Positions 1 through 44,963 of a stretch of DNA of 44,963 bases are shown piece after piece (the stretch's first letter is position 1; each line of letters begins with the position of its first letter). The translations under genes were made by a program, and so were the position numbers. The stretch is taken from NCBI GenBank assembly GCA_937942145.1, contig CALDFV010000029.1:1-44963 (forward strand). The letters are read 5' to 3'. Under the pieces are notes generated by a model. That model saw only the letters and a program-made list of their open reading frames with translations. It was not told the origin of the DNA and searched no databases. This stretch comes from an uncultured Opitutaceae bacterium (GTDB lineage: Bacteria; Verrucomicrobiota; Verrucomicrobiia; Opitutales; Opitutaceae).

Positions 1-319
1 TCGCTCGAGCACCTTCCTCCGACATTGAGCCTACTCTATGAGATACCAACTGAAAGTGGCTTTACTCCCTATTTCTCTGGGGGCGTCAATTTCACTTGGG
101 TAACCAACAAATGCTTGAGTACCCCTCGATCTTGAAGACTACAGTGCGTGGATAGCTGTATGCGCTGGAATTCGATATGATTTCGGTTAGCAATGGGACT
201 TCGAAGCAAGCGTCAAGTTGATTGACCTTGAATCGGATGTGCTGGCTGGTGTGGCGAAACTCACCAATGCACAGCTGGACCCAGTACTTTGGAGTATTGG
301 AGCTAGCTATCGATTCTAA
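1..319 (+). pseudogene. Decayed OmpW-like outer-membrane beta-barrel protein, 3' part
   Basis: The translated pieces resemble the C-terminal half of OmpW-family porins, small eight-stranded outer-membrane barrels. In frame 1 (bases 1-135) the reading contains LPPTLSLLYEIP and FTPYFSGGVNFTWV, like the conserved 'LPPT..lqYhf' and 'kPYvGaGvnyt' strands. That frame ends in TGA at 133-135. Homology resumes in frame 2 from about base 140 (YSAWIAVCAGIRYDFG), hits an in-frame TAG at 188-190, then continues to the barrel end LDPVLWSIGASYRF and TAA at 317-319. The C-terminal aromatic Phe is the usual outer-membrane assembly signal. One frameshift plus one nonsense codon separate the pieces, so this reads as a pseudogene. 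Sequencing error could explain one lesion, less easily both. The 5' end lies outside the window. Confidence 0.72.
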
Positions 320-560
320 AATCGCTGGATAGGTTTGGTAGTTTTTTACCCTGGTACGGTCGCTGATTATTTGGCGGCCGTTCTTGATTCCTGCATTTTC
401 TACGACATCGATCCTCTGGTCCGAAGAATGCGAATTCTGGACAATCTGGCGGAGTCTGGGGTTTTCTTGAGCAACGAGGTCAAACCATACGTTTAGCGAA
501 TTCCCTTTAAAAGTGAGTGACAGTGATGGCGGTCAAGTGGTTAAATCGCCGTCTTTCTAT
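320..560. other. Intergenic stretch upstream of guaA, no gene called
   Basis: No convincing gene is seen. Frame 2 stays open from the stop at 317-319 to TAG at 494-496 (ending LSNEVKPYV), but it has no ATG or ribosome binding site. The opposite strand is also open over roughly 320-520 with protein-like composition and likewise no start codon. This could be the remnant of another decayed gene or chance. The guaA promoter should lie here, but I cannot point to clear -35/-10 boxes. Confidence 0.4.
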
Positions 561-2102
561 ATGAAGCATCAAACCATAGCGGTTCTCGATTTTGGATCCC
601 AATACACTCAGGTGATAGCTCGCCGCATACGTGAATGTTCCGTTTACTCCAAGATTTACCACTACAAGGCATCGGCTAAACAGCTAAAGAAAGACAATGT
701 TGTAGGGATTATTCTCTCGGGAGGACCGGAAAGCGTGTTGTCCAAGGGATCTCCTCGGCCTGACAAGAAGGTTTTTGAACTAGGGGTTCCCGTTCTTGGA
801 ATATGCTATGGGGTACAGCTCTTGGCGCACATGCTCGGCGGAAAAGTCGAAAAGAGCCATGCTCGCGAGTACGGACATGGGGAATTGAAAATCAAAACAA
901 AGGGAAGCCTTTTCCGAGGATTGCCAAGCGTCTTGCGCGTCTGGAACTCTCATGGGGATCGCTTAGGGAAGCTGCCAAAAGGATTCCGGGCCGTTGCGTC
1001 TACTGAAAATTCAGGATTTGCGGGGATCGTTGATGAAAAGCGCAAGTTTTACGGTATTCAATTTCACCCAGAAGTTCACCATACGGAAGGAGGGCTGAAT
1101 ATCCTGGAAAACTTCCTGAGAAAGATTTGCGGCTGCCGAGCGGATTGGTCGATGGCCTCTCTTGCCGAAGAATCCATCGCTAACATTCGGGAAAAAGTTG
1201 GCAACGACCGCGTCTTGTTGGGATTGAGCGGCGGGGTTGATTCATCTGTAGCCGCTGCCCTAATACACAAAGCTATCGGTAGGCAGTTGACGTGTGTGTT
1301 TGTCGACAACGGGTTGCTTCGCCTTAACGAACGCGAACTGGTAGTGGATCTCTATAAGCGCCACTTTAACATGGATGTCCGGGTTGCGAGAGCTGGAAGC
1401 AAATTCCTAAAACGGCTCAAGGGTGTGTCGGATCCGGAAAGAAAACGAAAAATAATCGGAAATACGTTTGTTGAAGTTTTTCAAGATTCTCTGAAGCGGA
1501 TCGGAGACTCTAGATTCCTTGCTCAAGGCACGCTCTACCCGGACGTTATCGAAAGCGTATCGATAGACGGCAATCCGGCTGCCACGATCAAGAGTCATCA
1601 TAATGTGGGAGGCTTGCCTAAAAATATGAAATTTGAGCTTCTCGAGCCCTTGCGTCAGCTCTTCAAAGACGAGGTTCGAGCTCTAGGAGCTGAGTTGGGG
1701 TTGCCGAAAGAGGTCGTTTGGCGCCAGCCGTTCCCGGGTCCCGGACTGGGGGTTCGAGTATTGGGTAGCATAACCAGGCGCAAGCTTGACGTTCTACGGA
1801 AAGCGGACGCGATACTGCATGAAGAGATGATGGCGTCGGATCTCTATTATAAAGTGTGGCAGTCTTTCTGTGTATTCCTGCCTGTTCGCACCGTGGGTGT
1901 GATGGGGGATGAGCGCACCTATGAAAATGTGATTGCGGTGAGAGTGGTTGAGAGCAAAGACGCGATGACTGCCGATTGGGTGAGGGTGCCTTACGAAGTG
2001 CTTCAGCGGGTGTCTAACCGAATTATTAACGAAGTTTCTGGCGTGAATCGCGTAGTCTACGACATAAGTTCCAAACCTCCTGGAACAATTGAATGGGAAT
2101 AG
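561..2102 (+). CDS. guaA: GMP synthase (glutamine-hydrolysing)
   Basis: Converts XMP to GMP using ATP and glutamine, the last step of guanine nucleotide synthesis, in the cytosol. An N-terminal class I glutamine amidotransferase domain (about residues 4-195) carries the triad Cys82 in GICYGVQ with His169 and Glu171 in QFHPEVH. The ATP pyrophosphatase P-loop SGGVDSS starts near residue 223. The C-terminal dimerisation domain has [14 protein letters not shown] and ends KPPGTIEWE, as in the family. I start at ATG 561 ([17 protein letters not shown]), giving 513 aa, close to the roughly 525 aa of E. coli GuaA. A GTG at 513 would add 16 residues that do not look conserved. Neither start has a strong Shine-Dalgarno. 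All catalytic residues are present. Confidence 0.97.
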
Positions 2103-2132
2103 GCGTCAGTTTGAGACTCTTACAATATCACT

Positions 2133-2879
2133 ATGAAAACTAAACGATTAACCCCAGCCGTTCTCGCGGCTTCTATCCTGCTGAGCTCAATCGCGTTCGG
2201 AGCTGACTCCGATGAAGAAATCATCGAGGAAACGATCGAATTGGCACGGTCTTACTTAGGTGACAGCAACCAGTTGGACTCGATTACCAGTATTCATTAC
2301 AAAGGTTCTCTGCTCTATAGCTCGGGGGATTTGGGTACGATAGAGATGGTGTACCAGAAACCCATGAAGCAGCGTATGGTCGCGGTGATCGGAGACAGGA
2401 AAGAGATATCGGTTTTAAACAACTCAGAAGGCTGGACCACTTTCGAAAGAGTTATTGATTCAGTCCCTCTGAGTATGGAGATATTTGACCCGATCCGAAT
2501 TCTCATCATGCAGGCGAGCGTTCGGGAGGCTTTTGGCTTTTTCAAGAAGCCGAACGTCCGCAATGGAGAAATCATCTACGAAGGCAAGGAGATGGTCAAA
2601 GGCCATGAATGTATCGTTTTGACTTATCATCATGGAGACGGAATCGCCTTCCAGCGCTATATCGACGCGGAAACTGGGCAAGTTCGTAGAACCCTCGATA
2701 GCAAAGGTGTGGAGTACTTCGAAGAAGGTGAAATAGTGGTAGAAGGAATTCGCTTTCCTAAGAAGATGGTGAGCACGTTCTCAACTGCCATTGGAAGCCA
2801 GACGATGGAATTTGCCTACACGTCAGTGGAGATAAACAAGAATCTGCCTGAATCAGATTTCATAATGCCTCTTCCCTAG
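2133..2879 (+). CDS. Secreted LolA-like / outer-membrane lipoprotein-sorting-like protein
   Basis: A 248-residue exported protein of unproven function. It starts with a typical signal peptide (MKTKRLTPAVLAASILLSSI, cleavage probably after AFGA). The mature part alternates short beta strands, as in the LolA/LolB half-barrel superfamily: a strand like 'IHYKGSLLYSS', then EMVYQKPMKQRMVAVIG, a VLTYHHGDGIAFQRYIDAETG turn near residue 170, and a final MEFAYTSVEIN strand before an '...LPESDFIMPLP' tail. Such proteins bind lipids or act as periplasmic chaperones, but no specific substrate can be read from the sequence. It lies 30 bases after guaA and 95 bases before hisD, so co-transcription with guaA is possible. 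The fold assignment is inference. Confidence 0.6.
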   Translation: MKTKRLTPAVLAASILLSSIAFGADSDEEIIEETIELARSYLGDSNQLDSITSIHYKGSLLYSSGDLGTIEMVYQKPMKQRMVAVIGDRKEISVLNNSEGWTTFERVIDSVPLSMEIFDPIRILIMQASVREAFGFFKKPNVRNGEIIYEGKEMVKGHECIVLTYHHGDGIAFQRYIDAETGQVRRTLDSKGVEYFEEGEIVVEGIRFPKKMVSTFSTAIGSQTMEFAYTSVEINKNLPESDFIMPLP

Positions 2880-2887
2880 GAATCATT

Positions 2888-2949
2888 CGTGCTTGGAGAG
2901 TCCTTTAGGGATTGAGACTCTAAAATTACATTTATCTTTGCCAAGCACG
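2888..2949 (+). promoter_or_regulatory. Inverted repeats in the leader of hisD
   Basis: A perfect 9-base inverted repeat, CGTGCTTGG (2888-2896) and CCAAGCACG (2941-2949), encloses a second one, AGAGTC (2897-2902) and GACTCT (2916-2921). The two left arms are contiguous, so a nested or bulged hairpin could form just 24 bases before the hisD start. There is no T-run, so it is not an ordinary terminator. I see no run of His codons as in a classic his attenuator. It may be a structured leader, an operator or an mRNA end for the upstream gene. Confidence 0.4.
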
Positions 2950-2973
2950 TGACGCTCTTCCATTAGTGTCGCC

Positions 2974-4266
2974 ATGGCAGATTTGGCATATCGCTCACGC
3001 GGCTTTCAGCAGAGGTTGGCAACGTTCTGCGAGACCGCAGTAGTCCCGCAGTATATAGTCGATACTGTCTCCAAGATCCTCGCGGACATTAGGGGCAAGG
3101 GCGACAAAGGAATTGCGGCTACGATGCGGCGGATTGACGGGCTCCGTTTGAAGCCTTCCCAATTCCGAATCTCCGAATCAGAGCTGATAGGTTCCGTCAG
3201 AAAATTGGAGAAATGGAAGCTCAAAGCGATCAAAGAGTCGATCGCTTCCGTATCAGATTTTCACCGCCATGCACTCCCCCAATCCTGGACTGCCAGGAAC
3301 AAACATGGGGCCACGATAGGGGAGCGATTTTATCCATTGGATCGTGTGGGGCTCTACATCCCTACGGATCTAGCATCTACCGCGATCATGACCGGAGCTC
3401 TAGCGAAATTGGCTAAGGTACCGGAAGTGGTAGCTTTTACGCCCTGTGGAAAAGATGGATCAGTCAATCCAGCCGTACTCGCCTCTTTAAAGCTTTGCGG
3501 TATCAAGGAAGCCTATCGGATTGGAGGAGTGCCTGCGATAGGAACGATGGCCTATGGGACGGAAACGATCCAGTCGGTATCCAAAGTGTTCGGACCAGGA
3601 AATGCCTTTACCGTTGAGGCCAAACGTCAGGTTTTTGGGACCATCGGCGTTGATCTGCTTCCAGGTCCGAGCGAAGTGCTGGTAATCGCGGATGATTCTG
3701 CCAATCCTCGATTTGTGGCAGCCGATTTGCTTGCCCAAGCAGAGCATGGTTCGGGCAGGGAAAAGATTTTTCTAGTAAGCCTCTCGAAAGAGATAGCTAC
3801 GCGAATTCGGGCTGAAATAAAAATACAGATAAAGGAACTTACCCGCGCTAAGCTCATTCGAACGGTGTTGAGGGAAGGGTTCTTATCGGTGCTCGTAGAT
3901 ACGTACGAAGAAGCAGCGGAGGTTGCAAACTTTGTGGCGCCCGAGCATATGGAGCTAGAGGTCCAGTCCGATAAATTGGTCTATCTTACTAAAGCAATAA
4001 AAACGGCGGGAGCCATCATGCAAGGCGGCTGGTCGGCGACTGCCCTAGGAGATTTTGTTGCGGGTCCAAGCCACGAGTTGCCCACGGGAAGATCGGGAAA
4101 GTATTCCAGTGGCTTGCAGGTGATCGACTTTTTCCGGCGCTCCAGTTTAATTCGATATACCGAAAGCGCCCTGAAAAAGGCGGCTCCAGCAGCAGAGGCT
4201 TTTGCTAAAATGGAGGGTCTGGATGGGCATGGCCGCTCCGTTTCGATTAGATTGGAGAAGCGATGA
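2974..4266 (+). CDS. hisD: Histidinol dehydrogenase
   Basis: Catalyses the last two oxidations of histidine synthesis (L-histidinol to L-histidine, NAD+ and zinc dependent). The 430-aa length is that of the family. Visible motifs are VGLYIPTDLASTA near residue 125, FGPGNAFTVEAKRQVFG near 208, DLLPGPSEVLVIADDSAN near 226, the zinc/substrate region AQAEHG near 257, the conserved PEHMEL near 325, and FVAGPSHELPTGR near 365, whose His and Glu belong to the active site. The start at ATG 2974 follows a structured leader. Its stop overlaps the hisC start by four bases (ATGA, 4263-4266), which suggests translational coupling. Confidence 0.97.
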   Translation: MADLAYRSRGFQQRLATFCETAVVPQYIVDTVSKILADIRGKGDKGIAATMRRIDGLRLKPSQFRISESELIGSVRKLEKWKLKAIKESIASVSDFHRHALPQSWTARNKHGATIGERFYPLDRVGLYIPTDLASTAIMTGALAKLAKVPEVVAFTPCGKDGSVNPAVLASLKLCGIKEAYRIGGVPAIGTMAYGTETIQSVSKVFGPGNAFTVEAKRQVFGTIGVDLLPGPSEVLVIADDSANPRFVAADLLAQAEHGSGREKIFLVSLSKEIATRIRAEIKIQIKELTRAKLIRTVLREGFLSVLVDTYEEAAEVANFVAPEHMELEVQSDKLVYLTKAIKTAGAIMQGGWSATALGDFVAGPSHELPTGRSGKYSSGLQVIDFFRRSSLIRYTESALKKAAPAAEAFAKMEGLDGHGRSVSIRLEKR

Positions 4267-5360
4267 GTGATCAAATTCCAGTTTCAGAATATGCGCTGCC
4301 TCATATAAAGAAATTGCATGCCTACACGCCGGGCTTTCAACCAAAAGAGGATGGCTGGGTTAAGATAAACACGAACGAAAACCCCTATCCGCCGAGCCCT
4401 AGCGTTGAAGCGGCGATTCGCGACGCTTTAGGGGATTCACTACGTCTCTATCCAGATCCCCGAAGCTCGGAGCTGCGTTCAGAAATAGCGAATCTGCATG
4501 GTTTGGATGCCTGCAATGTGATCGTTGGAAATGGCTCGGACGATTTGTTGAATTTGCTGACACGTGCTTTTTCGACGATCGAGAAAAAGGCAGGTTATAC
4601 TTTCCCCAGCTACTCTCTGTATCCCGTTCTTTGTGGGATTCAAAATTCAAGTACTATCGAAATCCCGTTTGGTCGTGATATGGACCTGCCATTGGTAGAG
4701 CTTTTAGGGTGCGACGCTGGAATACTTTTTTTCACGTCGCCCAATGCACCCACTGGAGTAGGTTTCTCAAACGAGTCGATCAGAAAACTGCTAGAGAGCT
4801 TCAGAGGCATCGTCGTGGTGGACGAGGCATATGCCGACTTTGCCAAGGAAAATGCAGTCGAATTAGTCGAAGCATTCTCGAATCTGGTAATCACTAGAAC
4901 GCTTTCCAAATCGTATGCTTTGGCAGGGTTAAGGGTGGGCTACGCACTGGCGAGCGCGGAGATTATCGAGGCTTTGGACCGCGTGCGAGATAGCTACAAT
5001 GTTAACCGATTGTCACAAGCAGGGGCATTAGCGGCGATACAGGATCAGAGCTATATGAAAGCGATCGTGGGGAAAGTGGCTCGCACGCGGGACTATTATT
5101 TTGACGAACTCAATTCACTCGGATGGTTTACCTATGAATCTGAGTCGAATATGCTGTTTACCGAACCGGTCAATGGAGAGGGAGAAAAAGGGCCGTCGGT
5201 TGCTCTAGACTTGTTCGAGTTCTTGAAATCCGAGAAAATATTGGTTCGGTATTTCCCTGGACACGCCTTGACTGCCAGTTTCTTAAGAATCAGTATTGGA
5301 GACGAGGGTCAAATGCTCAAATTAAGCGAAACGATAGAACAATGGCTGAAGAACGAATAG
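4263..5360 (+). CDS. hisC: Histidinol-phosphate aminotransferase
   Basis: PLP enzyme that transaminates imidazole acetol-phosphate to histidinol phosphate. The 365-residue protein is a class I/II fold type I aminotransferase. It has the N-terminal [13 protein letters not shown] signature near residue 37, [11 protein letters not shown] near 88, the Asn/Pro region [10 protein letters not shown] near 157, DEAYADF near 188, and the PLP lysine Lys216 in [16 protein letters not shown]. The C-terminal Arg is in FLRISIG near 340. It is coupled to hisD by an ATGA overlap and runs 19 bases into hisB. Because HisC enzymes overlap in specificity with aromatic aminotransferases, the genomic position is the main support for the precise substrate. 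Confidence 0.96.
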
Positions 5361-5938
5361 CATCGCTGGAACGCGAAACCAAGGAGACACAGATAAAGGC
5401 ATCTCTCAATGTTGATGGTACCGGTAAGGCTGAGATCGATACAGGAGTGCCCTTCTTCGACCATATGCTGACATTGTTCGCAGCTCATGGGTTATTCGAT
5501 CTAGAAGTTGTCGCGAAAGGAGATGTAAAAGTAGACTATCACCACACGGTTGAAGACGTTGGAATCGTGCTGGGGCAGCTTTTTAAGAATGCGGTTGGAG
5601 ACAAAAAAGGCATGCGTCGCTATGGTTTCTTTATTCTTCCGATGGATGAGTGCTTAGGAAGAGTGGCGATCGATCTCGGCAATCGTCCCTTTCTTGAGTA
5701 TCAAGTGGTTGCCCCAACATCCTATGTGAGGGACTTTAATATTGTCCTCGTAAAGGAGTTTTGTCGGGCTTTTTCCAATACGTTGGGAGCGAATCTGCAT
5801 ATTAAACTCGAGTATGGAGAAGAGCCGCATCATATAGCGGAGTGTGTCTTCAAATGCATGGCGAGGGCAGTCGATATGGCTAGTTCAATCGACAGTCGTC
5901 TCGAAGGACGTCTTCCGTCTACCAAAGGAATGCTTTGA
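5342..5938 (+). CDS. hisB: Imidazoleglycerol-phosphate dehydratase
   Basis: Dehydrates imidazoleglycerol phosphate to imidazole acetol-phosphate with two Mn ions. The 198-residue single-domain protein has the family's His-rich metal sites: [13 protein letters not shown] near residue 37, [15 protein letters not shown] near 62, [13 protein letters not shown] near 101, and [17 protein letters not shown] near 160. The N terminus is [18 protein letters not shown], the usual first strand. There is no fused histidinol-phosphatase domain, so that activity must be encoded elsewhere. The start at 5342 lies inside the hisC end (19-base overlap), implying coupled translation. Confidence 0.96.
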
Positions 5939-6004
5939 GTAGGGCGAAGCTGACTGTTGACTAAAGGTCTCTCAGTGGCGTATGGATCCTGACTTCTTGA
6001 TGGA

Positions 6005-6628
6005 ATGAGTGCCAGAATCGCAATTATCAATTATGGAATGGGGAACCTGAGGAGTGTGGAGAATGCCCTCCTAAAGGTGGGGGCCTCTCCGAAGATCGTC
6101 ACTAAGCCTTCCGAAGTTACCGATGTCGAAGGATTGGTGCTTCCTGGAGTGGGGGCCCTCGAAGATTGCGTCGACGGGTTGCGAGCATCGAATTTTGACG
6201 ATTTCATTGCGGGATGGATACAGGAAGATCGGCCCTTCATGGGAGTATGCCTGGGGCTGCAAGCGTTGTTTGATGTGTCAGAAGAGCGGCATGTGAAAGG
6301 GCTGGGAATATTTCCAGGAAAGGTCGTCCGTTTTGTTTCAAAGCCTGGGTTTAAGATTCCCCACATGGGTTGGAATACCGCCAAGCTCGAGCAAAATGAT
6401 TCTCCCTTCTGGGAGAATTTAGACAGTGAGAAGGAACGCTTTTACTTCGTGCATAGCTATTACGCAGTGCCAGAGGATTCTGAACTGGTACTAACGACCA
6501 CGGATTACGACGGCGTTTTTACGAGCTCGATCGCCCGCGCGAATACTTTAGCCTGCCAGTTTCACCCAGAGAAGAGTCAGGCAAAAGGGCTCCAGATATA
6601 CTCCAATTTCGCCTCGATTTGTAATTAG
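6005..6628 (+). CDS. hisH: Imidazole glycerol phosphate synthase, glutaminase subunit
   Basis: Supplies ammonia from glutamine to HisF in the fifth step of histidine synthesis. It is a 207-residue class I amidotransferase with IINYGMGNLRSVENAL at the N terminus, the nucleophile Cys82 in GVCLGLQ, and His187/Glu189 in CQFHPEKS. The oxyanion strand is LPGVGALEDC near residue 46. The usual partner genes hisF and hisA do not follow: citrate synthase comes next, so HisF must be made from another locus. It is separated from hisB by 66 bases with no obvious terminator and probably belongs to the same transcript. Confidence 0.96.
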   Translation: MSARIAIINYGMGNLRSVENALLKVGASPKIVTKPSEVTDVEGLVLPGVGALEDCVDGLRASNFDDFIAGWIQEDRPFMGVCLGLQALFDVSEERHVKGLGIFPGKVVRFVSKPGFKIPHMGWNTAKLEQNDSPFWENLDSEKERFYFVHSYYAVPEDSELVLTTTDYDGVFTSSIARANTLACQFHPEKSQAKGLQIYSNFASICN

Positions 6629-6769
6629 GACGACTCCTTTGCCTCTTAAGATCGCTAATAGTTAACTTCTAGGCGTGTCGTGCTTTACATCAGGCTACCA
6701 AGGAAATTAGTCTTACCCCCTCTTATTCGATCACTCTACATTCTTAGTAACTTACAAGCGCGAGATCTC

Positions 6770-8068
6770 ATGAGCAAACCGGCAGTCCTAACATTGGACG
6801 ACAAAGAATACGTTTTTCCAACCATCGAAGGTGTTGAGAATGAAAAGGCAGTTGATTTTCGGACGCTTCGTTCAGCGACTGGCTACATTTCCTATGACGA
6901 GGGCTATGGAAATACGGGATCTTGCCAGAGCGAAATCACCTACATCGATGGAGAAGTAGGAATTCTTCGCTATCGTGGTATTCCCATCGAGCAACTTGCT
7001 GACAAGTCGAGCTTCTTGGAGTCGTCATACATGATCCTGTACGGAGATTTGCCGACTCAATCCGAGCTGGACGAGTTTACAACTAGAGTTCGAGAGGGAG
7101 CTGCTGTATCGCCAATGATGAGCGACGCACTGAAAGGCTTTCCCCGCGACGCTCCTCCAATGGGCATGTTGGGATCGATGCTAGGCGCTATGAGCTGCTA
7201 CAATGCGAGCTTGGCTACCAACGACCGAGCCGTGGATCTTGAGCATTTCGACGAGGCGGCAGCTACAGCCATCGCCCAAACTGCGACTGCGGCTGCTCTT
7301 GGGTACCGTGTGACTAAAGGACTTGAGGGAAACCAGCCTGATCCCTCGCTCTCGTTTGGGGACAATTTCTTGCACCTAATGTTTTCCGAAAAAGGAAAGC
7401 CGTATAAAGCAATTCCCGAGGTGAGTCGGGCGCTTGATCTCATGCTGCTGCTTCATGCAGACCATGAGCAGAATTGCAGCACCTCAACGGTACGCATGGT
7501 GGCCTCGGGCGGAGCTAATTTATTTGCCTCCGTTGCTGCGGGTTGCGGAGCGCTTTGGGGACCGGCCCACGGTGGAGCGAACATGGCAGTGATTAAGATG
7601 CTAGAAGAGATTCGAGCCACAGGAGATGACGGTTCGAAATTTATCGAAGAGGCAAAGAGTGGTAAGAGTGGAAAGCGGTTGATGGGCTTTGGGCACCGTG
7701 TGTACAAGAACTTCGATCCACGAGCGAAGATTATCGGCAAAGCCTGCGAGGAGCTCTTGAACAAGCTGGGAATTGACGATCCTTGCTTAGATATTGCGCG
7801 TCATTTGGAGCAGGCCGCTTTGGCTGACGATTATTTCATTTCCCGCAATCTGTATCCGAATGTGGACTTTTACAGTGGTATTGTTTTGCGGGCTTTGGGT
7901 ATTCCATCGGATATGTTCACGGTGATGTTTGCCATCGGCCGTATGCCTGGCTGGGTGGCGAATTGGCGAGAAATCGCAATGAACCCGAAAATGAAAATCA
8001 ATCGCCCTCGACAAATTTATCAGGGACCTGCGTTGCGTGACTACGTGGCGATGGAAGATAGAGGATAG
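6770..8068 (+). CDS. gltA: Citrate synthase (type II)
   Basis: Condenses acetyl-CoA with oxaloacetate, the entry step of the TCA cycle. At 432 aa from ATG 6770 ([17 protein letters not shown]) it matches the hexameric bacterial type (E. coli 427 aa). The catalytic trio is visible: His267 in WGPAHGGAN, His309 in [15 protein letters not shown], and Asp366 in [13 protein letters not shown]. The N-terminal [19 protein letters not shown] and [18 protein letters not shown] are standard. An in-frame ATG at 6680 would add 30 residues unlike the family, so it was not used. The 141-base gap after hisH should hold its own promoter. Confidence 0.96.
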
Positions 8069-8137
8069 AATTTCGAATACTGTTGGGTCGAATCGAGTCT
8101 CTCAAAGCTTGCTAACTGAGCTTATTGAGAGTGGTCT

Positions 8138-9118
8138 TTGGGGGTGAAGCTTTTCTCTTTCGCGCTCATTGTCCTCTGCCTGGTATGGGGCGTCAATTGC
8201 ACCGGACCGAAAAACCCCGATTTTGAGAGATCATTTCACTTTTGCGTGTTGGGCGACATGCCCTACTACCTACCCGAAGACTACGAACGCTTTGACAATG
8301 TAATCGAAGCGGTCAATCGGGAAAAACCTGCGTTTACGGTTCACGTAGGGGACACAAAGTCGGGAGGTTCTCCCTGTTCGGATGAAACAGTGCAGCGCAC
8401 TTGGGACAGTTTCTCGAAATTTGATCATCCGTTGATTTATACCCCGGGAGACAATGAATGGACAGATTGTCACCGAAAAGCCGCGGGATCGATGGATCCG
8501 CTTGAGAGATTATCGGTCATTCGGGATCGATTTTTCGGATCGAGCAGGACATTGGGAGGCGGAACGCCCATTGAAATGAGTATACAATCTGCCGATACGA
8601 CTTGGGGAGATTATCCTGAAAATAGAATGTGGATTCGAGATGGGGTTGTGTTTGCCACCCTCCACATCGTCGGCAGCCATAATAATAACCAGCCTGATGT
8701 TCCTGGAGCCGTAGAAGAGTTCGTTGCACGTGATAAGGCAAATGAAGCATGGCTGGAAAATGCCTTTGCGAAAGCGCGGAATTTGGATGCCCCAGGCTTG
8801 GCGATATTTATTCATGGAAACCCTTTTGGAGAATTGGGAAGGGAGTGGAATCCAGGCTTTGCCCGATTTCTTGGGCAACTGCGCGAGCTAACGATCGCGT
8901 TCAGTAAGCCTGTTTTGGTGTCCCATGGAGACTCACACTATTTCCGTGTAGACAAGCCACTTATGCACGAAGGTACGGCTCGCGACAGTATCGAAAACCT
9001 AACCCGTTTAGAAGTCTTTGGAGCTCGAAATATGCATGGGGTTAGAGTCGAAGTGGAACCTGGATCAGCGCAGGTTTTCCGAATAAGCCAGTTGATCGTA
9101 GAAGCGAATCGCCGATAG
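8138..9118 (+). CDS. Secreted calcineurin-like metallophosphoesterase
   Basis: A 326-residue protein with a hydrophobic N-terminal export signal (FSFALIVLCLVWGVN, then a Cys near residue 21 in a poor lipobox context). Metallophosphoesterase motifs follow in order: LGDMPYY near residue 37, VGDTKSGGSPC near 70, PGDNEWTDC near 105, and the late His motifs FIHGNPF near 224 and SHGDSHYFR near 262. These form a two-metal site. The substrate is unknown. The start is TTG at 8138 or GTG at 8144, and both keep the signal peptide. It is convergent with the next gene, 24 bases apart, with no strong terminator between. Confidence 0.8.
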   Translation: MGVKLFSFALIVLCLVWGVNCTGPKNPDFERSFHFCVLGDMPYYLPEDYERFDNVIEAVNREKPAFTVHVGDTKSGGSPCSDETVQRTWDSFSKFDHPLIYTPGDNEWTDCHRKAAGSMDPLERLSVIRDRFFGSSRTLGGGTPIEMSIQSADTTWGDYPENRMWIRDGVVFATLHIVGSHNNNQPDVPGAVEEFVARDKANEAWLENAFAKARNLDAPGLAIFIHGNPFGELGREWNPGFARFLGQLRELTIAFSKPVLVSHGDSHYFRVDKPLMHEGTARDSIENLTRLEVFGARNMHGVRVEVEPGSAQVFRISQLIVEANRR

Positions 9119-9142
9119 CGATTTGAGACTTAAAAATCGGAC

Positions 9143-9871
9143 CTACTTTTCTGAATGATGAGGATGCATCAGCTCCTCGAACTTCAGTCCGGTCAGCTTC
9201 ATAATCCCAGCGTAGAGTTTCCACATGGCGACGATGGAAATCGCCATTCCTGGAATCACTATAACGATGTAGGAAATCCAGGTCATGCGTCCCATTTGTT
9301 CATTAAAGAGCTCCGTGCCTCCTGAACTCGTTACTAGAATGCGGGCGAGTACGAAGTTCATAACCACGCTAAAAACTGAGGAAACGATAAAGAGGAGGGT
9401 AGCAAGAGAGAATAGCTTCTCAAAAGCAGACTCCTCATTTCGTTCGGTGACAATCCCGTCGATCTTGTCGACGTCGATCACATCCGGATTGTAGAAGATG
9501 GTTCTAATGAGGGGTTTCTCGGTTTTCGCGCTTGCGAGAACCAGTATTCCAAAGATCGCTGGGAGACTGGCTTCTTTTACCGCGACCCAAAGGCCATCAA
9601 GAGCAAGGACTCCGATGAGGCCCGTGAGTCCTACGTTTGCGAATCCGAGAATTGAGAATAGATTGACATTTCTTCTAACGATGTAGTCGTAGATGCCATA
9701 CGCTAGTGGCATTGAAACGGCGATGATTAGAATTTGGGTCGGACTCAAAGCGCCCTCTAGATCGACCTTTTCCAATAGGTCATCCAATTTCGAGAATGTC
9801 ACACTCGGCGCAACAATATTGAAAATGATGTTGAGAAGCAGGTTTTCTCGTTTGGCGTTAGTTGGTGTCAT
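9143..9871 (-). CDS. Polytopic membrane protein, VC0807-like
   Basis: A 242-residue integral membrane protein with about six hydrophobic spans, at roughly residues 10-25, 45-60, 72-92, 100-113, 157-180 and 198-218. The N terminus ENLLLNIIFNIVAPSVTFS and the overall layout recall the uncharacterised 'VC0807 family', from memory. The loop after the fourth span (VIDVDKIDGIVTERNEESAF) is charged and probably cytosolic. The C terminus is His-rich (MHPHHSEK). No function can be assigned. It is divergent from pdxJ, sharing an 84-base intergenic promoter region. Confidence 0.6.
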   Translation of the reverse strand: MTPTNAKRENLLLNIIFNIVAPSVTFSKLDDLLEKVDLEGALSPTQILIIAVSMPLAYGIYDYIVRRNVNLFSILGFANVGLTGLIGVLALDGLWVAVKEASLPAIFGILVLASAKTEKPLIRTIFYNPDVIDVDKIDGIVTERNEESAFEKLFSLATLLFIVSSVFSVVMNFVLARILVTSSGGTELFNEQMGRMTWISYIVIVIPGMAISIVAMWKLYAGIMKLTGLKFEELMHPHHSEK

Positions 9872-9955
9872 TAATTTTTTCTTTAGTTGTCTTCTATCGT
9901 CCCTGCTTTCAGCCTTCTAAAGGATCCAGATGGATACCTCAGCCAATTGAACACC

Positions 9956-10711
9956 ATGTCTAACGCAAACATTCTTCTAGGCGTCAATATCGATCATGCT
10001 GCTACGGTTCGCGAAGCCCGCTATCGGGGTCTGGGACAGGAATTTGGCCCCATTGTCGAACCGGACCTAATTGAGATCGCTCTGTTCTCAGAAAAGGCGG
10101 GAGCCGATGGGATTACTGTGCATCCGAGAGAAGATGAGCGTCACGTTCAAAGGAGTGATGTGCTCAAGATCCGTGAAGCGATTTCGACCCGCCTAAATAT
10201 GGAGATGGCGGCGACGGACGAGATGATGGCTTTCGCTTTGGAAGTCCGCCCCGACTCGATTTGTGTCGTTCCTGAAAGCCGTGAAGAAGTGACCACCGAG
10301 GGGGGCTTGGATGTGGTGGGCAATTTTGAAAGAGTGAAGGCAATTGTAAGCGCCGCCGCCTCTGCCGGCATTGTAACGAGCCTGTTTATCGACCCTGATT
10401 CGGATCAGATCGCTGCGTCCGCGGATTCGGGGGCTTCACATATCGAGTTGCACACAGGAGCGTATGCGAACGCTTACTATCTCGATAACCGAGCCGATGA
10501 ATTCGATCGACTACTCGTTGGAGCCAAGCAGGGAGTTGATTTGAAGCTAACGGTGAATGCGGGGCATGGAATCAATTACACCAATATCAAGGAGGTTAGG
10601 ACGATCCCCAACCTCCATGAGTTAAACATCGGTCACAGCATAGTTAGTCGCGCACTGTTTTGCGGAATTTCCGATGCCGTTCGAGAGATGAAATCCTTGA
10701 TTAATGGCTAG
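9956..10711 (+). CDS. pdxJ: Pyridoxine 5'-phosphate synthase
   Basis: Joins 1-deoxy-D-xylulose 5-phosphate and 3-amino-2-oxopropyl phosphate to make pyridoxine 5'-phosphate in the DXP-dependent vitamin B6 pathway. It is a TIM barrel of 251 aa from ATG 9956 (MSNANILLGVNIDHAATVRE), close to the E. coli 243 aa. Recognisable motifs are GVNIDHAATVREARY, GADGITVHPREDERHVQ near residue 47, NMEMAATDEM near 81, PDSICVVPESREEVTTEGG near 99, SHIELHTGAYANAY near 161, and NAGHGINYTNI near 201. A longer frame from 9887 is unlikely because the conserved start is MSNANILLGVNI. It heads a likely operon with acpS, nnr and dprA. Confidence 0.96.
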   Translation: MSNANILLGVNIDHAATVREARYRGLGQEFGPIVEPDLIEIALFSEKAGADGITVHPREDERHVQRSDVLKIREAISTRLNMEMAATDEMMAFALEVRPDSICVVPESREEVTTEGGLDVVGNFERVKAIVSAAASAGIVTSLFIDPDSDQIAASADSGASHIELHTGAYANAYYLDNRADEFDRLLVGAKQGVDLKLTVNAGHGINYTNIKEVRTIPNLHELNIGHSIVSRALFCGISDAVREMKSLING

Positions 10712-10732
10712 GGTTTTAGTGAAATTTCACTG

Positions 10733-11143
10733 ATGACTCTTGATTTCCGGTTGCCTCCTGCCGGCCCGCTTCTGGGCCTTGGTGTCGATATTGTCGATGT
10801 AGAGCGAATTAAAGGCATGCGAAAACGCCAAGGTGACCGGTTCTTGCAAAGAGTCTACACACCAACGGAATTGGATTATTGTATGAAAATGAAGTACCCA
10901 GACCAACATCTGGCGGCTAGATTTGCGGCGAAAGAAGCGGTATCGAAGGCATTCACGACTGGAATTGGTGAATATTTCGATTGGAAGTCTATCGGAGTCG
11001 CGATGGGTGAAAGAAGGCAGCCTGAGATTGAATTGGATGAAAAAGCGCGACGTTTCATGCTCTCAATGGGTGGAACTCGGATATCCATCAGCCTCACTCA
11101 TACCGAAAAAACGGCAATCGCGATAGCCGGACTGATAGGATAG
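10733..11143 (+). CDS. acpS: Holo-[acyl-carrier-protein] synthase
   Basis: Transfers 4'-phosphopantetheine from CoA to the serine of acyl carrier protein, activating it for fatty acid synthesis. The 136-residue protein has the family's two signatures: LGLGVDIVDVERIKGM near residue 15, with the Mg-binding Asp, and AARFAAKEAVSKAFTTGIG near 61, with the second acidic ligand Glu. It ends with SLTHTEKTAIAIAGL, the usual last strand. It lies 21 bases after pdxJ, the same pdxJ-acpS order found in E. coli and many others. The start is ATG 10733. Confidence 0.96.
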   Translation: MTLDFRLPPAGPLLGLGVDIVDVERIKGMRKRQGDRFLQRVYTPTELDYCMKMKYPDQHLAARFAAKEAVSKAFTTGIGEYFDWKSIGVAMGERRQPEIELDEKARRFMLSMGGTRISISLTHTEKTAIAIAGLIG

Positions 11144-11176
11144 ACAGGACGATCCGTAAGGGAGAATGGTAGGAAA

Positions 11177-12775
11177 ATGAGTGCAGAATATTTCGAAAAT
11201 TCGGACCCGGTCCTTAGCTGCAAAGAAGCGGGGGAATATGAGAACTCCATCTTGGATTCAGACGAGAAGATTTGGAATGCCATGGCTGAAGTAGGCCGTA
11301 AACTGGGCCAAGGGATTCTGACAGAGTATAGTTTTTCTCGATACAGTAAGAAATCACTGTCCGTCCTCGGCCTGATTGGCAAAGGCCATAATGGAGGAGA
11401 CGCTCTCTTGGGGATTGATGAAATGGCCAGAGCTGGATCGGTGGGGAGAGTGACGCTTCTCTTAGCATGTCCAGAGAGTGCCCTGAAACCAAATACGGCT
11501 CGTTCTTTAGAGCAATTGAAGAATCGTGTTCCAGAAGACCGATTGGCGATTTTTGAAGCTGATGATGACGTAAGCAGCGATTGGCATAGCGAAATCGAAA
11601 AGTGGCAGGCCGGCGAGCCGTTTGATATATGTCTCGATGGACTCATTGGCATGCAGTTCCGTCCGCCAACGAAAGGCCCTACCCGAAAGGTAATCGAATT
11701 TGCAAACAAGCTTAAGGATATTCGACTCAGGGTCGCGGTCGATCTTCCTAGCGGGTTGGGTGATGAAGCAGATGACCTTTGTTTTAAGGCAGACGTTACC
11801 TTTGCGACGGGTATTCTGAAAAGCCCTTTGCTGAAAGGAGGGAAAGGCGCTTCGATTGGCAGTATACGATATTTGGATATAGGTCTTTTCAACGACCCGA
11901 TAGAGGCAAAAAATCGGGTGTTGAATGACTCTACTCTGAATCTGATGCGAAAACGGCGTCCCGTCCATGTCGATAAACGATTCTACGGTCATCTCTTTAT
12001 CCTAGCTGGATCGAGAGAAATGCCGGGAGCGCTTCTTATGAGCGTTCGAACAGCATTGCTGAGTGGAGTGGGTCTGGTTACTGTGTGCGCACCGGCGAGT
12101 ATTGTTACCGCGTTGGCTCCATTGGTTCCAGAGGCAATGTGGGTGTCTTGGCCAGAATCCCCATCCGGTGGACTTTCCTCCAACGGGCTCGATTACATCA
12201 GGACGATTCAGTCAAACGCCAGCGCAATTCTAGTGGGTCCCGGAATGGGGAATGATCCGGAGACAGTCAACATGCTTGTCGAACTGCTTAAACGATGGAC
12301 CGGATCCATCGTTATCGACGCGGATGCCCTGCAGCCAAGGGTCTTGTACTGGGTCCAGGGTGTTTGTATCGTTACTCCCCATTTGGGAGAGTTTAAACGA
12401 ATCCTTGGTTTGGAAGGAAATATTTCCGACGTGGATAGCAAGCTGCAGGAATTTGCTCAAGAGCATTCTATAATTGTCGCCCTTAAGGGAGCCATGACTC
12501 GAATTGGCGACGGCGAGCGCCTGTATTTGAATACAACTGGAAATTCTGTCCTTGCGAGAGGGGGGAGTGGAGATCTGCTGGCTGGCCTCGCTGCCGGTAT
12601 TTTAGCTCAGTCTCCACAGAACGCGTTGAGCGCTGCTTGCAGAGCGGTTTACTGGCACGGAAAGGCAGCTGATTTGTTGGCAAGTCGAAAAGGTCAGGTT
12701 GCCGTTCGGACGACAGATCTGCTGGAGTATTTGGGTGAAGCCTTGTGTGTGGAGGAAGAGAGGGTTGACGAATAA
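11177..12775 (+). CDS. nnr: Bifunctional NAD(P)H-hydrate repair enzyme (epimerase + dehydratase)
   Basis: Repairs damaged NAD(P)H hydrates. The N-terminal half (about residues 1-235) is the YjeF_N/NnrE epimerase, with the GKGHNGGDALLGIDEMA loop near residue 70 and VAVDLPSGLGDEAD near 190. The C-terminal half (about 255-532) is the ribokinase-like ADP/ATP-dependent dehydratase NnrD, with GHLFILAGSREMPGALLMS, LVGPGMG near 353, VIDADAL, VTPHLGEFKRI, and the phosphate loop TGNSVLARGGSGDLLAGLAA near 452. At 532 aa it is the standard fused length. The GHNGGDA loop has His where many members have Asn, which may be lineage-typical. Its last 11 bases overlap dprA. Confidence 0.93.
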   Translation: MSAEYFENSDPVLSCKEAGEYENSILDSDEKIWNAMAEVGRKLGQGILTEYSFSRYSKKSLSVLGLIGKGHNGGDALLGIDEMARAGSVGRVTLLLACPESALKPNTARSLEQLKNRVPEDRLAIFEADDDVSSDWHSEIEKWQAGEPFDICLDGLIGMQFRPPTKGPTRKVIEFANKLKDIRLRVAVDLPSGLGDEADDLCFKADVTFATGILKSPLLKGGKGASIGSIRYLDIGLFNDPIEAKNRVLNDSTLNLMRKRRPVHVDKRFYGHLFILAGSREMPGALLMSVRTALLSGVGLVTVCAPASIVTALAPLVPEAMWVSWPESPSGGLSSNGLDYIRTIQSNASAILVGPGMGNDPETVNMLVELLKRWTGSIVIDADALQPRVLYWVQGVCIVTPHLGEFKRILGLEGNISDVDSKLQEFAQEHSIIVALKGAMTRIGDGERLYLNTTGNSVLARGGSGDLLAGLAAGILAQSPQNALSAACRAVYWHGKAADLLASRKGQVAVRTTDLLEYLGEALCVEEERVDE

Positions 12776-13886
12776 CGACGCTTATTGGGTATTAAACGGT
12801 CTTCAAGGAATCGGACCGATATCGCTGAACCAAATGTTGGAGCGTTTTGGCGGTGACCCCGTCAGAGTGCTGCACGCAGACAGAGCGGAGTTGTCTGAAG
12901 TGAGAGGACTTACTCGTAGGGGAGTGGACGCTATTGTAAGTTGGCAATCGAATTTCGATCTATCCCGAGAAAAGGAGCGAGCAGTTAAACTGGGGGTGAG
13001 GTTTGTGGACCGAGAGAGTGATCGGTACCCCGGAATACTAAAAGAGATACACGATCCGCCTATAGGGCTCTACGTGCTGGGAGACTATAGGTTTTCTAGA
13101 CCAAGTGTAGCCATAGTCGGTAGCAGGCGAACAACGCTCTATGGTCAAGGCGTCGCTAGAGAATTCGGACGCGAGCTTTCTGGTAGAGGCATCTGTGTGA
13201 CTAGTGGAATGGCTCGTGGAATTGATACCTACGCTCATCAGGGGGCATTGGAGGCAGAGGGAGGAATGACCGTAGCGGTCATGGGTTGCGGTATTGATAT
13301 CGTGTATCCCCCTGAAAACATCGGTTTGTATCGAAATATTGGGGAGAGTGGCGCAGTCGTTTCCGAATTTCCATTGGGCCGCCGTGCGGATAAACAGACC
13401 TTTCCGATGCGTAACCGGCTCGTCAGTGGCATGTCACAAGCGGTGATTGTCGTTGAGTCTGATGAAACTGGAGGATCGTTGATAACTGCACGGTTCGCAG
13501 GTGAGCAGGGGAGACTCGTCTGTGCGGTTCCGGGTAGAATTGACCAGAAGACGAGCCGAGGTTGCAATCGGTTGATTCGCGATGGAGCGCTTCTCCTGTC
13601 GAGCGTTGACGATCTGCTGACGGAACTTGAATACGAAACGACGCTCCCCCATCTGAACATCGCGTACCCTGGAGAAAGGGACTGCGACATTGAGGAGCTT
13701 GATGAAGTTGAGCTTAAACTGATAAAGCTGTTTGAGGGTGGGGAGGCTCTTGATGCTGATCGGATAGCGAAGCAGCTCCAGATTGGTACCGCAGATATTG
13801 CTTCGACGCTAATGATGTTGGAACTGAAGGGATATGTGGCCAAGCGCCTTGATGGTTCCTATGAAGCTGTATCCAGATACAGCTAG
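12765..13886 (+). CDS. dprA: DNA-processing protein DprA/Smf
   Basis: Binds incoming single-stranded DNA during natural transformation and loads RecA. From TTG 12765 the protein is 373 aa. This start is chosen because a strong Shine-Dalgarno, GGAGG at 12751-12755, sits nine bases upstream and because NDAYWVLNGLQGIGP is the usual N terminus. An N-terminal helix-hairpin-helix region (about 1-65) is followed by the Rossmann-like core: VAIVGSRRTTLYGQGVA near 108, TSGMARGIDTYAHQGAL near 141, MGCGIDIVYPPEN, FPMRNRLVSGMSQAVIVVE near 208, and ETGGSLITARFA. A C-terminal winged helix (about 305-370) is present. It overlaps the nnr stop by 11 bases, so translation is probably coupled. Confidence 0.95.
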   Translation: MTNNDAYWVLNGLQGIGPISLNQMLERFGGDPVRVLHADRAELSEVRGLTRRGVDAIVSWQSNFDLSREKERAVKLGVRFVDRESDRYPGILKEIHDPPIGLYVLGDYRFSRPSVAIVGSRRTTLYGQGVAREFGRELSGRGICVTSGMARGIDTYAHQGALEAEGGMTVAVMGCGIDIVYPPENIGLYRNIGESGAVVSEFPLGRRADKQTFPMRNRLVSGMSQAVIVVESDETGGSLITARFAGEQGRLVCAVPGRIDQKTSRGCNRLIRDGALLLSSVDDLLTELEYETTLPHLNIAYPGERDCDIEELDEVELKLIKLFEGGEALDADRIAKQLQIGTADIASTLMMLELKGYVAKRLDGSYEAVSRYS

Positions 13887-13903
13887 AATAATTTACCATA
13901 TGG

Positions 13904-14251
13904 TCAGCCCGGGGGCCAGGCCATCTGGCGACCTCCCAATAGATGAACGTGAAGATGAGGAACGGCTTCTCCCCCATGTGGACCATTGTTGATCACAATT
14001 CTGTAGCCTGCTTCAAGTTCCAGCTTGTCGGCGACTTTGCTGGCAGTTAGAAGCAAGTGTCCTAGGAGAGATTGATCGTCTAGCTTCGCTTTGCCGATTC
14101 GTTGTATCGGGACCTTGGGTATTACAAGCACATGTGTTGGCGCTTGGGGATCGATATCACGAATAGCGAAGCAGAGGTCGTCTTCGTATTCGAAGTTGCC
14201 AGGAATTTCTCGATCAGCGATTTTTTGAAACAAGGTTCTTTCAGTGGACAT
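13904..14251 (-). CDS. HIT family (HINT-like) nucleotide hydrolase
   Basis: A 115-residue histidine-triad protein, probably hydrolysing AMP-lysine or other nucleoside phosphoramidates as HINT proteins do. The triad is clear: His99, His101 and His103 in PHLHVHLLGGRQM. The N terminus TLFQKIADREIPGNFEYED and the HVLVIPKVPIQRI strand near residue 40 are typical, as is RIVINNGPHGGEAV. I start at ATG 14251 (MSTERTLFQ); a TTG at 14257 would add two residues. It is the last gene of a minus-strand set (pabA, nrdR, hypothetical, HIT) and converges on dprA, 17 bases away. Confidence 0.93.
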   Translation of the reverse strand: MSTERTLFQKIADREIPGNFEYEDDLCFAIRDIDPQAPTHVLVIPKVPIQRIGKAKLDDQSLLGHLLLTASKVADKLELEAGYRIVINNGPHGGEAVPHLHVHLLGGRQMAWPPG

Positions 14252-14297
14252 GGTCAAGTTTGGCTAGAATTGGTTGTTCCGCGAATCTCTTAAGGAA

Positions 14298-14774
14298 CTA
14301 TAAAATCACCAGCGACAGTTTAGACGAAGCACGAGAGCGCTTCTGGCAAAATGCGCGTGCGTAGCAGATCGCTTCCTCATACTCTTTCTTTCTCGTTTTG
14401 GACCAGCGTCTTCCTCTTGGGCAAATGGCTTCCTTCAGCCCAGTGAGTACCACTACACCTTTATCGAACCGACAGATCTGTTTGAGGGCATCAAGAAGAT
14501 TCACACGTAGGTCGAGCATGGAAAAGGGTGCTTGCTCGGAATCAGCTTCTACCAATTCTATCCCCGTTTCAGCCGGATTGCTTTCCAATTTCGAAACCAG
14601 TTCCCTTGCGCGACAAATGAACGGCTGGAAAAGCGAGGACTCCTCTTCAGAAAGCGACGCTTCGATGGACTCTTTTATCTGTTGGGCGAAATAGAGGTCA
14701 TTACCGACGGTCTTTGAAAATAGAGAACAGACGACCTGCAATTTCGAAAGATCTTCTGGTTTTGTACGGCTCAT
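14298..14774 (-). CDS. Hypothetical protein downstream of nrdR
   Basis: A 158-residue soluble, mostly helical protein I do not recognise. It has no signal peptide or membrane span. The middle is acidic (SLSEEESS near residue 40, ELVEADSEQAP near 75) and the C-terminal third is strongly basic (CPRGRRWSKTRKKEYEEA near 118, then CQKRSRASSK). Its start overlaps the nrdR stop by four bases, so it is translationally coupled to nrdR. NusB often follows nrdR, but the sequence lacks NusB's N-terminal Arg-rich helix and its length and pattern differ, so I do not call it NusB. Coding potential is supported by the tight operon spacing. Confidence 0.7.
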   Translation of the reverse strand: MSRTKPEDLSKLQVVCSLFSKTVGNDLYFAQQIKESIEASLSEEESSLFQPFICRARELVSKLESNPAETGIELVEADSEQAPFSMLDLRVNLLDALKQICRFDKGVVVLTGLKEAICPRGRRWSKTRKKEYEEAICYARAFCQKRSRASSKLSLVIL

Positions 14775-15232
14775 AGAATGGGTTGTTTCGACAGAGATCC
14801 AATCTCGTCCAAGAACTCTTCCAGATTGCGAAAGTCCTTATAGACACTTGCGAATCGGACGTAGGCGATCGGGTCAATATTCTTGAGATTCAAGAGTACT
14901 TTTTCTCCAATCGCAGTGGAAGGAATCTCCATCCCAAACTCGTTTTCGAGCTGGTCGATCATATCTTCGACGAGAATATTGATCTGTTCGGCGTCAACTG
15001 GGCGCTTCTGGCAAGCTCTCCTTAAGCTATTAACTATCTTTATCTTGTCGAATTCCTCACGTCTTCCATCTCGCTTGAACACGTACAGATTCTCGCGAAG
15101 AATTTCTTCGATCGTGGAATACCGGTGTCCACATTCCATACATTCACGGCGTCGCCGAATGGTTGCCCCATCCTTGCTGATCCGGGAATCGACTACTTTG
15201 TCGAGCGTCGATGCGCACTTTGGGCATCTCAT
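14771..15232 (-). CDS. nrdR: Transcriptional repressor NrdR
   Basis: Zinc-ribbon plus ATP-cone repressor of ribonucleotide reductase genes. The four zinc cysteines are Cys3, Cys6, Cys31 and Cys34 (MRCPKCAS and RECMECGHRYSTIEE). The ATP-cone begins near residue 49 (LYVFKRDGRREEFD) and contains KIVNSLRRACQKRPVD. The C terminus AYVRFASVYKDFRNLEEFL is the family signature. It is 153 aa, the standard length. It is six bases downstream of pabA and overlaps the following hypothetical gene by four. Its target NrdR boxes are not in the window as far as I can see. Confidence 0.97.
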   Translation of the reverse strand: MRCPKCASTLDKVVDSRISKDGATIRRRRECMECGHRYSTIEEILRENLYVFKRDGRREEFDKIKIVNSLRRACQKRPVDAEQINILVEDMIDQLENEFGMEIPSTAIGEKVLLNLKNIDPIAYVRFASVYKDFRNLEEFLDEIGSLSKQPIL

Positions 15233-15238
15233 GGTAGA

Positions 15239-15802
15239 TTACAGGTTGATGAAATTTTTCAAAATATCCATCCCGTTTTGCGTCGCGATTGATTCTGGGT
15301 GGAATTGAAGGCCCCAAATGGGCCGCTCACGATGGTGGCAGGCCATAATCTCGCCTTCATCCGTTTCGGCTACGATTTGGAGAATATCCGGAAAGGTTTC
15401 CCGTTCTATGATCAAGGAATGGTATCGAGCGATTCTAATCTCATTGGGGATTCCTGCGAAGATCCCTTTTCCGTTATGCTTTACGACGGAGGTTTTTCCA
15501 TGCATCAGCCGATCTGCCCGGACTATGTTGCCACCGAAGTACTGTCCGATCGACTGATGACCCAAACAGACCCCTAGGATGGGTACTTTGTCGGCAAATG
15601 CTTCTATTATAGAAATGCTGTTGCCAGCTTCATTTGGAGTACAGGGACCAGGAGAAATAAGTACCTGTGAAGGTCGTAGCGCCAAGGCTTCCTCAACTGA
15701 AATCTTGTCGTTGCGAAACACCCGTTGCTCGATCCCCAGAGCCCCAAAATACTGGACAAGATTGTACGTGAACGAGTCGTAGTTGTCGATGACCAGTAGC
15801 AT
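15239..15802 (-). CDS. pabA: Anthranilate / aminodeoxychorismate synthase, glutaminase component
   Basis: Glutamine amidotransferase that feeds ammonia to TrpE (tryptophan) or PabB (folate); many bacteria use one subunit for both. The 187-residue class I GATase starts [20 protein letters not shown]. It has [15 protein letters not shown] near residue 48, the nucleophile Cys79 in [22 protein letters not shown] near 126, and His168/Glu170 in QFHPESI. No trpE or pabB gene is adjacent, so trpG is an equally good name. It heads the minus-strand set pabA-nrdR-hypothetical-HIT and is divergent from tgt. Confidence 0.93.
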
Positions 15803-15968
15803 TATCAGTGGGCGTGTTTAAATAGGGGTGATCTCCCGGGGTCAAGGACGGGATTCTGTCGGATGAACCATGGTACTTTATCGCGTTTGTTGGGTCTCAT
15901 TGGATTTGAGTAAGGAAGTGTTGAAAGCGGGCTGGAAGTTCTCCCTCTTAGCGGTCGAACGAATTCTA

Positions 15969-17111
15969 ATGACAGATCACTTTCAGCTAATCGCCACTGA
16001 TGCGCATTCATCCGCCCGCAGAGGAAGACTGCAAACATTGCACGGAAATATCGAAACCCCGATCTTCATGCCGGTCGGAACGCAGGGTACCGTTAAAGGT
16101 CTGACGCCTAAACAGTTACATGAGATCGACGCTCAGATCATTCTAGGCAACACCTATCATCTAAACTTGCGGCCAGGTTCGGATTTGATTCGAGATTTCG
16201 GTGGGCTCCACTCGTTTATGGGATGGAATGGGCCAATACTGACTGACAGTGGAGGGTTTCAAGCGTTTAGCTTGGCAAAGTTGAGCAAAATCAGCGAAGA
16301 GGGAATTGCGTTCCAGTCCCATTTGGATGGATCGAAAGTCTTTCTCGGACCGCAGGAGGTCATGTCCATTCAAGCTAATCTCGGGTCTGACATCGCTATG
16401 GTGATCGATGAATGTCCGCCTTTTCCCTGCGAGAAGCAAGATTGTGTGAAAGCGGTTGAGCGTACGACTCGATGGGCTCGAAAATGTCGTGACGTTGCAG
16501 ATGATGTGGGTTTTCTCGACTCAGGACACCATGTGTTTGCGATTGCTCAAGGATCCACCTTTGAGGATTTAAGGCGTCAGTCTGCAGAAGAACTCTCTGC
16601 TCTAGAGTTTTCGGGCTATGCCATTGGAGGGGTTAGCGTTGGAGAGCCGGAGCCTGAGATGCTCCATCAAGTGGGAGTGACGATTCCGTTTCTACCGCCG
16701 GAAAAGCCTCGTTATACGATGGGGCTAGGGACTCCTCCTCAGATGCTGAAGATGATTGGGCTTGGAGTGGACATGTTTGATTGCGTGCTGCCTTCTCGTG
16801 TTGCCAGAAACGGGGCGTTTTTCACCCCTTTCGGAATGAAAAACATCCGGAATGCAAAATTTGCGAAAGATCCATCGCCATTGGTTGAAGGTATGGACAA
16901 CTATGCATGCGCAAACTTTAGCCGCGCTTACCTCCGGCATCTGACGGTTGCCAAAGAGATTCTAAGTTGTACCTTGCTGACAATTCACAACCTGCATTTC
17001 TATCTAGATTTAATGAAGCAGGCCAGAGATCATATTGAGAGCGGCGATTTTACGTCATGGAGTCGCGAGTGGATTGAGAAATACGAATCCGGGGATCGAC
17101 CTGAGAATTAG
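15969..17111 (+). CDS. tgt: Queuine tRNA-ribosyltransferase, lacking two zinc cysteines
   Basis: Exchanges guanine 34 for preQ1 in tRNAs with GUN anticodons. From ATG 15969 (MTDHFQLIATDAHSSARR) it is 380 aa, the bacterial length. The catalytic Asp93 (ILTDSGGFQAFS) and nucleophile Asp271 (MFDCVLPSRVARNGAF) are present, as are the MPVGTQGTVKGL and GGVSVGE loops. The structural zinc site is odd. In the Zymomonas enzyme the ligands are Cys318, Cys320, Cys323 and His349. With spacing conserved, these align to Met309, Asn311, Cys314 and His340 here (GMDNYACANFSRAYLRHL, then TIHNL), so two of three cysteines are gone. Either the fold is stabilised otherwise or activity is altered. A longer frame from 15870 is not family-like. 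Confidence 0.93.
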   Translation: MTDHFQLIATDAHSSARRGRLQTLHGNIETPIFMPVGTQGTVKGLTPKQLHEIDAQIILGNTYHLNLRPGSDLIRDFGGLHSFMGWNGPILTDSGGFQAFSLAKLSKISEEGIAFQSHLDGSKVFLGPQEVMSIQANLGSDIAMVIDECPPFPCEKQDCVKAVERTTRWARKCRDVADDVGFLDSGHHVFAIAQGSTFEDLRRQSAEELSALEFSGYAIGGVSVGEPEPEMLHQVGVTIPFLPPEKPRYTMGLGTPPQMLKMIGLGVDMFDCVLPSRVARNGAFFTPFGMKNIRNAKFAKDPSPLVEGMDNYACANFSRAYLRHLTVAKEILSCTLLTIHNLHFYLDLMKQARDHIESGDFTSWSREWIEKYESGDRPEN

Positions 17112-17207
17112 ATCACTGGTCTCCCATTCTGGCAGGCCGTCTATTTAACGGACGGTTGACATCATTGTTCTTGGAATTCCCTACTGGTGGTCGAAAGTAA
17201 ACGTCGA

Positions 17208-18140
17208 ATGAGAATTCTAATCACAGGCGGGGCAGGTTTTCTTGGCAGTCACTTAACGGATCGACTGCTTGAGGATGGGCACGAAATCATTTGCATGGAC
17301 AACCTCTTTACGGGTTCGAAGAGGAATATCGCGCATCTGATGCAGAATCCGAACTTTGAATTTTTGCGGCACGATGTGACAGATCCCTTCAAGCTAGAGG
17401 TGGATCAGATTTACAATTTGGCCTGTCCTGCGTCTCCTGTGCATTACCAGTATAATGCGATCAAGACGATTAAGACGTCAGTGATGGGAGCGATCAATTG
17501 CCTTGGCTTGGCGAAGCGAGTAAACGCCCGCGTGTTCCAGGCGTCCACTTCTGAGGTATATGGCGATCCAGAGGTTCATCCACAGCCGGAATCGTATTGG
17601 GGGAGCGTTAATCCGATCGGAATTCGGTCTTGCTATGACGAGGGCAAACGTTGCGCGGAAACTTTATTTTTCGACTATCACCGGCAAAACGGGGTCGATA
17701 TTCGCATCGTACGCATCTTCAATACTTACGGGCCGCGAATGTCGCCGGAAGATGGTCGAGTGGTTTCCAATTTTATAGTACAGGCCCTCAGGGGCGAAGA
17801 CATCACGATCTACGGCGACGGTTCCCAGACCCGCTCGTTCTGCTACTACAGTGATTTGATCGATGGTTTCGTCCGTTTAATGGAGCAGGACAAACTGGTA
17901 GGACCTGTAAACATTGGCAACCCGGGTGAATTCACGATGCTTGAACTCGCTGAAAAAGTGATCCAATTGACGGGGACCCAGTCCAGAATCGTTTATGAAG
18001 CGTTGCCTGCGGATGACCCGAAACAGCGCCAGCCAGATATCGAACTCGCCAAGACCGAGTTAGGATGGGAGCCTAGAGTTTCGCCAGATGAGGGTCTGGT
18101 AGAAACGATCGACTATTTCAGGTCTTATTTGGATAGCTAG
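17208..18140 (+). CDS. UDP-glucuronate decarboxylase (UDP-xylose synthase)
   Basis: An extended short-chain dehydrogenase that probably converts UDP-glucuronate to UDP-xylose for polysaccharide synthesis. The NAD-binding motif is at the start ([18 protein letters not shown]). [12 protein letters not shown] near residue 76 and [20 protein letters not shown] near 110 are typical of the UXS group. The catalytic Tyr143 and Lys147 are in [34 protein letters not shown] follows, and the sugar-binding [18 protein letters not shown] is near 203. ATG 17208 gives 310 aa; a GTG at 17187 would add seven residues. It lies about 7 kb before the glycosyltransferase region and may supply it with a donor sugar. 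Confidence 0.92.
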
Positions 18141-18162
18141 ATCAGATTTTTGGTCAGGTTTT

Positions 18163-18972
18163 GTGAATAGGGGCGCAAATGCACTCGATGAGATGAACAA
18201 AGAAAATTTTTTCGAGCAAGCACCCTCCAATCAAAATCTGATTCAATTGTTTGAGGGCCAGTGGTTTTCAATTATGCCTGATGAGCTGGGCGTTGATTCA
18301 AAAGGAATCGGAAAGCTTCATGATGATGGCCGCATTCACTGGGCTTCCTCGATTCTTGGTGGCTTTCGTGACAAATCCGTTCTTGAACTTGGCCCGCTGG
18401 AAGCTTGTCACACTGCCATGCTTGAAAAGGCCGGAGCGCGCTCGATTCTAGGAGTAGAAGCGAACTCAGAAGCCTTCCTTCGATGTTTGGTGGTGAAGGA
18501 GTTGCTTGATCTGAAGAGGGCCCGATTTAAGTTGGGGAACTTCGTGGGCTACCTGCAAGAGCAGGAAGAACGTTTTGATGTGGGAATTGCCTGTGGTGTC
18601 CTCTATCACATGAAGAATCCAGTCGAACTCATTGAGCTCTTGTCGAAAAAAGTAAGATCGCTGTTCGTATGGACCCACTATTATGACGCCGAGCTGATTG
18701 GAGGAAACGAAGTAGTGCGAAGCAAGTTCTCAGGGAGTTGGGTTGCGAGCCACATGGGGTTTGATCACCGGCTGCACGCCTACGGTTACGGCGAAGCGTT
18801 GGACTGGAAAGGATTTTGCGGAGGAGGCAGCGAATCATGCAATTGGATGGAGAAAGAGGAGATGCTAAGGGCCTTTGACCATTTCGGCTTTGAGCGTTTA
18901 GGGGAGAAGCTTGAGTCGGACCATATTCATGGCCCAGCGGTTTGGCTAGCGTTTGAAAACAGAAATCTCTAG
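18163..18972 (+). CDS. SAM-dependent methyltransferase, class I
   Basis: A 269-residue Rossmann-fold methyltransferase of unknown substrate. The SAM motif I is VLELGPLEACHTAMLEKAGA near residue 71. The acidic residue after strand 2 is in ILGVEANSEAF near 95, and motif IV is DVGIACGVLYHMKNPVELIE near 137. The C-terminal third (WTHYYDAELIGGNEVV, then KGFCGGGSESCNWMEKEEM) is likely substrate-binding. The start is GTG 18163 or ATG 18193; neither has a strong Shine-Dalgarno. It follows the UDP-xylose synthase by 22 bases, so it may modify a sugar or glycan in the same pathway. This link is inference. Confidence 0.75.
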   Translation: MNRGANALDEMNKENFFEQAPSNQNLIQLFEGQWFSIMPDELGVDSKGIGKLHDDGRIHWASSILGGFRDKSVLELGPLEACHTAMLEKAGARSILGVEANSEAFLRCLVVKELLDLKRARFKLGNFVGYLQEQEERFDVGIACGVLYHMKNPVELIELLSKKVRSLFVWTHYYDAELIGGNEVVRSKFSGSWVASHMGFDHRLHAYGYGEALDWKGFCGGGSESCNWMEKEEMLRAFDHFGFERLGEKLESDHIHGPAVWLAFENRNL

Positions 18973-19116
18973 CCCATGCCATAGCCAGATGGCTAGTGGA
19001 CGAAGCTCAGCTTCCGGAATTCTGGCATTTAAACCGGCTGACAGAAAGAAGAACCTTTTCATTGCAAGCTGGTCTTCTATCCGCTACCCGACAGGGTCTT
19101 ATTTTAACGAGCCATA

Positions 19117-22100
19117 ATGTTATCATCAATTTTTAAAAAATTCGCCGGTCGCTCCAACGTAAAGTGGCTCAAGTCTTGTCAGCCATTTGTTGAGAAAATC
19201 AATGAGCTAGAGCTGAGCTATCAATCTCTCAGTGAAGAAGAGTTAAAAGGGCACACGGAAAAGTTTCGTGAACGTTTCAAGAATGGTGAAACGCTAGAAG
19301 ACCTGCTACCTGAGGCGTTTGCCACGGTCAAAAATGCTGCCCGAAGACTGGTTGGATCAAAAAGTCTTGTGATGGGGCAGGAGATCCCCTGGGAGATGGT
19401 GCATTACGATGTACAGCTAATTGGAGGAATGGCACTTCACCAAGGGCGTATCGCAGAAATGGCTACGGGTGAGGGGAAGACACTAGTGTCGACCCTTCCT
19501 CTCTACCTGAATGCCTTGTCATCTAGAAACGTACAATTGGTCACCGTTAACGAGTACCTCGCGCAGCGGGATTCCGAATGGATGGGGCACTTGCTGAAGT
19601 ACTTAGGACTCACGATTGGCTGTATTAAGAACCAAATGCCTCCTGACCAAAAGCGTGAGATGTATGGTTGTGACATTACCTACGGCACTGCATCGGAATT
19701 CGGGTTTGACTACCTCAGGGACAATGGGATGGCACACAGTAAAGAGGAGCAGGTTCAGCGCGATCATTTTTTTGTGATCATTGATGAAGTTGACTCCATT
19801 TTAATCGATGAGGCGAGAACCCCGCTCATTATTTCTGGTCCGGCCCCTATTCAACGTGAGCAGCCTTACACCAAAATGAAGGCCGGTATCCATCGATTGG
19901 TAACAAAACAAGTTGCATTGTGCAACAAACTTGCAAGCGCGGCGAAAATTGAGCTCGACAAAGACGAAGAAACGGTGGCCAAGGAGGCTCAGGCCTTCCA
20001 GGAAGAATCGGCCCGGATTGCTAAAGAAAATAAGGCTCTTGGAGCGAATGGAGAGCCTCTCTTGCCTCAGCCGGAAGCGGCCGACCCTTTCGCAGATCTT
20101 TTGTTGGTCAAACTAGGGACACCTAAGAATAAGACATTCTTGAGACTCATGGAGAATGGGGAGTATCGCCGTGAGTTCGACAAGTTTGATACGGAAATGC
20201 ATGGAGACCTGAACAAGGATCGCATGTACCACCTCAAAGAAAGACTCTACTATGTGATTGATGAAAAGCAGAGGCAAGCTGATCTGACTGAAAATGGCAG
20301 GAAGGAGCTGCGGCCTGATGATCCCGACGCATTCATGTTGCCGGACCTCGCGACTCGATTCAGCGAACTCGATAAAGACTTATCTCTGTCGCCGGAAGAA
20401 AAAGACGCCGTCAAACTAGCTGAGCAGGAGAAACTAGAAGTAGTTGGAGAAGATATACACGCGATCAGCCAGTTGCTGAGAGCGTATTCGCTCTACGAGA
20501 AAGACGTCGAGTACGTAGTGCAAGACGGGAAGGTCGTGATCGTGGATGAGAATACGGGGCGTATTATGCCTGGCCGGCGTTGGGGCGATGGACTGCATCA
20601 GGCGGTTGAGGCGAAGGAAAACGTGACGATCGAGAGAGAGTCGCGAACCTATGCCACTATAACCGTTCAGAATTACTTCCGATTGTATGACAAACTCGCA
20701 GGAATGACGGGTACAGCGGAAACTGAGGCGACTGAGTTTCATGACATCTATTCATTGAACGTCGCGATCATTCCCACAAACGAGCCCTGTATCCGGATTG
20801 ACGATAATGATGTGATTTTCAAGTCGCGTCGTGAAAAGTACAATGCGGCGATAAACGATATCGAGTTAGCCCATAAGAAAGGGCAGCCCGTCCTTGTCGG
20901 GACGGTATCGGTTGAAGCTTCGGAATTACTAGGGCGGATGCTGAGGAGGCGGAACATTCCTCACAATGTTCTCAATGCGAAGTACCATCAGCAGGAGGCA
21001 GAAATCGTTGCCCGTGCGGGGATTAAAGGGGCTGTCACAATCGCCACCAACATGGCGGGTCGAGGAACCGACATCAAGTTGGGTGAGGGTGTCAAGGATC
21101 TCGGTGGCCTTCTGGTGGTCGGTACGGAGCGGCACGAGTCCCGGCGTATTGATCGTCAGCTTAGGGGCCGCTGTTCCCGTCAGGGCGATCCAGGGCGGTC
21201 GAAGTTCTTTATTTCTTTGGAGGATGATTTAATGCGCCTTTTTGCGAATTCAGGTCCCATGGCCAAAATTCTGCAAAATTCGATGGAAGAGGGTGACCCT
21301 CTAGAGCATCCTCTCTTGAACCGCTCTATTGAGACCGCCCAGAAAAAAGTCGAGCAGCAGAACTACTCGATTCGTAAGCGACTACTTCAGTATGATGATG
21401 TATTGAATAAGCAGCGCGAAATTATTTACGGGATTCGCAACGAGGCCCTGCGAGGTGAGTCTCCCAGTAATACTATTTTTGAATTGGTTGAAGAAGAGCT
21501 GGCTGAGCGGGTGGAGACGGAGCCGAACGGAGTGGACGGCGACTTGAGCGGCTTTGTGACCTGGGCGAATTCACATTTCCCGATTGGCTTGCGAGATGAG
21601 GATCTCTCTGGAGTGAACTCGGAATCCGCCATCGATGTGGTGATGAGTAAAGTCAAGGAGGCTTATCGCCTCAAAAAGACAGCGGAAAATGAGGCGGCTC
21701 TTCTGCACCTTGAGCGTTTTATACTGCTGAATTCGATAGATGGACGCTGGCAGGAGCATCTCACCGAAATGGAAGAGCTTCGAAGGAGTGTCTCACTCAG
21801 GAGTTATGGACAAAAGGATCCGCTGAGTGAATACAAGAATGAAGCCTACAGCTATTTCGAGGAGTTGATCGGAATGATCCGAACCCAGCTCTGTTCGAGA
21901 CTTTTCCGGACTGCGACCAATCTAGTCGCAATTGAAAACGTCAAGACCATGCTGGCTCGCCAGGCAGTGGCGCGGGGGCCAGGTGACGTAGATCTATCTG
22001 GCCCAGTAGGTCAATCGAGCGGTCAGAAGGAAATTTCTCTGCCCAAAGTAGCGGTGAAAAGGGCAGTGCCGAAAGTCGGTAGAAACGAGCCCTGTCCGTG

Positions 22101-22140
22101 CGGAAGTGGTAAAAAGTACAAACAGTGTTGCGGGCGCTAG
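19117..22140 (+). CDS. secA: Preprotein translocase ATPase SecA
   Basis: Motor that pushes unfolded proteins through SecYEG at the inner membrane. Walker A is [11 protein letters not shown] near residue 115 and Walker B is [17 protein letters not shown] near 223. The second nucleotide fold contains [15 protein letters not shown] near 645 and [19 protein letters not shown] near 684. An extra charged segment of roughly 150-180 residues (about 255-435) sits within NBD1, accounting for the 1007-aa length against 901 in E. coli; similar inserts occur in several phyla. The C-terminal SEC-C zinc tail [18 protein letters not shown] is intact. The start is ATG 19117 and the upstream 144 bases hold no gene. 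Confidence 0.98.
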
Positions 22141-22253
22141 AGGTTTTTGCGCACCGTGCGATCAACTCTTAGATCCGAAGAGGTTGGGGTAGTGTAATGT
22201 ACTAGTCGAAAAACCTAGTTTCCCTCTTTGGGTTTCGATTATTGTTAGATTTG

Positions 22254-22287
22254 TTGGTTTTTTGCCCTAATACGCAAAAAAAACCAA
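22254..22287 (+). other. A/T-rich hairpin between secA and the secreted-protein pair
   Basis: TTGGTTTTTTGC (22254-22265) and GCAAAAAAAACCAA (22274-22287) form an inverted repeat with an eight-base loop; the arms differ only in the A/T run length (6 T, 8 A). It is not followed by a T-run on the plus strand, so it is not a standard terminator. It may be an mRNA 3' stabiliser for secA or an operator/leader element for the gene at 22374. Confidence 0.4.
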
Positions 22288-22373
22288 ACTGATGGCTTGA
22301 TTCAACCGTATTAAGCATGATTGAATTGAAAAGGTTCACCTCACTGAAATTATCCATGAATTACGCTTGCAAG

Positions 22374-23429
22374 ATGAAAAAGCTTACAGCGATTGTTGCC
22401 TCCCTTGCTGCTGCAGGAACGGTCGTCAAAGCTCAGGAGGTTTATTCGCAGATTGTGGGAGCCATCTCTATCAATTTGCCGGCGGAAAGTGATGTTATTG
22501 TCTCATTTCCGTTCAAGCAGTCAGCCGAGTTTCGAGGCGTTCTCGATTCAGCCTCAGGGGCTGGAAATCTGGTTGTGAATGTTTCTGCCGACTCGTTGAC
22601 AAGTGGGGCGTTTGATGCCCAGTCCGGAATGCCAACCCATTACCTTGTCATTGAGTCAGGCACTCAACAGGGGGTTCACATTGACATCTCGTCCAACACC
22701 GGATCTCAACTCACGCTTGACGGTGGCGATGCGACCGGACTCGCAAATGGAGATCAAATCGCCGTTTATCCGCACTGGACCCTAGGATCGGCATTCCCGC
22801 TAGGGGTAGCGAATGAGGATGAGGATGAACCAGGATTAAGAAAAATCGAGGTAATTGTCCCGCAAGCGACATCGTCCGCTGGAAACATGATTCCTGAGGG
22901 AATTTTCTACTTTTCGGGTGGAGCCTGGCGCCAGGTTGGGGCAGGCATCAGTGCAGTAGCTGATAATTCAGTCCTGTACCATGGACGAGCGCTCGTCATA
23001 CGAAACAATGGTACGGTAATGAAGAATGCTCTTTTCTTTGGTGAAGTAATTGACGCTCCCATTGCGATTCCGTTAAGTGAATCAGATCAGTACTCATTAA
23101 ATAACTTTGTCGGTCTCAACCGGCCGCTGGCGATCACTCTAGACGAATTGGGACTAGCAGGGGGAGGCGTTTTTGAAGAAACGACGGATCCAGATAACCC
23201 GAGCGATAAGTTGCTGGTATACTCCCTGACAGAAGCCGGTAAGAACAAAAAACCCGTTGGGACGTATTATTACTATAACGGAGCCTGGCGTGAAGAAAGC
23301 GCTGGCGCTAGCGCAGACAAGGGAGGCGATTTAATTGAGCCCGGGATGGGTCTTGCAGTGCAAAAGATCCAAGTAGGCTCTAATCCTGAAGATTCCAACT
23401 GGGTAAATGAATGGGGGCTGCCACAATGA
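22374..23429 (+). CDS. Secreted TIGR02597-like Verrucomicrobia protein
   Basis: A 351-residue exported protein resembling, from memory, the TIGR02597 family found as paralogues in Verrucomicrobia; the function is unknown. ATG 22374 gives a clean signal peptide (MKKLTAIVASLAAAGTVVKA, then QEVYSQ); a start at 22317 would bury it. The mature protein is beta-rich: an N-terminal module with PAESDVIVSFPFKQSAEFRG and LDGGDATGLANGDQIAVYPHW, then two similar modules marked by GIFYFSGGAWRQVGAG (about residue 178) and GTYYYYNGAWREESAG (about 298), suggesting internal duplication. No catalytic motif is seen. Its stop overlaps the next start (ATGA, 23426-23429), so the two proteins are probably made in fixed ratio. 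Confidence 0.78.
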   Translation: MKKLTAIVASLAAAGTVVKAQEVYSQIVGAISINLPAESDVIVSFPFKQSAEFRGVLDSASGAGNLVVNVSADSLTSGAFDAQSGMPTHYLVIESGTQQGVHIDISSNTGSQLTLDGGDATGLANGDQIAVYPHWTLGSAFPLGVANEDEDEPGLRKIEVIVPQATSSAGNMIPEGIFYFSGGAWRQVGAGISAVADNSVLYHGRALVIRNNGTVMKNALFFGEVIDAPIAIPLSESDQYSLNNFVGLNRPLAITLDELGLAGGGVFEETTDPDNPSDKLLVYSLTEAGKNKKPVGTYYYYNGAWREESAGASADKGGDLIEPGMGLAVQKIQVGSNPEDSNWVNEWGLPQ

Positions 23430-25132
23430 GCATAAAAAAATTAATCACAACAGGGGCTTTGACATCGATCTTCGTAGCCAAAGTATGGGGTTCAGTCTTC
23501 TTCACAGTAGATGTGGGTAGCTTACAGGACGAGAACGGTATCGCGTTGGTGGATAAAGGGATGCTCTACCTGATTTCCAGTGGTGCCGATGGTTCCTTCT
23601 CACTTCCGACAGAAGGCTCAATCACCGGCGCGGGAGACGATTCGATCGTCGCAGCATGGGACTTGAGCGCAGAGGCCTCGACCCAGGGGGAGTATATTGT
23701 TTCCTCGGGCGAAGTTGCTTACGACGAAACTTGGGCATTGGGTGACGATCTCGCGATCCTTTGGTTTCCAAATCTAGCGGTGAGCAACCAGTCTCCGGCT
23801 GCAAGCGAGGCTTACGGATTTTACCGGAACACTTCCGTTAGCGGAGGGGGCGACGTCTGGGAACTTCCTGAGGATGGAACGCTCTTGCACAGTCTAAAGT
23901 TTTTCACGGAAGGCGATAATCCACTTGTCGAAAGCAGCGACGTACCTGCGTTGCTAGCGGCTGCAGGACTTGGAGTCGGCGAATCAGCGGGACCTCCGAC
24001 TGCTCCAACAACAGTCGCAACCAACGAGGACAATCCCGGTACAATCGCCTTCGAATGGGAGGGAGCTAGTGTCCCAGGAGGAGCTTATCGAATTGAAAGA
24101 AAGCTGGCTGGCGGCTCAGACTGGACAGTATTAGGTACTGTGGAAGCCGGAGAAACAAGTTTCGACGACCCTACAGTAGGTCGAGGGAAGGATTATGAAT
24201 ATCGATTGGTGGCCGTCAACGGCTTTGATTCCGTTGCGAGCTCTGAAGCTTCGATACAATCGCTACGATCAAGCCTCGCCAACATCGCCACCCGTGGAGT
24301 CCTAAAAAGTGGGGCTGAGGCGCTGATCCTAGGATTTGTGATTAAGGGGACGGGTCCGATCGATATCTTAGCAACGGCGAAAGGTCCGGAGCTTGCGAAC
24401 GTGGGCATTACCAATTTCGCCCTGGATCCGACAATTGCCCTTTTTCCCTTTGGCGCAACTGCTCCCGATGTGGAGAACGACGATTGGGGAAACACGCAAC
24501 TTACGGAAATCAATGATTTCGTTGGGAGATCTTTCGCTAACGATTTTACTAACCAAGCATCGAAGGACGCTGCTTTAGCGTTTTCGCCAGCAGGCACGCA
24601 GTTGTTCACCGCTATCGTCAACGACAGTGGCAATGCTGATGGCGTAGGCCTCGTGGAAGTTTTCGATGCCACGGGAACGTCGCGTAATGGAGTCGCTCCC
24701 AATGATGCGCAAAATCGACTCGTCAATGTGGCTACTCGTGGATTTGTGGGTACAGGCGACGAAGTGTTGATTGCTGGGTTTATTGTTGATGGCGAGGTTG
24801 ATTCCAAGCTATTGTTGCGGGGTTTGGGACCGTCAATTGCCGGTTTAACCGGAACGGTTGAGGATCCGACGATAACGTTATTCCGTACTGATTTTACTCA
24901 ACCGGGCTTTCCCCAAATTGAAGTCGCGACGAATGACAACTGGGAAGATGATGCTAGCAAGGTCGATGAGATAATCGCTATATCCGGACAAGTTGGAGCA
25001 GCGGTGCTAGATTCCGGTTCTAAAGACTCGATAATTTTGATCGATGCGGTTCCCGGTTTATACAGTTTCGTAATGTCGGGTGTGAGTGATGGCACTGGCA
25101 TTGGGTTAGTCGAAGTCTTCCTCGCGGACTGA
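23426..25132 (+). CDS. Secreted protein with fibronectin III-like domain and two Opitutales-type beta repeats
   Basis: A 568-residue exported protein (MSIKKLITTGALTSIFVAKV signal). After an N-terminal region of about 185 residues comes a fibronectin type III-like domain (about 190-278; YRIERKLAGGSDWTVLG, YEYRLVAVNGFDSVASS). Two tandem repeats follow, at about 286-416 (bases 24281-24673) and 434-567 (24725-25129). Each starts N.ATRG, continues LI.GF.I.G and GP.., has ND(D/N)W and SKD.., and ends G.GLVEVF. This repeat is familiar from many secreted Opitutales proteins and occurs again at 32693. Its role, surface display or carbohydrate binding, is inferred only. It is coupled by ATGA overlap to the preceding gene and followed by a strong terminator. 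Confidence 0.78.
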   Translation: MSIKKLITTGALTSIFVAKVWGSVFFTVDVGSLQDENGIALVDKGMLYLISSGADGSFSLPTEGSITGAGDDSIVAAWDLSAEASTQGEYIVSSGEVAYDETWALGDDLAILWFPNLAVSNQSPAASEAYGFYRNTSVSGGGDVWELPEDGTLLHSLKFFTEGDNPLVESSDVPALLAAAGLGVGESAGPPTAPTTVATNEDNPGTIAFEWEGASVPGGAYRIERKLAGGSDWTVLGTVEAGETSFDDPTVGRGKDYEYRLVAVNGFDSVASSEASIQSLRSSLANIATRGVLKSGAEALILGFVIKGTGPIDILATAKGPELANVGITNFALDPTIALFPFGATAPDVENDDWGNTQLTEINDFVGRSFANDFTNQASKDAALAFSPAGTQLFTAIVNDSGNADGVGLVEVFDATGTSRNGVAPNDAQNRLVNVATRGFVGTGDEVLIAGFIVDGEVDSKLLLRGLGPSIAGLTGTVEDPTITLFRTDFTQPGFPQIEVATNDNWEDDASKVDEIIAISGQVGAAVLDSGSKDSIILIDAVPGLYSFVMSGVSDGTGIGLVEVFLAD

Positions 25133-25158
25133 ACAGCTCCTCATCTCAACAAGTTTCG

Positions 25159-25199
25159 AAACCCGGTTTGCCTCTGAGGCGAACCGGGTTTATTTTTTT
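25159..25199 (+). terminator. Rho-independent terminator
   Basis: AAACCCGGTTTGCC (25159-25172) pairs with GGCGAACCGGGTTT (25178-25191), a 14-base stem with one G-U pair and a five-base loop, followed by a T-rich tail (ATTTTTTT). It starts 27 bases after the stop of the repeat-domain gene. The strong GC stem and T-run make this a confident call for plus-strand transcription. Confidence 0.93.
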
Positions 25200-25319
25200 A
25201 GAGATATTCGGGCTTAACCGATTTGAAGTTCACTGCAATCGGATCAATTATATGTTAATTTCTGCCGGTTTGAGGAAAAGAGTTCATCTTATTCAGGCAA
25301 TTTTGAAGATGTCTTCTGA

Positions 25320-26012
25320 ATGAAACTATCCGTAATTGTCCCCGCCTATAATGAAGTGGACACATTGTCGTCGTTGATAAGTGCGGTCAGAGATTGTGGA
25401 GTTCCGGATTTGCAAATCGTTGTCGTAGACGACGCATCAACCGATGGCACGGCCGACTTGCTCAAGGGGCCACTTGGCACGGAAGTTGATACAGTCGTTC
25501 ACCATTCAGTAAATAAGGGAAAAGGAGCGGCCTTGAAAACGGGTATTCAGATGGCGAAAGGGTCTCATATCATATTTCAAGATGCCGATTTGGAGTACAG
25601 CCCCAATGAGTACAGCGCACTAATCGACAGTTTAAGAAAGTCGGGTGCGGATGCGGCTTATGGATCTAGATTTTTAGGCAGAGGTCTGTCTGAAGTGAGT
25701 CCTTTCTGGCACCGAATGGTTAATGGATTTCTAACGCTTGTATCGAATTTTTTCACCGGATACCGAATTACAGATATGGAAACCTGCTTTAAGCTTTTTC
25801 CAAGCGAATTTCTGAAATCGATTGAATTCGAGGAAAACCAATTTGGAATAGAGCCAGAACTGACAGCAAAGGCGGCCATGGCGAATCTAACCATCGTGGA
25901 TGTGCCGATTTCCTACAAGCAACGAAATTTTAACGAGGGAAAGAAAATTCGTCCTAAAGACGGTGTCAGAGCCTTGTATGTTATAATTAAATACGGATTT
26001 AAGAGTTGCTAG
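25320..26012 (+). CDS. Glycosyltransferase family 2 (dolichyl-phosphate-mannose-synthase-like)
   Basis: A 230-residue GT-A enzyme that probably transfers a hexose from a nucleotide sugar to a polyprenyl phosphate. The motifs in order are SVIVPAYNEVDTLSSLI at the N terminus, IVVVDDASTDGTADLL near residue 38, NKGKGAALKTGIQMAKG near 64, the metal-binding FQDADLEYSP near 86, and AAYGSRFLGRG near 112. The later acceptor region is ITDMETCFKLF, then FGIEPELTAKA and the basic YKQRNFNEGKKI. No C-terminal membrane span is present, unlike some relatives. It opens the polysaccharide region after the terminator. Confidence 0.9.
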   Translation: MKLSVIVPAYNEVDTLSSLISAVRDCGVPDLQIVVVDDASTDGTADLLKGPLGTEVDTVVHHSVNKGKGAALKTGIQMAKGSHIIFQDADLEYSPNEYSALIDSLRKSGADAAYGSRFLGRGLSEVSPFWHRMVNGFLTLVSNFFTGYRITDMETCFKLFPSEFLKSIEFEENQFGIEPELTAKAAMANLTIVDVPISYKQRNFNEGKKIRPKDGVRALYVIIKYGFKSC

Positions 26013-26079
26013 GATTAAGCAAATCTGGAGCCTCCGTTGAGGCTATTATGGAGTTGATCGTGAATTGCGTTTATTTGAG

Positions 26080-26829
26080 ATGAGACTGTTGACGGAGTTG
26101 GCTTATAGACTACTGAGCAGCCTGCCACCTTGGCTGAAAGACCATCGCCCGATTATTGATCTTAGAAATAAACTAAGGCATTGGGAGATTCTAAGGCGAA
26201 CCCGCGATTTAGTTCCTGCTCCTGCGTACAAGGATAGTATTAGAAATGGAGATTTTAAAATTGTATTCATTTCTCCGATATATAATTCCTTCCCGCTCTT
26301 AGCGTTGTCGCTTATGGAGCAAACCTATAAAAACTGGGAACTGCTGTTCGTTCACGATGGCCCTGCGGATGATCTAGGCGAAATAGCAAAGGCGATAATT
26401 GCTAGAGATGACCGGATAAGTTTTATTGAAACAGCAGAAAGGGCAAATGATTGGGGTCACACCCCCAGGCAGATAGCGTTTGAGGAAATTCGGAAAAGGG
26501 GGATTGGAGACTTTTTAGTGGTTACGAATTCGGATAACTATCATGTCCCTGGTTATATTGAGAAGATGCTAGAGCAGTTTGATGATGACGCCCATGCAGT
26601 CTATTGTGACATGATCCACGAATACTATAGCTGGAGAAACTTTGAAACGCGACTTGAGTATTCCTTTATCGATTGCGGATGTGTGATGGCGCGGAGTGAA
26701 ACGGCTCTCAAGGCTGGTTGGAATGACAATACCTACGAGGGGGACTGGAAATACATTGCCGACCTGATCGATGTTTGTGGGACACAAGCGATACGGAAGG
26801 TTAGAGCCACATTATTTGTCCACTCCTAG
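26080..26829 (+). CDS. Glycosyltransferase family 2-like protein
   Basis: About 249 residues with a GT-A fold. After an N-terminal amphipathic segment (LLTELAYRLLSSLPPWLKDH) comes FKIVFISPIYNSFPLLALSL near residue 60, WELLFVHDGPADD near 84, the DxD-like FLVVTNSDNYHVPGYIEKML near 145, and YCDMIHEYYSWRNFE near 172. The C-terminal part contains GDWKYIADLIDVCG and a short tail. The catalytic DxD is represented by SDN, which is a relaxed version, so activity is likely but unproven. The start is uncertain between ATG 26080 and TTG 26065. It follows the preceding transferase by about 70 bases on the same strand and ends facing the minus-strand epimerase. Confidence 0.75.
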   Translation: MRLLTELAYRLLSSLPPWLKDHRPIIDLRNKLRHWEILRRTRDLVPAPAYKDSIRNGDFKIVFISPIYNSFPLLALSLMEQTYKNWELLFVHDGPADDLGEIAKAIIARDDRISFIETAERANDWGHTPRQIAFEEIRKRGIGDFLVVTNSDNYHVPGYIEKMLEQFDDDAHAVYCDMIHEYYSWRNFETRLEYSFIDCGCVMARSETALKAGWNDNTYEGDWKYIADLIDVCGTQAIRKVRATLFVHS

Positions 26830-26859
26830 CTCTGCTAAAATTGTCTTCTTGGCCCAGGG

Positions 26860-27963
26860 TTATATTCCGAATTGCTTGTAAGCGGTTTCAAAATTATCTG
26901 GGGCTGATTGGGTCTTTACCCACTCGATAAGTTCTTGGATTGAAAAATCAAAATTGGCATTCGGAGCATAGCCTAGGATCTTTCTCGCTCTCGATATATC
27001 GGCATAGCAATGCCGTATGTCTCCCGGTCGCGCGGTTCCTGTTACTTTTGCTGAGAAATCTTTTTCGAATGAATCTATTACTTTTTTCGCGACCGCCAAA
27101 ATGGATATCGGCTGACCCGAACCGATATTGAAAACCTGGTAGTCGCCTGCGTCTTTCTGAGTTGCGAGCAGGTTTGCTTGAACGATGTCGCTTATGTGTA
27201 CGAAATCTCGCAGCTGTGCCCCGTCCTCAAATACAACCGGTGCATTGCCATTGAGGATTCGACTGCTGAATATAGCGGCGACACCCGTATACGGATTTGA
27301 AAGGGATTGGCGTGTCCCGTAAATATTGAAGTAGCGAAGAGCGACAACAGGAATGCTATATTCCCTGCCTATCGAGAGCGCCATTTCTTCCTGATCACGT
27401 TTTGTAATAGCGTAGATTGATGTTGGACGAAGAGGTTTGTCTTCATGGGTCGGTACATGGGTACAAGGTTTTGTGTCCCATTCTAATTCCCAAGCCCCAC
27501 GCTCGAGTTGCTCTCTTTCTCGAAGGTTAGGGAAAACTTCGTTATCGTTTTGTTTATACAACCCCTCACCGTAGATAGACATGGAAGAGGGTATGATCAA
27601 TTTTTTTATCGGATAACGGTTCCGGTCGACGAGTAATTCGAGTAGTTTGGCTGTTCCCAAGGTATTTACTTCTGCGTACTTGGTTGGGTTCCACATCGAC
27701 TGCATCACACTGACCGCTGCTGCTTGATGCGATACTACGGAAACTCTTTCAAGGCACTTTGAGAGTAAGTTCGTATCCCTTATGTCCCCGTAAACAAACT
27801 CAGCCTCTTTGTTTACGTAGGAAGGGGGCGCTTTGATGTGCCCATGTACCATTGGATCTAGATTGTCCAAAATCCGTACCTGGTAGCCTTGTTTCAAATA
27901 TTCGTCCGCCAGATGGGATCCTACGAATCCGCACCCACCGGTTATTAGTACCTTTTCACTCAT
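26860..27963 (-). CDS. NAD-dependent sugar epimerase, probably dTDP-L-rhamnose 4-epimerase
   Basis: A 367-residue extended SDR. It has the NAD motif VLITGGCGFVGSHLADEY, then VRILDNLDPMVHGH near residue 29, FVYGDIRDTNLL near 56, HQAAAVSVMQSMWNPTKY near 79, SSMSIYGEGLY near 125, the catalytic Tyr/Lys in SIYAITKRDQEE near 183, and RYFNIYGTRQSLSNPYTGV near 210. The long EREQLERGAWELEWDTKPC insert and VHGH loop match what I remember of dTDP-L-rhamnose 4-epimerases that make dTDP-6-deoxy-L-talose. Substrate choice within this superfamily is hard to read, so the specific name is tentative. It is downstream of the GT2-GT4 gene on the same strand and probably provides its donor sugar. Confidence 0.82.
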   Translation of the reverse strand: MSEKVLITGGCGFVGSHLADEYLKQGYQVRILDNLDPMVHGHIKAPPSYVNKEAEFVYGDIRDTNLLSKCLERVSVVSHQAAAVSVMQSMWNPTKYAEVNTLGTAKLLELLVDRNRYPIKKLIIPSSMSIYGEGLYKQNDNEVFPNLREREQLERGAWELEWDTKPCTHVPTHEDKPLRPTSIYAITKRDQEEMALSIGREYSIPVVALRYFNIYGTRQSLSNPYTGVAAIFSSRILNGNAPVVFEDGAQLRDFVHISDIVQANLLATQKDAGDYQVFNIGSGQPISILAVAKKVIDSFEKDFSAKVTGTARPGDIRHCYADISRARKILGYAPNANFDFSIQELIEWVKTQSAPDNFETAYKQFGI

Positions 27964-28008
27964 TTATATTATTGAGGATATCTATTCTTTGTACTCGTTG
28001 ATTTACAT

Positions 28009-30597
28009 CTACCAAAGTGCAAATGATTTGAGACGTTTCTCGTAAATTTTCCCGATGACTTTGGGCGAGAATTGATTTCTTATGGTGATAGCCGCTTTTT
28101 CCCCAAGGTCTTTTGCGAACTTACGGTCCTCAAACAGTTTCCTCATCAATTCAGCTGCGTGTTCAGAGTTAGGATCGGCCCAGATCTGTCCTTGGGTGTA
28201 GGGACCGAAGTTTTTCTCTAATTCTACAAGATTGAAGTCCACCGGACAGCCATTGGATTGGTTTAGAAACTCAGTTGTGGCGGACCAATTAGTTGATATG
28301 ACAGGTTTTCCCAGATACATGGATTCGGCCACAGTAAGTCCAAATCCTTCCGCCCTGTGCAGGGATACGTAGGCATCCACTGAATACATTAGATTGTAGA
28401 CATCCTCTCGGGAGAGCCTCTTGTCTATGAGGTATACATTTTCGATTCCTGTCAGATGGGATTTGAGTTCCTCATAAGCCTCCTTGTTCCCCTCGATTGA
28501 ATGTGTCTTGATGACTAGACCGACATCCTGTCCCTCTTTACCAGCAAACGCCTTTTTGAATGCTCTAATAGTAGCCTTCGGGTTTTTTCTAGGCTGATAG
28601 CTATTCAGATCATAGGCGAAAAGAAATAGGTATTTGTCGGACGGAAGGGAAAATTTCTCTCGGTCTGGCTTTTGAGGAGTCTCGAAGTCTATGCAATGGG
28701 GTATGGTGAGAACCGGTAGAGGCGATTTCATCGTTACTGAGTCTCGGACGAAATTCGATGGGGTCCAAATTTCATCGTAGTATTTGAAATATTTCATCCA
28801 ACTATCAGGAAAATCAGGTAGCTCCCAGGCCCAGTATGCGATATTGCGTTTTCCTTTTCGAAAATTTTCACCATGATGGTGATCAATGTCAGTGCTTTGC
28901 GGGGCGTCGATGTGGAATACATTGATAGGATAGGGATTATGTTCGACTAAACGGCTGCTAAGGGAGTGGTCTTCTCTACTGGCTAGGCAATTGACTTTGA
29001 GAGGAACTAAAGCGGTGCCAATCGACGTTGTGTCCATGGCTTTGGCAGCGAGCCTGGCGGATTCCCCAACACCCAATTCAGCGTCAAACCATCCGACTAA
29101 GTTAATTCCGATGTTTGACGCTCGCCGGAGAAAATCAAAATTTGCGGGAGAACCCGACTGAGAATCAAAGTCCAGAAGCATCTCATGATTGATCAGCACA
29201 TTCTTGATCAAGAGTCTTTGATTGAGTTTTTGGGCTCGAAATCGTCCCCAATAGTGTCGCAATGCCTTTGGGATCAAAAACCAGTTCTTCAGTTTTCTGC
29301 CAAGATAGGCATAGGCGTTGGATTTCGATACTCCTAAGAGTGTGATATCAATTTGCGAATTGCTTTCAGGTAGGGCGGGGACATCCTCTATGTTGATCGC
29401 AAATTGACCAGAGTCTAATGGAAAGAAATCTTTTGATTCGGCAGAGTTGGTCGTTATCCGAAGGCCGAGTTTGCCGTGCGTCTCTTTGTTGTTGTTTGGG
29501 AGCCGAATTGTACCAATAATTTGGATGCTAGAAAGAAAGAATCCTGCCCCTAGCTTTAGTTTGGCGTTCTCTTTAATCCATTTCCCTTTTTCTCGGTCTA
29601 GATTTGTTTCAAATCCGGAATATGAAAATTGAGTTCCTATCCATTTACCCTGATCGATATGGTAGCTTTCTTTGATCATTTCGTCCGTCTTATTATCTAG
29701 AATAGACATCCAATGCCTCTCGTTTCGTTTGAGCTTTGCTTCTACGATTAGTTTACCACTAGGGGGTAGCTTCTCGTTTAGAAAAAAATGAGATACCGCT
29801 TCCCCGACTTTTTTCAAAGAGACAGATTCGCTCCCATCGATGATGCCCTGCAAATAGGCTGCGGGCCACGCGCTGGCCATTGTAGTAGATATTTGAGAAC
29901 GCCATTTGGTTTGAAAAAGACGCATGTTGCTCTCATTGCGCAAGTTATTTGTACCGCGTGTTGAACTGACGTAGTGATTAATCGTACTTTCGTTCGCGAC
30001 GATGGTTTTTAGACCGATTTCCTTAGCTTTAAAGCATAGGTCGATATCCTCACAACCGTTCTCGTATCGCTCATCGAGCCCTTCTAGTTTGTGATACAGA
30101 TCTTTCCGAATTGCTAAGCAAGCTCCGGTCACTGCGAGGAACTCCGTAAAGCTGCCTTTGAGGTTGGGGGTCTTTTTGTGCCGGAGAGTGCCTTTCCCGT
30201 CGAAAAGAAATCCAGAATGGTCGATCTCTCCAATCGTGGCGTCTAACTGAACATTCCCGACGATTCCGACTTTTCTTTTTCGAAGCCCCGAAAGCATGGG
30301 TTCTATCCATTTTCTGGAAAAGACCAAATCATTGTTGAGAAGGAAGAGATAGTCTCCCTTTGCATTTCGTGCACCTATATTGTTGGACTTTGCGTATCCA
30401 AGATTTTCGTTGTTTCGAAAAACATGAATGGTCTCGCTCTTCAGTGTACGTAGTTGGGTAGCCGTTTCGTCGCTACTGCAATCGTCTACAATAACGATTT
30501 CGTAGTCAATTTTTGTTACCGTTTCCTGAAGGGAACTAATGCATTGAAGCGTTAGTTCTATTTGGTTGAAAACGGGAATGATGAATGAAACCATCAT
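28009..30597 (-). CDS. Bifunctional glycosyltransferase: GT2 domain + GT4-like domain
   Basis: A large 862-residue cytosolic polysaccharide enzyme. The N-terminal GT2 (about residues 1-235) has SFIIPVFNQIELTLQCISSL, EIVIVDDCSSDETATQL, NLGYAKSNNIGARNAKGDYL, and the metal motif FLLNNDLVF near 86, plus LEGLDERYENGCEDIDLCFK near 170. A beta-rich middle (about 290-460) is unassigned and could be a carbohydrate-binding module. The C-terminal GT-B domain (about 500-860) has FDAELGVGESARLAAKA, AYWAWELPDFP, YDLNSYQPRKNPKATIRAF, and the donor-binding HRAEGFGLTVAESMYLGKPV with its E-x7-E pair. Two transfer activities on one chain suggest it adds two consecutive sugars. Its start overlaps the upstream gene stop by four bases. 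Confidence 0.88.
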   Translation of the reverse strand: MMVSFIIPVFNQIELTLQCISSLQETVTKIDYEIVIVDDCSSDETATQLRTLKSETIHVFRNNENLGYAKSNNIGARNAKGDYLFLLNNDLVFSRKWIEPMLSGLRKRKVGIVGNVQLDATIGEIDHSGFLFDGKGTLRHKKTPNLKGSFTEFLAVTGACLAIRKDLYHKLEGLDERYENGCEDIDLCFKAKEIGLKTIVANESTINHYVSSTRGTNNLRNESNMRLFQTKWRSQISTTMASAWPAAYLQGIIDGSESVSLKKVGEAVSHFFLNEKLPPSGKLIVEAKLKRNERHWMSILDNKTDEMIKESYHIDQGKWIGTQFSYSGFETNLDREKGKWIKENAKLKLGAGFFLSSIQIIGTIRLPNNNKETHGKLGLRITTNSAESKDFFPLDSGQFAINIEDVPALPESNSQIDITLLGVSKSNAYAYLGRKLKNWFLIPKALRHYWGRFRAQKLNQRLLIKNVLINHEMLLDFDSQSGSPANFDFLRRASNIGINLVGWFDAELGVGESARLAAKAMDTTSIGTALVPLKVNCLASREDHSLSSRLVEHNPYPINVFHIDAPQSTDIDHHHGENFRKGKRNIAYWAWELPDFPDSWMKYFKYYDEIWTPSNFVRDSVTMKSPLPVLTIPHCIDFETPQKPDREKFSLPSDKYLFLFAYDLNSYQPRKNPKATIRAFKKAFAGKEGQDVGLVIKTHSIEGNKEAYEELKSHLTGIENVYLIDKRLSREDVYNLMYSVDAYVSLHRAEGFGLTVAESMYLGKPVISTNWSATTEFLNQSNGCPVDFNLVELEKNFGPYTQGQIWADPNSEHAAELMRKLFEDRKFAKDLGEKAAITIRNQFSPKVIGKIYEKRLKSFALW

Positions 30598-32420
30598 CGG
30601 GTCGAATAATCTCGAGGCGCCTGGGCGAATGTAAAGTCCTCCCGGTCTACAGTTAGGTTTGAATTGTAGAAGGGGTCTCGCTTGATTTTATCGCCCCACC
30701 GAAGGTGCATGTAGTTGGTCGCTTTCTCAAACTCTCCGGAATCGTCTGGTCCTCGTGATGCCGACTCATTATGGTATAGAAGTGAAAACGGTGTGAACAA
30801 GGAACGGTATCCATTTACCCCACACCTAAGGCAGAAATCGACGTCGCTGTAGGCATTAGGAGTGTCATCCTCGTTGAATCCTCCTACATCTTCCCAAACA
30901 GATTTACGAAATGCCATGCAGGCTCCTGTAACGGCACTATAGTTTCCAATTAGAAAGGCGCGGTGGATGTACCCGTCATCGGTTTTGTGGATGAATTTGA
31001 ACGCCTCGCTACCGACCCCTCCTATACCAAGTACGATGCCTGCGTGTTGAACGTGCTCGTGGGGATACAGCAATTTTGCACCGACTGGTCCAATCTCGGT
31101 GCGGACAGCCTGCATAACTAACTCCTCAAGCCATTCTGGATTGATGACAGTTGTATCATTGTTGAGGAGGCAGATGACATCCTCGTTTCTAGAATGAATT
31201 GCGGCGTTGTTAATACGCGAATAGTTGAATTTACCGGGAATTTTGAAAACTTCAGTTCCAGACGATTCTAGCGTATCGAAATAGTTGTGGGTCGCCTCTT
31301 CGACAGAGTCATTGTCTGCGACTACTATTTGATAGTTCCGGTAATTGGTTTTTGTAATTATATTTTCAACGCATTCCTGCAAGAGTTCGACTCGATCTCG
31401 CGTAGGAATGACAATGGCCACCGTTGGGCTCGTATGTTTATAGCACGGTCGCCAATAGTAGCGATCTACAGGTTCGAGTGTAGCTGGGATATCGTTTCTC
31501 TTGAAATGATCTTCAATCGCTTTTTTCGCTGCATTGTGAGCATACGACTTTTCATCGATGTCCCTAGCTGTAGATCCTGAAACCGATCTCCAATGGTACA
31601 ATACCTCTGGAATGTGCGCAATCTGTTCTGGTTCTATTGTTTCGGATATCCTTAAGGCCAAGTCCCAGTCTTGGGCTCCTTCAAAACCTGCTCGAAACCC
31701 ACCGACTTTTCTGACTTGGGAAAGGCGATATACGCCGAGGTGGCTGATGAAGTTTTGACCAAGGAGCAAATCAGGATTCCAGTCGGACTTAAAGTGAGGC
31801 TGAGTCCTGACTCCATTTTCATCGATCTTGTCTTCGTCAGTGTAGATCAGAGCTGCATCGGGTTTCTCGTTTAGGCAGTCTACGACACGCGCGAGTGCAT
31901 GCGGAGGAATTTCATCATCGTGGTCCAGTAGCGCGATGTATTCACCGGATGCGATTTCCAATGCGGAATTGGAAGCGCGGCTAATATGGCCGTTTTCGCT
32001 GCGGAAGACGACTCTGACATTCGGATTGTCTTGTTGGTACTGTTCTAACAGGAGCTTAACCCCTGCATTTGTTGAAGCGTCGTCGGCAATGCATAGTTCC
32101 CAATTCGAATAAAGCTGGTTCTTGACAGACTCAATGGCAGCTCGGAGCCATCGAATTTCTGGGTTGTACACGGGAAGTATGACGGAGATGAGTGGAGTAA
32201 AGGGTATCTGAGGGAGTCTGATATTGAAGTTACGGTGATATTCCTCAACCAGAGGCTCCATCTTAGCGCAAAAAGCAGCATAGTCTCTAAAGGCGGACGG
32301 CTTCGCAGCTTTGTGGTCTTCATCGCTACAATCATAATCCGTCGAAAGCGAACTGCCGTTTAGGATTGGCGATGCGTCATTCGTGGAAAACAACTTTCGG
32401 ATGAGTGACTTGAGAAACAT
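30594..32420 (-). CDS. Tandem glycosyltransferase family 2 protein
   Basis: A 608-residue protein with two GT2 domains. The first (about 75-310) has SVILPVYNPEIRWLRAAIES, LCIADDASTNAGV, NGHISRASNSALEIASGEYI, the DxD-type ALLDHDDEIPP near 165, and IYTDEDKIDENG near 190. The second (about 330-600) has VAIVIPTRDRVELLQECVEN, IVVADNDSVEEATHNYF, FNYSRINNAAIHSR, CLLNNDTTVINPEWLEELV near 415, and NAYSDVDFCLRCGVNGY near 530. Tandem GT2 proteins of this type build O-antigen or capsule chains. The N terminus (about 1-60) is polar and unassigned. It is the first gene of the minus-strand set and is coupled to the GT2-GT4 gene. Bases here look more A/T-rich than in the housekeeping flanks. Confidence 0.88.
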   Translation of the reverse strand: MFLKSLIRKLFSTNDASPILNGSSLSTDYDCSDEDHKAAKPSAFRDYAAFCAKMEPLVEEYHRNFNIRLPQIPFTPLISVILPVYNPEIRWLRAAIESVKNQLYSNWELCIADDASTNAGVKLLLEQYQQDNPNVRVVFRSENGHISRASNSALEIASGEYIALLDHDDEIPPHALARVVDCLNEKPDAALIYTDEDKIDENGVRTQPHFKSDWNPDLLLGQNFISHLGVYRLSQVRKVGGFRAGFEGAQDWDLALRISETIEPEQIAHIPEVLYHWRSVSGSTARDIDEKSYAHNAAKKAIEDHFKRNDIPATLEPVDRYYWRPCYKHTSPTVAIVIPTRDRVELLQECVENIITKTNYRNYQIVVADNDSVEEATHNYFDTLESSGTEVFKIPGKFNYSRINNAAIHSRNEDVICLLNNDTTVINPEWLEELVMQAVRTEIGPVGAKLLYPHEHVQHAGIVLGIGGVGSEAFKFIHKTDDGYIHRAFLIGNYSAVTGACMAFRKSVWEDVGGFNEDDTPNAYSDVDFCLRCGVNGYRSLFTPFSLLYHNESASRGPDDSGEFEKATNYMHLRWGDKIKRDPFYNSNLTVDREDFTFAQAPRDYSTR

Positions 32421-32441
32421 GATTTGAGAGCGAAAAGTCGA

Positions 32442-32496
32442 CGTTTCAAAAAATTGGATTCGTGATCTTCTGAGTATATTTCAGTCGTTTGAAACG
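32442..32496. repeat. Inverted repeat in the divergent intergenic region
   Basis: CGTTTCAAA (32442-32450) and TTTGAAACG (32488-32496) are a perfect 9-base inverted repeat separated by 37 bases, just upstream of the minus-strand glycosyltransferase operon. It could be an operator bound by a dimer or a leader hairpin. The gap 32421-32692 holds no gene. Confidence 0.4.
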
Positions 32497-32537
32497 GTTT
32501 TTCCTGCAAGTGCCTAATTAGATTCATTTGGAGCGAT

Positions 32538-32559
32538 CGTACTTTCGTGTGAAAGTGCG
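32538..32559. promoter_or_regulatory. Compact hairpin in the divergent intergenic region
   Basis: CGTACTTTC (32538-32546) and GAAAGTGCG (32551-32559) form a nine-pair stem with one G-U pair and a GTGT loop. There is no T-run, so termination is unlikely. It lies between the divergent glycosyltransferase operon and the gene at 32693 and may be a regulatory site for either. Confidence 0.4.
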
Positions 32560-32692
32560 AACCCCGGATTAATTGAGATACGAAGGCGTTTAGATAGCGA
32601 TAGGTTAATACTGGGTTTAGCTGGAATTCGGCTTTTTTACGAATTTGAGCAAGGTTCAGTTTTTTTGGATTCTCAAATAGGGGAAATCGAAA

Positions 32693-34252
32693 ATGAGCGA
32701 GGACTATAATCTTGCCGAGCAGGGGCTTTTATGTTTCATGTTTTTTTTACAAATCATGAATCCTCTAAGGTCTGCACCAAATTTTACTCATTTGATACTG
32801 CGAGTATCTCTGGTGTGGCTTTGTACCTCGATGCCTGATTCTTCGGTTTTTGGATCTGAAAGAGTGGAGGCCTATTGGGGGTCTTTTGGCGAACGAAACG
32901 GACGGATAGAAGGGGCATTTCTAAAAACTGCCAACAGTGGAATGTTCATTGGTTTCGATGAAGAGTCCGAGTTGGGAGCTTTTTCTTCTCAGGTCGATTG
33001 GAATTCAGAGGGCGACTTTGTCTTTGGTGGTCTCGCTAAATTCAAAGGTTCTGACTTCCTCGTGCCAACTGCGGGAGTAGGTCGAGCTCTTACCCAGGGA
33101 ACCGATGTGATTTTAGAAAGTGGTTTTGTTGATTCGGATCTGCGTTTTGAATCCTTTGTTAGAACGAGTGCTCAGCTTGAGCACTACAAGTTGGAGGGTG
33201 AAATTGATGGAGAACTGTATCTGGTTTTGGGTGAGAACGACCTAAGTTACGCCTTGTTCATAGATCACTCAGGTTCAATTTTGGGAGGTACGTTGGAATA
33301 TGATGAAATCTCGGGACTACTCTCGTTTCGTTCCCAGAAGGGCGATCGATTCGAATTTCAAACGAGCTCATTGTCGCCACGCTATGTTCTGGCGGATGGT
33401 CGCCGAGGTGGATTACTTCAGGTAGCAAACGAGAATCAAGTCGATGTAGAGACGTCCTCCATTTACTTGAGCAAGGCTTGGAACTCCTATGTAAAGTCCT
33501 CCCAAAGTCCTCAGGATGGATTGCATTTCATAATCGAGGGAGAGGGAAGTATGCCGGTTGAGATACTGGCAGAACTATCGATCGACATCAGGAGCGTTTT
33601 CGATTGGGAAACTTTGAATTCCATCTCGATCGAGCTCTATCAGCTAGATGAGAACGATGAGTGGCGAATGTTGTTTCCCTCTTTGCCTCTCATACGCTCC
33701 AAAAACCCAGATGAGCCCGAGTTCAGCCTTTCATTGTCAGGTAGATTGGATGCTACGCTCCCTAGTGGCACCTATCTTGCAAATCTCTCAAACATCTTTT
33801 CCCTTTCTGCGGAAATCGTAACTCAGGCGCATTTTGCTCACTCCAATGACATCTTTGTGGTAAATGGGTCCACTTTCTATCAGAGGGATTCCCAAAACTT
33901 AGATCATCACTTTGGGTTCGAACTAGCCGGAGAGGGAGTTATCCAGGCTCTCGTGAGAAGCGTGGGGCCCGGTTTAGCGTATTTCGATGTTTCGGAGTGT
34001 ACGGAAAATCCGAATCTTTCCGTTTATCAGCATGGGCTGAAATCATGGAAGAATGACGACTGGGCTATTGCTGAAAACTTTGAAAAGTCTTCAGCGATGG
34101 GGGATCGGTTGGGAGCGTTTCCGTTATCGGAAAACAGTAAGGATTCGGCTCTCTCCCTATCCTTAGGTCCAGGTTCTTATAGTGTCGAGTCACGTAGGGG
34201 CTCTGATGATGCTGGGTTCGAGATAATCGAACTCTACTTGCAAACCGAGTAA
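32693..34252 (+). CDS. Secreted protein with C-terminal Opitutales-type beta repeat
   Basis: A 519-residue probably exported protein. ATG 32693 has the best ribosome site (AGGGGAA about nine bases upstream) but gives an unusual long N terminus. ATG 32756 would give a shorter form with the hydrophobic LILRVSLVWLCTSMP and likely cleavage near SVFG. The body (about 55-380) is beta-rich with paired strands such as YWGSFGERNGRIEGAFLKT and ISGLLSFRSQKGDRFEF. The last 120 residues match the repeat of the 23426 gene: GVIQALVRSVGPGLAYF, KNDDWAIAEN, ENSKDSALSLSLGPGSYSVE and a final IIELYLQ. No catalytic motif is seen. It likely belongs to the same surface-protein class and flanks the glycosyltransferase region on the other side. 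Confidence 0.7.
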   Translation: MSEDYNLAEQGLLCFMFFLQIMNPLRSAPNFTHLILRVSLVWLCTSMPDSSVFGSERVEAYWGSFGERNGRIEGAFLKTANSGMFIGFDEESELGAFSSQVDWNSEGDFVFGGLAKFKGSDFLVPTAGVGRALTQGTDVILESGFVDSDLRFESFVRTSAQLEHYKLEGEIDGELYLVLGENDLSYALFIDHSGSILGGTLEYDEISGLLSFRSQKGDRFEFQTSSLSPRYVLADGRRGGLLQVANENQVDVETSSIYLSKAWNSYVKSSQSPQDGLHFIIEGEGSMPVEILAELSIDIRSVFDWETLNSISIELYQLDENDEWRMLFPSLPLIRSKNPDEPEFSLSLSGRLDATLPSGTYLANLSNIFSLSAEIVTQAHFAHSNDIFVVNGSTFYQRDSQNLDHHFGFELAGEGVIQALVRSVGPGLAYFDVSECTENPNLSVYQHGLKSWKNDDWAIAENFEKSSAMGDRLGAFPLSENSKDSALSLSLGPGSYSVESRRGSDDAGFEIIELYLQTE

Positions 34253-34254
34253 AA

Positions 34255-34455
34255 CTAGTAGTGAGGAGGCCTTTCGGTCGCTGGATCCGAGTTTTGCTGG
34301 GAAGTCTGCTGTGCTGAATTTCGCAGACTTTCGACATCCTCTAAGACCTTATCTAAGATTTTCCTTAGATTGAGGATCTCCCGGTCCTGTTCTTCAATGT
34401 GCCTTTCCAGAAAGGCGATTTTTGATTCTAGCTCTTCTTTAGGTAATTCGCTCAT
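34255..34455 (-). CDS. slyX: SlyX family protein
   Basis: A 66-residue coiled-coil protein of unknown biochemical role. The N-terminal ELESKIAFLERHIEEQDREI and following heptads (ILNLRKILDKVLEDVESL) match the SlyX pattern, and the C-terminal ERPPHY is the family's diagnostic ending. I start at ATG 34455 (MSELPKEEL); the longer frame to 34506 adds 17 residues not seen in the family. It converges on the secreted-protein gene, with only two bases between the stops, and is divergent from the acidic membrane protein. Confidence 0.85.
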   Translation of the reverse strand: MSELPKEELESKIAFLERHIEEQDREILNLRKILDKVLEDVESLRNSAQQTSQQNSDPATERPPHY

Positions 34456-34587
34456 GTCCAATGGTTTCAGAAGCATATTGATCCGAGTTAATCCTCCACG
34501 AGGCATTTAGGCCGCCTCAACTTGAACCGATAAGGTTAAGTGACAAGCCTGTTGAATCGCGAATTGGCGGTATAAGCAAAACCTTAT

Positions 34588-36699
34588 ATGGTCCCACCAG
34601 AATCCGAACGTCCCGAGAAGGAGGAATCTAATTCTTCTAATCTCGAAAGTGAGGCTGCTTCCGATGTTGGAAGCAGTGCAGTTGGTAGTGGGTCATTTCA
34701 AGGCGAAGTGGATGAAATGCTGAACTCTATAGAGATTGACGATTCTGATGCAGAGGAAATTGAGCCTGCCAAGGGACTTGAAAAGGATGGGAAAGACCAG
34801 AATGCCGATTCTGAGGAACCGCAGATATCCGCTGCCGATGATCTCCTCATGAAGGCGGGAAGCATCCTGAATGGAGCATATACGGAACTGCCTGAGATCG
34901 AATTGGATTCGGAGACTGAATCTGACGCGGACGAAGATGGTCTGATGTCAATGCCCGACCCTCAATCACTGATGAGCGAGCTGGACGGAGATGCGGAATC
35001 GAAGCCAGGAACCGACGTATCTGATGAGGGTGAGCTGCTCGCTATGCCAGATCCGCGATCGTTGATGCAGGAAGCGAGCGCAAAAGTTGATGAGGCCGAA
35101 ACAAAAGGACGTGCCAATATTGCGGAACGTGCGGGAGACCTGCCTCCTCCACCTCCGGCTCCCGTAGCTCTGGAGGATGAAGAAATTGAGAGGGAGCTTT
35201 CAGGGGGGGATGGCAGTGCTCTCGAAGTAGAAGAAGAGGAGGAACAGGAAGATCCAAGTGAGCCAGAAGAATTCCCAGCTGAAAAAATCGAGCTCAATAA
35301 GAAAGAAGAGACGCCGGAAGAAGCTCCGACTACGGCCCCGGTAGTTGAGGAAGGAGTCCAGCCGGTTGATCCTGCTCGGGATGATCCAGTCGAAGAAAAG
35401 GGCGAGGAAGACTCTTCACTGGATGAAGACGATTCATTCTTCATGGACGATGAAGAAGATAATGATCTTCTTGTTTCGATCCAAGATGACTCCGAAAATG
35501 AAATTTTAGGCAATCTCTCAGGTATCTCCTCTGACGAACCCGGTGAGTGCCAGTCATCCTCCAAAAATGGCTTTCTAAAGACAGCAATTCAATCACTGCC
35601 ATTTGCCGCCGCCTTGGCGGTTCTTGGGATTGGCCTGACCGCTTTTAGCTTCAAGAACGAGTTTTTCGAATGGGCGGTGCACGGTGATACAAAAGGAAGT
35701 TCCCTAAGTCGCAGCATTGCAAGGGCGACTAACGAGCTCTTCGATCATCTCGGTCCGGATTCTCCCTACGAGATGGCTTGGATGGAGAGTGAAATTAAGC
35801 GGGTTTCGGATCGTGAGTTGCTCGTAGAAGTTCAAATTGGGGCGCAACTGAAAGTCGATCTTTACCAAGCTGTCGACGACGCAGTTCTTTATTCAAAACT
35901 CCCGTTTGACTTAGATGAGATAACCGAAGCTGCGAAGAACATGGAATCGATCGGTCGCGATGATATCTCAATTCCGCCAAAAAGATGGAACCGCCTCTAT
36001 AGGCATTCTGCGTCGAAGGGGGCGTTATTTCCCTTCAGTGTTTCCTACCGATTACTTAAGAGCAGTACGGACTCGAATTGGGAGATTTCGGGAATGAGGA
36101 TGAGAGAGGGCGAGCATGGTTTCGCCTGGTCTCGGGGCCACCCCAAAGCGTTTTTTGGAGAGAGCGCAATGGACATCAGCTCTAATCGATTTGTGATCTC
36201 ATTTAGAGCCTATGAAAAGACTGGGTTGGATTTTTTGAACAAGGTCACCATTGCGGAAAAAGAGTATCTCGCGATGTTGGACGAGGCCGAAGAGCAAGCC
36301 AAAGAGGAAAGGCAGGATCTGAAAATGTCACTGTCGCAAGGGTCGTATTTCAAAGGGATGGTTATCGCTGGCGACGAGGGTGCTGATGCGAGCGAGGTAT
36401 CATTGATAATAACCGAAACCCGCAATGATGGGGAAGTGATAAAAGGAGTGCTGAGACTTGAAAAGGAAGAGTCTTCGACAAAGCATTTCACGGGCTTTTT
36501 TGATGTTGTAGAGAACGAACAAGGAATTCAGGGAAGACTCGATTTGACGACGATCGCTTTTTCGGGGCAGACTTCTCTGGATGAAGTTCCTACATTCTTC
36601 AATCCCGGCACGGTATCGAGGATAACGCTACAGACGGATGGTTACCGAATGGAGGGAGATGCGGACGAACTGTCGCTAAGGCTCATTCGCAGCCTTTAG
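34588..36699 (+). CDS. Acidic single-span membrane protein with duplicated MPDPxSLM motif
   Basis: A 703-residue protein I do not recognise. Residues 1 to about 320 are low-complexity and very acidic (long Glu/Asp/Ser stretches, a Pro-rich DLPPPPPAPVA near 190), so probably a disordered cytosolic arm. It contains two near-identical motifs 31 residues apart: MPDPQSLM (122-129) and MPDPRSLM (153-160), each preceded by Leu. One membrane span follows (about 331-352, LPFAAALAVLGIGLTAF). The C-terminal part (about 355-703) is a periplasmic domain with mixed alpha/beta content, including a helical EYLAMLDEAEEQAKEERQDL near 560 and beta strands to the end. The topology suggests it binds a cytosolic partner through the repeated motif and senses or scaffolds outside. 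The function is unknown. Confidence 0.72.
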   Translation: MVPPESERPEKEESNSSNLESEAASDVGSSAVGSGSFQGEVDEMLNSIEIDDSDAEEIEPAKGLEKDGKDQNADSEEPQISAADDLLMKAGSILNGAYTELPEIELDSETESDADEDGLMSMPDPQSLMSELDGDAESKPGTDVSDEGELLAMPDPRSLMQEASAKVDEAETKGRANIAERAGDLPPPPPAPVALEDEEIERELSGGDGSALEVEEEEEQEDPSEPEEFPAEKIELNKKEETPEEAPTTAPVVEEGVQPVDPARDDPVEEKGEEDSSLDEDDSFFMDDEEDNDLLVSIQDDSENEILGNLSGISSDEPGECQSSSKNGFLKTAIQSLPFAAALAVLGIGLTAFSFKNEFFEWAVHGDTKGSSLSRSIARATNELFDHLGPDSPYEMAWMESEIKRVSDRELLVEVQIGAQLKVDLYQAVDDAVLYSKLPFDLDEITEAAKNMESIGRDDISIPPKRWNRLYRHSASKGALFPFSVSYRLLKSSTDSNWEISGMRMREGEHGFAWSRGHPKAFFGESAMDISSNRFVISFRAYEKTGLDFLNKVTIAEKEYLAMLDEAEEQAKEERQDLKMSLSQGSYFKGMVIAGDEGADASEVSLIITETRNDGEVIKGVLRLEKEESSTKHFTGFFDVVENEQGIQGRLDLTTIAFSGQTSLDEVPTFFNPGTVSRITLQTDGYRMEGDADELSLRLIRSL

Positions 36700-36777
36700 C
36701 TTTCTCGGAAGGAGTTTCATCGATTGTGGGCATCCTTTATTGACTGCTAGTGCAGTGCTGTTAATCGCTAGAGCCTT

Positions 36778-37224
36778 GTGGTGTCAGCGAGACTAAAAAG
36801 TGAGGTAGAGAAAAAGTCGGGAAAGGCCGTCTCTCTTCACCAGGCTTGGATGCATGCCACAGAACAAGCGATCGAATCCGGTCTGGACGAACGTTCAGTA
36901 GTGTTTATCCTGAAGTCCTTTGAGGCCCCTTCGAGCCTTCTAAAGCTTACCGAGTCGATTGGAAAAGTTGGCCCCCCGGATCGGCTTTCTTTCGTTGAAA
37001 GAGTCGAGCAATGCGCCGCAGAGACGAGTTATTCAACGGATGAGTGGCTGATGGGGCTAGAGCGGACGCTTCAGTTTTTAATCAAGCAGAACCGCTCTTC
37101 TACCTTGGATCTATTGTTGGGCTATCTGTCTTGCGCGGCAGAGGATTTGAGCGCCTCTAGTGGACTTTTGACACTTGCAGATGGCGTGGACGCGTTTTTG
37201 CAAGAGTTCGGTTTTGAGGGATAG
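36778..37224 (+). CDS. Hypothetical small helical protein
   Basis: A 148-residue soluble protein, start GTG 36778 (followed by a second GTG). It is almost entirely helical by pattern: SLHQAWMHATEQAIESGLDE, SFVERVEQCAAETSYS, TLDLLLGYLSCAAEDLS and a final DGVDAFLQEFGFEG. There is no signal peptide, membrane span, metal motif or known domain. It lies 78 bases after the acidic membrane protein on the same strand and could be co-transcribed with it. The transcript would end at the terminator at 37404. Confidence 0.6.
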   Translation: MVSARLKSEVEKKSGKAVSLHQAWMHATEQAIESGLDERSVVFILKSFEAPSSLLKLTESIGKVGPPDRLSFVERVEQCAAETSYSTDEWLMGLERTLQFLIKQNRSSTLDLLLGYLSCAAEDLSASSGLLTLADGVDAFLQEFGFEG

Positions 37225-37403
37225 CCGTTTAACTTGGATACCGGGATTTGGGAACGTTATTGTTGGCATTAGTGGAGCTTCTACTATGCGGGCAGTGCCA
37301 TTATTTCATCTAACATTTGCTTGAGTTTGCCAGGGCCGATCCGTTAGTCTTCCTAACTATCAAGTTTCGCTTAGCGGAATATTGGGGTAAAGAAGAAAAC
37401 AAT

Positions 37404-37441
37404 GGCGGGCTGTTTAGGGGTAGACAGTCCGCCTCTTTTTT
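37404..37441 (+). terminator. Rho-independent terminator
   Basis: GGCGGGCTGT (37404-37413) pairs with ACAGTCCGCC (37424-37433), ten pairs with one G-U, a ten-base loop, then TCTTTTTT. It ends plus-strand transcription before the PhoH2 locus. The rest of the 277-base gap (37225-37501) holds no recognisable gene; a small RNA ending at this terminator cannot be excluded. Confidence 0.88.
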
Positions 37442-37501
37442 GCCAAAATGATTGCATGAAGGGTAGGCATTCTAAGAAAAACGTAGTGCATTAGTACTTA
37501 C

Positions 37502-38296
37502 GTGTTGGAGTTTTCATCCGGTGCCACACAGTACGAATCTTGCCTGAAGATAGGGAAAAAAGCAAAGACCTATGTTCTCGATACAAACGTTTTGCTTCAG
37601 GATTCTCACTGTTTATGCAAGTTCGATGACAACAACTTAGTCATACTGATTGAAACTCTGGAGGATTTGGATGCGATAAAGATGGAGCAACCCAGTGAGC
37701 GAGGACGCGACGCTCGCCGCGTTCATCGTATGCTGAGGGAACTGCTTCCCGATTCGAGAGCAATGCTTGAAGGGGCTGTTCTGGATAGCGGAGGTACGTT
37801 ATCTGTTGTCATCAAAAAGTGCTTACAAAGTACAGCTAAAGTTCCCGCTAGGATTGCTTCGCTCGGATCTATTCTGAATTTTGAGAAGAAGGATAACCGA
37901 ATAATCGCAACAGCTCTTTTTGTGCAGGAGAACTTCCCTCCTCCAGCCATAATGGTGACGAAGGATATTAATATGCAGCTCAAAGCCCGGGCAGTGGGTC
38001 TCGAGGCGGAGGACTACCTCAATGACAAAACTACGGAGGAGCCCGATGACCAGAGTTATCGCCGTATTCCGGTTTCCAAGCACGATCCTCAGAGGTTTGC
38101 GTCTGAGGGTGAATTTGAGCTGTCCGAGGAATTCGCGAAAAACTTGGTGCTCAATGAGTATGTTTTGCTGGTTGCCGATGAGGGCAAAACGATGCGAGCC
38201 CGATTGTATAGCGAACGGACTCTTTGCAAGCGTTTGATTCCTAGTATGCTTAAAGCTCCAGGAGGAATTCCTATCCGGCTGCGAAACTTGGAGTAG
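37502..38296 (+). CDS. PIN-domain half of the split PhoH2 gene
   Basis: A 264-residue fragment beginning at GTG 37502. The PIN nuclease core shows TYVLDTNVLLQD near residue 23 with the first catalytic Asp, the acidic ETLEDLDAIK near 50, the ERGRDARRVHRMLREL helix near 66, and KKDNRIIATALF with IMVTKDINMQLKARA near 130-160, carrying later Asp ligands. AEDYLNDKT follows as in PhoH2 proteins. After a beta-rich linker it ends GGIPIRLRNLE at the premature stop. The catalytic acids look intact, so this half could still fold and cut RNA by itself if expressed. Confidence 0.7.
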   Translation: MLEFSSGATQYESCLKIGKKAKTYVLDTNVLLQDSHCLCKFDDNNLVILIETLEDLDAIKMEQPSERGRDARRVHRMLRELLPDSRAMLEGAVLDSGGTLSVVIKKCLQSTAKVPARIASLGSILNFEKKDNRIIATALFVQENFPPPAIMVTKDINMQLKARAVGLEAEDYLNDKTTEEPDDQSYRRIPVSKHDPQRFASEGEFELSEEFAKNLVLNEYVLLVADEGKTMRARLYSERTLCKRLIPSMLKAPGGIPIRLRNLE

Positions 38297-38317
38297 CAGT
38301 TTTTTCTAGACGCGCTG

Positions 38318-38980
38318 ATGGATGACTCGATTTCTCTCATTGCCTGTTATGGCAAGGCGGGAATAGGGAAAACTCTGCTTTCCACGGTCGCCGCAATTCA
38401 GCAAATCATCTCCTCAAACAGCCAATATGACGGGATTTCCCTTTCTCGCCCTGGAATTGGTGTGGGCAAGGAAATGGGGTTTTTGCCAGAATTCTTGGAG
38501 GAGAAGATGAATCCATGGCTTCAGCCTTACTACGGCGCTTTGGAGGTCTTGATTCCGTCAAAGCAGCCTAAAAAGCCTCAGTTTGAGAACAAGCGCCAAC
38601 GTAAGGACGCAAAAGAATCCCCGTTTGATCGAGATTCGGTTCAAAAGCCCTACCAGAAACTTCTCGATAGCGGTTTAGTGGAAATTGAGGCGCTGTGCTT
38701 TATTCGGGGTCGCTCAATCGCTAGGCGTTTCTTCATTCTGGGTGAAGCGCAGCAACTGACTCCCCATGAAGTCGAGACGGTGATCACTCGCATCTCGAAA
38801 GGGTCGAAAATAGTCCTCATCGGTGATCCCGCCCAAATCGACAATCCATACGTTGACTCGTGCAGCAATGGACTGGTCTATTGTTCTAATCGAATGAGAG
38901 GGCAGGCGATCTCTGCCCACGCACAGTTGACTAAGGGCGAGCGCTCGCCTCTTGCAGAGTTAGCGGCGGACTTGTTGTAG
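38318..38980 (+). CDS. PhoH ATPase half of the split PhoH2 gene
   Basis: A 220-residue fragment that could restart at ATG 38318, seven codons after the TAG and in the same frame. Walker A is GKAGIGKTLLS at the N terminus (38351 onward), with Ile where GKAGTGKT is usual. GFLPEFLEEKMNPWLQPYYG, EIEALCFIRGRSIARRFF, TPHEVETVITRISKGSKIVL, GDPAQIDNPYVDS and LTKGERSPLAELA match the family. Walker B reads LGEAQQ and lacks the Mg-coordinating Asp, so ATP hydrolysis is probably impaired. No clear ribosome binding site precedes the ATG. Confidence 0.65.
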   Translation: MDDSISLIACYGKAGIGKTLLSTVAAIQQIISSNSQYDGISLSRPGIGVGKEMGFLPEFLEEKMNPWLQPYYGALEVLIPSKQPKKPQFENKRQRKDAKESPFDRDSVQKPYQKLLDSGLVEIEALCFIRGRSIARRFFILGEAQQLTPHEVETVITRISKGSKIVLIGDPAQIDNPYVDSCSNGLVYCSNRMRGQAISAHAQLTKGERSPLAELAADLL

Positions 38981-39003
38981 CTCCGTTGACCGTGAAAATA
39001 GCC

Positions 39004-39576
39004 TCAGGCTCGCGAACAATTTCTTTGGAGGGTCTGGTCCCGTATCTCGTTTACGGCAGACTGAATTTTCTTTAATACCTTTTTCTTCATGCGATCGGTA
39101 AAAAGGATTCCATTAAGGTGATCCACTTCGTGCTGTATGCAGCGACCCAGAAGGCCATTGCATCTCAGTGTGTGAGAGCCCCCATGAATATCCTGATAGT
39201 CGCACTGGATCCAGTCGGGTCTTTCCACTTCTCCTCGGATATCTGGGAATGACAGACATCCTTCCTCATAAACGGTTTTAGAAGAATCGATTACGTTAAT
39301 GGTGGGATTGCACAGACCAATCGGATTAAAAAGCTCAAGAGGAGGTTTGGTTCCATCGAGCGTGTATTCGAAGTCGATTTCCAAACCCCGCAGGTCGACT
39401 ACACAAAACATTAGGGCTTTGCCGATCTGCTGGGCGGCGAGGCCGATACCTTCCGCTTCAATGCAAGTTTCGACCATTTGGTCGAACAATGTTTTTAGAG
39501 ATTCGTCAAAAAGCGTAACGGGCAGGCCTTTTTGATGGAGAACCTCTTCTCCGTAGTGAACAATTTCCAGGGTCAT
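39004..39576 (-). CDS. def: Peptide deformylase
   Basis: Removes the N-formyl group from nascent proteins. From ATG 39576 (MTLEIVHYGEEVLHQKG) it has 190 residues. All three deformylase motifs are present: EGIGLAAQQIG near residue 42, EGCLSFPDIRG with metal ligand Cys107, and CIQHEVDHLNGILF with His149 and His153 around the catalytic Glu150. The loop TLDGTKPPLELFNPIG (about 72-87) is an insertion relative to E. coli. The longer frame to 39612 adds 12 residues not typical of the family. It is convergent with the PhoH2 locus and divergent from the membrane gene at 39633. Confidence 0.95.
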   Translation of the reverse strand: MTLEIVHYGEEVLHQKGLPVTLFDESLKTLFDQMVETCIEAEGIGLAAQQIGKALMFCVVDLRGLEIDFEYTLDGTKPPLELFNPIGLCNPTINVIDSSKTVYEEGCLSFPDIRGEVERPDWIQCDYQDIHGGSHTLRCNGLLGRCIQHEVDHLNGILFTDRMKKKVLKKIQSAVNEIRDQTLQRNCSRA

Positions 39577-39632
39577 AGGTCTTCGATTTGACCTAAGCAA
39601 AACTCCACCCAAGGTTAGAGCAAATTCTTTCG

Positions 39633-41342
39633 ATGGGAGAATTGGCGATATTATTAATGACGCTCCGAAATTACAGTAATCGTGGGAAGATCGTAGGATA
39701 CCTTGTTTTGCTGGTCTTGGGTCTATTGATTATTGGAGTGGGCTGGATGATTCCGTCGAGATTCAAGTCAATACCTCGCTCGATACTGTCTGAGGCGGGA
39801 GCCCGATCAGAGTCCTTTGTTGATTTGGCCCAGACAGCCATCGAAGAAGAGAATTACGGAATCGCTGAAATGAACCTTGAGGTGGCGAAATTGAATGTGG
39901 CAGCCGAATGGGAGGTGCTTGACGAGATTCTGAGCCAAGCAAAAGAGGAAAACCCTGTATTGTACCGCTGGGGAGTTTGGGATCCTTTCTTGGATGCAGC
40001 CCTAAAAGATATACCCTTGTCTGATTACTCGGCTCAGCCTGGAATTCTAGGAGTTGGGTTGTCCAATGTTTGCCGTAGGTCTCTCGTTGGCTTGCTCGAG
40101 AATTCCCGAGATTCTACAGTCAAATCTCTTTTGGAGGCAGGTGAATTGAATACCTACAAGCGACTGTTCCCGGTTTCGAGCGTTTCGGGGAAGCCGCTTG
40201 AATCGACTCTTCTATCTATTGGTTTACTGATTCAGGGCGACCGATTGGCCCCGTCTCTGAAACGGGAGATAAGAAGTCGACTAGCTTCGGCTCTGGCTTC
40301 AGGGGATGTCGCTCCAGTGGAAGACTTTTTCCTCGATACATTGTCGCTGGCTCGAACTCTAAACTGGAGTCAGTTTAGGTCACTTTTCGAAAAAATTCAA
40401 GATTTGAATACGGTATCACGACTGAGGTACGCTTTCCATCGCAGATCCGACAAGGTCCCTCTCATTTTCGTGTCTTCGATCGTAGCAGAATCGCCCCAAC
40501 AGGTCATGGACTATTTGGGGTTGTATGGGGATGAAGGGATTGACGCACTTGAATCGGCGGTTTCCTTTGGGGCCGGAGCCGTGCAGATGTTGGTTCGAGA
40601 AAAACTGCCCCTGGAGCGTGCAAAAAGTGTAGCCGCGGTTTCTTCTTTTAAATCCTACTTGATTGGATTCAGCCTACAGAATCCAGGTTTCTCCTTAGTT
40701 ATTAAATATTCTCTGTTCTTTTTTGGGGCCTTGTTAGCGTTCTGGGGATCGAGCGGTTTGACTCGACGTTATTGGGAATCTAGCCCGCCTCTATTGAGCG
40801 TTGTGCAAAGATTGTTTGTGTCGCTAGCTTCGGTTATCATTCTCGTGGTTCTTAGCGAGCCTCATTTGGCTAGGGGCGACGCGTCTCAAGGCTACTCCTT
40901 TAAATTTGTATTGCCGGTACTCGCTGAAGTTGATGGCGAAACGATAATTGTCGAAACTGAACCTACCACATCCATGGAACCTACAACACTGCTATCTGTG
41001 TCTTTCTTTTTCATACTGCAAATATTGGTTTTCCTTATTTGCTTGTTAAAGGTGAGGCAGATCGAAAGGGAGGATATCGACTCGCTCGTTAAGCTGAAGT
41101 TGATGGAGAACGAGGAGAATCTGTTTGATTCGGGTCTTTACGTTGGAATAGCGGGAACCTGCATATCGTTGGTCCTGCAAGTGCTGGGGCTGATTGAAGC
41201 GAATCTAATCGCGGCTTACTCGTCGAATCTTTTTGGAATACTAGGCGTAGCCATTGTGAAAATACGATTGGTGCGGCCCTTTAAAAATAAGCTCATTATG
41301 GATAGCCAAGAGCGCATTGCGTCTCTGAGCTTAAAGCCATAG
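39633..41342 (+). CDS. Polytopic membrane protein of unknown function
   Basis: A 569-residue protein with one N-terminal span (about 19-41, GYLVLLVLGLLIIGVGWMIP), a long soluble helical region (about 45-340), and then about five spans clustered at the C terminus (near 347-366, 385-405, 452-475, 498-520 and 523-540). The last two form ALAGT-like membrane text (GIAGTCISLVLQVLGLI, SNLFGILGVAIVKIRLV), loosely recalling ExbB/TolQ/MotA channel helices, but the match is too weak to name. The start is ATG 39633 or ATG 39657; neither has a clear ribosome site. It lies 13 bases before the coiled-coil gene and is surely co-transcribed with it. Confidence 0.7.
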   Translation: MGELAILLMTLRNYSNRGKIVGYLVLLVLGLLIIGVGWMIPSRFKSIPRSILSEAGARSESFVDLAQTAIEEENYGIAEMNLEVAKLNVAAEWEVLDEILSQAKEENPVLYRWGVWDPFLDAALKDIPLSDYSAQPGILGVGLSNVCRRSLVGLLENSRDSTVKSLLEAGELNTYKRLFPVSSVSGKPLESTLLSIGLLIQGDRLAPSLKREIRSRLASALASGDVAPVEDFFLDTLSLARTLNWSQFRSLFEKIQDLNTVSRLRYAFHRRSDKVPLIFVSSIVAESPQQVMDYLGLYGDEGIDALESAVSFGAGAVQMLVREKLPLERAKSVAAVSSFKSYLIGFSLQNPGFSLVIKYSLFFFGALLAFWGSSGLTRRYWESSPPLLSVVQRLFVSLASVIILVVLSEPHLARGDASQGYSFKFVLPVLAEVDGETIIVETEPTTSMEPTTLLSVSFFFILQILVFLICLLKVRQIEREDIDSLVKLKLMENEENLFDSGLYVGIAGTCISLVLQVLGLIEANLIAAYSSNLFGILGVAIVKIRLVRPFKNKLIMDSQERIASLSLKP

Positions 41343-41355
41343 ACGGATAGTTCCT

Positions 41356-42816
41356 ATGAACAAGACTCTGCTATTGATACTTTGCGATTTCCTACTTCTC
41401 ACTCTGCTTTCCCTTGTGAACTGGGAGGAGGAGAAGGCTGAGAGTAGCAGCTCTGACATCGAGGATTCGGTAGACCAAAGCGTTTCAGCGATGGCGATGA
41501 TGGAGCAAGACCTCTTGGATACGCTAGCGTCGGCTTTGGAAGAAGAAAAGACGATCCAAAACACATTGGAATCGGAAGCGGACAAGGTGCGAAAGGAGCT
41601 GGAATTGAGGGATCAAAAGCTGCAGGAAAAGGAATCTTCCATCATGGATTTGGAAACCAGCATCCAGGAAGCCCAAACACGAGAGGAAACGCTTGCCCAA
41701 GAGAAGATGGCGATCGAAGCGGAGGCGCTGAAAGCGAAGCAATCCATTGTTACGTTGGAAAACAGTTACGAAGATCTCGAATTGAAATCGAAGCAAATGG
41801 AAGCCCAAGCTCGAATGCTCCAAGCGGAGCTGGAAGAGAAGCAGAAGGAGATTGATGCGAAACTTGCGGCCTTGGCCAGAGAGGAACTTGAACGCAAGGA
41901 AGCGGAGGCAAAAGTGCAGGAATTGAGTATCAAGGTATCTGTGACTGAAGAGCAGAAAAAGATGCTGGCAGAAAGTGTAGAGACATTGAAAAGCGAAGTG
42001 GTAGCGGAGAGAACCGAAAGACTGCAGCTTCAAGCTCAAACAACGCAAATGGCGGAGGGTATCACCCAGTTGGCGGAGCGATCGCAGGATTTGACGGAAG
42101 AGTTTCGCTCAAGCCAACCCATTAATGCGAACATCCTGTTCTCCCGGTTTAACGAGAACAAAATCGCGCTCACATTTAAGTCTAATCGGTTTTACCGAGG
42201 AGAATCGATCCAGGATGATGATTTGGCGATGACGCTATTGATTTCGGATGGGAAAAACGTATTCGCTTTGACCCACCTTAGCAGCACACCATTGGGGGCA
42301 AGCAATAGCTCGCTTGGCTTTAGAGAGCTGGAAATCGAAATGAGTCGTGGAGTAGCCCAGCTCAATCCTTCGCAATTGACGTTTCTGGCATTGGATCCAC
42401 GAATAGCGAGTGTCCCGTTAACGGATGATCAAGTGGGTGTTCTCGGTGGGGAAATTTTTTATACAGCTCTGGATCCTTTCAAGTTTTCCGAAGCCGTTTT
42501 GATTGACGAAAAAGGAAGTTACTATGGTGAAGTCGAATTCAAACTGGATGCGCGAACTCCCGGATATGTCAGAATGCAATCAAAGGTTTTTAGCCGTATA
42601 TTCGGAGACTTCTCTCCTACAAAAGGAGATCTTGTGTTTTCCAAAACGGGTGAGCTTCTTGGAATTATGGTAGATAGTCGGTACTGTCTCCTTGTCGATA
42701 ATTTGATGGGCAATGAAAGGCTCTCTTTGGGAGCTGGGTTTTCTAGTGACCAGTTTAAAGCTACGATTCAGTCGCTGAAAAATCGCTACGACTCATTGCC
42801 CAGTGATCTGCGTTAG
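41356..42816 (+). CDS. Membrane-anchored coiled-coil protein with beta-rich C-terminal domain
   Basis: A 486-residue protein with an uncleaved N-terminal anchor (LLLILCDFLLLTLLSLVNWE), a type of N terminus I recall from Verrucomicrobia and Planctomycetes proteins. Residues about 35-255 form a long coiled coil, nearly all Glu/Lys/Ala/Leu heptads. Residues about 260-486 are beta-rich. The end PTKGDLVFSKTGELLGIMVD near 428 recalls the last strands of trypsin-like folds, where a catalytic GDSGGP would be, but no catalytic triad is visible, so any protease-like domain is inactive. It probably forms a periplasmic scaffold with its neighbour at 39633. Its 3' end overlaps the convergent methyltransferase by 56 bases. 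Confidence 0.7.
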   Translation: MNKTLLLILCDFLLLTLLSLVNWEEEKAESSSSDIEDSVDQSVSAMAMMEQDLLDTLASALEEEKTIQNTLESEADKVRKELELRDQKLQEKESSIMDLETSIQEAQTREETLAQEKMAIEAEALKAKQSIVTLENSYEDLELKSKQMEAQARMLQAELEEKQKEIDAKLAALAREELERKEAEAKVQELSIKVSVTEEQKKMLAESVETLKSEVVAERTERLQLQAQTTQMAEGITQLAERSQDLTEEFRSSQPINANILFSRFNENKIALTFKSNRFYRGESIQDDDLAMTLLISDGKNVFALTHLSSTPLGASNSSLGFRELEIEMSRGVAQLNPSQLTFLALDPRIASVPLTDDQVGVLGGEIFYTALDPFKFSEAVLIDEKGSYYGEVEFKLDARTPGYVRMQSKVFSRIFGDFSPTKGDLVFSKTGELLGIMVDSRYCLLVDNLMGNERLSLGAGFSSDQFKATIQSLKNRYDSLPSDLR

Positions 42817-43462
42817 TTGGGGACTTCCTTCTGATCGTACTGGTCACGAGACCTTTCAATCGAGTCTCTCTGGAGATTAATTTAAGTGACTCGGGCCAGA
42901 CTAGTGTAGCAAGGCGATGCGTTTCAATATCCGTGGCCAGTCGGAAACAAAGATAGAGTAGCCCAACGATCCCGTTTGCTATCCATCTTGCTGGAACTTT
43001 TGGGGGAATCGTAAAATCCGCATAGATCAGTTTTCCGTTGGACTTCAACGTATGTGCGAATTTTTCAAGGAGAGCGTTTGCGTCGGTTGACTTGAAGCAA
43101 TCGAGAAAATACTGAGCCACGACACAATCGTATTCAGAATCTGGAAATGAATACTGGCGAGCATCGTTTGCGATGTGGCGATAGCGATTCATGTAGTTTT
43201 TTCCGAGCTTTTGAATACGCGCGCTTGTCTGCTCCTGCATTTTTGGACTTCGCTCGATGGAATCGATTTGGAGTTTTGGATTTTTTGCAAGCGCAAGGTT
43301 GAGAAAACGACCATCTCCTGGTCCCAGTATAAGGCATCTATCGCACTTGTCTGATCCAAGTGCTTTAAGTCCGTGATTTCGCGAGCGTTCCAGTTGGTGC
43401 CCAAACGTAAGTCGTTCGAGAAAGGTGTAGGCTTTCGCCAAATTATCAAACGAACGCTTCAC
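42761..43462 (-). CDS. SAM-dependent methyltransferase, class I
   Basis: A 233-residue Rossmann methyltransferase. Motif I is CLILGPGDGRFLNLALA near residue 43, the second acidic position is IDSIERSPKMQ near 66, and motif IV/V is EYDCVVAQYFLDCF near 109 with LKSNGKLIYADFTIPP near 138. The C-terminal part (AGLLYLCFRLATDIE-like stretch near 165-185) is hydrophobic, which fits a lipid or quinone-like substrate such as UbiE-type enzymes use. Substrate unproven. It is one base after the polytopic membrane gene on the same strand, and the stop lies inside the convergent coiled-coil gene. Confidence 0.78.
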   Translation of the reverse strand: MKRSFDNLAKAYTFLERLTFGHQLERSRNHGLKALGSDKCDRCLILGPGDGRFLNLALAKNPKLQIDSIERSPKMQEQTSARIQKLGKNYMNRYRHIANDARQYSFPDSEYDCVVAQYFLDCFKSTDANALLEKFAHTLKSNGKLIYADFTIPPKVPARWIANGIVGLLYLCFRLATDIETHRLATLVWPESLKLISRETRLKGLVTSTIRRKSPTNADHWAMSRSDFSATES

Positions 43463-43463
43463 T

Positions 43464-44255
43464 TCAGAGGAATACGACTAATGGAGTGAGTAAAGCGAGA
43501 TCGGCCAACGTTCGTGTCGTCTCCAAATGTAAGCTCCGTAGACAGAGGTGAATAGCAGTAAGGTTTAGAGCCGACGCAATCGCGTACCAAGGAAGCGGAC
43601 TGGTGCCCAACCAATAGAGCGACAAGCCGAATGTTAAGACACAGGCTATAAGAATGGTCGGTCGATTAAATACGTTCTTGCCGCTAGAACTTTGCTTAGC
43701 GTCAATTGCGCTGTCCCAGGAGTGGATGAATACGCAATTGAGAAAGAAGAGGGGAAGCATGACGGAAAATGCCTCTAATACTCTACTTTCAGAAATGGGT
43801 AATGAGAAAATGAGCACACTGGAGGTGACCAAAAAGGCCGTGAGGGCAGACTTGATGACTGCTTTCCATTTGCCGAATCGATCCAATTGTATAATGCCGG
43901 TTATTACTATCGAAACGAAAGCAAGCGTGAGACCGTTCCGCAATTCACTGGAGGAAAGCTTCGCGAAAGAAACGGTTACCGATAGCCCTAGAATCACTAG
44001 CCAAAGCGGAAGAAGGGTCCATCTGCGAAGAGCGTGAAAAGCATGTCGATGAGTGACATTTTCCTTATGTCTCCAGGCGTCAAACCAACGGTCGGCCGTG
44101 TATCCAAGCCATACCGCGAGAAACACCAGGACACGATGGTGCATGTTTAGCGTAACAGAGTAGTGGACTGAGACAGCATGTTGCCAAACAACGACGACTA
44201 GGGGAGCATCGAGAGAAAGGCTGGTAATCCAGGTAATGCTACTCCGACCCCTCAT
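43464..44255 (-). CDS. Polytopic membrane protein, possibly UbiA-like
   Basis: A 263-residue protein with about seven or eight hydrophobic spans. Two acidic pairs lie next to spans: GYTADRWFDAWRHK near residue 51 and IHSWDSAIDAKQ near 177. Their placement, about 125 residues apart, recalls the two Asp-rich motifs of UbiA prenyltransferases, though the full NDxxDxxxD and DxxxD patterns are not met, so this is only a possibility. The gene sits between a GNAT acetyltransferase (8 bases upstream) and a UbiE-like methyltransferase (1 base downstream), which would suit a lipid-modifying pathway. Otherwise the function is unknown. Confidence 0.65.
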   Translation of the reverse strand: MRGRSSITWITSLSLDAPLVVVVWQHAVSVHYSVTLNMHHRVLVFLAVWLGYTADRWFDAWRHKENVTHRHAFHALRRWTLLPLWLVILGLSVTVSFAKLSSSELRNGLTLAFVSIVITGIIQLDRFGKWKAVIKSALTAFLVTSSVLIFSLPISESRVLEAFSVMLPLFFLNCVFIHSWDSAIDAKQSSSGKNVFNRPTILIACVLTFGLSLYWLGTSPLPWYAIASALNLTAIHLCLRSLHLETTRTLADLALLTPLVVFL

Positions 44256-44263
44256 CGAAACAG

Positions 44264-44761
44264 TTATTGGGAGTTTGAAAGGGCTTCAATGTCAGAGCGA
44301 TTGAATCGGAAAAGTCTCCATTCCTCCAATTTACTAGCCCCGCGGGATTTATAGAAATCAATTGCGGATTGGTTCCAGTCAAGGGCAACCCACTCCATGC
44401 GAGAACAGCCCTCGCTTCGAGCGATCCCCGCAACTTCCCTGAAGAGTTTATCTCCAACACCCTTGCCCCTGTATTCATTTTCCACATAAATATCTTCTAG
44501 ATAAATGCCTTTTTTCCCGATGAAAGTAGAAAAATTGTAGAAGAAAATCGCGTAGCCTATCGCGTGATTGTCTACAGTTGCTACTAAAGCTCGCGCGGCA
44601 GGATTGGCCGAAAATAGACTTTCTTCTAGGACAGCCTCAGTCACTTCAAGTTGATGGGCGAGCTTTTCATATTCCGCGATTGCTCCGATCATCGCGAATA
44701 TTCTTGGAACGTCATTTTTCTCTGCGGGACGAATGACTGGATTTTGGATAGTGGGCTGCAT
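44264..44761 (-). CDS. GNAT family N-acetyltransferase
   Basis: A 165-residue acetyl-CoA-dependent acetyltransferase. Motif A is YVENEYRGKGVGDKLFREVA near residue 92, the usual Q/RxxGxG/A CoA site. IGYAIFFYNFSTFIGKKGIY near 68 and VALDWNQSAIDFYKSRGASK near 124 match the spermidine/spermine (diamine) acetyltransferase-like branch of GNAT, as I recall it. The natural substrate could be a polyamine, an amino acid or a thiol compound. It is the first gene of a three-gene minus-strand set and is divergent from the sulfatase gene, with 61 bases between the starts. Confidence 0.88.
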   Translation of the reverse strand: MQPTIQNPVIRPAEKNDVPRIFAMIGAIAEYEKLAHQLEVTEAVLEESLFSANPAARALVATVDNHAIGYAIFFYNFSTFIGKKGIYLEDIYVENEYRGKGVGDKLFREVAGIARSEGCSRMEWVALDWNQSAIDFYKSRGASKLEEWRLFRFNRSDIEALSNSQ

Positions 44762-44822
44762 GAGAGGAACGTGCTCAATTTCTCTTGCGATATCAACAGC
44801 CGAACGCTGAAGTTCGCCATTG

Positions 44823-44963
44823 ATGAGCTCTCAGAACAGGAATCCAAATGTAGTGGTAGTGATGACCACTCAGTGGAGGGCTCAATCTACAGGGTATGGT
44901 GGGGACGGTAATGCGACCACTCCCTTTCTCGACTCATTGGCAGAAGAGTCGATTTACTTTTTT
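44823..44963 (+). CDS. Sulfatase, N-terminal part (runs off the window)
   Basis: The first 47 codons of a sulfatase-family gene. From ATG 44823 the reading is MSSQNRNPNVVVVMTTQWRA, then STGYGGDGNATTPFLDSLAE and SIYFF, matching the family start 'PNVVVVMTDQWRAQATGYAGDPNV.TPNLD.LA'. The metal-binding Asp expected in MTDQ reads Thr (ACT, MTTQ), which would weaken the calcium site unless another residue replaces it. The catalytic C/S-x-P-S-R formylglycine motif lies beyond the window, so the class cannot be told. Sulfatases are numerous in marine Verrucomicrobiota that degrade sulfated polysaccharides. Confidence 0.78.
   Translation, partial: MSSQNRNPNVVVVMTTQWRAQSTGYGGDGNATTPFLDSLAEESIYFF

Follow-up and report, generated by a model that had tools for sequence, protein, structure and literature searches.

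Two intact open reading frames, here called A and B, lie towards the end of the window, the 44,963-nucleotide stretch of an uncultured Opitutaceae contig that was analysed; both genes and all features described below are on the forward strand. Gene A (39633..41342) encodes a six-span membrane protein of 569 amino acids, and a gap of 13 bases (41343..41355) separates its stop from the start of gene B (41356..42816), which encodes 486 amino acids with a single span, a predicted coiled coil and a predicted protease fold. The start of A is uncertain between ATG 39633 and the alternative ATG 39657, both of which are possible, because most homologue alignments begin only at residue 8 or later. Comparison with one genome of the same genus, at low divergence (pS 0.06 to 0.08), gave a dN/dS of 0.28 for A and 0.18 for B. 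The long open frames, the low dN/dS values and the conservation of both genes together through the host order show that A and B are a real coding pair, beyond chance.

A scan of genome contigs confirmed 364 relatives, 80 of which are listed by name under titles that we take to denote verrucomicrobial groups in every case. In 78 of these 80 named loci B follows A, with a 4-base overlap in 34 of the 78, and the remaining two loci are cut off by a contig end. The carriers include the cultured Pelagicoccus mobilis KCTC 13126 (L096). Among 57 relatives, a sample that overlaps in genomes with the named loci, 40 carry both genes, 15 neither, one A alone and one B alone; A is therefore found in 41 (one copy broken by stops) and B likewise in 41 (one, in G044, without the span), and the genes are adjacent in 39 of the 40 with both. 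The two genes, which the preliminary description had put forward as a candidate system, hence do stay together, with two discordant genomes. As the named and G-handle loci are partly on the same contigs, alignment rows were recounted as distinct sequences. In most other Verrucomicrobiota families read, A is replaced by a short form, A', again with a B homologue (B') next to it. Phylum-wide, the next gene on that strand is B or B' in 33 of the 35 loci that were fetched, where L253 and L254, which match at the N terminus only and were left out of the pair alignments, are scored as misses, and in 20 of 20 more; the two genes are at most 115 bases apart in 32 of the 35 loci, and 427 in L267. Alignments A1 and A2 omit L077 (a pseudogene A) and L066 (a span-less B-like domain), and A1 also omits the A of L065. 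The pair is presumably dispensable, since it is absent from some genomes. None of the literature entries listed in the searches names it, although it may still have been published, and from their predicted architecture A and B look like an undescribed, motor-like pair of membrane proteins.

Hydropathy gives A six hydrophobic spans, and the AlphaFold2 monomer model (mean pLDDT 89, pTM 0.80) has helices at residues 16 to 39, 351 to 377, 386 to 408, 450 to 479, 500 to 517 and 525 to 567. Residues 49 to 349 (39777..40679) are modeled as a soluble, wholly helical domain that connects spans 1 and 2, which is predicted to lie outside, in the periplasm, and is without counterpart in A'. The six-span protein with a long soluble region of the preliminary description is thus confirmed, as is its account of an anchored product encoded 13 bases downstream, by the frame coordinates and the one hydrophobic span that hydropathy finds in B. 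Residues 374 to 569 of A (40752..41339) are the only part kept in A', a protein of about 170 to 230 amino acids with a predicted four-span topology; because A' corresponds to the last four spans of A, this core is regarded as a four-span module. A reciprocal search with A' recovers the end of the A core in the window at an E value of 4.5e-16. The alignments behind the structure jobs comprise the window with 58 (A3) and 57 (A4) of the 80 named loci.

The majority of the invariant columns of A sit in the membrane core, where Gln463, Thr509, Tyr529 and Ser531 are conserved intramembrane polar sites. Span 5 carries a GxxGT motif (residues 505 to 509, with G505, G508 and T509; 41145..41159), whose T509 is present in 67 of 67 long A sequences of a set filtered at 75% identity, the 19 short A' of the same set having either T (16) or S (3). 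Span 6 carries the motif AYSS[N/T]LFGI (residues 528 to 536, with A528, Y529, S531 and G535; 41214..41240), in which the A of the window has N532 at the TxxG position, where A' and deeper branches of the host order have T. A and A' therefore both present GxxG[TS] followed by [TN]xxG in consecutive spans, at a spacing of 23 in A (101 of 103 distinct sequences) and 22 in A' (42 of 43). A' also has two invariant prolines, one opening span 3 and one past span 4 (22/22). No relative of A was retrieved in Pfam, NCBIfam, PADLOC or PDB sequence searches, and Foldseek with the A model gave no match at an E value of 0.001 or below. Short rows below the cut-off for DUF2231, Neurensin and MS_channel were rejected, the designed-helix PDB rows for A' appear to be chance, and the ABC exporter in the top VIA row for A has a Z of only 6.7, in the range of common helical arrangements.

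The model of B (AlphaFold2 monomer, mean pLDDT 82, pTM 0.50) consists of a helix at residues 2 to 20, long helices at 49 to 196 and 211 to 251, and a beta-rich domain at about 256 to 479. The sole membrane span contains Asp11 (41386..41388), which is aspartate in all 166 B and B' rows (154 distinct), a count that omits the span-less B-like entries G044 and L066, L077 and the B fragments of L129, L145 and L149. Asp11 is universal even though the C-terminal domains of B and B' share 14% identity (hhalign E 2.4e-10). The two long helices (residues 49 to 251; 41500..42108) match SMC and coiled-coil models and are predicted to form a coiled coil, which would reach roughly 28 nm if fully extended; the model gives about 190 to 200 residues, close to the roughly 220 described earlier. 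The Pfam scan found no family for the B of the window, and the Pfam, NCBIfam and PADLOC scans of B and B' returned just coiled-coil or chance rows, the 38-member B Pfam scan listing 25 of 123 families.

The C-terminal domain of B (residues 256 to 479; 42121..42792) is predicted to adopt the double-barrel trypsin fold, as in HtrA (S1C). With VIA-align its top row is 2w5e_A (Z 12.5, rmsd 3.3, 151 residues aligned), HtrA/Deg rows have Z values of 11 to 12, and the 50 rows listed span Z 11 to 12.5 over 151 to 187 residues; the best Foldseek match is Deg9 (E 4.2e-6). By sequence, Trypsin_2 gave no row for the B of the window or 10 further B/B', and no signal arose when the C-domains of B and B' were compared with 12 HtrA sequences by hhalign (E 0.56). 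DARPin rows in the PDB sequence search have E values of 0.009 and above and are chance-like. Mapping of the active site relies on motifs, among them DPR followed by the catalytic Asp, which we take to be an HtrA motif and used to place that position in B. In 95 of the 101 distinct B sequences DPR is followed by Val, Ala, Leu or Ile, while His307 is kept in 92 and Asp347 in all 101. The nucleophile position, as mapped, is Thr422 in the window; of the 101 distinct B sequences, 69 have Ser there and the rest Lys, Thr, Asn, Gly, Arg, His or Glu, and in B' the position is Ser in 1 and Glu in 26 of 42. The trypsin-like end of the preliminary description thus stands as a predicted fold, and its suggested inactivity is probable, with an active-site mapping that is not certain.

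A def (peptide deformylase) homologue occurs in 35 of 40 host-order loci, and a PIN-PhoH gene, the nearest gene of nuclease/ATPase type, lies upstream beyond def in 16 of the 40; both are taken as synteny only. Family f26 has a third gene after B' in 28 of 30 loci, for a Ser/Thr kinase that also carries an FGE-like domain, with a membrane helix between the two domains in 4 of 5 checked. The kinase profile matched no frame in the host-order loci, in 15 loci of other families (L249 being cut inside B') or in L290, and the kinase is therefore not a core part.

The best reading of these data is that A-B is a divergent stator-like ion channel or motor, with family membership not established and a B tip that is probably inactive. 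Its basis is the conserved pair, the invariant Asp and the conserved motifs, together with the predicted architecture and the predicted protease fold of the tip. That A and B assemble into a single inner-membrane complex working like the stator units ExbBD, TolQR, MotAB and GldLM is a proposition that we regard as evenly balanced; because the profile signal (below) is weak and unbiased searches return no ExbB, TolQ or MotA, we infer, and do not observe, a channel or motor function. In such a complex, the four-span cores of several A copies would encircle the two membrane spans, one per subunit, of a B dimer, and ions would move between the Asp11 residue in B and Thr/Ser sites in the last two spans of A. 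Conformational, probably rotary, work would then travel along the coiled coil to the protease-fold domain, which would receive it close to the cell wall or the outer membrane; in the host order, A would contribute its periplasmic helical domain round the base of the rod.

A signaling or stress-sensing complex without a motor is the alternative that survives best, and is possible but unlikely. A would be a membrane hub and B a rod sensor that binds some periplasmic ligand through its inactive protease domain, much as DegS/HtrA-type domains bind peptides, with the signal crossing the spans (to the kinase in one family) and Asp11 serving as a polar helix-packing or gating residue. The f26 kinase behind B', with its FGE-like domain and the membrane helix of 4 of 5 checked, and the lack of significant motor homology in unbiased searches are in keeping with this, but the kinase is not core, and a mere packing residue would hardly be acidic in all 154 distinct sequences amid varying neighbors. 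It is improbable that the pair is a static envelope tether or scaffold, anchored by A, in which B crosses the periplasm and its tip grips an outer-membrane or cell-wall partner: the coiled coil would be long enough for the periplasm and no enzyme or transporter family row passes the cut-off, but a tether leaves unexplained both the polar residues conserved within the membrane (Asp11 in B, four in A) and the concentration of A invariant columns in the membrane core. A membrane-anchored active HtrA-like protease with a membrane cofactor is very improbable despite the predicted HtrA/trypsin fold and the retention of His307 and Asp347, given the variable nucleophile position (Thr422 here, rarely Ser in B'), the aliphatic residue after DPR, where HtrA presumably has its catalytic Asp, and the missing Trypsin_2 row.

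The stator-like reading has a bolder form, which we hold tentatively and as somewhat short of even: A-B would be a new class of ion-driven motor in at least two distant Verrucomicrobiota lineages, its rod tip a captured, inactivated HtrA, and in one family it would be wired to a transmembrane Ser/Thr kinase, so that force or envelope state would be read out there as phosphorylation. To our knowledge, the 5:2 motors driven by ions that have been described are few (Mot, Exb, Tol, Agl, Gld and Zor). If A-B is a motor, it would, as a sequence-divergent one, extend what these motors are known to carry to a coiled-coil rod with a dead-protease tip, its minimal four-span core of about 180 residues would be a small target for structural work, and it would hint at an envelope process of Verrucomicrobiota beyond the canonical Tol/Exb systems. 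The same genome also encodes those systems (7 PF01618 and 4 PF02472 matches), which weighs somewhat against the motor reading.

Like ExbBD and TolQR (PF01618 + PF02472), A-B is a two-gene unit; A and A' bear a partial resemblance to ExbB/TolQ in the GxxG[TS] and TxxG-like motifs of consecutive spans, and B resembles ExbD, TolR and MotB in its single N-terminal span with an invariant Asp, and ExbBD/TolQR in its predicted envelope reach. Comparison with ExbB by hhalign gave weak matches (E 0.002 to 0.005, probability 7 to 14%), single-comparison E values that are optimistic as the target was picked by eye; the scores of 27.1 and 24.7 each exceeded 200 of 200 column permutations (400/400 in total). 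An unforced alignment places the A/A' motifs on those of ExbB (26% identity, 46 columns, E 0.0024). The signal emerged only once A' sequences were included, the host-order A sequences alone giving none (E 0.23 to 0.37). PF01618 gave no row at an E value of 10 or below in scans of 37 A members and of 10 A' proteins, PF02472 and OmpA-like models gave none for the B of the window or 10 further B/B', and no ExbB, TolQ or MotA chain came up when profiles of A' or of A were run against the PDB. VIA on the whole-A model has no stator chain among the 50 rows listed, and Foldseek likewise lists no ExbB, TolQ or MotA, although an unlisted family is not thereby excluded. The "Tol/Exb/Mot logic" claimed for the pair is partly supported, by Asp11 and by the ExbB-like motifs in the last two spans of A, but the profile signal is weak and ExbB, TolQ and MotA did not come up in unbiased fold and sequence searches; that the layout matches no known system holds, as no clear homology for A appears in Pfam, NCBIfam, PADLOC or PDB sequences.

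The motif spacing of 22 to 23 in A/A' contrasts with 31 to 35 in the canonical proteins (41 of the 43, out of 58, in which the pattern occurs), and compared with ExbB the span-5/6 hairpin is shorter by about 11 residues. Ser replaces Thr in some A' and N stands for T in the A of the window, only about 20 to 25 residues lie between spans 4 and 5 of A, and B ends in a predicted coiled coil and HtrA-fold tip instead of an ExbD/TolR domain. With MotAB/PomAB the pair has in common the predicted four spans of A', the invariant prolines that open span 3 and follow span 4, and the Asp of B, whereas no MotA_N or OmpA-like row was found in the proteins scanned, and a MotA_N gene separate from A is present in this genome. 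Residues 256 to 479 of B share a predicted fold with HtrA, DegP and DegS (S1C), but B lacks a conserved nucleophile position, combines this domain with a long coiled coil and a membrane span that bears an Asp, and, in the window, shows no PDZ row with Pfam.

Among motors outside these families, NCBIfam, which presumably holds GldL and GldM models, gave no row for either in 8 proteins, and the tip of B is a predicted protease fold where GldM has the GldM domains. PADLOC, with Zor models presumably present, gave no ZorA or ZorB row for 6 proteins; the nearest nuclease/ATPase-type gene is, unlike in Zorya, just the syntenic PIN-PhoH, and the single match per genome in the phylum search would be unlike a mobile defense system. 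GldLM offers a precedent, as a 5:2 motor whose sequence shows no obvious homology and whose B subunit resembles a rod (PMC9389320), and B of the present pair resembles the long periplasmic shaft of this subunit in GldLM/PorLM (type IX secretion, gliding). ZorAB is reported to be a 5:2 complex serving outside motility (PMC11890865), and the proposed A-B complex may by analogy resemble such an assembly.

Gene A (39633-41342, plus strand) is an open frame of 569 amino acids, and gene B (41356-42816, plus strand), an open frame of 486 amino acids, follows after 13 bases. Hydropathy gives six membrane spans for A and one for B, and AlphaFold2 models built with homologous alignments as input have a mean pLDDT of 89 for A and 82 for B. 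The model of A places spans 1 to 5 at residues 16-39, 351-377, 386-408, 450-479, and 500-517, the sixth in the first part of a helix at residues 525-567, and a helical domain at residues 49-349. The model of B comprises a span (residues ~2-20), a low-confidence stretch (22-49), a coiled coil (49-251), and a beta-rich domain (~256-479). Frames, spans, and models agree with the layout in the preliminary description, a six-span protein followed 13 bases later by an anchored coiled-coil protein. On the minus strand, a convergent methyltransferase frame (42761-43462) runs into the 3' end of B, the two sharing 56 bases (42761-42816).

Each gene is present in 41 of the 57 relatives: 40 have both, 15 have neither, one has A alone (G005, with an A interrupted by stops), and one has B alone (G044, with a B-like domain lacking the span). 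The two genes are neighbors in 39 of the 40 relatives having both. Among the matches listed, B lies immediately downstream of A in 78 of 80 named loci, a count not independent of that for the relatives because some contigs are common to both; in 34 of these 78 the genes overlap by 4 bases, and in the two exceptions (L131 and L147) the contig ends at most 235 bases away or within A. Co-occurrence, which the preliminary description had proposed to check, is thus upheld with two discordant relatives, and A and B are a real unit. Comparison with one same-genus genome yields dN/dS values of 0.28 (A) and 0.18 (B). Both genes are absent from nine of ten relatives of ≤2.3 Mb, several of the nine being incomplete assemblies, and also from six relatives of >2.3 Mb; the system looks dispensable.

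The only both-gene relative with separated genes is G051, where A (251611-253233 on contig C2, preceded by a PNPase gene) and B (323092-324621) are ~70 kb apart, yet both are retained. In the same-genus genome G005, a search for B gave no match, and the locus (L077, ~5978-8886) holds A as a pseudogene together with a fragmented neighboring protein related to that at 32693-34252 of the window; this is local gene decay. Elsewhere in the window (37502-38980), PIN (37502-38296) and PhoH (38318-38980) are two separate frames; several relatives carry PIN-PhoH as a single frame of ~497 amino acids (e.g., at loci L042, 9538-11028, and L044, 3530-5020), and the split is a frameshift or assembly error. 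A 703-amino-acid protein (34588-36699) comprises an acidic, low-complexity region of ~330 residues, a single hydrophobic segment, and then a soluble domain; it has no Pfam match and has homologues in 9 of 40 loci of the order, chiefly in the same genus and closest relatives.

Across the phylum the pair occurs in two architectures. As a profile, the A of the order matches in 99 of 288 sampled genomes; a short form, A', matches in 97, once per genome, and recovers the A of the window at an E value of 4.5e-16. Outside the order, 23 of 26 loci read carry A', which consists of the last four spans of A (171 to 226 amino acids as called), and the three with long A all belong to one family (f30). Of 35 phylum loci fetched, 33 have B or its homologue B' downstream in the same orientation, at ≤115 bases in 32 and at 427 bases in one (L267); the other two (L253 and L254) are N-terminal-only matches. 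In a further set, B or B' is downstream in 20 of 20 loci. The C-domains of B and B' align with an hhalign E value of 2.4e-10 (probability, 97%), and by this profile comparison homology extends to the C-domain as well.

B 256-479 is predicted to have an HtrA/trypsin fold. Among the matches listed, VIA-align superimposes it on 2w5e_A with a Z score of 12.5 (rmsd, 3.3; 151 aligned residues) and on HtrA/Deg structures with Z scores of 11 to 12, and Foldseek matches Deg9 (E value, 4.2e-6). Active-site residues were placed with the HtrA motifs. This mapping puts Thr422 at the nucleophile position of the window's B; in 101 distinct B sequences the slot holds Ser (69), Lys (14), Thr (7), or others (11), with His307 kept in 92, Asp347 in 101, Pro348 in 99, and Arg349 in 100. 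In 42 B' sequences it holds Glu (26), Ala (5), Lys (3), Gln (3), Asp (2), Arg (1), or Ser (1), with one unplaced. From these residues we read the tip as a pseudo-protease serving in binding. Its inactivity is likely, not proved, because the mapping is motif based and a different alignment could make Asp347 the catalytic Asp. Of the possibly inactive trypsin-like end described earlier, the fold stands, and inactivity is likely.

An Asp occupies residue 11, within the sole span of B, in all 166 B/B' rows (154 distinct). The most economical reading of the pair is an ion-driven stator-like unit, in which multi-span A would work with the nearly always adjacent, Asp-bearing B, whose rod, ~28 nm from helix length, could cross the periplasm. 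The chance that the function is motor-like is about even. Of 30 loci read in family f26, 28 carry, after B', a gene for a Ser/Thr kinase that also has an FGE-like domain: all 11 in one set and 17 of 19 in a second, where L272 is cut by the end of the stretch and L286 has no kinase gene. All four proteins tested have Pfam matches confirming the two domains, and hydropathy places a membrane helix between these domains in four of five checked. This third gene encodes ~860 amino acids with kinase and FGE-sulfatase-like parts (e.g., L233, L235, L248, L250, and L251). The kinase gene favors a sensing or signaling role in f26, alone or besides movement; the kinase profile has no match in any frame of the loci read from the order or other families.

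The proposed unit would work like ExbBD/TolQR/MotAB/GldLM-type stators. Searches of Pfam, NCBIfam, PADLOC, and PDB sequences with A/A' proteins returned no stator family, and a fold search with the whole-A model gave nothing at an E value of ≤0.001 and no stator chain among the matches listed; A is therefore not assigned to PF01618 (MotA/TolQ/ExbB). Clear homology to a known system, which the preliminary description held would count against novelty, was not found for A in those four libraries, and the libraries used support an undescribed pair. Our claim is that A functions like a PF01618 member without being classed as one. The genome also encodes canonical stator proteins (seven PF01618 matches, one with a MotA_N domain, and four of PF02472, the ExbD/TolR family), and the A-B pair is therefore an extra system.

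Gln463, Gly505, Gly508, Thr509 (Ser in 3 of 19 A' sequences), Ala528, Tyr529, Ser531, and Gly535, in spans 4 to 6, are invariant or nearly so in both A and A'. The A' majority motif, PLYxGLxG[TS]V...AYSSTLxGI, resembles PLLGLLGTV...ALxTTAxGL in ExbB/TolQ of the same phylum, and hhalign aligns the A'/core motif pair onto the latter unforced. Against this target, picked by eye, A' scores 27.1 and the core 24.7, above all 200 column permutations of each (maxima, 22.8 and 23.2), and a larger sequence set gives E values of 0.0024 and 0.0031 against the eye-picked target; the match probability of just 7 to 14% marks a weak signal, and the A sequences of the order alone give none against ExbB. For 42 of 43 distinct A', the motif positions are 22 residues apart. 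Of 106 distinct A, 103 match the pattern, and 101 of these have a spacing of 23; of 58 canonical proteins, 43 match it, and 41 of these have a spacing of 31 to 35. Canonical ExbB/TolQ-type proteins thus have a spacing ~11 residues longer than that of A/A', which would correspond to about three helical turns.
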